A DNA stretch of 34,091 bases from Clostridia bacterium (GTDB lineage Bacteria > Bacillota > Clostridia > Christensenellales > Borkfalkiaceae). Shown piece after piece: positions 1 through 34,091 of the stretch. Each line of letters begins with the position of its first letter. Within the stretch, counting starts at the first letter, position 1. The stretch covers positions 1 through 34,091 of the forward strand of contig JAFQGG010000035.1 in NCBI GenBank assembly GCA_017415505.1, written 5' to 3'. The translations under genes were made by a program, and so were the position numbers. The notes below the pieces were generated by a model. That model saw only the letters and a list, made by a program, of their open reading frames with translations. It was not told where the DNA came from and did not search any database.

Positions 1-150
1 AAAGCGTATGAATTGCGCGGGGTGTTCCACGCCCAACACCTCGCCGAGAAGCGACAGCCAAAATTTTTGACTCTCGCCCTTTTCGTAGCCTTTATCCTTC
101 CAATATTCGGCGAAGTCCTTCGCCGCTTTTTTTCTTTCCGTGTCCTTCAT
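1..150 (-). CDS. MmeI-type class I SAM-dependent DNA methyltransferase, N-terminal 50 residues only
   Basis: The gene starts with ATG at 150 and runs off the left edge of the window. An AAAGG ribosome binding site lies about nine bases upstream, and the nrnA stop is 16 bases away, so it is probably co-transcribed with nrnA. The visible residues hold the pattern F-A-E-Y-W, then K-G-Y-E-K-G-E-S-Q-K-F-W (residues 20-31), then L-L-G-E-V-L-G-V-E-H-P and F-I. This is the opening of the MmeI/type IIL family, in which one long chain combines an endonuclease with an N6-adenine methyltransferase, and of related stand-alone methyltransferases. The catalytic domains lie outside the window, so restriction activity cannot be judged. 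In related genomes truB commonly follows nrnA; here this gene takes that place. Confidence 0.8.
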   Translation of the reverse strand, partial: MKDTERKKAAKDFAEYWKDKGYEKGESQKFWLSLLGEVLGVEHPAQFIRF

Positions 151-166
151 AGTACTGCCTTTTCGT

Positions 167-1135
167 TTAGTCGTTCAAGTATTGGTACACCGCGTAGGAA
201 AGTTTGTCGAGCACTTCTTCCAATTCTCCGAACAGCATACACCCCGCCGCGCGGATATGTCCGCCTCCGCCAAATTTGCCCGCGACTTGATTTACGTCCG
301 CGTATTCCTTCGAGCGCAAGGATATTTTATAGCGACGGTGCTCCACTTCCATGACCGAAGCCGCCACTTCCACCCCTTCCACGTTGAGCGGGAAATCGAC
401 GAAGCCTTCCGTCATGCCGTTATCCGCACCGCATTTTTCCATCATGGCGCGCGTAATCACGATCACCGCAAGGCGGTCTTCGTGGTAGTAGCGCATTCCG
501 CTCATAACGAGCGAATGAAGCGCGGCGCGCGCTTTGGGTTGTCTTTTGAACAAATTATAGTTATAATACCGCACGTCCACGCCCGCGCCCGCGAGTCTTG
601 CCGCGAGCGAGAATACCTCTTCCGTCACGTCGTCGTGCGCAAAGTTGCCCGAATCGGTCAACAACCCGATATACAAATATTCCGCCGTTTTCTTATCCAA
701 CGGCGCACCCATGTACGAGATGAGCGTGGCGATATTCATACAGTTCGAGGCACATTCCCGCATATAATTGAACTTGGCAAAACAGGTATTGGAAATATGG
801 TGATCGACGTTCACCGTATCGATTTTTTTACGCGTTGCGCGCAAAAACTCGTCGGAAAGCGCGCCGAGGCGAGGTAGATCCGCGCAATCGACCGCTACGA
901 GCAAATCGTATTCCCCTTGCGGGGCTTTCTTTACCTTATCGATCCCGTCGATAAACGCGAGGTTCGAGGGAATCCCCGTTTCCACGCATACTTGATTTTC
1001 GATCCCGAGATTATCGAGCGCGCAAGAAAGGGCAAGTCCGCTTCCGAACGCGTCCCCGTCGGGGCGCATATGCAAAAATATTACTACGCTTTTCGCGCTT
1101 TTGATTCTATTGGCTATCGTTTGCAAATTATCCAT
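167..1135 (-). CDS. nrnA: DHH/DHHA1 phosphoesterase, nanoRNase / pAp phosphatase
   Basis: This 322-residue protein has the usual length and motifs of NrnA, which degrades RNA oligonucleotides of a few nucleotides from the 5' end and dephosphorylates 3'-phosphoadenosine-5'-phosphate in the cytoplasm. Visible are the metal-binding motif H22-M-R-P-D-G-D28, the V-A-V-D83 motif, the D-H-H triad at 111-113, T-D-S-G-N-F in the middle, and the C-terminal DHHA1 signature G-G-G-G-H near 289-293. It is the last housekeeping gene of the rimP-nusA-infB-rbfA cluster. Its start codon is separated from the only good ribosome binding site by a hairpin, described separately. The assignment is firm; the relative importance of the two activities cannot be told from sequence. 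Confidence 0.93.
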   Translation of the reverse strand: MDNLQTIANRIKSAKSVVIFLHMRPDGDAFGSGLALSCALDNLGIENQVCVETGIPSNLAFIDGIDKVKKAPQGEYDLLVAVDCADLPRLGALSDEFLRATRKKIDTVNVDHHISNTCFAKFNYMRECASNCMNIATLISYMGAPLDKKTAEYLYIGLLTDSGNFAHDDVTEEVFSLAARLAGAGVDVRYYNYNLFKRQPKARAALHSLVMSGMRYYHEDRLAVIVITRAMMEKCGADNGMTEGFVDFPLNVEGVEVAASVMEVEHRRYKISLRSKEYADVNQVAGKFGGGGHIRAAGCMLFGELEEVLDKLSYAVYQYLND

Positions 1136-1145
1136 AATTTCAAGA

Positions 1146-1168
1146 AAGGGCAGGATCGTCCTGCCCTT
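1146..1168 (-). promoter_or_regulatory. Hairpin between the nrnA ribosome binding site and its start codon
   Basis: A perfect 10 bp stem with a three-base loop lies between rbfA and nrnA. On the coding strand GGAG (1172-1169) directly abuts the hairpin, then ten bases (1145-1136) lead to the ATG at 1135. The linear distance from GGAG to ATG is 33 bases, far too long. If the stem forms, the effective distance is about ten bases. No T-run follows it on this strand, so it is not a terminator. That it bridges the two elements is inference. Confidence 0.55.
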
Positions 1169-1176
1169 CTCCTTTT

Positions 1177-1569
1177 TTAATTTTCTTCGTCTTCCGACGG
1201 TTCGTCGGGAGAGGTAGTATAGGTGATTTTTTTGAACAGCTCGTCCATTTTCGCGCCGTAACCCATACTGCCGTCCAAACGGAAGGTGAGTGCGGGAACG
1301 GTACGCATACGCATGACTTGGGAAAGCTCCTTACGGATAAAGCCCGCGTTGTTTTGCAGGACGGCGAGCGTGTGTTTCACTTCTTCTTCACCGCCCGCGC
1401 CGTAGATACTCACGTATACGTACGCCGTTTTCAAATCGGGCGCGACGTCCACTTCCGTCACCGAGATCAAGCCTTTCATATCGGGCGCGCGGTCTTTTAC
1501 GCGCCGTAAAATCGAGCTGATTTCTTTTTGGTATTCGCCGTTCAGTCTTGACGTTCTCGATACTTTCAT
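1177..1569 (-). CDS. rbfA: 30S ribosome-binding factor A
   Basis: The 130-residue product matches RbfA, a small KH-like protein that binds the maturing 30S subunit and helps process the 5' end of 16S rRNA. Typical stretches are R-T-S-R-L-N-G-E-Y-Q-K-E-I at the start, L-I-S-V-T-E-V-D-V-A-P-D-L-K-T-A-Y-V-Y-V-S in the middle and R-K-E-L-S-Q-V-M-R-M-R-T-V-P-A-L-T-F toward the end, followed by an acidic tail. I chose the ATG at 1569 because it overlaps the infB stop as TAATG, is preceded by GGAGG inside infB, and begins the conserved domain. A longer frame to 1653 exists, but its extra residues do not resemble RbfA. Translation is probably coupled to infB. Confidence 0.92.
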   Translation of the reverse strand: MKVSRTSRLNGEYQKEISSILRRVKDRAPDMKGLISVTEVDVAPDLKTAYVYVSIYGAGGEEEVKHTLAVLQNNAGFIRKELSQVMRMRTVPALTFRLDGSMGYGAKMDELFKKITYTTSPDEPSEDEEN

Positions 1570-4298
1570 TACGCTTTGATTTCCTCCGTTACGTAACATT
1601 CGATAATATCGCCTACGCGGATTTCGTTGAAGCCGTCGATCGCACAACCGCATTCATAGCCGTAGTTGACTTCTTTCACGTCGTCCTTGAAGCGTTTCAA
1701 CTGTTTCACTCCGCCTTCGCAAATCATGATATCTTCGCGGTAAATACGCAATTTCCCGCCACGGACGATCTTGCCGTCGATAACGTAGCAACCCGCAATC
1801 GTGCCCACGCCCGTAATATTGAACGTTTGGCGAACTTCGCATTTACCCGTAAGCACTTCTTTAAGCTTGGGTGCAAGCATACCTTTGAGTGCCAATTCCA
1901 TATCGTCGAGAAGCTCGTAAATGATACGGTAGCTTCTTACGTCCACTTTCGAAGTTTCCGCAAGTTTCTTTGCCTTCGTATCCGGACGGACGTTGAAACC
2001 GATAATAATGGCGTTCGCACTTTCCGCAAGCATGACGTCGCTTTCGTTGATCGCACCCGCCGCCGCGTGAATAACTTTTACGTGAACTTCTTCGTTCGAG
2101 AGTTTTTCAAGCGATTGTTTTACCGCTTCTACGCTACCCTGTACGTCGCCTTTGACGATAAGGTTGAGCGTTTTGATTTTGCCCTCTTCCACTTGCGCGA
2201 ACACGTCGTCGAGGGTAACGCGACTTTGCTCTTTGATCATGCTTTCGCGTTGTTTGTTCTTTCTCTCTTCCTGTACCTGCTTCATGAGCGCTTGATCAAC
2301 GACCATGATGCTATCCCCCGCGTTGGGCACTTCTTCCAAACCGAGAATGGAAACTGCCATGGACGGACCAGCCGACTTCACGGCTCTGCCCTTATCGTCG
2401 AACATGGCGCGCACGCGACCCATGGTCGTACCGGAAAGGATATTGTCGCCCGTTTTAAGCGTACCCGTTTGTACGATAATGCTCGCCACGGGACCTTTGC
2501 CCTTATCGAGCTTCGCTTCGATAATCGTACCTTTTGCGGGACGGTCGGGGTTGGCTTTGAGTTCTTGCATTTCGGCAACGAGGTTGACCGATTCCAACAA
2601 CTCGTCGATACCCATACCCGTCTTTGCGGAAACGGGCACGACCATCGTGTCGCCACCCCATTCCTCGGGCACGAGCTCGTATTGCATAAGCTCTTGTTTT
2701 ACGCGATCGGGATTGATCTCGTATTTATCCATTTTGTTCATAGCAACGATAATGGGCACGTTCGCGGCTTTCGCGTGGTTGATTGCCTCTACCGTTTGCG
2801 GCATGATACCGTCGTCCGCAGCCACCACCAAAATAACGACGTCGGTAACTTGCGCACCGCGCGCACGCATTGCCGTGAACGCCGCGTGACCGGGCGTATC
2901 GATAAAGGTGATTTGTTTGCCCTTTGCCGTGACCGTGTACGCACCGATACTTTGCGTAATACCGCCCGCTTCGCCTGCCGTAACGGAGGTTGCGCGAATC
3001 TTATCGAGCAAGGAAGTTTTACCGTGATCGACGTGACCCATGACCGTAACGACGGGAGCGCGGGTAACGAGTTTGCTCGTATCCTCTTCCCCTGCCGTCG
3101 TATCCATAAGCACTTCTTCCGCCGTCTTTTCGGGTTTATATTCAAGATCAATACCCAAATCCATGGCGATCATGAGCGCGTTTTCGTAATCGATAGAATC
3201 GTTGATCCCTTTCATGATACCCGCTTTGAACAAACGCTTGGAAATTTCCACGGCGGACACGCCGAGCTTTTCCGAAAGCACTTTCAAGGGAATATCCTGC
3301 GTAGTAACGACCGCGTGTTCGATTTTTACCGTTTGGATTTCTTGGCGTTTTTGCTTCTTAGGCGAGCGTACTTTTCTATACCCACTCTTATCCTCGTCGA
3401 AGTCCTCCACCGTCATGCCTTGTTGCTTGATAAGCGCGCGCTTGGAAAGGGGCGCTTTCTTTTCGGTATACGTCTTTTCGAAGGTCTTTTTCTTTGCGGG
3501 CGCGGAGAAACTCTTATCTCTCGGGGGCATAACGGGCGCGCTAATCGGCGCACTTACGCGCGGAGTCCGCGTACCGCCTTGCGGGGGTCTTGCACCGCCC
3601 GTAAAGGGTTTATCGCCCACGGGGCGCACGGGTCTTTCGCCCGGCGTACGGGGACGGCGACCGGAGCTGTACGAGGTAGCCGTAGACGGGCTTGTCGTTT
3701 CCACGCCCGACTTCGCCACGTATTCGCCTTGCACTTGACCGTTACGGAAATAACGGGGAGCGCGGGGCGCGGCAGGTGCGGGCTTATACGTTTTAAGCTC
3801 TGGCTTCGTCGGCTTCTCCTCCGCCTTTTCTACCGTTTCTTCCGCTTTTTCTGCGGGAGCAGGGGTAGGCTCTTCCACCGTTTCCACCGTTTCTTCCGCT
3901 TTTTCTTCCGTCTTTTCTACGGGCGCAGGCGCGGGTTCTTCCGTCTTTTCTTCCGCTTTCTTGCGCGTAGTGCGTTTCTTCGGCTTTTCTTCCGTTTCCA
4001 CGGTAGGCGTGGGTCCTTCTTTCACTTCGGGCGCGGATTTTTTAGCGGCTTCCTCCGCCGCCTTTGCTTCCGCTTTTGCGGCTTCCTCCGCGGCGCGGGC
4101 TTCCGCCTCTGCGCGTGCCGCCGCTTCCGCAGCGTCGCGTTCCGCTTTTTCCGCTTCCAGAACGGACAGATTTTTCAAAATCTCCGAAATATTTTTTTCC
4201 GTGGCGGACAGACGCTTCAACACACCGCCGAGATTATCTTCTCCCAACAGTTTGAGTACGTTCTCCACGCTTTCATATTTTTTCTTCTTTTCTGCCAT
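1569..4298 (-). CDS. infB: Translation initiation factor IF-2
   Basis: The product has 909 residues. The first 45 or so form a short conserved head, then comes a long low-complexity region: Ala/Glu-rich near 49-87, an imperfectly repeated Glu/Pro/Ala/Lys block near 117-165, and a Pro/Arg/Thr-rich basic stretch to about 270. The IF2_N helical domain lies near 335-385 (K-V-L-S-E-K-L-G-V). The GTPase domain follows with G-H-V-D-H-G-K-T at 421-428, D-T-P-G-H at 467-471 and N-K-M-D at 521-524, then the beta-barrel and initiator-tRNA binding domains. IF-2 delivers fMet-tRNA to the 30S subunit and promotes subunit joining. The start at 4298 follows GGAGG and lies four bases after the ylxQ stop; an in-frame Met at 4358 lies inside ylxQ and is less likely. 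Confidence 0.96.
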   Translation of the reverse strand: MAEKKKKYESVENVLKLLGEDNLGGVLKRLSATEKNISEILKNLSVLEAEKAERDAAEAAARAEAEARAAEEAAKAEAKAAEEAAKKSAPEVKEGPTPTVETEEKPKKRTTRKKAEEKTEEPAPAPVEKTEEKAEETVETVEEPTPAPAEKAEETVEKAEEKPTKPELKTYKPAPAAPRAPRYFRNGQVQGEYVAKSGVETTSPSTATSYSSGRRPRTPGERPVRPVGDKPFTGGARPPQGGTRTPRVSAPISAPVMPPRDKSFSAPAKKKTFEKTYTEKKAPLSKRALIKQQGMTVEDFDEDKSGYRKVRSPKKQKRQEIQTVKIEHAVVTTQDIPLKVLSEKLGVSAVEISKRLFKAGIMKGINDSIDYENALMIAMDLGIDLEYKPEKTAEEVLMDTTAGEEDTSKLVTRAPVVTVMGHVDHGKTSLLDKIRATSVTAGEAGGITQSIGAYTVTAKGKQITFIDTPGHAAFTAMRARGAQVTDVVILVVAADDGIMPQTVEAINHAKAANVPIIVAMNKMDKYEINPDRVKQELMQYELVPEEWGGDTMVVPVSAKTGMGIDELLESVNLVAEMQELKANPDRPAKGTIIEAKLDKGKGPVASIIVQTGTLKTGDNILSGTTMGRVRAMFDDKGRAVKSAGPSMAVSILGLEEVPNAGDSIMVVDQALMKQVQEERKNKQRESMIKEQSRVTLDDVFAQVEEGKIKTLNLIVKGDVQGSVEAVKQSLEKLSNEEVHVKVIHAAAGAINESDVMLAESANAIIIGFNVRPDTKAKKLAETSKVDVRSYRIIYELLDDMELALKGMLAPKLKEVLTGKCEVRQTFNITGVGTIAGCYVIDGKIVRGGKLRIYREDIMICEGGVKQLKRFKDDVKEVNYGYECGCAIDGFNEIRVGDIIECYVTEEIKA

Positions 4299-4302
4299 AA
4301 GT

Positions 4303-4635
4303 TCAGTTGGTTCCTCCCGAATATAATTTGAATTGCGTATCGTTTGCCGTTTCACCAACGATCGCCAAGGCGAGGTTTTTATCGGTAATCGCCACCGTTT
4401 TCACGCCGATACGGTGCAACCGTTCGCCCAGCGTCCCCGCCGTCGCTTTGATCAGCGGACAAGCAAACTTTTCTTGCGCTTTGGCAACGAGTTTTTGCGA
4501 ACTCGTTCCAAGCGATTCGTCGGCAATGATTAGGAAAACTCCCTTCTTCTTTTGCTCGACCTCTTCCGCGCCAAACACGATTTTCCGTGCGCGGATACAA
4601 AAACCGAGATAGGTTTCTATTTTACTTTTCTCCAA
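4303..4635 (-). CDS. ylxQ: L7Ae/L30e-family RNA-binding protein YlxQ
   Basis: This 110-residue protein belongs to the L7Ae/L30e/S12e/Gadd45 family of small RNA-binding proteins. Visible features are G-F-C-I-R-A-R-K-I-V-F-G near residues 11-22, a hydrophobic strand L-I-I-A-D, and the later K-A-T-A-G-T-L-G-E. The start is TTG at 4635, inside the last codons of rnpM (14-base overlap). It is supported by AGGAGG seven bases upstream, also within rnpM, so translation is probably coupled. YlxQ sits between rnpM and infB in many Bacillota; kink-turn RNA binding is known for family members, but the physiological target is not settled. The identification rests on both sequence and position. Confidence 0.9.
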   Translation of the reverse strand: MEKSKIETYLGFCIRARKIVFGAEEVEQKKKGVFLIIADESLGTSSQKLVAKAQEKFACPLIKATAGTLGERLHRIGVKTVAITDKNLALAIVGETANDTQFKLYSGGTN

Positions 4636-4894
4636 GGATATCCTCCTCTACGCCCCGATAGACCTCGGGCGCGATCTCCGAAGAAAAAGCCTTGTGCAAC
4701 AGTTTCTTATCGTTGAGTTTTTTCATGCACTCGCTTGCACCGCAAATATACGCGCCTCTGCCCGCGGCTTTTCCCGTCGGGTCGGCGAACACTTCGCCCT
4801 CCGCCGTTTTTACCACGCGCGTCATTTCCTTTTTCGGCTTCATTTCACGGCAAGCGATACACATTCTCATAGGTACGGACTTTTTCTTCGCCAT
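4622..4894 (-). CDS. rnpM: RNase P modulator RnpM (YlxR, DUF448)
   Basis: This 90-residue protein carries the DUF448 signature R-M-C-I-A-C-R-E-M-K-P-K-K-E-M near residues 10-24, the T-R-V-V strand and G-R-G-A-Y-I-C near 45-51. Proteins of this family bind RNA; the Bacillus subtilis member has been reported to interact with RNase P RNA and modulate its activity. The ATG at 4894 follows GGAG at about ten bases. The gene lies between nusA and ylxQ exactly as in other Bacillota, and its last codons supply the ribosome binding site for ylxQ. Two cysteine pairs (C12/C15 and C51/C56) are visible. The family call is firm and the function comes from the family. Confidence 0.9.
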   Translation of the reverse strand: MAKKKSVPMRMCIACREMKPKKEMTRVVKTAEGEVFADPTGKAAGRGAYICGASECMKKLNDKKLLHKAFSSEIAPEVYRGVEEDILGEK

Positions 4895-4912
4895 AATCTT
4901 TTTACTCCGTCG

Positions 4913-6007
4913 TTATTCTGCGTCTTCCTCGCCATCTTCGCTTTCCATGGTGGCAAGGATTTCCGCCGCCTCAGGCGAGGACGCGCTCTTCACGTCGATC
5001 TTCCAGCCCGTAAGGCGTGCCGCAAGGCGTGCGTTTTGTCCGTCGCGACCGATTGCAAGCGAGAGCTTGTCGTCGGGAACGATCGCGATTGCGCTACGCT
5101 CGTCTTTCGCCGTAACCGAAAGTACGGTCGCGGGAGAAAGTGCTTTGTAAATGAACGCGAGCGGGTCTTCGTTCCAAAGAATGATATCGATTTTTTCACC
5201 GCCGAGCTCTTCCACTACGGCGTTCACGCGCGCGCCTCTATTACCTACGCAAGCGCCCACCGCGTCCACTCTCGAATCGTTGGAGAAGATTGCCATCTTC
5301 GTTCTATGCCCCGCTTCACGCGCGATTTCTTTGATTTCCACGATCCCTTGTGCGATTTCGGGTACTTGTTCTTCGAAGAGTTTCTTCACCAAGCCCTGCG
5401 CCGTACGCGAAACGACGATTTGCGAGTTTTTACCGCTACTCTTTACGCGCTTTACGAACACTTTGAGTTTGTCGCCCACGTTGTATCTTTCGGTAGGTAC
5501 GCGGTCTTGCGGAGGCATAACGCCTTCGATTTTCTTATCGCCGAGTTCCACGTAGACGTTGCGTTCGTCGATTTTACGAATCGTGCCCACCATGAGCTCG
5601 CCTTCCTTATCCGAGAATTCGGAAAGGGTGTTGTCGCGTTCCGTTTCGTGCAATTTTTGCAAAATAACCTGCTTTGCCGTTTGCGCGGCGATACGCCCGA
5701 AGTCCTTGGGAATAAATACGCGTTCGATCTTGTCGCCCACTTGATAGTTGGGATTAATCTCTTGCGCGTCTTCCAAAGAAATTTCCTTATCCTTATCCGT
5801 CACCTCTTCCACGACGTAACGGGTAGCCTTAAACTCAATCGTGCCCTTTTCCGCGTCGAGCGTAACGGTAATTTCCGCACCGCCGTCAAACTGCTTTTTA
5901 TAAGCGGATGCCAATGCGTTTGCCAGCGTTTCGAGGAATGCTTCCTCGCTGATACCCTTTTCTCTTACCAAATCGGCAAGCGCCTCGAAAAACTCCTTGT
6001 TGTTCAT
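4913..6007 (-). CDS. nusA: Transcription termination/antitermination factor NusA
   Basis: The 364-residue product shows the NusA architecture: an N-terminal RNA-polymerase-binding domain with the F-I-P-K-D-F-G-R-I-A-A-Q-T-A-K-Q-V-I stretch near 100, an S1 domain beginning at G-T-I-R-K-I-D-E-R-N-V-Y-V-E, and two KH domains with V-G-A-C-V-G-N-R-G-A-R-V and L-S-L-A-I-G-R-D-G-Q-N-A-R-L. The acidic C-terminal repeats of enterobacterial NusA are absent, as is normal in Bacillota. NusA enhances pausing and intrinsic termination. Two near start codons exist. I chose the ATG at 6007 because AGGAG stands ten bases upstream, whereas it almost touches the ATG at 6016. Confidence 0.95.
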   Translation of the reverse strand: MNNKEFFEALADLVREKGISEEAFLETLANALASAYKKQFDGGAEITVTLDAEKGTIEFKATRYVVEEVTDKDKEISLEDAQEINPNYQVGDKIERVFIPKDFGRIAAQTAKQVILQKLHETERDNTLSEFSDKEGELMVGTIRKIDERNVYVELGDKKIEGVMPPQDRVPTERYNVGDKLKVFVKRVKSSGKNSQIVVSRTAQGLVKKLFEEQVPEIAQGIVEIKEIAREAGHRTKMAIFSNDSRVDAVGACVGNRGARVNAVVEELGGEKIDIILWNEDPLAFIYKALSPATVLSVTAKDERSAIAIVPDDKLSLAIGRDGQNARLAARLTGWKIDVKSASSPEAAEILATMESEDGEEDAE

Positions 6008-6049
6008 AGTTTTCATTCTCCTGTCTGTATTTATGAATTATTTATTCTC

Positions 6050-6520
6050 TTATTCCAAACCGCTCATATCGATTGCGCGGCAAATTTTTGCTATCTTGGA
6101 AATCTCCAACTTCATGCTCTCGCCCTTTTCTTCAAGCTCGATACAGTTCCCGTCGTAACCAACGAGGGTCGCCTCGAAAAACTTCTTGCCTTTTAAGGGT
6201 GCAAACAGTTTCACTTCCACCCGTTGCCCCATGCACTTTTGGAAATCTCTTTCCGTCTTCAACGGTCTATCCAAACCGGGGCTGGATACGTTGAGCGTGT
6301 ACGGCGCGCCGAAAGTGGGGTCAACCTCGTCCAAAACGGGATCGATCGCGCGGTGGAATTTTTCGCAAGTGTCAAGATCCACCCCGCTTTCCGTATCGAT
6401 ATACACGGTGAGCGCGGGTTCTCTGCCTTGCTTGAACTCCACTTCCACGATTTCAATTTCCATTTCGTCGGCGATCGGTTGCAACGCGTTTTGTATTTCT
6501 TCTATCGTCTTTACTTTCAT
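6050..6520 (-). CDS. rimP: Ribosome maturation factor RimP
   Basis: The 156-residue protein has the two-domain layout of RimP, needed for 30S subunit maturation. The N-terminal domain carries I-E-I-V-E-V-E-F and L-T-V-Y-I-D. The family hallmark Y-T-L-N-V-S-S-P-G-L-D-R-P-L lies near residues 74-87, and the C-terminal SH3-like domain follows. AAGGAG precedes the ATG at 6520 by about five bases. It is the first gene of the translation-factor cluster and is directly preceded by its own promoter and a leader hairpin. nusA follows 42 bases downstream. Confidence 0.94.
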   Translation of the reverse strand: MKVKTIEEIQNALQPIADEMEIEIVEVEFKQGREPALTVYIDTESGVDLDTCEKFHRAIDPVLDEVDPTFGAPYTLNVSSPGLDRPLKTERDFQKCMGQRVEVKLFAPLKGKKFFEATLVGYDGNCIELEEKGESMKLEISKIAKICRAIDMSGLE

Positions 6521-6554
6521 ACGACTCCTTTTCCAATAAGCCCGTTTACATAAA

Positions 6555-6582
6555 ATTGAGAGTGGCTCGCACCACTCTCAAT
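6555..6582 (-). terminator. Leader hairpin upstream of rimP-nusA, possible attenuator
   Basis: A perfect 11 bp stem with a six-base loop lies between the promoter at 6609-6637 and rimP. On the transcribed strand the stem is followed by only a short run of U (TTTTATG), so it would be a weak intrinsic terminator. A weak hairpin of this kind in front of nusA is what a NusA-dependent attenuator would look like; autoregulation of the nusA operon through termination has been reported in Bacillus subtilis. The stem is direct observation. The regulatory role is inference. Confidence 0.5.
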
Positions 6583-6608
6583 AACCTAAAAGCTTATTAA
6601 GTATCCTT

Positions 6609-6637
6609 ATTATACCATTATTCTTTGAATAATGCAA
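6609..6637 (-). promoter_or_regulatory. Promoter of the rimP-nusA-infB operon
   Basis: On the minus strand a perfect -10 box TATAAT (6614-6609) is separated by 17 bp from TTGCAT (6637-6632), a moderate -35 box. It lies about 30 bases after the end of the upstream hydrolase gene and leaves a leader of about 80 bases before rimP. The -10 box and spacing are consensus; the -35 box matches TTGACA at only three positions. Confidence 0.7.
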
Positions 6638-6668
6638 GCGTTTTACACCCGTTTTTCAAATTTTTCGC

Positions 6669-7763
6669 TTAAATTATCCCTTCGCGGTGCAAATCCGCGT
6701 AAGCCTTTTTGACGATCGCAAGGTGTTCCCCGTCGAAAATCGCGGGCCAATTCCGCAAATGCATTCCAATCACGATAGAAACTTCGTTTACGGGGTCTAC
6801 CATTAGGTAAGTACCTGCCGCGCCGTCCCAGCCGAATTCCCCGACGGGAAGCCCCCAATCGGTGGCGCGAATCCGCGTACGCACGCCCAAGCCGTACCCG
6901 TAATCCTCGCCCTGCACGCAGGTAAAGCCGTTCTTCAAGGACAGCCGTCCGCCGTTCCCCTCGCGGATTTTTTCGAGCGTTTGCTCTTGCAAAAGTCTAT
7001 ACCCGTTTCTATCCGTTCCCCCGCACGCAAGCGCGTCGGCAAACAGCGCGTAATCGCCCACGGTGGAAATCACGCCCGCGCCGCCGCTGTCGTATTCGTC
7101 GCCAACGACGAGTTCGTTGCCTTTATCAAAGGGCGCGATCGTGCGCGAATCCTCGCTCCAATACTGCGGAGCAAGAACGCGCGTCTTTTCCAAGTGAAAG
7201 CCCGTATCGCGCATACCGAGCGGGTCGAAGATAAGCTCTTGCATAAAGCGAGAAAACCGTTTCCCGCTCGCCACCTCTATCACCGCGCCGAGGATATCGT
7301 GGCAAACGCTGTATTGAAAGCGTTCCCCGGGTTGAAAATCCAACGGCGAGGAAGCAAACGCGTTGACGATAGAAAGGGTATCGCAAATCCCCTTTTGCAA
7401 CAGCTCGACGACGGGCGGACGGTAAATATCGTAATTAAATCCCGCCGTCATGGTCAAAAGGTGTTTTACCGTCATTTCCTCTTGCACGGGCGCACCGTCT
7501 TTTACGCGCATATTTGCAAACGCGGGAAGATACTTCTTCACGGGATCGCCTAGCGAAAGCTTACCCTCTTCCACGAGTCGCATAGCGCAAACGACGGTGA
7601 GCGGTTTCGTCGCGGAGTACAAATACAACAGCTCCTTGCCCGTACCCTTTGCCGTATACCGCAAAAGCGGTTGGTGTTTTTTCCAAACGGAAAAATCGAG
7701 AAGGGACAAACCCTTTTCTTTTGCGAGCGAATCCAAATATCGTTTTACTTCCCGTCCTTGCAT
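6669..7763 (-). CDS. Serine hydrolase of the class C beta-lactamase / esterase family
   Basis: This 364-residue protein carries the S-x-x-K motif S50-A-T-K53 typical of penicillin-binding proteins and class C beta-lactamases, and a Tyr motif Y151-S-V in place of the classical Y-x-N. A-x-x-L-x-L-G-D-P-V-K-K-Y-L-P near 62-80 and H-L-L-T-M-T-A-G near 101-108 are also family marks. There is no signal peptide, so it is more likely a cytoplasmic esterase or peptidase-like hydrolase than a secreted beta-lactamase. Its start lies one base after the stop of the PolC-derived gene. It therefore occupies the place where the polymerase part of polC would be expected upstream of rimP. The substrate cannot be predicted. 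Confidence 0.85.
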   Translation of the reverse strand: MQGREVKRYLDSLAKEKGLSLLDFSVWKKHQPLLRYTAKGTGKELLYLYSATKPLTVVCAMRLVEEGKLSLGDPVKKYLPAFANMRVKDGAPVQEEMTVKHLLTMTAGFNYDIYRPPVVELLQKGICDTLSIVNAFASSPLDFQPGERFQYSVCHDILGAVIEVASGKRFSRFMQELIFDPLGMRDTGFHLEKTRVLAPQYWSEDSRTIAPFDKGNELVVGDEYDSGGAGVISTVGDYALFADALACGGTDRNGYRLLQEQTLEKIREGNGGRLSLKNGFTCVQGEDYGYGLGVRTRIRATDWGLPVGEFGWDGAAGTYLMVDPVNEVSIVIGMHLRNWPAIFDGEHLAIVKKAYADLHREGII

Positions 7764-7764
7764 T

Positions 7765-9336
7765 TTATATCCCTACTTTTCCTTTCTTTTTTACCATTTC
7801 CATAAAGCATTTCGCCGTCACGCAAGCATCGTCGAACGCGCGGTGGTGTTGGAATGTAAAGCCGTAATAATCGGCGAGTGAATTGAGTTTATAATTGGGC
7901 AACGCGCCCCGCAAGACCTCTTGCGCAAGCGTCAAAGTGTCGAACTGCCGTTGATCGAACATATACCCGTTTTGCTCCCCGTAATAGCGCACGAAGTCGT
8001 AGTCGAAGCCTACGTTATGCCCCACGAGGAACGCGCCGTCGGTGAACTTGAAAAAGTCCGCAATCGCCTTATCGATCTCGGGCGCGCCGACGAGATCGTT
8101 ATCCGTAATGCCCGTAAGCTCGATAATCTCTTTCGAAAGCCGTTCTTTGCACGCCACGAACGTGGAGAACTTCTCCGTAATTTCCCCGCCCACGAGCTTG
8201 ACCGCGCCGATTTCGATAATTTTGTCCATTTTTCCCATGGCGGGTTGGTGGTTCAAGCCCGTCGTTTCGAGGTCGAATACGACGAAAATATTATTCTTCA
8301 ATTCGTCGGGTTTATCGAGCGAATCGAAAAAGCCCGCCTGCGTATAATCGATATACGGTTCGGGGAATACGGTGTGATAAAACTTCGGCACGGGTTTGCC
8401 CTTTCTCGCCACGGGAACGAAGTCCTCGGGCGGTGCGCCGTAGTTAATTTTCGACGCCTTGAAAGACACGCTCCCGTTGTACTCTTCCAACGCCCCGATA
8501 ATCACGATTTTATCCCCCGCTTTGAGTTCGCGGATTTTCTCCACCGTCGCTTTTTTCGGGAAATAGGTCGTTCTAATATTGCCCGTACCGTCCGTAACCG
8601 ACACGGAAAAACGGGATTTTTCCATATCCTCGCCCGTCTTTTCGTTGTGCTTTACGTACTGTTTTTCCTCGATATAAGTAACCGTTCCGCATACGGCGAA
8701 CGAACCTTCCGTATTCATATAATCCGCCATGTACACGGCGTACTCGGGTACTTCGTCCGCACCGTCAATCTTTTCAAAATCGCAAATGGGGAAACGGCGA
8801 ATTTCCGCGCCCACCGCCTCTTCCGTTTCGGGCAATTCTTCCAAGATATCGTCGCTCGGTGCTTCCTTTTCCACCACCCGCACGTTGCCGTAGAAAGTAC
8901 CGCAAAAAATGCTTTGCAAATACTCGCTCACCTCGTCGAGAATCTTGCCCGAGGAGAACAGCGTTTGTTCGCCCGAGGCGATATCCACGAAGAAATGTGC
9001 ACCGCTTGCAAGCAGTTCCACTTCGATATACCGCTCGTCTAAAAACGCGCCCGCCGCGGGGAATTTCGCGGTGACGAAATCGAGGATTTTGCGTTTGATC
9101 ATTCCCTCGTCGGGCACGCGTTTGATAATTTTCATTTCCGCCGTAAAGGACGCGGGCAAATATCTTTGCGTAATCGCTTGCGCGTTCGCCTCGTCCATCG
9201 CCGTATACGTCTTATCCGTTACGAGCGAAAACTCCGCCACTTTTTTCCTACGGTATATCGTGATACCGTATAAAATGGCGTTTTTCAAACCGTCTATTTC
9301 CCGTATTTCCCGCAAATATTCTTCCGTTCTGCTCAT
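7765..9336 (-). CDS. PolC-derived protein: N-terminal domain, OB fold and DEDDh 3'-5' exonuclease, without PHP or polymerase domains
   Basis: The 523-residue chain starts with a region resembling the N-terminal domain of PolC (about 1-195). An OB-fold-like segment follows (about 205-300, F-A-V-C-G-T-V-T to F-K-A-S-K-I), and then a complete DnaQ-type exonuclease (about 350-515). The exonuclease residues are intact: D355 and E357 in F-D-L-E-T-T-G-L, D445 in H-N-V-G-F-D, and H498/D503 in H-R-A-F-D-D. The chain then ends with a normal stop at the point where PolC would continue into PHP and polymerase domains. The PHP half normally lying between OB and exonuclease is also missing. The ATG overlaps the ispG stop (ATGA). 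ispG-polC-rimP-nusA is a common clostridial order, so this is probably a reduced polC at its original site. It may proofread or trim DNA as a separate chain. Confidence 0.8.
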   Translation of the reverse strand: MSRTEEYLREIREIDGLKNAILYGITIYRRKKVAEFSLVTDKTYTAMDEANAQAITQRYLPASFTAEMKIIKRVPDEGMIKRKILDFVTAKFPAAGAFLDERYIEVELLASGAHFFVDIASGEQTLFSSGKILDEVSEYLQSIFCGTFYGNVRVVEKEAPSDDILEELPETEEAVGAEIRRFPICDFEKIDGADEVPEYAVYMADYMNTEGSFAVCGTVTYIEEKQYVKHNEKTGEDMEKSRFSVSVTDGTGNIRTTYFPKKATVEKIRELKAGDKIVIIGALEEYNGSVSFKASKINYGAPPEDFVPVARKGKPVPKFYHTVFPEPYIDYTQAGFFDSLDKPDELKNNIFVVFDLETTGLNHQPAMGKMDKIIEIGAVKLVGGEITEKFSTFVACKERLSKEIIELTGITDNDLVGAPEIDKAIADFFKFTDGAFLVGHNVGFDYDFVRYYGEQNGYMFDQRQFDTLTLAQEVLRGALPNYKLNSLADYYGFTFQHHRAFDDACVTAKCFMEMVKKKGKVGI

Positions 9337-10379
9337 TCGATCAACAACCTTATTTCCTTAAAAAATTCCTCTTCCGCTTCGCTTGCTTTTACTTTTTTAT
9401 AAGCTTCGCCCTTTTTGAAGAGCAAACAGTATCCGTTCCCGCCCGCGATTCCAAGGTCGGCGTCTTTTGCCTCGCCCGGTCCGTTCACCACGCAACCCAT
9501 CACCGCGATTTTTAAGCGTTTTTTGACGGGCGCAACGAACGCCGTCACGCGTTCGGCAAGCCCCATACTATCCCACGAGCAACGCCCGCAGGTGGGGCAG
9601 GAAACCACTTCCACGTAGTCCTTTTCTATCTCGCAAGCGCGAAGGATATTTTTCGCCGCGTATACCTCTTTCACGGGGTCGTCCGTAAGCGAAACGCGGA
9701 TCGTATCCCCGATTCCGCCAAGCAACAAACTGCCGATTCCCACCGCGCTTTTCACGATTCCCGCTTCCGTCGTGCCCGCTTCCGTCACCCCAAGATGCAA
9801 CGGCGCGTCCGTCCTTTGCGCGAGAAGCGTGTACGCTTTCACCGTGAGCGGAACGGACGACGCTTTCACGGAAATCACGATATCGTTTACGCCGTATTTT
9901 TCAAGGATTTGCACGTTATAAAGCGCGCTCTCCACGAGCGAAAATTCGTTTTTGCCGTATTTTTCAAGAAAGCCTTTTTCAATACTGCCCGTATTCGAAC
10001 CCACCCGCACGGGAATCCCATGCGCTTTGATACAGTCGGCGACGAGTTTAATTTCCTTTTCCCCGCCGATATTGCCCGGGTTAATACGCACCTTGTCCGC
10101 GCCGTTTTCCATCGCCAAAACCGCAAGTTTGGGCGAAAAATGAATATCGGCAACGAGCGGAATCTTGATTTTTTCCTTTACTTTCCGCACGGCGAGCGCA
10201 TCCGCTTCGTCAGCAATCGCCACGCGCACGATCTCGCAACCCGCGTTTTCAAGCGCGGAAATTTGCGCTACCGTCTTTTCCAAATCCGCCGTTTTCGTCG
10301 TCGTCATGGATTGAATTTTGATACTTTCCCCACCGCCGAGCGTTACCCCGCCGACGCATACCTTTTTCTTACTTCCCAT
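9333..10379 (-). CDS. ispG: 4-hydroxy-3-methylbut-2-en-1-yl diphosphate synthase (flavodoxin type)
   Basis: IspG (GcpE) carries out the penultimate step of the MEP isoprenoid pathway, a reductive ring opening at a [4Fe-4S] cluster. The 348-residue protein begins with a TIM-barrel part (V-G-G-V-T-L-G-G-G, I-Q-S-M-T-T-T-K-T, V-A-D-I-H-F, R-I-N-P-G-N-I-G). The C-terminal cluster domain has C261-P-T-C264 and C296 in G-C-V-V-N-G-P-G-E, with the conserved Glu at 303. Length and motifs are normal for the two-domain bacterial form. It starts two bases after the nrdR stop and overlaps the next gene by four bases, so it is part of an operon. Confidence 0.96.
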   Translation of the reverse strand: MGSKKKVCVGGVTLGGGESIKIQSMTTTKTADLEKTVAQISALENAGCEIVRVAIADEADALAVRKVKEKIKIPLVADIHFSPKLAVLAMENGADKVRINPGNIGGEKEIKLVADCIKAHGIPVRVGSNTGSIEKGFLEKYGKNEFSLVESALYNVQILEKYGVNDIVISVKASSVPLTVKAYTLLAQRTDAPLHLGVTEAGTTEAGIVKSAVGIGSLLLGGIGDTIRVSLTDDPVKEVYAAKNILRACEIEKDYVEVVSCPTCGRCSWDSMGLAERVTAFVAPVKKRLKIAVMGCVVNGPGEAKDADLGIAGGNGYCLLFKKGEAYKKVKASEAEEEFFKEIRLLIE

Positions 10380-10381
10380 AC

Positions 10382-10852
10382 TTATTTCCGCGCGTCCTTA
10401 TCCGCTTTCATCATTTGTTTAAGCTCTGCCATAAACGAGGATAAATCCTTGAACGAACGGTATACGGAAGCGTAGCGAACGTAGGAAACCTCGTCCACCT
10501 TTTTGAGCCGTTCCATGACCATTTCCCCAATCGCTTTCGTCGTGATTTCGCTTTCCATACTGTTATACACTTGCTTGGAAATATCGTCCACCATCTCGTC
10601 GATCACCGACATGGGTACGGGGCGTTTTTCGCACGATTTTATAATCCCGTTCCGAATCTTTTCCGCGTTGAACGATTGGCGCGTGCCGTTGTTTTTCACC
10701 ACCAAAACGGGAATGACTTCTATCGTTTCGTAAGTGGTGAATCTGCGCCCGCAACCCGTACATTCCCGACGGCGACGAATGGCTTTATCCTCGTCCGCGG
10801 AACGGGAATCGATTACCTTACTATCCGTGCAATCACAATATAAACATTTCAT
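10382..10852 (-). CDS. nrdR: Transcriptional repressor NrdR
   Basis: NrdR represses ribonucleotide reductase genes in response to ATP and dATP. The 156-residue protein has the N-terminal zinc ribbon with cysteine pairs C3/C6 and C31/C34 (K-C-L-Y-C and E-C-T-G-C-G-R-R-F), followed by T-T-Y-E-T-I-E and an ATP-cone domain (V-V-K-N-N-G-T-R-Q-S-F). The tail contains V-S-Y-V-R-Y-A-S-V-Y-R-S-F. The start has AAGGAG about ten bases upstream. Two extra residues differ from the common C-P-Y-C-G version (here C-L-Y-C-D-C) but keep the metal ligands. No ribonucleotide reductase gene is in the window. Confidence 0.95.
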   Translation of the reverse strand: MKCLYCDCTDSKVIDSRSADEDKAIRRRRECTGCGRRFTTYETIEVIPVLVVKNNGTRQSFNAEKIRNGIIKSCEKRPVPMSVIDEMVDDISKQVYNSMESEITTKAIGEMVMERLKKVDEVSYVRYASVYRSFKDLSSFMAELKQMMKADKDARK

Positions 10853-10864
10853 TTTTTCTCTCCT

Positions 10865-12298
10865 TCAAAACGGTCTTACGACGAAATTTTCCAATTCCCG
10901 CAAACCGTAATCCGTGAACCACATTTTTTTTGCGTAACGGAACGTTACGAGCGATTCTCGATTCATATCGTATTCGTTATCCGTGAAAAATTGCATACAT
11001 ACGCTTTCTTTCGTTTCCGTATCGTAACGCCATATGAAATACGCCTCTTGTCCCGACATAATTCCGCCGTAGTCCCGCGCTGTCGTATAATAAATATACT
11101 TCCCGCACGATACGCCTTGCGGAATTTCTTCCGCCGTTTCGCTTTCCTTTGCTTTCTTTTGTTTTTTGAGCGTTTTTTCGTTAAGATTTAGCGTATAATT
11201 TTGCGATTCTATCCCGCCGTCGCCTTGACAGTTTCCGCCCTGCTCCACCCACTCGGCGTAGAACACGATTTCCCCTTCGTGCACGGAAAAGAAGAAAAAG
11301 TCCTTTTCCGCGTATTCCTCTTCAAAGCGGTACGCCTCTTCCGCCACGCCCGCGGTATAATCTATTTTATACAGCGTACAGTTAATCGCCTTCGTTTGGT
11401 GGAATTCCAACCAATTCGGGGAAAAGACTTGCGCGATCTTTTCAAAGATATTGTGATACGTGGGATTTTTCACGAAGTAGGTAAACGAAAATTCTTCCCC
11501 CGTCACGAAATATCCGTCCTTTACCGACGAACACGCCTTGCCCGCGTTGATATCGAGAAGAGTCGCCGTCGTGCCCTTTTTCATATCGTAATAATACAAT
11601 CCGTGAGCGTTAGTTTTGCCCTTGGTGCGGAATAAAAAGCCCTCGCCGACAAGTTCTATTTTATCTAAATATGCCGTTTGACCGAGCGTGAGCATTTTTT
11701 TAAGTTCGCCGTCTTGCCAAGTGCAATAGAAAAGCTCCTTATTATACGATTTAATAATATATTCCTTATGTTCGCCAAGAAAGGTACAATCGGAATAGGC
11801 AATCTCGTAATCCTCCAACAAATTCCCGTCTAAATCGATTTTGAAATAGTAGGGCGTTTGTCTCCAACCCTCTCTTTGTAAGACGATATAGTCCCCGTGC
11901 ACGGTAAAAATTCTTTCGGGCGACAAACCCTCCTCGTCGTAATAGACGACCTCGTGGGTTTGCGCGAGCAAATCGTATTCCACGAGGCAATTCAACGATT
12001 GCGTTTCCCCGTCCCCGTACGACTCCACGGTCAAGCACAGGTACGCGATATCGTCCAAGTACAGGCTGTCTTGCGTGGCTTGCACCTTATAATCCACGCC
12101 GTCGAGCGTTACGCTTTCCACGAGATATTCGTCGTCTTCGCCCGTCGTTTTACTGCGCGTATTATCGCGGTAGATATAATTTCCGTCCCAATCCCCGTAC
12201 TCCTCGGGCGCGATCTCTTCGATCGAAGCACACCCGACGAGCGCGCTAAAAGAAAGCGCGCCGACCAAAAGCAAACAAATCCACCGTTTCATCTTCAT
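10865..12298 (-). CDS. Lipoprotein of unknown function
   Basis: I do not recognise the family. The protein of about 477 residues begins with a positively charged start, a hydrophobic stretch and the lipobox A-L-V-G-C, followed by an acidic linker, so it should be lipid-anchored outside the cytoplasmic membrane. The mature part is rich in Tyr, Asp, Glu and Phe. It has many short strand-like units of the form Y-Y-x-x-D or L-Y-Y-Y-D, suggesting a beta-propeller or similar all-beta fold; this is inference. Three ATG codons lie in frame at 12304, 12298 and 12292; I chose 12298 because AGGAG is eight bases upstream. The ribosome binding site lies directly beside one end of the inverted-repeat element, so that insertion may have displaced the original promoter. 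Confidence 0.8.
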   Translation of the reverse strand: MKMKRWICLLLVGALSFSALVGCASIEEIAPEEYGDWDGNYIYRDNTRSKTTGEDDEYLVESVTLDGVDYKVQATQDSLYLDDIAYLCLTVESYGDGETQSLNCLVEYDLLAQTHEVVYYDEEGLSPERIFTVHGDYIVLQREGWRQTPYYFKIDLDGNLLEDYEIAYSDCTFLGEHKEYIIKSYNKELFYCTWQDGELKKMLTLGQTAYLDKIELVGEGFLFRTKGKTNAHGLYYYDMKKGTTATLLDINAGKACSSVKDGYFVTGEEFSFTYFVKNPTYHNIFEKIAQVFSPNWLEFHQTKAINCTLYKIDYTAGVAEEAYRFEEEYAEKDFFFFSVHEGEIVFYAEWVEQGGNCQGDGGIESQNYTLNLNEKTLKKQKKAKESETAEEIPQGVSCGKYIYYTTARDYGGIMSGQEAYFIWRYDTETKESVCMQFFTDNEYDMNRESLVTFRYAKKMWFTDYGLRELENFVVRPF

Positions 12299-12314
12299 TT
12301 TCATTTCTCCTATT

Positions 12315-12591
12315 ATACTATAAAGGAATAAACCGAACTTGATTTTGAGCGCCGAATTTTGCGCTAAACTTCGTTAAAAGTCTTGATAAACGGTTTGCTT
12401 GTTCTTTGGCGTTCGCCTGTCTATCTCTAAAATTCGGTCGCTAAAAATTGCTTCGCACCTCAACGTGCGGATTTTTGAGCTATTTTTCGTGAGGAGAAAG
12501 CAATAATACTTGCCGTATTATAATGACGACGAACGGAAAAGAGCCGAAAAGACGTGCCTTGAGGCAGGTTCGTTTTATTCCTTTATAGTAT
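12315..12591. repeat. 277 bp element with 24 bp terminal inverted repeats (MITE-like)
   Basis: This stretch between rarA and the lipoprotein gene holds no credible gene. Its ends, 12315-12338 and 12568-12591, are inverted copies of each other over 24 bases with one mismatch, both carrying TATAAAGGAATAAA. Inside are a second pair of inverted segments (around 12348-12366 and 12428-12445, sharing the CGAATTTT core) and a repeated GATTTTGAGC-like motif near 12341 and 12470. Size, lack of coding capacity and inverted ends fit a miniature transposable element or other dispersed repeat. I see no certain target-site duplication and no second copy in the window. Confidence 0.6.
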
Positions 12592-12625
12592 ACAACTTAT
12601 AAGATGCTTTACTTTTGAAAATTAC

Positions 12626-13933
12626 TCACCGTTTTTTGCCTTTTCTTTTCCGAATCTCCTTAACCTCGTTTTCGTAGCCGTTATTGCCCGGCGTATAATA
12701 AATTTTATCTTTGAGCGAATCGGGCAAATACTGCTGTTCCACGTACCCGCCGTAGTTATGCGGGTATTTATAATTCCCGCTTTGCGCTTTGTCCTCTTTG
12801 CTTCCGAAGCTGTTATCCTTTAAGTAGGGCGGTATGGAATCGTCGCGCACCTCTTTCGCGTCGGCAATCGCCGCGTACATGGCGTTGACGACCGAGTTAC
12901 TCTTCTCCGCTTCACACACATAGATAATGGCTTCCGCGAGCGGGATTCTCGCTTCGGGATAACCGATTTTCTCCAAGGCGTACATAGCCGAAGTGGCGAT
13001 TTGCAGAGCACGGGGGTCTGCCATGCCCACGTCCTCCGCCGAGTGTACGACGAGCCGACGGGCTACGAGCATGGGATCGCACCCGCCCTCGATAAGGCGC
13101 ATGGCATAGTACAGCGCGGCGTTCGCGTCGCTACCGCGGAGCGATTTACAAAACGCGGACAAAAAGTCGTAATAGGAGTCCTCGTTATACGAAAGCGCCT
13201 TTCTTTGAATGGATTGCTCGGCGTCGGCAAGCGTGATATGCACCCTGCCCTCTCCGTCGGGCTCGGTCGTGAGCGCGGCAAGTTCCAACGCGTTGTACGC
13301 CGTTCTCAAATCCCCGCCCGCCATGCGCGCGATATGCTCGATCGCGTCCTCGTCCACGACGATATTTTGTTTACCCAAGCCTTTATGCCTGCTTTTCACC
13401 GCTTTTTTGAGCGCGTCGATAATATCCTCGTTCGTCAAACGGCGAAACTCGAACACGCGACAACGGGAAACGATTGCGGGTGTCATTGCCGCGTACGGAT
13501 TCTCCGTCGTAGAGCCTATGAAAATAATCGTGCCCTGCTCGATTGCGGGAAGCAAGGAATCGCTTTGCGTTTTATTGAAACGGTGACACTCGTCAAGCAA
13601 CAAATAGGTACGCTTGTTATACAGTTTCAAGTTTTCCCGCGCCGTTTCCACCGCCTTTTTTACGTCGGCTACGCCCGCGTTGACGGCGTTGAGTTTGATA
13701 AACTCCCCGTTCGTGCCGAGGGCAATAATATTGGCGAGCGTCGTTTTTCCGCAACCCGGAGGACCCCAAAAAATACAACTGCCGAGCCTGTCCGACGCAA
13801 TCGCGCGACGAAGCAACGAGCCTTCCGCAACGATATGCTTTTGCCCGATAAATTCGTCCAGCGTGTTTGCGCGCATACGCTCGGCAAGTGGCTTCGCCGT
13901 TTCTTCGTTTCGGTTAAAATCAAAAAGATCCAT
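12626..13933 (-). CDS. rarA: Replication-associated recombination protein A (RarA/MgsA), AAA+ ATPase
   Basis: RarA is a clamp-loader-like AAA+ ATPase acting at stalled replication forks. The 435-residue protein opens with L-A-E-R-M-R-A-N-T-L-D-E-F-I-G-Q, followed by Walker A G-P-P-G-C-G-K-T at 57-64, a Walker B variant L-L-L-D-E-C-H at 111-117 (Cys where Ile is common), sensor S-T-T-E-N-P and the arginine-finger region S-R-C-R-V-F-E-F. The C-terminal part has S-L-R-G-S-D-A-N-A-A-L-Y-Y-A and D-P-R-A-L-Q-I-A, both typical. A purine-rich AGGAAAGG lies just upstream of the ATG. It starts 14 bases after the patatin-like gene and is the last gene before the inverted-repeat element. Confidence 0.94.
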   Translation of the reverse strand: MDLFDFNRNEETAKPLAERMRANTLDEFIGQKHIVAEGSLLRRAIASDRLGSCIFWGPPGCGKTTLANIIALGTNGEFIKLNAVNAGVADVKKAVETARENLKLYNKRTYLLLDECHRFNKTQSDSLLPAIEQGTIIFIGSTTENPYAAMTPAIVSRCRVFEFRRLTNEDIIDALKKAVKSRHKGLGKQNIVVDEDAIEHIARMAGGDLRTAYNALELAALTTEPDGEGRVHITLADAEQSIQRKALSYNEDSYYDFLSAFCKSLRGSDANAALYYAMRLIEGGCDPMLVARRLVVHSAEDVGMADPRALQIATSAMYALEKIGYPEARIPLAEAIIYVCEAEKSNSVVNAMYAAIADAKEVRDDSIPPYLKDNSFGSKEDKAQSGNYKYPHNYGGYVEQQYLPDSLKDKIYYTPGNNGYENEVKEIRKRKGKKR

Positions 13934-13947
13934 AGCCTTTCCTTCGT

Positions 13948-14730
13948 TTATTTTCCTAACGCGTCCTTGATTTTTTGCGCGTTTGCTTTGCCCAATTTAT
14001 ACCCCTCTTCCAAAGCAAATTCAAGCTGTTTGAGGGAGTATTGGTTCATACTGCCAAGGGACGGTTCTAACCAAAAATCGATAATGGATTCCTGTTCCTT
14101 TCTCCGTATCGCCGTACGGTAATTGTCCATGATATTATACGATTCCAAGAGTACGGTGATCGTGCTCGGCTTTTTTTCCAGCGTGGCAAGATTGCCCAAA
14201 ACGTCCACCGCCACCACGATATCCGCGCCCATGTTTTTGACGAATTCGCAAGGAACGCGAGCCAAAAGTCCGCCGTCTACGAGCAACATACCGTTCTTTT
14301 CCGTCGGCTTGAATACCCCGGGGATACTCGAAGACGCCACGACCCCGTCGATAACGCTTCCCTCGGAAAATTCCACGATTGATTGCGTGTAGAGGTCTAC
14401 CGCAACGCAACGGAACGGCGTTTTAAGATCCGAGAACTCCAAATCGCCGATATATTGACTCAATATTTTTCGAATTTTTTTCGTTTCAAAAAGCCCGCCG
14501 GGGCGGTTGCCCCCGCTAAGCAGTTGCAAAAGTTTTAACTTCCGAACGGCTTGCTCCATAACCTCTACGCTCACGCCCGCCGCGTACGCACCGCCGACGA
14601 TCGAGCCCATGGAACAGCCCGCGATATAGTCGGGTTTTATCCCCTCTTCTTCCATTGCCTTCAAAAATCCGATATGCGCGATTCCGCGGCTACCGCCCGC
14701 GCCCAACGCAAAACCAAGTTTCTTTTTCAC
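13948..14730 (-). CDS. Patatin-like phospholipase / acyl hydrolase
   Basis: The 260-residue protein belongs to the bacterial patatin-like family (RssA/YlbK type). The oxyanion-hole motif G-A-G-G-S-R-G lies at 10-16, the nucleophile serine S40 in G-C-S-M-G-S, and the dyad aspartate D152 in V-D-G-G-L. No signal peptide or membrane segment is seen, so it probably acts on lipids or acyl esters in the cytoplasm. The start is GTG at 14730, supported by AGGAG about five bases upstream. It lies between pheA and rarA, and this setting says nothing about its substrate. Confidence 0.9.
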   Translation of the reverse strand: MKKKLGFALGAGGSRGIAHIGFLKAMEEEGIKPDYIAGCSMGSIVGGAYAAGVSVEVMEQAVRKLKLLQLLSGGNRPGGLFETKKIRKILSQYIGDLEFSDLKTPFRCVAVDLYTQSIVEFSEGSVIDGVVASSSIPGVFKPTEKNGMLLVDGGLLARVPCEFVKNMGADIVVAVDVLGNLATLEKKPSTITVLLESYNIMDNYRTAIRRKEQESIIDFWLEPSLGSMNQYSLKQLEFALEEGYKLGKANAQKIKDALGK

Positions 14731-14750
14731 CGTTTCTCCTTATTTTTTAC

Positions 14751-14775
14751 CGCGCGCGCTTGGAAACCGCGCGCG
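14751..14775. other. CG-alternating hairpin between pheA and the patatin gene
   Basis: Two blocks of alternating CG form an 8 bp all-G/C stem with a nine-base loop, starting two bases after the pheA stop. Neither strand has a T-run after the stem, so it is not a standard intrinsic terminator. It may shape the mRNA between the two coding regions. Alternating CG can also adopt Z-DNA, but nothing here shows that it does. Confidence 0.45.
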
Positions 14776-14777
14776 TC

Positions 14778-15626
14778 TTATTCGTGCGTATACGAGCCGA
14801 GGAGTTTACATTCCAGCGTGCCCTCTTTCACCGCTTTGAGCATTTCCGTAACGCGCGGGGAAGAAAGATCGCAATCCGCTTCGATAAAGAAACGGTAATC
14901 CCCCGGGCGGTCCTTGACGGGACGGCTTTCGATTTTCGTCATGTTTATCCCGAACTTTGCGATAATTTGCAAAAGTTCGAGCAAGCTTCCCGGTCTATGC
15001 GGGCAAACGGCGGAAATAAACACTCTATTCCCCGAAGACGGCAACGATTTTTCGCCCTTTTTCACGAGCAAAAAGTGCGTGAAATTATTCTTTTCATCCG
15101 CGATACTTTCTTCGCTCATCACGAATCCGCGCCGAAGCCCCGTACAATGCGCGCCGACGATCGCCGCGCTCTTGCCCGTTTCGTCTTCCACGGCGCGCGA
15201 AAGTCCGAACGCCGTAGATTCCGCTTCGCGCAAGGAAGCGAACGGCATTTCTTTCGCCAAAAACGCCGCGCATTGGTCGAGCGCTTGACGGTGGGAATAC
15301 ACCCTGCCGATTTGCGAAAGCGTCACGCCCTCTTTCGTCACCAAACGGTGATCGATACGCACCACCGTTTCTTTCACCGCGTACAAATCCTCGAACGATT
15401 GCAACAAATCGAGATTTTGTAAGATTCCGCCCTGTAAACTGTTTTCAATGGGTACGGCGGCGGCGTCCACTCTACCGCTTTCCACCGCGGAAAACACCTC
15501 GGGAAAATTGCGGAAGGGAATACACTCGTCCGCCCAATTTTTTTCGTCTTTCGTTTCCGCCTGCAAAAACGATTGCGCCGCCAAATGCGAATAACTGCCC
15601 TCCGGACCTAAAAACGCTATTTTCAT
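14778..15626 (-). CDS. pheA: Prephenate dehydratase
   Basis: This enzyme converts prephenate to phenylpyruvate in phenylalanine synthesis. The 282-residue chain has the catalytic domain (F-L-G-P-E-G-S-Y-S at 5-13, V-P-I-E-N-S-L-Q-G-G, S-H-R-Q-A-L) and a C-terminal ACT domain (P-G-S-L-L-E-L-L-Q-I-I-A and I-E-S-R-P-V-K-D-R-P-G-D-Y-R-F-F-I-E) that normally binds phenylalanine for feedback inhibition. The usual T-R-F substrate motif reads T-H-F (N-N-F-T-H-F); the catalytic threonine is kept but the arginine is replaced. There is no chorismate mutase domain. It lies next to a DAHP synthase gene, so the two probably form an aromatic amino acid pair. Confidence 0.93.
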   Translation of the reverse strand: MKIAFLGPEGSYSHLAAQSFLQAETKDEKNWADECIPFRNFPEVFSAVESGRVDAAAVPIENSLQGGILQNLDLLQSFEDLYAVKETVVRIDHRLVTKEGVTLSQIGRVYSHRQALDQCAAFLAKEMPFASLREAESTAFGLSRAVEDETGKSAAIVGAHCTGLRRGFVMSEESIADEKNNFTHFLLVKKGEKSLPSSGNRVFISAVCPHRPGSLLELLQIIAKFGINMTKIESRPVKDRPGDYRFFIEADCDLSSPRVTEMLKAVKEGTLECKLLGSYTHE

Positions 15627-15652
15627 AACCTACCTCTTTCGTCTAACTCTTT

Positions 15653-16669
15653 TTATACCTGTTCGGCAAGGTCTAAAATCAACCGTTCGGTGTCTTGCCA
15701 ACCCAAGCAAGGATCGGTGATCGAGCAACCGAACACCTCGTCGTGCTTTTGCGTGCCCTCGACGAGAAAGCTTTCAATCATAAAGCCTTTCACGATTTTC
15801 TTGAAATCGCCGTCGAAGCGACGGTTTTGCATGACCTCTTGCGCGATACGGATTTGCTGTTTGAATTTCTTACCCGAGTTGGAGTGGTTGCAATCGATTA
15901 CGATCGCGGGGTTTTGCAAGCCCGCGTACATTTCCGCAAGTTGCATGACCGTTTCGTAATGGAAATTGGGCACGTCCGACCCCGAACCGTCCACACCGCC
16001 CCGCAAAATCGCGTGCGCGTACGGATTTCCGTTCGAGCTTACTTGATAGTTGCGGTATTTGAATATTTGCGGGCTTTGCGCCGCGAATATGGAATTGACG
16101 AGCGCGATAATATTCCCGCTCATCGGATTTTTCAAGCCCACGGGCGCGTCGATACCGCTCGCCACCTGTCTATGCAGTTGGTCCTCTACGCTTCTTGCCC
16201 CGACCGCGTGATAGGAAAGCAAATCTTCCACGTACGCCGTATTTTCGGGGTACAGCATTTCGTCCGCCGAAGTCAAACCCGATTCGTTCATGGCTGCAAG
16301 GTGTAACGCGCGAATACTGCGTATTCCGCGCGCGATATCCGCCGCCCCCTCGGGATCGGGTTGCAAGAACATACCCTTATAACCCACCCCTTTCGTGCGC
16401 GGTTTGTTGGTATATACCCTCGGCACGATCACGAGTTTTTCCTTGACTTTCTCGTTAAGTTTTCCCAAACGGGAAATGTATTCGAGCGTGGGCGCAGGCT
16501 CGTGCGCGGAGCACGGTCCTACGATAATAAGCATTTTTTCGCTCTTGCCTGAAATAACCGCGCGAATCTCCTCGTCGCGCGCTTTTTTAATTTTTTTAAG
16601 TTCCGCCGTCATGGGCGACTCTGCGATAAACTCCTCGGGTTCGGGAATAAAATATTGTTTTTCCAACAT
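15653..16669 (-). CDS. aroF: 3-deoxy-7-phosphoheptulonate (DAHP) synthase, class I
   Basis: This enzyme condenses phosphoenolpyruvate with erythrose 4-phosphate as the first step of the shikimate pathway. The 338-residue protein has the AroF/G/H-type motifs: V-G-P-C-S-A-H with the metal-ligand Cys near 53, P-R-T-K-G-V-G-Y-K-G, G-A-R-S-V-E-D-Q-L-H-R, G-L-K-N-P-M-S-G-N, I-L-R-G-G and D-C-N-H-S-N-S-G-K. It begins three bases after the coaD stop, with AGGAG about eleven bases upstream. No extra regulatory domain is fused. Which aromatic amino acid inhibits it cannot be read safely from sequence, so the aroF symbol is generic. Confidence 0.94.
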   Translation of the reverse strand: MLEKQYFIPEPEEFIAESPMTAELKKIKKARDEEIRAVISGKSEKMLIIVGPCSAHEPAPTLEYISRLGKLNEKVKEKLVIVPRVYTNKPRTKGVGYKGMFLQPDPEGAADIARGIRSIRALHLAAMNESGLTSADEMLYPENTAYVEDLLSYHAVGARSVEDQLHRQVASGIDAPVGLKNPMSGNIIALVNSIFAAQSPQIFKYRNYQVSSNGNPYAHAILRGGVDGSGSDVPNFHYETVMQLAEMYAGLQNPAIVIDCNHSNSGKKFKQQIRIAQEVMQNRRFDGDFKKIVKGFMIESFLVEGTQKHDEVFGCSITDPCLGWQDTERLILDLAEQV

Positions 16670-16672
16670 AAG

Positions 16673-17179
16673 CTAACTCTCTCCTCGTTCGTGTTTTTGC
16701 ACTCTCCCGATATATTCTTCCACTTCTTCCGTTACGTAGTCCTTGATCGGCGTATGAAAATGCAAGCTGTTTCGCACCATACTCGAACTGATATGCAAGT
16801 ATTCCTGCCGACAGGGCAAATACACCGCCACGAAATCGCTATCCAATTTTTTGCTCGCGTAAAAATTCGCGTTTTCAAAATCCAAATCGCTACCGTTGCG
16901 AATCCCGCGCACGTAAAAGGGCGTATTCTCCTTTTTCAACAGCTCCACCGCCGTGCCCTCGAACGCAACCACGCGCAAACGCGGTTCGCTCGGGAACATC
17001 AATCTCCACATTTCCGTCCGTTGTTCCACCGTGAAAAGCGGGGTCTTTTTGGGGTTGACGAGAATCGCCACCACCACTTCGTCAAACAGTTTAAGAGAAT
17101 CCTCCACCGTCGCCTTATGCCCCAGCGTAGGCGGGTCGAACGTGCCCGCAAAGATACATTTTTTGCCCGTTTTTTTCAT
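16673..17179 (-). CDS. coaD: Pantetheine-phosphate adenylyltransferase
   Basis: CoaD transfers AMP from ATP to 4'-phosphopantetheine, the penultimate step in coenzyme A synthesis. The 168-residue protein has the nucleotidyltransferase motif G-T-F-D-P-P-T-L-G-H near residues 12-21 (G-S-F-D-P in most relatives), Y-V-R-G-I-R-N-G-S-D-L-D-F-E in the middle and the ISSS-M-V-R motif near the C-terminus. It lies directly after rsmD, a pairing very common in Bacillota. The start has a purine-rich AAGGG upstream. Confidence 0.95.
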   Translation of the reverse strand: MKKTGKKCIFAGTFDPPTLGHKATVEDSLKLFDEVVVAILVNPKKTPLFTVEQRTEMWRLMFPSEPRLRVVAFEGTAVELLKKENTPFYVRGIRNGSDLDFENANFYASKKLDSDFVAVYLPCRQEYLHISSSMVRNSLHFHTPIKDYVTEEVEEYIGRVQKHERGES

Positions 17180-17191
17180 AACCGTTTCCCT

Positions 17192-17737
17192 TTACGACTT
17201 CTTAAAAAAGGTTAAATACGCTTTGCCGTATTTCCGTTCGTCGTATTTTTCCAAGCCTTCTATTTCGTATTCAAAAGGACGGTCGCGTTCAAACACCGCC
17301 ACGCCGTTTTCCGACAAAAGACCTTTACTCCCCACCGTTTCCAACGCTTTCACGCCGATATCGAGCGCGTAAGGCGGGTCGATAAAAATTAAATCGAACG
17401 CCCCGCGAAGTAAGGAAAGGCAGGTTGCGTAATCGTAGGAATACACTTTCGCCTCTTCCCCGCCGACGGGGATTTTAAGCGCGGTGAGATTTTTCTTGAT
17501 AATCGCCACGCTCTCTTTTGCCTTATCGTTGAACACGACTTCCTTTGCGCCCCGCGATAAACACTCTAAGCCGAGCGAACCGCTTCCCGAAAACAAATCG
17601 AGAACGCGCGCGCCGTATACCTTTTGCGACAAAATGTTAAAAAGCGATTCTTTCGCTCTGTCCGAGGTGGGGCGAACGTCGTTGCCGTGGAACTCCGCAA
17701 GCACCCTGCTCCTGTATTTTCCGCCGATAATTCTCAT
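17192..17737 (-). CDS. rsmD: 16S rRNA (guanine(966)-N(2))-methyltransferase RsmD
   Basis: RsmD methylates a guanine of 16S rRNA in the assembled small subunit. The 181-residue protein shows M-R-I-I-G-G-K-Y-R-S-R at the start, R-P-T-S-D-R-A-K-E-S-L-F-N-I-L near 22-36, the SAM-binding motif L-D-L-F-S-G-S-G-S-L-G-L-E near 46-58 and the catalytic D-P-P-Y at 120-123. The start lies three bases after the stop of the membrane-protein gene and lacks a strong ribosome binding site, so coupled translation is likely. coaD follows 12 bases downstream. Confidence 0.94.
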   Translation of the reverse strand: MRIIGGKYRSRVLAEFHGNDVRPTSDRAKESLFNILSQKVYGARVLDLFSGSGSLGLECLSRGAKEVVFNDKAKESVAIIKKNLTALKIPVGGEEAKVYSYDYATCLSLLRGAFDLIFIDPPYALDIGVKALETVGSKGLLSENGVAVFERDRPFEYEIEGLEKYDERKYGKAYLTFFKKS

Positions 17738-17740
17738 AGT

Positions 17741-18484
17741 TTATTTACGCTTTTTGGGTTTCGTACCCGGCAAACCGCCGTAGTTGATCTTCTTGGGTTT
17801 CGCTTCCTGCGCAGCCGCCGCTCTATCCGCCATTTCTTGCGCGCGGATCGTCTTATTTCTCTTCGCGTACGCGCCTATAATATAGAACACGCCCGAAATG
17901 ATAATCGGCAGAAGCGCAAAGACGATGGATACGTAGTAGCTCACCGTAAATCCGCTACCGTGCAAATAGAAGAACGGCAATACCGACCAGCCCGAAAGGA
18001 GCAAAAATACGATTACCGTAACGCCGAGTCCCGTACCCCAAGTATCACCGCCAAACACGCCGTCGATACGCGCGCCGTTCACGCCGAACACGATACCCGC
18101 CGCAATCGTAAACAACGCGATATACGCACCGCTTACGAAGCCTTTCCAAGGACGGTATTCCTTGGCTTCCTTATGCGAGGAAATTTTGTAACCGCCCTCG
18201 AAATCCGCCGCGGACATACGCTTCATGTTCCCTGAAACGAGCATTTCGTACGCCGTTCCGCCCTGCGCGAAACCGATAAGTCCGTTATACGCGCCCGCCA
18301 CCACGATACACACGATCGTCCAAATGAGCTTGGTGTTATCCCAAGTGTAGTCGGTGGCGCTGTCGCCTTTCATCGTGAGCATCCAAAGCACCGTACCCGC
18401 GCAAAAATACATAAGCGCGGCGGGAATACACGCCTTGAACAGCTCCCAAGCGTGTCTGCCAATTTTTTTCAAAACTTTCTTCAT
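17741..18484 (-). CDS. Membrane protein of unknown function
   Basis: I do not recognise the family. The 247-residue protein has about five hydrophobic segments (near 18-38, 54-76, 118-138, 148-170 and 178-203), with a short basic N-terminus and a basic, Ala/Lys-rich C-terminal tail ending G-T-K-P-K-K-R-K. A soluble loop of about 40 residues follows the second segment. The ATG follows GGAG at eight bases. It stands between the cyclo-ligase gene and rsmD with only short gaps, so it belongs to the same transcription unit, but its neighbours do not suggest a role. Lack of motifs argues against a recognisable transporter or enzyme class. Confidence 0.75.
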   Translation of the reverse strand: MKKVLKKIGRHAWELFKACIPAALMYFCAGTVLWMLTMKGDSATDYTWDNTKLIWTIVCIVVAGAYNGLIGFAQGGTAYEMLVSGNMKRMSAADFEGGYKISSHKEAKEYRPWKGFVSGAYIALFTIAAGIVFGVNGARIDGVFGGDTWGTGLGVTVIVFLLLSGWSVLPFFYLHGSGFTVSYYVSIVFALLPIIISGVFYIIGAYAKRNKTIRAQEMADRAAAAQEAKPKKINYGGLPGTKPKKRK

Positions 18485-18517
18485 AATGTCTTCTCCGTTT
18501 TTCTTTTGCTTTATTTT

Positions 18518-19123
18518 TTACAAGCGTTGCGTTCTTATTACACGCTTGTCCGTTACGATATAATCTAACCGCTCGTCCGTTTCCTCGCTCGGCAAAAAGG
18601 GAAGCACTTGGAAATCAAAACAGTACCCGATCCTTTTGGCTTGTCCGTACTTGGACAAATACCGATCGTAATATCCACCGCCGTAACCCAGCCTGTTTCC
18701 CTTTTCGTCCACAGCCAACAAAGGCAAAATCACGATATCCGTTTCGCCCGTATACGCTTCGCCGATCGGTTCGCGAATCCCAAGCGGAGAAAGGCTTATA
18801 TCCTCGCCCAATAAAACGGGTACGATTTCCTTTCCCTCTACCCTTGGACAGTAGACTTCAAAACCGCTTTCTTTCAACGCTTCCACCAAACCGTCCGTCG
18901 GTGCCTCGGAAGAATAGGACAGGTAACAAAACGCCGTTCGATGCGTACCTGCTCCCCATATTTCCCCTAAAAGTGCGAGCGTATTTTCTATGAGAAGCCG
19001 TTCTTTCATATCGCGGTTTTCATTGTCCGCGCGCCGTTTTTTCATGTACGCGCGCAGTCTTTTTTTCCGCTCCCGCAAATCCGTTTCTTCTTTTCCGACA
19101 ATCTTGAACTTACTCGTAATCAT
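18518..19123 (-). CDS. 5-formyltetrahydrofolate cyclo-ligase
   Basis: This enzyme converts 5-formyl-THF to 5,10-methenyl-THF using ATP. The 201-residue protein carries the family signature G-N-R-L-G-Y-G-G-G-Y-Y-D-R-Y-L and L-P-L-L-A-V-D just before it; the N-terminal R-E-R-K-K-R-L-R-A-Y-M-K-K-R-R helix is also typical. I chose the ATG at 19123, which overlaps the end of alr by 14 bases. GGAG almost touches it, so the ribosome binding site is poorly spaced, and a downstream TTG in front of R-E-R-K-K is an alternative. The open frame extends upstream to 19291, but that part is an alr shadow. Confidence 0.92.
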   Translation of the reverse strand: MITSKFKIVGKEETDLRERKKRLRAYMKKRRADNENRDMKERLLIENTLALLGEIWGAGTHRTAFCYLSYSSEAPTDGLVEALKESGFEVYCPRVEGKEIVPVLLGEDISLSPLGIREPIGEAYTGETDIVILPLLAVDEKGNRLGYGGGYYDRYLSKYGQAKRIGYCFDFQVLPFLPSEETDERLDYIVTDKRVIRTQRL

Positions 19124-20147
19124 ACTCCGTTTCCGCCCGACGCGTCGCCGCGCAAAGCACTTCGTAGGGGATCGTGCCCGTCGCGTTCGCCGTAGCAAGC
19201 GCGTCGGTGAGTACGGGGATTTCCTCCCCGCGGATTCCCGTTCCCTCGCGCACGCAAGCGTCCATGCAAAGACCGTGCAAACAATTCTCAAACCCTATCG
19301 TGCCGTTTTCCTTCTTCCGCAAAAAACCGTCCGCGTAGCCGAGCCGAAGGGTGAACAGCTTGCCCTCTTTTGGGGGGTGTAGAAGGTTCTTTCCGTACCC
19401 CGCACCGCCCGTTTCGAACGCGCGCGAGGCGGATACGGGCGCGTATACGGTCATGGCTTTTTCCAAGGAAAGAACTTGCTTTGCCCCGTCGGGAAGATAG
19501 CCGTACAAGCCTATCCCCACGCGAACCATATCGTACGCGAACGCGCGCGATAGCGTCGCGCCGAGCGTCGCACTCAAATGCCTCGTCAAACGGGGAAAAT
19601 ACCCGCTCGCGATTGCAACCGCTTTATCAAACGCCCGTTTTTGTTCGTAGGCGATTTCTTCGCCAGCGTACAAGTGGGAATAAATCCCCTCTACGCGCAC
19701 GCCGTTTTGCGATAAAAACCGACAAGTCTTTTCTACCGCCGACGCCTCTACGCCGTAACGGTTCATGCCCGTGTTCACTTTCAAATGTATACGAACGGGT
19801 AAGCCCCGCGCCGAAAGCCCGACGGCGTATTTCGCCGACTCCGTATCCGCGACCGTCCAAACGAACCCGTGTACGGAAGCAAGATACGCTTCTTCTTCGC
19901 TAAGGGGCGGAGTTAGAATAAGGATATCCTTTCCGCACGCCGTAAGCTTGATTTCCAACGCCTCGGATAAAAGAGCGACGGCAAAGCAGTCCGCAACCGC
20001 TTCGAGCGCGCCCACGACTTCTATCGCGCCGTGTCCGTAGGCGTTGGCTTTCACCACCGCGCACAGCTTCGCGCCCGTGTGCGCGGAGAACGCCCGCGCG
20101 TTTCTTACGATACTGCCCAAATGAATTTTCGCTTTGATTTTTCGCAC
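19110..20147 (-). CDS. alr: Alanine racemase
   Basis: Alr is a PLP enzyme that makes D-alanine for peptidoglycan. The 345-residue protein has the cofactor lysine K33 in A-V-V-K-A-N-A-Y-G-H-G, R-V-G-I-G-L-Y-G near 209-216, and the second catalytic residue Y251 in G-A-G-Y-G-K-N. The C-terminal strand C-M-D and the end G-T-I-P-Y-E-V-L-C-A-A-T-R-R are also characteristic. It is slightly shorter than the usual 360-380 residues. The start is GTG at 20147. No strong ribosome binding site is visible and the upstream gene ends 31 bases earlier. Confidence 0.94.
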   Translation of the reverse strand: MRKIKAKIHLGSIVRNARAFSAHTGAKLCAVVKANAYGHGAIEVVGALEAVADCFAVALLSEALEIKLTACGKDILILTPPLSEEEAYLASVHGFVWTVADTESAKYAVGLSARGLPVRIHLKVNTGMNRYGVEASAVEKTCRFLSQNGVRVEGIYSHLYAGEEIAYEQKRAFDKAVAIASGYFPRLTRHLSATLGATLSRAFAYDMVRVGIGLYGYLPDGAKQVLSLEKAMTVYAPVSASRAFETGGAGYGKNLLHPPKEGKLFTLRLGYADGFLRKKENGTIGFENCLHGLCMDACVREGTGIRGEEIPVLTDALATANATGTIPYEVLCAATRRAETEYDYE

Positions 20148-20178
20148 GCTCTATTATATGCGAGCGGCGAAAAAGAGT

Positions 20179-20880
20179 TTACTTTTTCTCGAAGATAATT
20201 CTGTGACAGTTCGGCCCGTCGCACTCCCAACCGTTTGCGAGCAACGCTTTTGCCGCAATCGGCGGTTCCATACTGCAAAACGGACATCGCCCCGCGTACA
20301 GTTCTCCCACGATCGGGAAAATCTTCTCCTTGCGTTTGGTTTTGTATTTGGCAAGCAACGACGGTTCTACCGCTTCGCCCGCTTTTGCAAGCTCCGCTTC
20401 GAGCGGTTCGCGCTCTTTATCGACCGCCGCTTTCGCCGCTTTATAATTTTTAATCACTTCGGGCGCTTGCGCTTCCGCCGCCTTGATTTGCTTTTTGAGT
20501 TTTTGGTATTCCGCGTCCACTTCTTTAATCGAGGTGGAAAGCGTATTGATTTCCGCTTTGAGCTTTTTAAGCTTATCGACGAGCTTCAACGCTTCCTTTT
20601 TATAAAAGCCCACGTCCGCGCCGTCTTTGATCATTTCTTCCACGTTGTCAAATTCGCTCAAAGTGCTTTCCAACTGCGCGTACTTTGCGCTAAGCGATTC
20701 CGCTTCCGCTTTCAACGCCGTCGCTTTCGATTCGAGCGCTTCCAATTTTTCGGGCGCAGATTCGAGATACTTCTTAATTTTTACGTACTCTTTTCTCGCT
20801 TCGCTCCCCGCGAAATCGCGTTCCAACTTGAACAGCTTTCTGTCGATTTCCTGATAGTTCAAAATAGCTTGTAATGACAT
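20179..20880 (-). CDS. Coiled-coil protein with C-terminal C4-type zinc ribbon
   Basis: The 233-residue protein is almost entirely a charged helical coiled coil (about 5-185, Lys/Glu/Ala-rich) followed by a C-terminal zinc ribbon. The first cysteine pair is C-P-F-C. The second reads C-D-G-P-N-C-H-R-I, with four residues between the cysteines where the family usually has two. The family (zf-RING_7, CT398-like) commonly lies next to nif3 and trmK in Bacillota, as here. Nucleic-acid binding has been suggested for it, but its role is not settled. It begins 15 bases after nif3. Confidence 0.85.
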   Translation of the reverse strand: MSLQAILNYQEIDRKLFKLERDFAGSEARKEYVKIKKYLESAPEKLEALESKATALKAEAESLSAKYAQLESTLSEFDNVEEMIKDGADVGFYKKEALKLVDKLKKLKAEINTLSTSIKEVDAEYQKLKKQIKAAEAQAPEVIKNYKAAKAAVDKEREPLEAELAKAGEAVEPSLLAKYKTKRKEKIFPIVGELYAGRCPFCSMEPPIAAKALLANGWECDGPNCHRIIFEKK

Positions 20881-20895
20881 ATAACACTCCTCCCG

Positions 20896-21726
20896 TCAAA
20901 GCAACTCGTATTGCGTAACGAACGCGCAAGGCACGTTCACCTGCCGACGGATTTTTTCGTAATACTTTTCAAACCCGTAATTTTCCGACGCGTAATGCGT
21001 GAGGGCTATTACGGAAAGCCCTTTTTCCATAGCAAGAGAAATTACGTGGTGCTTGAAATCGGAAGAAACCACCGTATCCGCGCCCGTGCGCACGGCAAAC
21101 GCCACCGACTCTTCGTCCGCGCCCGAACCGCAAAAGCTCGCCACGCGCGAAACCCTTTTATTTCCCTCGCAAAAATATACGATTCTATTGCTCCCAAACA
21201 CCGTTTGCATACCGCAAACCAAGCTCGAAAGGGTCGTTTCCGCAACGCCGTACGCCCTGCCGTAGCCACCGTTTTCTACCGTGTGCATAATCGCCGTTTC
21301 CACGATTGAACCCGTACCTGCCCCCGCCTTTTCGTTTTTCGAGGCGAGGATTATCCCCTCTTGCAAACTCTCGTCGATTCCGCCTTTTGCGCAGTCGAGA
21401 TTCAAATGCATGGCAATCACGGAAATTCCGTGTTTTATGCACTTGACGAGCTTTTCGCCAAGGGGCGAAAAATCGCAAGCGCGGATATCGGAAATTTTTC
21501 CGTATATCGCAGGGTGGTGCGTAACGATTAAATTCGCGTTTTGCTTGATCGCCTCGTCGATGGCTTTGAAATTCAAATCCAACGAAAATACCGCGCCGCG
21601 AATTTCTTCGCCCGTATCCACCAAAACCCCGCTGTTATCGTACGCGCCGTATTTCGCGCAATATTCGTCGCTTATGCTTTTGGGCGCGACCGTATCTAAA
21701 ATTTTGTAGAATTCACTTAATTTCAC
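20896..21726 (-). CDS. nif3: Nif3-like dinuclear metal centre protein (YqfO family)
   Basis: The 276-residue protein has the metal-binding motifs of the Nif3/YqfO family: T-H-H-P-A-I-Y-G near 69-76, M-H-L-N-L-D-C-A-K-G-G in the middle (H-T-N-L-D in many relatives), and a C-terminal D-F-K-H-H plus T-H-Y-A-S-E. Members form hexameric rings with two metals per subunit; GTP cyclohydrolase I activity has been claimed for some, but the general function is unsettled. The start is GTG at 21726, with AAGGAG nine bases upstream inside trmK; the two genes overlap by 14 bases. Confidence 0.92.
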   Translation of the reverse strand: MKLSEFYKILDTVAPKSISDEYCAKYGAYDNSGVLVDTGEEIRGAVFSLDLNFKAIDEAIKQNANLIVTHHPAIYGKISDIRACDFSPLGEKLVKCIKHGISVIAMHLNLDCAKGGIDESLQEGIILASKNEKAGAGTGSIVETAIMHTVENGGYGRAYGVAETTLSSLVCGMQTVFGSNRIVYFCEGNKRVSRVASFCGSGADEESVAFAVRTGADTVVSSDFKHHVISLAMEKGLSVIALTHYASENYGFEKYYEKIRRQVNVPCAFVTQYELL

Positions 21727-22393
21727 CGCGCAACACTCCTTGTAAGCGTTCTCTTTTTTCCAGCAATTCCAAACGGCTCGCTTCCTGCAAATTGGGGCGC
21801 GAAAGGTACGATTCGGTATTTTTTATCAATTTGCGGATACGCTCGACGAACGCCTTTGGCATGGTTTGCAAGTTCTCTTTGCCAAACTCCGTTTCCGCTT
21901 GCGTATACGACTGCGTTTCCCCCGCTTTTTTTCTTCTCCCGACGATTACTTCGTAAAATTTCCCGTCGGAAAAGGTGAAATCGCGCAAAATATATCCGCC
22001 GTGCGCCAAGAGATATTTACGGAGTTTTTCCCCGTCGTGCATGGGTTGAAACACGAACCGCTCGGGCAAAAAGCCGTATTTTTCATGCGATAAAATCGAT
22101 ACGATTTCGCACCCGCCCATGCCCGCGATCAATACCTGTTCCGTGTCTTTGGGCACGCCGTAAAAGCCGTCGCCGAGTACGCCTTTCGCCTTGCCCTGCG
22201 CAACGAACGGCGCAAGAAGCTTCTCCGCTTTGGCAAGACTGCCCTTACTCACGTCGGAAAAGATCACGCGTTCGCAAAGTCCGTTTTGCAAAACGAACTC
22301 GCTACAATAGCCGTGATCGCAACCCACGTCGGCGAACGATTCGCACTTTTCAAGCAACGCGCAAAGCGTATCTATCCGTTTCCCGTAGCCCAT
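21713..22393 (-). CDS. trmK: tRNA (adenine(22)-N(1))-methyltransferase TrmK
   Basis: TrmK methylates adenine 22 in the D-loop of tRNAs in Gram-positive bacteria. The 226-residue protein has the SAM-binding motif A-D-V-G-C-D-H-G-Y near 21-29, S-D-V-S-K-G-S-L-A-K-A-E, the conserved I-A-G-M-G-G, and F-Q-P-M-H-D-G-E-K-L-R-K-Y-L. The C-terminal coiled-coil extension typical of the family is present. The ATG overlaps the rpoD stop as TAATG, so translation is coupled. rpoD-trmK-nif3 is a standard Bacillota order. Confidence 0.93.
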   Translation of the reverse strand: MGYGKRIDTLCALLEKCESFADVGCDHGYCSEFVLQNGLCERVIFSDVSKGSLAKAEKLLAPFVAQGKAKGVLGDGFYGVPKDTEQVLIAGMGGCEIVSILSHEKYGFLPERFVFQPMHDGEKLRKYLLAHGGYILRDFTFSDGKFYEVIVGRRKKAGETQSYTQAETEFGKENLQTMPKAFVERIRKLIKNTESYLSRPNLQEASRLELLEKRERLQGVLRGEIK

Positions 22394-23457
22394 TATTCGA
22401 TAAAGTCTTTAAGCTTTTTGCTACGCGAAGGGTGACGGAGTTTTCGAAGCGCTTTGGCTTCGATTTGGCGGATACGCTCACGCGTTACGTTGAACTCTCT
22501 GCCCACCTCTTCCAAGGTTCTGGGCTTCCCGTCGTCCAAGCCGTAGCGCAAACGAAGTACCTTTTCCTCGCGGGGCGTGAGCGTATCGAGCACGCCGAGA
22601 AGCTGTTCTTTGAGCATGGAGAACTGCACCGATTCGCTGGGCGTAATCGTCTTCTCGTCCTCGATAAAATCACCAAGGTGCGAATCCTCTTCCTCGCCGA
22701 TCGGCGTTTCCAGCGAAACGGGATCTTGCGCGATTTTGAGAATTTCGTGCACGCGTTCTTCGGGTACGCCCATTTTTTCCGCGATTTCCGAAGGCGTCGG
22801 TTCACGACCGAGCTCTTGCAACAAAAGCCGTTGCACGCGCGTGAGCTTGTTGATCGTTTCTACCATGTGCACGGGAATACGAATGGTACGCGCTTGATCG
22901 GCGATTGCACGCGTGATCGATTGACGAATCCACCAAGTCGCGTAAGTGGAAAACTTAAAGCCCTTTTGGTAATCGAACTTCTCCACCGCTTTCATCAAGC
23001 CGAGATTCCCTTCTTGAATCAAGTCGAGGAAAAGCATACCGCGCCCCACGTACCGCTTTGCGATGGAAACGACGAGTCGAAGATTCGCCTCGGAAAGGCG
23101 TTTTTTCGCAGCGACGGCAGCCGCCCCGCCCTCTTGCATATGGCGAGCCAATTCCACTTCCTCGTCCGCCGTAAGAAGGGGCACGCGCCCGATGTCTTTG
23201 AGGTACATCTTGACGGGATCGTCCAAGCCGATATCCGCAAGCGCCTGTTCGAACAGTTCGCGGTCGCGTTCTTCTTCGTTTACGATTTGAATCCCCGCGT
23301 CGTTGAGCGTTTTATAGATAAAATCTATTTGGTTGGGGTTCGTGTCGTACTTTTCGAGAATGTCGAAAAGTTGGTTGGTGGTAATATTGCCTTTCTTCCC
23401 GTACGCCTCGATAATGCCGTCTAAAATTTCTTTGAGTTTTTGTTCGGATATATTCAC
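22393..23457 (-). CDS. rpoD: RNA polymerase primary sigma factor (SigA/RpoD)
   Basis: The 354-residue protein has the full set of primary sigma regions. Region 1.1 spans about 1-70. Region 1.2 contains [11 protein letters not shown]. Regions 2.1-2.4 include [10 protein letters not shown] and [15 protein letters not shown]. Region 3 follows, and region 4.2 carries [18 protein letters not shown], which reads the -35 box. Length is normal for a Bacillota SigA, without the long insert of proteobacterial RpoD. The start is GTG at 23457 with GGAGG eight bases upstream. It lies 54 bases downstream of dnaG. The consensus-like promoters in this window are what this sigma should read. Confidence 0.97.
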
Positions 23458-23511
23458 CCTTTTATCCTCCGTTTATATGAAAATACGGATATTCCGTTTT
23501 TCTTTCGTTTT

Positions 23512-25329
23512 TTATTTTCTTATTTTGCTTTCCTGCTTTATGCGGTTTCGCTTTTGTATACAAGCGGTGAGCTTCACCGCAATCGCCTTGCGTTTTTCGT
23601 TGTCCGTTTCCGCTTTGTATTCGGCGGTGAGCGTATTGATTTCCGCTTCTATATCCTCGCGCTCAATCGTGCGTACGCTGTCGAAGAAAAACTTCTCGGC
23701 GACCTCGCCCGTCAATTTATCCCCGTAGCTCAAATCGAGAATCTCGTTTAGCTCGTTACTGTTTTCGTCGAGCAATTCGAACAGTTCGCTCGGGCGGATT
23801 CGCTCTCCCGCTTCCTCCCGTTCCGCGATATAGTTCGCCACGATAATTTGCGTTTCGTCGGAAAGGGAAAGCGTGCGTACGTCAAAGCCTTTTGCGTACG
23901 GCGCGGAAAACAGTTTTGCTGCCAAAATGAATCGTACGGCTTTATTTCTAGCGTCCGCGCCCGAAGCCGTTTCCGCGATTTGCGCGTGAACGGGCTGGGC
24001 TGGCTCGACGGGCGCGGGATTGTTTTTACTCGCAAGCATATCCCGTTCAAGCGCGTGATAGCTTATCCCCGTTTTATCGCGAAGTTTTTTCAAAAGGTCC
24101 TCTTTCACCGCTTCGCTTTCCGCCGTCGCGATCACCTGCAACGCCTCCGCCACGAACCGCCGTTTCTCGTCCGTTTGCGTGAGATCGTACTTCCGTTCCA
24201 AGGCGTGTATTTTATAATCGACGAGGGGCATTGCCGCGTCCAAGCATTTTTGATACGCTTCCTTGCCCTGTTTTGCCACGTCGTCGGGGTCAAGCCCGTC
24301 GGGCATGGGTACGACGCGCACGTTCAAGCGTTCGTCTTTGAGAATTTCCAAACCCCGAAGATCGGCGTTTTGCCCCGCGAAATCCCCGTCGTAGCTAATC
24401 ATTACGTTATCGGTATACCGCTTGACGAGGCGCGCCTGTTCCGTGGTAAGGGAAGTGCCCATGGAAGCTACCACGTTCTCAAACCCCGCTTGATAGAGGG
24501 ATATGGTGTCCATATACCCTTCCACCATGATTACTTCCTTAAACGATTTTTGCCGTTTGAGTTTTTTCAACAGGTTGATATTGTACAGCGTTTTGCGCTT
24601 ATTGAACAGCATGGTTTCCCGCGTGTTTTTATATTTCGCAAAATCGGCTTTTTCCAAAATTCTGCCCCCGAACGCCACCACTTCGTCCATGGCGTTGATA
24701 ATGGGGAATATAAGTCTACCCGCCTCGAAATCGACGAGTTTCCCGTTCTTCGCCTCTCCGACCGCACCGCTATCGAGTAGATCCTCTCTCGAATACCCTT
24801 TATCCATGAGATAATCGGGCAAAGAGAAAAAGTCGAGCGACGCGCCCAAGCCGAATTTTTTCACCGTGGTAGGCGATAATTTTCGGTTGGAAATATACTG
24901 CAAATGCGCCTGCGCGCGTTCGTCACCGCTATAAAGATTGGACAGATAAAACCGCGCCGTATCCAGCATGATCGCAGCTATGGTATCCCGTTTTTTGCGC
25001 AAACGGGCGGCTTGCTCGGTATCGAAATTGCTTTCGGGTACTTCCATTTTCGCCCGCGCCGCCAAAATACGCACAGCGCCCATGAAATCGGTGGATTCAA
25101 TCTCTTGCACGAATCTTACTACGTCGCCCGAAACCCCGCAACCGAAACAATGATAAAATTGCTCCGCTTGATTGACTGCAAAGGACGGCGTACGCTCGTG
25201 GTGAAACGGACAGCACGCCCAATGCGTATTGCCCTTTCTGTCCAACGCGACGTAACTGCCGATCAAATCGACAATGTCGTTTTTTTGTTTGAGTTCCTGC
25301 ATAAAGCGAGGATCAAACCCTTTGCTCAC
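23512..25329 (-). CDS. dnaG: DNA primase
   Basis: DnaG makes RNA primers at the replication fork. The 605-residue protein has the CHC2 zinc domain with C40, H43, C61 and C64 (A-C-C-P-F-H-H-E-R-T-P-S-F and Y-H-C-F-G-C). The RNA-polymerase/TOPRIM domain has E270 in V-I-M-V-E-G-Y-M-D and D314/D316 in S-Y-D-G-D-F-A-G-Q. The C-terminal helicase-binding region is helical and less conserved, as usual. The start is GTG at 25329 with GGAGG nine bases upstream; it overlaps the dgt stop by four bases (GTGA). dgt-dnaG-rpoD is a common clostridial order. Confidence 0.96.
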   Translation of the reverse strand: MSKGFDPRFMQELKQKNDIVDLIGSYVALDRKGNTHWACCPFHHERTPSFAVNQAEQFYHCFGCGVSGDVVRFVQEIESTDFMGAVRILAARAKMEVPESNFDTEQAARLRKKRDTIAAIMLDTARFYLSNLYSGDERAQAHLQYISNRKLSPTTVKKFGLGASLDFFSLPDYLMDKGYSREDLLDSGAVGEAKNGKLVDFEAGRLIFPIINAMDEVVAFGGRILEKADFAKYKNTRETMLFNKRKTLYNINLLKKLKRQKSFKEVIMVEGYMDTISLYQAGFENVVASMGTSLTTEQARLVKRYTDNVMISYDGDFAGQNADLRGLEILKDERLNVRVVPMPDGLDPDDVAKQGKEAYQKCLDAAMPLVDYKIHALERKYDLTQTDEKRRFVAEALQVIATAESEAVKEDLLKKLRDKTGISYHALERDMLASKNNPAPVEPAQPVHAQIAETASGADARNKAVRFILAAKLFSAPYAKGFDVRTLSLSDETQIIVANYIAEREEAGERIRPSELFELLDENSNELNEILDLSYGDKLTGEVAEKFFFDSVRTIEREDIEAEINTLTAEYKAETDNEKRKAIAVKLTACIQKRNRIKQESKIRK

Positions 25330-26360
25330 GAATTCATACCTCCAATGGAAAAGGTGGAAGGGATAAAAAGATTTTCAAAAACGCCGATTGCGTAGCGGTC
25401 GGTCATTCCCGAAAGATAATCGCACACGACGCGCTCCTTCCCGTCCCTTTCGAGAAGGCGCAAATACCCTTTCGGGAGTTTATCCACGTGCGAAGTAAAG
25501 TAAACGAACATTTGCGTAAGCATACGCTCCGAGCGTTCCTGTATCGATTTGTTCGCCAATTCGTACACCCGCTCGAACATGAACGAGCGAAGCGTGGAAA
25601 TCGCCTCTTGCATTTCCTCCGACATTTGCACGCAAGGCTTTCCAAACGAACTGCGGTAAATATCGGTGATTGCCGTATTGATCCGCGTTTTCGTTTGTTT
25701 GCCGAGCACCGCAACCGCCTTTTTTGGTAAATCGCTCTCCTTTAATATCCCCGCGCGAATGGCGTCCTCGATATCGTGATTGATATACGCGATTCTATCC
25801 GCCAGCGATACGGCTTGTCCTTCGAGGGTGCAGGGCTTGCCCGAGCTTTTATGTTGCAATATTCCGTCTTTCACCTCGAAAGTAAGATTCAGCCCCCGAC
25901 CGTCCTTTTCGATACATTCCACGACGCGAACGGACTGTTCGTTGTGAAAGAACCCGCCCTCGGCAAGCTTAGCAAGCACGCGTTCGCCCACGTGCCCGAA
26001 CGGCGTATGTCCCAAATCGTGCCCAAGGGCAATCGCTTCCGCGAGATCCTCGTTGAGCGCAAGCGAACGGGCGATCGAGCGGGCAATTTGCGAAACGTCG
26101 AGGGTGTGCGTCAAGCGAGTGATATAGTGATCCCCCTCGGGCGCGAAAAACACCTGCGTTTTGTTTTTCAAGCGTTTGAACGAATTGCTGTAAATAATAC
26201 GGTCGCGGTCGCGTTGAAAATCGGTGCGGAAATCGCAACGCTTTTCCTCCCGACTCCTACCTTTCGTATCCGCCGACCTCATTGCGTACGGCGAGAAAAA
26301 TTTTTCCTCTTGCGCACAAATGCGGTCACGCACGCACGCGTATTCCGTAAAATTTTCCAT
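25326..26360 (-). CDS. dgt: Deoxyguanosinetriphosphate triphosphohydrolase family protein
   Basis: The 344-residue protein belongs to the dGTPase branch of HD-domain hydrolases, which split dNTPs into deoxynucleoside and triphosphate. The HD metal ligands are H85 in R-L-T-H-T-L-D-V and H114-D115 in A-L-G-H-D-L-G-H-T-P-F-G-H. The upstream R-T-D-F-Q-R-D-R-D-R-I-I-Y-S-N-S-F-K-R-L stretch and the later A-D-R-I-A-Y-I-N-H-D are also family marks. It is the first gene of the dgt-dnaG-rpoD unit. Its AT-rich upstream region contains TATAAT at 26398-26393 but no matching -35 box. Confidence 0.93.
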   Translation of the reverse strand: MENFTEYACVRDRICAQEEKFFSPYAMRSADTKGRSREEKRCDFRTDFQRDRDRIIYSNSFKRLKNKTQVFFAPEGDHYITRLTHTLDVSQIARSIARSLALNEDLAEAIALGHDLGHTPFGHVGERVLAKLAEGGFFHNEQSVRVVECIEKDGRGLNLTFEVKDGILQHKSSGKPCTLEGQAVSLADRIAYINHDIEDAIRAGILKESDLPKKAVAVLGKQTKTRINTAITDIYRSSFGKPCVQMSEEMQEAISTLRSFMFERVYELANKSIQERSERMLTQMFVYFTSHVDKLPKGYLRLLERDGKERVVCDYLSGMTDRYAIGVFENLFIPSTFSIGGMNS

Positions 26361-26478
26361 GTTCCCCTTTTCCCTCGCTTTTTTCCCTCTATATTATATA
26401 TTCGACAAAACTTTCGTATTTCCTCTTTTTTTTAGAAAAAAATTCGTATTTTTTCAATTTTTTCACCAAAACACGCAC

Positions 26479-26514
26479 AAACGAGCTTCTTTCCCCGAAG
26501 AAAGAAGCTTGTTT
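26479..26514. other. Long hairpin in the dgt-plsC intergenic region
   Basis: Fifteen consecutive pairs (one G-T) with a six-base loop lie about 120 bases upstream of dgt. No T-run follows on the minus strand, so it is not a clear terminator. The region 26361-26596 holds this hairpin, the terminator at 26564-26586 and AT-rich DNA with poly-T and poly-A runs (26421-26460). I see no gene in it. Confidence 0.5.
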
Positions 26515-26563
26515 CGTTGGTTTCTATTCTATTTATACCCGTTTTTTATTCTTTCAAAACGCA

Positions 26564-26586
26564 AAAGCCCGCAAAACGCGGGCTTT
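26564..26586. terminator. Intrinsic terminator downstream of the acyltransferase gene
   Basis: A perfect 9 bp GC-rich stem (arm AAAGCCCGC) with a five-base loop lies eleven bases after the stop at 26597. On the minus strand it is followed by TTTT interrupted by GCG and another TTTT; on the plus strand a longer T-run follows. It probably ends the glycosyltransferase-acyltransferase transcript. Confidence 0.75.
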
Positions 26587-26596
26587 CTTTTTTTCG

Positions 26597-27442
26597 TTAT
26601 TCTTTTACCGCATAAACGAGCGGTTCGCCGTATACCTGCTCGTACTTTGCCTTATACAGCGCGTACGCCTCGTCGCACATTTTTTGCGCGCCCACCTTTT
26701 CGCCGAGCGATAAATCGGGATAAATAGGCGGTAAAACGTGCAAAAAGTGCCGTTGCACGGGATAGCCGTTTTCGTCCAAGCGCGTTTCGTCGTGTTTGAG
26801 GGAAATGAAAATCGGCAATACGGGCACGCCCGCGCGGTAGGCAATTTTGAATCCGCCCACCTTAAAAGGACGGGGTTTTCTATAATTCCACCACATTCCT
26901 TGCTCGGGATAAATGAGGATACTCTCCCCGCGCTTTAATAGCGTTTGCACCGCGGACATGAAATTGATCATCGTTCTTCGGTTGGACGAAAGCGGGAGGG
27001 TGTCGCAATGTCGAAACAAAAAACCGTATAAGCCCGGGAAGTTCGTATAGTTCCCCTCGCGTATAATTTTGTACAAATATTTGAGCGGAAAATGCTTGCG
27101 CAAACAATGGAAAACGATATAGTTATCGAACGCGGAAAAATGGTTGCAGGTCAAAATTGCGCCGTTGGCAAGCGCGTGCAAATGCTCTTCCCCTTCCATA
27201 CCGTCAATGACGAGTATCTCTTTTTTAATCAAGCGCAAATAGTAGTGATCGCCGACGAAATTGGCAATCCGCCGAAACAGCTTACTTGAAAACTTTTCGC
27301 ACAAATAATCGACGTCCTCGGGTTTGAGCGGGGGTGCTTCGGGGTCGTTTTCCACGTCCTTGTCAAACCACCCTTTCGCCTCGTATTCCTTGATTCTATC
27401 TAGTACCTCTTGCCTGTCTTTGGACAGCTTCGTTTCGTCCAT
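26597..27442 (-). CDS. PlsC-like 1-acylglycerol-3-phosphate acyltransferase family protein
   Basis: The 281-residue protein has the acyltransferase H-x4-D motif at H101-D106 (C-N-H-F-S-A-F-D) and a second motif Y-P-E-Q-G-M-W-W near 184, where most PlsC proteins have P-E-G. P-V-L-P-I-F-I-S follows. An N-terminal extension of about 60 residues is charged and not part of the core domain. It is therefore a lipid acyltransferase, but the acceptor may not be lysophosphatidate. It begins 15 bases after a family 8 glycosyltransferase gene, which suggests a role in making a glycolipid or envelope polymer; this is inference. Confidence 0.87.
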   Translation of the reverse strand: MDETKLSKDRQEVLDRIKEYEAKGWFDKDVENDPEAPPLKPEDVDYLCEKFSSKLFRRIANFVGDHYYLRLIKKEILVIDGMEGEEHLHALANGAILTCNHFSAFDNYIVFHCLRKHFPLKYLYKIIREGNYTNFPGLYGFLFRHCDTLPLSSNRRTMINFMSAVQTLLKRGESILIYPEQGMWWNYRKPRPFKVGGFKIAYRAGVPVLPIFISLKHDETRLDENGYPVQRHFLHVLPPIYPDLSLGEKVGAQKMCDEAYALYKAKYEQVYGEPLVYAVKE

Positions 27443-27457
27443 GGTATACCCCTTTCC

Positions 27458-28570
27458 TTATTTTTCTATATTTCCGTAACGCTTGCCGTACACCTTGAAA
27501 TAGCCGTCCTCGCGCGCAATCTCGCTCCTTGCGAGCGCCTTTAAGTTTTCCTCGCAAGCCTTGTCTTTTTCCAAATCCGCAAACGAATAATTTTGCAAGC
27601 CGTTTTGCAGGTCGTTGAAAAATTCCGTCTTTTGCGCGTATTCCCAAAAATATTCTTGATAGGGAATATCCGCATAGTGCCAAGGTTTCCAAGTCATCAA
27701 ATAGTGCACGATACGCAAGTCCTCGCGAGGCAAGATATCGGGCGCGACGGGCGTTTTATTCCACGCGCGAGGCAGGCGCAAAACGCGGTCTTGGCAAAGT
27801 ACGTTGAGATAGTCCTCGTCCTGAATGAGGGAAAATTTGTATTCTTTGAGAAGCTTTGCAAAATTTTCATAAAAGCCCTCTTCGCGGAACGCTTTAAGAT
27901 TCATTAAAATCACGCCCGCGTTGAAAAAGTAATCGGGATCAAGCCCGTCCACTTCGCGCACGTATTTTTTATAAATTTCAAACGAGTTGACCCCTTCGCA
28001 AGGCGCACCGCCGATCAAATTATCCCCAAGTTCGTACCCGTACAGCGCGCTAATATCCCCAAGGGCAACCAAGTCGCAATCGAGATACAGCGCCTTGTCA
28101 AACTGCGGGAACATTTCCGCGATAAAAATACGGAAATAGGTGGTGCAGGTGTAATAGTCGCGCATATGCAGGTGCTCGGCAATCTCTTTGAGCCGTTCCG
28201 TCACGTCCACGAAGGACACGCTGAACCCCTCGCGGGAATACCGCTCGATCGCTTCGCGGTACTTATCGCACACGCCCGAATGCAATACATATATTTTATA
28301 ATCGTAATCGCGCGAAGAGTTTTCGAGAATCGATTCGAGCGTGACCGCAAGGAAGGGCAAATAGTTATTGTCCGTCGCAAAAAAGACGGGCACGATTCCC
28401 TTCTTTTGCGCAACCGTTTTCGCCTCGTCCGCAATCGCGTTCACACCGCGCATAGACGCGCCCACCTCTGCTTTTTGCGGGGTATCGAGTATCGAATCCG
28501 CCTCGTTCCAGCCTCTCCGCTTTATAAAAAGCCGTTTCTCCATAGTCGTCATAGTGTAAGTTCCTTTCAT
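27458..28570 (-). CDS. Glycosyltransferase family 8 protein
   Basis: The protein of about 370 residues has the GT8 fold markers: V-F-F-A-T-D-N-N-Y-L-P near residues 62-72, the D-x-D metal site L-Y-L-D-C-D (D164 and D166 from this start), F-N-A-G-V-I-L-M-N-L, and the C-terminal I-V-H-Y-L-M-T-W-K-P-W that supplies another metal ligand. The family transfers sugars from nucleotide sugars, often to lipopolysaccharide, teichoic acid or glycoprotein acceptors. I prefer the ATG at 28570 (GGAG eight bases upstream); the ATG at 28552 with AAGGA and a TTG at 28600 are alternatives. An upstream promoter and a repeat array suggest regulated expression together with the acyltransferase. Confidence 0.88.
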   Translation of the reverse strand: MKGTYTMTTMEKRLFIKRRGWNEADSILDTPQKAEVGASMRGVNAIADEAKTVAQKKGIVPVFFATDNNYLPFLAVTLESILENSSRDYDYKIYVLHSGVCDKYREAIERYSREGFSVSFVDVTERLKEIAEHLHMRDYYTCTTYFRIFIAEMFPQFDKALYLDCDLVALGDISALYGYELGDNLIGGAPCEGVNSFEIYKKYVREVDGLDPDYFFNAGVILMNLKAFREEGFYENFAKLLKEYKFSLIQDEDYLNVLCQDRVLRLPRAWNKTPVAPDILPREDLRIVHYLMTWKPWHYADIPYQEYFWEYAQKTEFFNDLQNGLQNYSFADLEKDKACEENLKALARSEIAREDGYFKVYGKRYGNIEK

Positions 28571-28660
28571 GATTTTTTCTCCAATTTCAATTTTTGACAA
28601 AAACGCGCTTTTGCATACCCACGCGAGCTTATAGCCCCGTTCCGCGTTTTCATTACCATT

Positions 28661-28689
28661 ATTTTACTTACTTTCAACGAAAAAAACAA
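28661..28689 (-). promoter_or_regulatory. Probable promoter of the glycosyltransferase-acyltransferase unit
   Basis: On the minus strand TAAAAT (28666-28661) stands 17 bp from TTGTTT (28689-28684). The -10 box matches five of six consensus bases, the -35 box only three. A weak -35 box with a repeat array just upstream fits an activator-dependent promoter, but that is inference. Confidence 0.45.
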
Positions 28690-28708
28690 CCTATTGCAGG
28701 CTGTTTTT

Positions 28709-28814
28709 CCTCTACTCGTTTTTTTTTGCACTCTACCCTTTCCCTCGCCGACTCTACGCAACGCAAAACTGCACTCTACTGGGAGTAGAATAGCAACTCT
28801 ACTATTCGTAGAGT
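28709..28814. repeat. Phased array of the heptamer ACTCTAC
   Basis: The heptamer ACTCTAC occurs at 28730, 28751, 28773 and 28796, with a one-mismatch copy CCTCTAC at 28709. The start-to-start distances are 21, 21, 22 and 23 bp, about two helical turns. Inverted copies lie at 28785 (GTAGAAT) and 28808 (GTAGAGT), making small palindromes around the last two sites. The array ends 20 bp upstream of the -35 box at 28684-28689. Together with the terminator after dtd it fills the roughly 330-base gap 28571-28898, in which I see no gene. Confidence 0.7.
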
Positions 28815-28854
28815 CGTTTACTTTCAAGGGATTGCGGGCATTTTCTCACGAAAA

Positions 28855-28872
28855 AACCGCCCGAGGGCGGTT
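28855..28872 (-). terminator. Intrinsic terminator downstream of dtd
   Basis: On the minus strand the stem AACCGCCC/GGGCGGTT, with a two-base turn, is followed by a run of T (28854-28851). It lies 27 bases after the dtd stop. Confidence 0.8.
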
Positions 28873-28898
28873 CGTCTTCTTATTCCTTTGCCGTAGCG

Positions 28899-29336
28899 TT
28901 AAATTTCCAAAAGTATGGTTACGGGTCCGTCGTTATACTGCTCGATTTTCATATCCGCGCCGAAAACGCCCCTTTTTACCGTCACGCCGTAAGCGGAAAG
29001 CTCTTTCACGGCGTATTCGTACAACGGCTCGGCGCGCTCGGGGCGTTCCGCCAAAGTAAAGCTCGGACGGTTTCCGTGCGACGCGTCGCCATAAAGCGTA
29101 AACTGCGAAACGAGCAACACCTCTCCGCCCACGTCTTTTACGGACAAATTCATTTTGCCGTTCTCGTCCTCGAAAATGCGAAGCCCCGCGATTTTTTTCG
29201 CCAAATACGCCGCTTCTTTTTCCCCGTCGCCTACCTTAACGCCAAGGTACGCCACCAAACCGAAGGGAATCTCGGAAATCAATTCCCCGTCCACTTTTAG
29301 CGTGGTCTTTTTTACTCTTTGTACAACCGCTTTCAT
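28899..29336 (-). CDS. dtd: D-aminoacyl-tRNA deacylase
   Basis: Dtd removes D-amino acids (and glycine mischarged on tRNA-Ala) from tRNA. The 145-residue protein has the cross-subunit active-site motifs: S77-Q-F-T80 followed by L-Y-G-D, G-N-R-P-S-F, and N-D-G-P-V-T near the C-terminus carrying the Gly-cisPro element. The N-terminal M-K-A-V-V-Q-R-V is also typical. AGGAGAG lies just upstream of the ATG. It lies downstream of efp, separated by about 95 bases that contain a hairpin. Confidence 0.95.
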   Translation of the reverse strand: MKAVVQRVKKTTLKVDGELISEIPFGLVAYLGVKVGDGEKEAAYLAKKIAGLRIFEDENGKMNLSVKDVGGEVLLVSQFTLYGDASHGNRPSFTLAERPERAEPLYEYAVKELSAYGVTVKRGVFGADMKIEQYNDGPVTILLEI

Positions 29337-29361
29337 GTTTCTCTCCTAAAAATGTGTACAA

Positions 29362-29395
29362 CGAAATACAGGATATACCTCTATCCTGCATTTCG
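29362..29395. other. Hairpin between efp and dtd
   Basis: Two 13-base arms pair over their whole length (one G-T on the minus strand) around an eight-base loop. The following minus-strand bases are TTGTACACATTTTT, a poor T-run. It could be a weak terminator after efp or a processing site. Confidence 0.45.
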
Positions 29396-29431
29396 GAAAA
29401 TTTGCTCGTTTGCCGTATGGGAAAAAAGCGA

Positions 29432-29995
29432 TTAAACGCGGCTCATGTATTCGCCCGTTCTCGTATCGATACGGATCGTTTCGCCCTCTTCTACGAACAT
29501 AGGCACTTGAATGATCGCGCCCGTTTCCACCTTCGCGTTCTTCATAACGTTGGTAGCAGTGTTGCCCTTTACGCCCGGTTCAGCTTCGATAACTTTCAAT
29601 TCCACGAAGTTCTCGGGTTCAACGGAGAACGCCTTGCCGTAAAGGAATTTCACGGTAACGGTGTCGTTTTCTTTGATATATTTCAACGCGTCTTCCACTT
29701 GATCGAAGGTGAGGTTTTCTTGGTTCCATTCTTCGTCTACGAATACGTAGAATTCGCCGTCGAAGTAGGAATAGGTCATCTTCTTCGTTTCTACCTGCGC
29801 CGTTTCAAGCTTGGTCGTGGGGTTGAAGGTTTCGTTAGACAAAACTTGTCCCGTAACCACGTTTTTAAGCGTACATCTTACGAACGCCGCGCCCTTGCCG
29901 GGTTTTACGTGCTGGAATTCGGTAACGGTGTAAACGCCACTCTTGTATTCGAAGGTTACGCCTTTACGAATATCGCCTGCCAAAATTTGTGCCAT
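29432..29995 (-). CDS. efp: Translation elongation factor P
   Basis: EF-P rescues ribosomes stalled at proline runs. The 187-residue protein has the three beta-barrel domains of the family. The tip loop of domain I reads H-V-K-P-G-K34-G-A-A-F-V-R with lysine at the modification position. The C-terminal signature [10 protein letters not shown] and G-A-I-I-Q-V-P-M-F follows. It lies 47 bases after the M24 peptidase gene, with AAGGAG nine bases upstream of the ATG; this pairing is common in Bacillota. Confidence 0.97.
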
Positions 29996-30042
29996 ACAAT
30001 TTATCTCCTTGTAACACTTTATATTATTTTTATTTTTTGTCT

Positions 30043-31098
30043 TTATAATACGATAAGTTTTCTATCCGTCTTGGACATAAAGCTTACCGCTTTGCCGTCT
30101 TGAAGCGTTACGGTGTCCTCAATACGGATTCCGTATTCGCCCTTTGCGTACACGCCAGGCTCGTCCGAGAATACCATGCCGTCCACGAGCGTCGTTTCGC
30201 CCTTGGGGCTAACGGAAGGAAATTCGTGAATATTCAATCCGATACCGTGCCCAAGCGAATGGGTGAACAGTTTCCCGTAGCCTTGCTCCGTCAAGTAATC
30301 GCGGGCAATCGCGTCCGCTTCTTTACCCGTCATACCGCTTACCAAACGCGCTTTCACAAGCTCGTGCGCACCAAGCACCGCTTCGTACGCCTTTTTGAAA
30401 TCCTCGTGCTTTTTATCGTCCCCGAACAGGAAAGTGCGGGTGATATCTGAACAGTATCCGTTGATACGGCAACCGAAATCAATCAAGATTTCGTCCCCGA
30501 ACGCAAGCTTCGCCGTACCCGTTTCATGGTGCGGAACAGCCGCGTGCGCGCCGAACGCGACGATCGTATCGAACGATACGCCTTGCGCGCCGAGTTTGCG
30601 CATATTGTATTCGAGAAGCGCAGCCACTTCCGTTTCCGTCATGCCCTCTTTAATATCGGGCAAAAGCTGTAAGAACGCTTCTTCCGCTATATCGCAAGCC
30701 TTGGCGATATTTTCTATTTCCCACTCGTTTTTCACGCTCATGGCGTTTTCAAACGCGGGGGTAGCGTCGATAAATTCCGCGCCCGTTTCGCTCAATTTGA
30801 GATACTCGGGATAAGAAGTTTGCGCGAACGGAATCGCTATTTTTTTATAGCCTTGTAAAACGTCCGTCGCCCGCTGTTTGCCCGTTTCCACCACGGTCAC
30901 TTCCGTACCGACGAAGAGTTTTTCCGCTGCTTCCGTATACCGCGCGTCGGTGAAAAGCCTCGTGCCGTCTTTATCCACGAGCACGAAACCACCCTCGGTG
31001 AGAAAGCCCGTAAGATACCGTTTCAAATATTCACAGGTCGTAAACACGGCGTCCGCGCCGAGCAAATCGAATATCTTTTTTCCGTTCGTTTTAACCAT
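30043..31098 (-). CDS. M24-family Xaa-Pro aminopeptidase
   Basis: The 351-residue protein is an M24 metallopeptidase of the aminopeptidase P / prolidase group. An N-terminal creatinase-like domain spans about 1-120. The catalytic domain contains the metal ligands in [17 protein letters not shown] (two Asp), [13 protein letters not shown] (His), S-D-E-P-G-V-Y (Glu) and G-I-R-I-E-D-T (Glu). I chose the ATG at 31098 because AAGGA lies eight bases upstream and a strong promoter begins only 23 bases further up; the open frame to 31149 would start inside that promoter. It probably trims proline-containing peptides in the cytoplasm. Confidence 0.93.
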
Positions 31099-31120
31099 AC
31101 TGCTCTTCCTTACTCCTACT

Positions 31121-31149
31121 ATTGTAGCAAAATTTTTGCTTTTCGTCAA
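31121..31149 (-). promoter_or_regulatory. Promoter of the M24 peptidase-efp unit
   Basis: On the minus strand TTGACG (31149-31144) and TACAAT (31126-31121) are separated by exactly 17 bp. Both boxes match the primary-sigma consensus in five of six positions. The leader to the start codon at 31098 is only about 15 bases and contains the ribosome binding site. Confidence 0.8.
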
Positions 31150-31222
31150 GCGTACGACAATGCAATCTTGAAAATTTTCTCATTTTTGTATAAATTCGCC
31201 CGCCGTTTTCCCAAAGAGAAAA

Positions 31223-31330
31223 GGAGAAAAATTTTTCTCCCCTTTCCTTGTATAACGTAATTCCGTTTTTCGGAATTACGTTATACAAAAACACGGCGCA
31301 ACCACAGGGTTACGCCGTGTTTTTGTATAA
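31223..31330. repeat. Cluster of dyads: an 18 bp palindrome and two overlapping 18 bp hairpins
   Basis: 31223-31240 is a perfect 18-base palindrome. 31248-31288 is a hairpin with an 18 bp perfect stem and five-base T loop. 31281-31330 is a second hairpin with an 18 bp perfect stem (CGCCGTGTTTTT arm). The two hairpins share the bases TTATACAA at 31281-31288, so both cannot form fully at once. The second is followed or preceded by T-runs and could terminate transcription in either direction. No gene lies in 31150-31390. Confidence 0.65.
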
Positions 31331-31363
31331 AGGCTACGAAAAAGATATTTTTCGAGGATTGCA

Positions 31364-31388
31364 TTAAGGATTCGAACTCAAACCGATT
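31364..31388 (-). other. tRNA T-arm-like sequence
   Basis: On the minus strand the bases TTGAGTTCGAATCCTTAA form a 5 bp stem (one G-T) with a TTCGAAT loop, like a tRNA T-arm. No CCA end, anticodon arm or acceptor stem accompanies it. The direct repeat GGATTCGAAC (plus strand) occurs here at 31368 and again in the tRNA-Pro fragment at 31616, so the hairpin array lies between two T-arm-like sequences. Confidence 0.4.
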
Positions 31389-31391
31389 TTA

Positions 31392-31564
31392 GTGAAATAT
31401 TCGGCGTTGCCGAATGTGAAATAATTTCCTTACGGAAATCGTGAAATATCTCACTTTGTTCGATGTGAAATGAAATTCGCCTCCTCACATTTGCAAAGCA
31501 AATATTTCACAGCGAAGCTATTTCACTTGGCGAAGCCAAATTTCACTCGCCGAAGGCGAATTTC
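31392..31564. repeat. Two-sided array of short hairpins separated by GTGAAAT / ATTTCAC
   Basis: GTGAAAT occurs at 31392, 31416, 31441 and 31465; its inverse ATTTCAC occurs at 31504, 31520 and 31540. Between successive copies lie different short hairpins: ATTCGGC/GCCGAAT, ATTTCC/GGAAAT, an imperfect ATC..GAT stem, ATTTGC/GCAAAT, AGC/GCT, TTGGC/GCCAA and TCGCC/GGCGA, with loops of three or four bases. Stems differ while the separators are constant. Polarity flips at a pivot near 31472-31490, and the right half is bounded by GAAATTCGCC (31472) and GGCGAATTTC (31555). No coding function is apparent. Confidence 0.7.
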
Positions 31565-31568
31565 GTTG

Positions 31569-31600
31569 AAAAAACGACAGGTCGAAACCTGTCGTTTTTT
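31569..31600 (-). terminator. Intrinsic terminator after the tRNA-Pro fragment
   Basis: A 14 bp perfect stem ending in six T, with the stable TTCG tetraloop on the minus strand, lies one base after the CCA end of the tRNA fragment. It looks like the original terminator of the tRNA gene. The A-run on the opposite arm makes it potentially bidirectional. Confidence 0.85.
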
Positions 31601-31601
31601 C

Positions 31602-31646
31602 TGGTCGAGGCGACGGGATTCGAACCCACGACCTCTTGGTCCCGAA
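31602..31646 (-). other. 3' fragment of tRNA-Pro(CGG), probable attachment site
   Basis: On the minus strand 45 bases match the 3' part of a tRNA: anticodon loop TTCGGGA (anticodon CGG), stem CCAAG, variable loop AGGTC, T-arm GTGGG-TTCGAAT-CCCGT, acceptor strand CGCCTCG, discriminator A and encoded CCA. The expected 5' part (CGAGGCG acceptor strand, D-arm, CTTGG anticodon strand) is absent; upstream bases stop matching exactly at the anticodon loop. A tRNA 3' end cut there and still followed by its terminator is the usual footprint of tyrosine-recombinase integration. The intact gene would lie at the far end of the element, outside the window. Confidence 0.75.
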
Positions 31647-31879
31647 GAAATCTGAGCCGATTTTTTCCTTGATTTACAAGGCTTTTCGGGGCTTTCGTGT
31701 CCGAAAACGGTGCTAATGCGTGCTCTTGTCAACACTGTTTCCACGTAGTCCGAAGCCGTAGATGGTCAAAGATGTGGTCAAGCCACAATCCGAACCAACA
31801 AACCAAGCCGCGATTATAGCAAACTCATACCGTCAGGTGACTAAACGGTTCACCCGTGTCGAGTTTTTCTTCTGCCGTT

Positions 31880-31908
31880 AGTATACCATACTTCAGGAGA
31901 TTAGTCAA
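31880..31908 (-). promoter_or_regulatory. Strong promoter reading toward the tRNA fragment
   Basis: On the minus strand TTGACT (31908-31903) and TATACT (31885-31880) are separated by 17 bp, each matching five of six consensus bases. The transcript would run about 270-300 bases through a region without a convincing gene, through the tRNA 3' fragment and into the terminator at 31569-31600. Another TATAAT lies downstream but has no -35 box. Confidence 0.6.
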
Positions 31909-31918
31909 CCACCTTTGC

Positions 31919-32060
31919 TCAAAACGCAAAAATTGATGTGCAGTAGACGAAAGAAAACGCCTCGCAGAGAAAAGAAGGAAATCAATGCTACTGCAGCCGA
32001 CCGAAGAAAGACTGTATCAAAACGCAAAAATTGCATCGCTGTAAGCAAAGAAAAAGCCCG
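31919..32060. repeat. Imperfect direct repeat, 98 bp apart
   Basis: A 17-base segment containing CAAAACGCAAAAATTG occurs at 31919-31935 and 32017-32033. Similarity continues in weakened form for about 25 bases (both copies run on to GAAAGAAAA or CAAAGAAAAA and then GCC). It may be a decayed duplication; no gene is associated with it. Confidence 0.5.
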
Positions 32061-32095
32061 ACGAAAAAAGCTCGGATTTATTTTCGTAAAAGTGC

Positions 32096-32124
32096 TGGAC
32101 TTTCTCTCTCTTCTGTGGTATGTT
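32096..32124 (+). promoter_or_regulatory. Promoter of the DUF6809-like gene
   Basis: TGGACT (32096-32101) and TATGTT (32119-32124) are separated by 17 bp. Both boxes are moderate matches. The ribosome binding site AGGAGG and start codon follow within 30 bases. Confidence 0.55.
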
Positions 32125-32149
32125 GTTGTGCTAACAGGAGGTACAACAC

Positions 32150-32422
32150 ATGAAAAGTATGATAAAAGAGCTATGGCACGGCAACATCATTCCGCAAGAG
32201 GACAGCCGAAACAACTCAAAGGAGATGAAGGAGCTACTCGGATACATGGCAAGGCATCACGAGGACTTGGCAAAGACCTTCACCGACGAGCAGAAGGAGA
32301 TCTTCGAAAAGTTCCACGATTGCTGGGATGAATACGTAAGCCTTGCCGAAGCAGCCATCTTCGAGTATGCCTTCAAGCTTGGAGCGAGGCTGACAATTGA
32401 GGTGCAAAAGGACGAAGAATAA
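32150..32422 (+). CDS. Small DUF6809-like protein
   Basis: The 90-residue product resembles the DUF6809 group of small Bacillota proteins, from the opening I-K-E-L-W-H-G-N-I-I-P-Q-E and the later F-H-D-C-W-D-E-Y and F-x-x-G-A-R-L. The function is unknown. It is predicted helical, acidic and cytoplasmic, without membrane segments. AGGAGGT lies eight bases upstream of the ATG at 32150. It has its own promoter and is followed by a terminator, so it is a single-gene unit. Such genes are often seen in accessory regions, which fits its position next to the tRNA fragment. The family name comes from memory of the pattern and needs a profile search. Confidence 0.75.
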   Translation: MKSMIKELWHGNIIPQEDSRNNSKEMKELLGYMARHHEDLAKTFTDEQKEIFEKFHDCWDEYVSLAEAAIFEYAFKLGARLTIEVQKDEE

Positions 32423-32440
32423 TATCAAAACAGCGAATCA

Positions 32441-32473
32441 GGCATCGGTGAAATATCCGATGCCAAATTTTTT
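32441..32473 (+). terminator. Intrinsic terminator of the DUF6809-like gene
   Basis: The stem GGCATCGG/CCGATGCC (8 bp) with an eight-base loop is followed by AAA and six T. It lies 18 bases after the stop codon. Confidence 0.85.
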
Positions 32474-32503
32474 ATCGTCGATCTCAAAAATGGCGAAAAA
32501 CAC

Positions 32504-32532
32504 TTGATTTATTCACAAATTAGTGGTATAAT
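32504..32532 (+). promoter_or_regulatory. Promoter of the structured RNA upstream of the flavodoxin-like gene
   Basis: TTGATT (32504-32509) and a perfect TATAAT (32527-32532) are separated by 17 bp. Transcription would start at about 32539, exactly at the first base of the long closing helix of the RNA described next. Confidence 0.8.
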
Positions 32533-32538
32533 AACTCT

Positions 32539-32748
32539 GCTAAACTAACTAAATAGAGTAATGAACGCAAACAATTCTTTTGTTATTACAAGGGGATACT
32601 ATACCCTTTTTGCGTTTCTACTTATTGGATTTGATAAAAATGCAGATTCCACTTGGTAGATACGCAGAATTGTTTCTGCTCTATTTAAGGTTAGTTTAGC
32701 GACTCGGAGTTTGCGTTTTTTGTGCGTGGCTTCGGTCACGCACTTTTT
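32539..32748 (+). ncRNA. Candidate structured RNA, about 210 bases, with its own promoter and terminator
   Basis: The 5' arm GCTAAACTAAC (32539-32549) pairs perfectly with GTTAGTTTAGC (32690-32700), and the next segment AAATAGAG (32551-32558) pairs with CTCTATTT (32679-32686), a 19 bp closing helix with a small internal loop. Inside are possible stems ACGCAAA/TTTGCGT (32565-32571 with 32610-32616), TCTAC/GTAGA (32617-32621 with 32656-32660) and GCAGAA/TTCTGC around 32664-32679. A terminator follows: a 9 bp stem (32722-32730 with 32735-32743), TTCG loop and five T. AACGCAAAC (32564) could instead pair with GTTTGCGTT (32709-32717) next to the terminator. It could be a free RNA or a leader switch for the gene at 32763. 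I do not recognise the class. Confidence 0.65.
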
Positions 32749-32762
32749 AATTTGGAGGGAAA

Positions 32763-33254
32763 ATGAAAACTATTGTTTATACATCTAATACAGGACATAC
32801 CGCTGAGTATGCGAAAATACTTGGTGAAAAAACGGGATTGCCCGTATATGCTTTGAGCGGAGCCCAAAAACAGTTGTCAAGCGGAACGGAGATTATATAT
32901 CTTGGTTGGCTATTTGCCAACGGAATCAAGGGATACAAAAAGGCGGCGAAGAAATACAAGATTTCTGCCATTTGTGCCGTTGGTCTTTGCGATACCGGAA
33001 CTGCCCTTGATGAAGTTCGTAAGGCAAACGCTCTTTCCGAAGAAATTCCGCTTTTCACTATGCAGGGCGGTATGGATAAGACCAAGCTCCGTGGAATCAA
33101 TAAGTTTATGATAAATATGCTGACAAAAGGAATAGATTCCAAAAAAGATAGGACGGAAGAAGATGAGCGAATGCTTTATCTTTTGAAGAACGACAAAAAC
33201 TATGTCAGCGAAGATAACACATCCGCTTTTATGGAGTGGTATTGCAAACAGTGA
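32763..33254 (+). CDS. Flavodoxin-like protein
   Basis: The 163-residue protein has the phosphate-binding loop of flavodoxins at its N-terminus, Y-T-S-N-T-G-H-T-A-E-Y-A (residues 6-17), followed by alternating strand-helix segments such as I-I-Y-L-G-W-L-F and I-C-A-V-G-L-C. The overall pattern resembles the flavodoxin / HemG-like domain group, which binds FMN and transfers electrons. The C-terminal part is charged and helical. GGAGG lies four bases upstream of the ATG. Its only visible promoter is the one upstream of the structured RNA, so read-through of the RNA terminator would be needed for expression. The electron partner is unknown. Confidence 0.8.
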   Translation: MKTIVYTSNTGHTAEYAKILGEKTGLPVYALSGAQKQLSSGTEIIYLGWLFANGIKGYKKAAKKYKISAICAVGLCDTGTALDEVRKANALSEEIPLFTMQGGMDKTKLRGINKFMINMLTKGIDSKKDRTEEDERMLYLLKNDKNYVSEDNTSAFMEWYCKQ

Positions 33255-33262
33255 GGCGAAAA

Positions 33263-33688
33263 ATGAAAAGGCTTATCGCAATAATTATATCAGCACTATT
33301 ACTCGTGTGCTTTGTTGGTTGTGGTGATTCTACGAATACAAACGGCGTCCCCGATCCCGACAAAATCGTTCCAAAACGAGAAATTCTCATAGAAAATTTA
33401 GAAGATAAGGGCTATCAAATTAAAACGCAAACTACTGTTGAAGGCTCTGATTTGGTTGTTGACCGCGTTATAGCACAAAAAGAAAGCAAATTTATTGATA
33501 TAGTATATGGACTATCTGCTGAAGATTCTGCGAAAATTTTTGAACTGTACTGTGAACTATATTCCGACGACTATTACATTCTTGCTCAAAACGGAAACTA
33601 TGTTTATTGTGTTAGCGATAAAAAGACTTTCAAAAATGCAGGATTTACAACAACGGACAATGTTGGTGTTCAGTATATAAACAATTGA
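33263..33688 (+). CDS. Small lipoprotein of unknown function
   Basis: The 141-residue protein begins M-K-R, then a hydrophobic stretch and the lipobox F-V-G-C20, followed by a Ser/Asn/Pro-rich linker, so it should be anchored on the outer face of the membrane. The mature part of about 120 residues is mixed alpha/beta and acidic, with no motif that I recognise. I chose the ATG at 33263 (GAGGCG upstream) because it gives a proper signal peptide; an upstream in-frame ATG at 33236 lies inside the flavodoxin-like gene. It follows that gene by eight bases and probably shares its mRNA. Confidence 0.8.
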   Translation: MKRLIAIIISALLLVCFVGCGDSTNTNGVPDPDKIVPKREILIENLEDKGYQIKTQTTVEGSDLVVDRVIAQKESKFIDIVYGLSAEDSAKIFELYCELYSDDYYILAQNGNYVYCVSDKKTFKNAGFTTTDNVGVQYINN

Positions 33689-33711
33689 CCTATATTTTCG
33701 GAGGTGATAGA

Positions 33712-34059
33712 TTGAATCCATCAACATACATACCGATAATCTTCCTATGGATTATCATATTTATTCTGTTCCGCAATCGACGGAAAGCTGTAATTGTAAG
33801 AAAAATAATAGAAAAAAGAAAAACAGGAGGAAATATAGAAATGAAAGAGCTTGCAGCAAAATTTATTGAAAAAGAGTGCATTATCTCTTCTTTTGACGGA
33901 AGCCATCAGTATGGGGGCGTAATAAAAGAAGTTACTGATGGAGCAATTCTTGTGGAAAAGGACGGCAAGATTGAAGCTATCAACCTTGACTTTGTTATCC
34001 GTATCAGAGAGTATCCAAAAAATAAGAACGGAAAGAAAAAATCCGTAGTATTGGACTAA
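33712..34059 (+). CDS. DUF6897-like protein with N-terminal membrane segment
   Basis: The 115-residue protein starts at TTG 33712 behind GGAGG at seven bases. The first 20 residues form a membrane segment (I-I-F-L-W-I-I-I-F-I-L-F), then a basic stretch R-N-R-R-K. From residue 44 a compact soluble domain contains F-I-E-K-E-C-I-I, G-V-I-K-E-V-T-D-G-A-I-L-V-E and N-L-D-F-V-I-R-I-R-E-Y-P. I associate this pattern with DUF6897, a family without a known function; the name is from memory. A second GGAGG stands 11 bases before ATG 33841, so a soluble 72-residue form starting there is also possible. After the stop, 34060-34091 holds nothing I can identify. Confidence 0.7.
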   Translation: MNPSTYIPIIFLWIIIFILFRNRRKAVIVRKIIEKRKTGGNIEMKELAAKFIEKECIISSFDGSHQYGGVIKEVTDGAILVEKDGKIEAINLDFVIRIREYPKNKNGKKKSVVLD

Positions 34060-34091
34060 TAAATTCCAAATTGACACGAAGGATGCAGAAA

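Follow-up and report, generated by a model that had tools for sequence, protein, structure and literature searches.

A shortened polC gene encoding N-terminal, OB and exonuclease domains in PolC-less Christensenellales and its possible role as an accessory proofreader for DnaE

In this study we describe a short gene at the polC locus of a Clostridia bacterium (order Christensenellales, family Borkfalkiaceae; assembly GCA_017415505.1) that, on the sequence evidence, descends from polC itself. It keeps the N-terminal domain (NTD), the OB domain and the DEDDh 3'-5' exonuclease of PolC and has lost the PHP domain and the polymerase. Its product might act in trans as a clamp-tethered accessory proofreader for DnaE, a reading to which we give a probability of about 60%.

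RESULTS

The short gene and its neighbours

The window, that is the whole stretch of DNA analysed, comprises 34,091 nucleotides of contig JAFQGG010000035.1. The genes at the locus are the following:

4913..6016, minus strand, nusA (named by eye)
6050..6520, minus strand, rimP (named by eye), marker of the polC locus on its downstream side
6669..7763, minus strand, beta-lactamase-fold serine hydrolase (Pfam Beta-lactamase, E 3e-55), between the short gene and rimP
7765..9336, minus strand, the polC-derived NTD-OB-exonuclease gene, a real open reading frame of 523 codons
9333..10379, minus strand, ispG, marker of the polC locus on its upstream side

The initial annotation had placed a gene of 523 residues between ispG and the rimP-nusA operon, with a serine hydrolase gene filling the space up to rimP; reading frame, coordinates, neighbours and the beta-lactamase-fold match bear this out. 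According to the coordinates, the ATG of the short gene overlaps the stop codon of ispG. The order ispG, short frame, rimP was found in 15 of the 20 short-form loci first fetched, and both flanks were present in 23 of 32 further ones, the other nine having one flank not seen within the fetched stretch. At one locus (L055, family f26) nusA alone was seen on the nusA/rimP side. For comparison, polC lay between ispG and rimP in 9 of 20 polC loci, with ispG upstream in 18 of the 20. The hydrolase gene is variable at the locus (at L049, for example, rimP directly follows the short gene) and is not counted into the short-gene system.

Domain content of the short protein

The protein can be divided as follows, the catalytic residues being assigned from an alignment with PolC proteins of this order:

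8767..9336, minus strand, PolC-type NTD, residues 1-190 (hhalign against the PolC NTD, probability 96.9%, E 1.9e-10)
8437..8739, minus strand, OB domain, residues about 200-300 (hhalign against the PolC OB domain, probability 99.0%, E 2.3e-18)
8290..8436, minus strand, linker, residues 301-349, standing where PolC has the PHP N-half
8326..8340, minus strand, clamp-binding-like motif Q333-A-G-F-F337, followed by D (aligned rows compared with shuffles)
7786..8292, minus strand, DEDDh 3'-5' exonuclease domain, residues 349-517 (Pfam RNase_T, E 5.1e-35)
8272..8274, minus strand, catalytic D355
8266..8268, minus strand, catalytic E357
8002..8004, minus strand, catalytic D445
7843..7845, minus strand, catalytic H498
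7828..7830, minus strand, catalytic D503

NTD and OB domain were each compared with PolC on their own, with the exonuclease excluded. Against other parts of PolC, PHP and polymerase pieces among them, both stayed below 1% hhalign probability. The OB domain also matches Pfam tRNA_anti-codon (28 bits, cut-off 27). When a profile of 29 short forms was aligned to a profile of ten PolCs from the same order, columns 24-520 were colinear (probability 100, E 2e-47); PolC models match residues 344-519 only of the short protein. Both halves of the PHP domain and the C-family polymerase core are absent from the protein, whose chain stops after the exonuclease, and its C-terminus, MEMVKKKGKVGI, has no C-terminal clamp-binding motif. 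The linker showed no similarity to the PHP N-half when domain pieces were compared by hhalign. Since the PHP N-half, which in PolC lies between OB domain and exonuclease, is missing as well, the short gene is, judging from its domain layout, not a simple C-terminal truncation of polC; the loss of both PHP halves and the polymerase is more than one stop codon could do. Hhalign and the PolC alignment hence agree with the earlier description of a PolC-like NTD, an OB segment, an intact DEDDh exonuclease (all five residues) and a clean end with PHP and polymerase gone, and they extend the loss to the PHP N-half.

The D-E-D-H-D set in an RNase_T fold places the exonuclease in the DnaQ-like DEDDh superfamily. 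It was matched by TIGR00573, a broad, domain-level model of the epsilon family (99.9 bits, cut-off 71.5), and stayed below the cut-offs of the equivalog epsilon models TIGR01406 (76.2 bits, cut-off 222.7) and PRK05711 (77.7 bits, cut-off 196). It might be asked whether a PolC NTD-OB part has been fused to a different DEDDh exonuclease. The best NCBIfam match is a DEDD exonuclease model (148 bits), narrowly above a PolC model (145 bits), the linker is without a PolC counterpart, and the exonuclease tree does not separate the PolC exonuclease from other DEDDh proteins as nearest relative, all of which would suit such a swap. However, colinearity with PolC over residues 24-520 and a PolC exonuclease as best PDB match (2p1j, E 6.1e-31) argue against it, and we consider a swap very unlikely.

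Polymerases of the genome

The initial annotation had recommended a genome-wide search for another PolC or DnaE. In the draft genome (54 contigs, 93.9% complete) this search returned no full polC, with nothing above the cut-off of the PolC model TIGR01405, and a single dnaE, the one gene above the cut-off of the DnaE model; the absence of PolC leans on the relatives too. A split PolC with its polymerase encoded elsewhere was rejected: the 1220-residue frame that the PolC model matched second is this single DnaE. The short protein is thus encoded separately from the polymerase, as is epsilon, and the genome has one DnaE and no PolC, as in DnaE1-only systems. The DnaE carries an intact PHP motif and a QISLF clamp motif, which, by motif content, would fit clostridial DnaE1. 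Its PHP proofreading motif was complete in 40 of the 41 DnaE proteins examined, the 41st (G094) being cut by the region edge.

DnaE proteins of the PolC-less clade have extra residues in the polymerase part, at residues about 477-508 of the genome's own DnaE (L007). They form two runs of 4-5 columns, filled in at least 70% of 30 rows, whereas in 11 rows taken for comparison, that of G071 (see below) among them, the share is 20% or less, and the genome's own DnaE carries more of them; they are a possible contact site. The genome has one other DEDDh match (L003, 743-1288), in a 920-residue frame that appears helicase-like by eye and is the sole other match to the short protein at E <= 1e-3.

Distribution of the short form

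A protein search of 61 genomes found the short form in 37 of 37 genomes of the genus, the present one included. We then surveyed the order with an even draw of 151 genomes of at least 90 completeness. PolC was found in 57 of them (E <= 1e-100), none of which showed the short form. In 81 of the remaining 94 the short form was recognised by profile match and frame length (506-714 aa), and 41 of these 81, the present genome included, were extracted and aligned. The 13 genomes with neither PolC nor a profile match might have suggested gene loss, which was rejected for 12 of them: they have a frame of 484-548 residues adjoining ispG (the one of 484, in G122, is shortened by a contig end), and 11 of the 12 were aligned. 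The thirteenth, G071 of family f11 (96% complete), showed no PolC, no short form and no ispG at E <= 1e-40, and reflects either an assembly gap or a separate or further loss. PolC and short form were never found together in any of the 151 genomes, although the profile, which missed the f16 forms, may equally have missed a dead or strongly diverged short form where PolC is present. Among the PolC genomes, four frames of 504-563 aa were rejected as short forms: in G058, G154 and G178 the match is confined to the exonuclease, and in G109 a contig end has truncated the genome's PolC and left its first part as the frame. Exactly one DnaE match at E <= 1e-150 was present in 148 of the 151 genomes and none at this threshold in three.

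Frames of similar size occur in 15 of the order's families, among them f16. In a survey of the class (243 genomes) we noted ten full-length short forms among the matches listed (to E ~8e-63), all from this order. Related short forms were also found in metagenome-assembled genomes of Candidatus Gallimonas and Candidatus Coproplasma, which presumably correspond to Christensenellales/Borkfalkiaceae in GTDB; the NCBI lineages give Clostridia for both and Eubacteriales incertae sedis for Coproplasma. Many records of related loci are titled as sourced from animal gut. The short form is thus conserved over the clade, in all congeners and in most PolC-less genomes of the order. A decaying fragment or an assembly error might have been suspected in a draft assembly from which most of a larger gene is missing, and the initial annotation had named a complete polC elsewhere, absence of the gene from relatives, or misassembly as grounds for giving up its interpretation. 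No full polC was found elsewhere, and the 37 congeners and the order survey led us to reject this explanation, which is hardly credible.

Origin from polC

In a DnaE tree of 41 genomes a single branch (SH-aLRT 100) split the ten PolC genomes from the 30 labelled PolC-less, which belong to 14 families; G071, unlabelled in this tree, was placed among the f11 PolC genomes. PolC occurs widely across the class (frames of 1300-1590 aa with an exonuclease match). Given this, and given that one branch sets all labelled PolC-less genomes apart, a single loss of the polymerase part is the simplest history for the 14 families. The NTD and OB matches, the locus order and the absence of PolC agree with descent from polC at its ancestral locus, as had been proposed.

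Other forms of PolC were noted as well. In f62, a distant clostridial family, a 1088-residue PolC-like protein directly follows ispG (L271 of G290, 1561-4824; the copy of G221, L272, is cut by a contig end). It keeps NTD and OB domain but lacks the PHP metal motif as well as the polymerase motifs, PDIDLNF and GSRGSVGSS; here PolC function has probably been lost a second time, independently, with a remnant kept. Within the order of the present genome, a damaged catalytic set in the exonuclease was seen in five of the 20 full-length PolCs examined (L160, L162, L164, L165 and L167, from f11 and f13). In several other clostridial families (e.g. in G226, G250 and G273) PolCs skip the exonuclease segment, the match covering about 4-174 and then 372-1211 in frames of about 1270-1290 aa.

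Loss of catalytic residues

The five catalytic residues, intact according to the initial annotation, are invariant in 29 of 29 aligned sequences of the genus (from 29 of its 37 genomes). Beyond the genus this does not hold throughout: among 57 aligned short forms 39 have all five and 18 are incomplete. The 18 dead forms comprise seven from f16, nine from f19 and two from lineage f29-g70, the form of f19-g81 being intact. On the DnaE tree, with ten dead rows, at least three independent losses are needed. The dead lineages keep a frame of about 485-548 residues at the locus and align to the intact set over nearly their whole length. When a profile was built from intact forms only, every one of the 18 dead forms, together with one cut form, was still matched by it in the NTD-OB-linker part (E <= 3.2e-29). 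For f16 the profile score stems almost entirely from NTD, OB and linker, with little added by the following part, a putative exonuclease identified mainly by colinearity. The dead exonuclease region stays open, with a mean identity of 50-60% within clades, in the 14 of 18 dead forms that were compared (L172, L244, L245 and L247 lie outside the compared groups). Among the pairs listed (6 of 15 for f19), pS was 0.57-0.81 and pN/pS 0.27-0.74, values that are bounds only since synonymous sites are near saturation. The best conserved part is the OB domain in f16 and f19; in f29-g70, and likewise in the active forms of f29, f3 and f18, it is the exonuclease region. As catalytic residues were lost in at least three lineages and the frame was kept, the NTD-OB part probably has a further, non-catalytic role, and the protein is probably kept for more than catalysis.

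The strongest rival of the accessory proofreader starts from these observations. It holds that NTD, OB domain and clamp motif are under selection as a replisome scaffold (for the clamp, the clamp loader, DnaE or primer ends), with the exonuclease as an optional, useful extra. The dead lineages with their retained frames, their recoverable NTD-OB-linker, the identity kept in the dead exonuclease region at near-saturated synonymous sites, and the weight of NTD-OB-linker and OB domain in f16 and f19 would fit this view. So would f62, with its NTD-OB part in a PolC without polymerase motifs, and a proposal that the PolC NTD binds the clamp loader (PMC3919608). However, in 11 of the 14 aligned families all forms are fully catalytic, and the exonuclease is the best conserved part in the active forms named above, so that we consider a scaffold rather unlikely as the main role.

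A clamp-type motif in the linker

The alignment used here, with 46 rows (the window and 45 of 80 related loci, 24-70% identity), left out PolCs, exonuclease-only matches and the partial or over-long short frames L082 and L092; all five catalytic residues are intact in each row. The loose pattern Qxx[LIMFV][FLYV] occurs in the linker of 42 rows, compared with 3.6 expected from shuffled sequences, and the strict pattern Qxx[LIM]F in 33, compared with 0.47. With the 57 aligned forms, dead ones included, the counts were 44 versus 5.2 (loose) and 26 versus 0.66 (strict). Of the 39 intact forms 4 are without the loose motif, as are 9 of the 18 dead ones; six of the seven f16 forms keep the Q, followed by other residues. 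Ranked by conservation, Q333 comes sixth among the columns of residues 1-345. None of 20 PolCs of the same order has such a motif between OB domain and exonuclease, and all 20 have one in their last 20 residues. The B. subtilis PolC motif is C-terminal and essential, and QL[S/D]LF or QxxLF is given as the clamp motif consensus (PMC12309361). The motif of the window, QAGFF, fits the loose pattern and not the strict one; it has glycine at its third position, a residue that at this position reportedly weakens clamp binding in E. coli (PMC12309361). We infer that the short protein may bind the clamp through this motif, which gives a sequence-level hint for the clamp side of the contact with DnaE or the beta clamp that had been suggested for checking.

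DISCUSSION

A possible course of events is that, in one ancestor of many families, polC lost both PHP halves, the polymerase and the C-terminal end, leaving NTD, OB domain, linker and exonuclease at the locus. The C-terminal clamp motif of PolC would have gone with the polymerase, a QxxLF-type motif would now sit directly ahead of the exonuclease, in the newly formed linker, and the single DnaE would have become the sole replicative polymerase. In the present-day protein the linker motif might dock on the beta clamp, while OB domain and exonuclease might take the frayed 3' end made by DnaE. The NTD, which in PolC is described as related to tau domain V (PMC12926913, and likewise the title of a 2011 paper) and, as noted, has been proposed to bind the clamp loader, would be expected to hold the clamp loader or DnaE. 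The 3'-5' exonuclease would then work in trans beside the PHP site of DnaE, and we speak of an accessory proofreader because that site remains. Exonuclease activity, clamp binding, partner contacts and an effect on fidelity are all predicted properties of the short protein.

Several points count against the accessory proofreader. With the PHP motif of DnaE intact in 40 of 41 proteins a second proofreader is not strictly needed, about a third of the aligned forms (18 of 57) lack the full catalytic set, the linker motif is missing in some forms and has a glycine in QAGFF, and the ancestry of the exonuclease is not separated in the tree. It might also be possible that the protein is no proofreader but a clamp-bound nuclease for repair or for the trimming of Okazaki ends: repair could be the task of a DEDDh enzyme that carries a clamp-type motif, and DnaE already has its PHP proofreader motif. 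Yet the replicase from which the gene arose, at the polC locus, had a proofreading module, and the gene occurs in complementary fashion with PolC; a repair or trimming nuclease is, in our judgement, distinctly unlikely. As to the initial interpretation, descent from polC, absence of PolC and conservation over the clade are upheld, and a proofreader in trans, like epsilon, remains the most likely reading. Proofreading as the sole function everywhere is contradicted by the loss of catalytic residues in at least three lineages in which the protein persists. Tentatively, and with somewhat less than even confidence, we propose a single dismantling of a replicase in which the polymerase was dropped, while NTD, OB domain and exonuclease lived on in almost all descendants as a clamp-docked subunit of their own; in at least three lineages this subunit would later have turned into a replisome factor without catalytic activity.

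How does the short form compare with known systems? It shares with PolC the locus and the order of NTD, OB domain and DEDDh exonuclease, but is without PHP and polymerase and has its clamp-type motif in the OB-exonuclease linker instead of at the C-terminus. Like E. coli epsilon (DnaQ), it is a separate DEDDh exonuclease beside DnaE with, by sequence, a clamp-type motif; unlike epsilon, whose clamp motif lies after the exonuclease, it has a PolC NTD and OB domain, an apparent descent from polC and the motif before the exonuclease. The epsilon motif is QTSMAF (PMC12309361), and a separate DnaQ has been assigned to Proteobacteria, Actinobacteria and Treponema (PMC12926913). PolCs without the Exo insertion, reported from Clostridia and Negativicutes (PMC3919608), show PolC taken apart in a further way within this class, but as a mirror image, with the polymerase kept and the exonuclease gone. 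Systems of PolC plus DnaE1 and DnaE1-only Clostridia are also known (PMC3919608). The latter likewise have a single DnaE with intact PHP motif; what is added here is the polC remnant and its likely single origin, the available sections of PMC3919608 mentioning no remnant. PolA2 (APEX) of Actinobacteria combines a QxxLF clamp motif with a dead 3'-5' exonuclease domain, but is an A-family polymerase that has kept its polymerase (PMC12926913). We found no description of an NTD-OB-exonuclease remnant of polC in the literature searched (titles and beginnings of abstracts, with the accessible sections of PMC3919608 and PMC12926913).

In conclusion, we describe a natural dismantling of one of the two great replicase types of bacteria. 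It bears on the division of labour between PolC and DnaE in Clostridia and on the role of the poorly understood N-terminal domains of PolC. Because the protein is conserved although catalytic residues were lost repeatedly, a function other than catalysis can be put to the test. If our reading were true, many Clostridia would naturally be without the target of PolC inhibitors. And if indeed PolC was dismantled in this way, its front end would have a task at the replication fork of Clostridia that can be separated from DNA synthesis as well as from proofreading.
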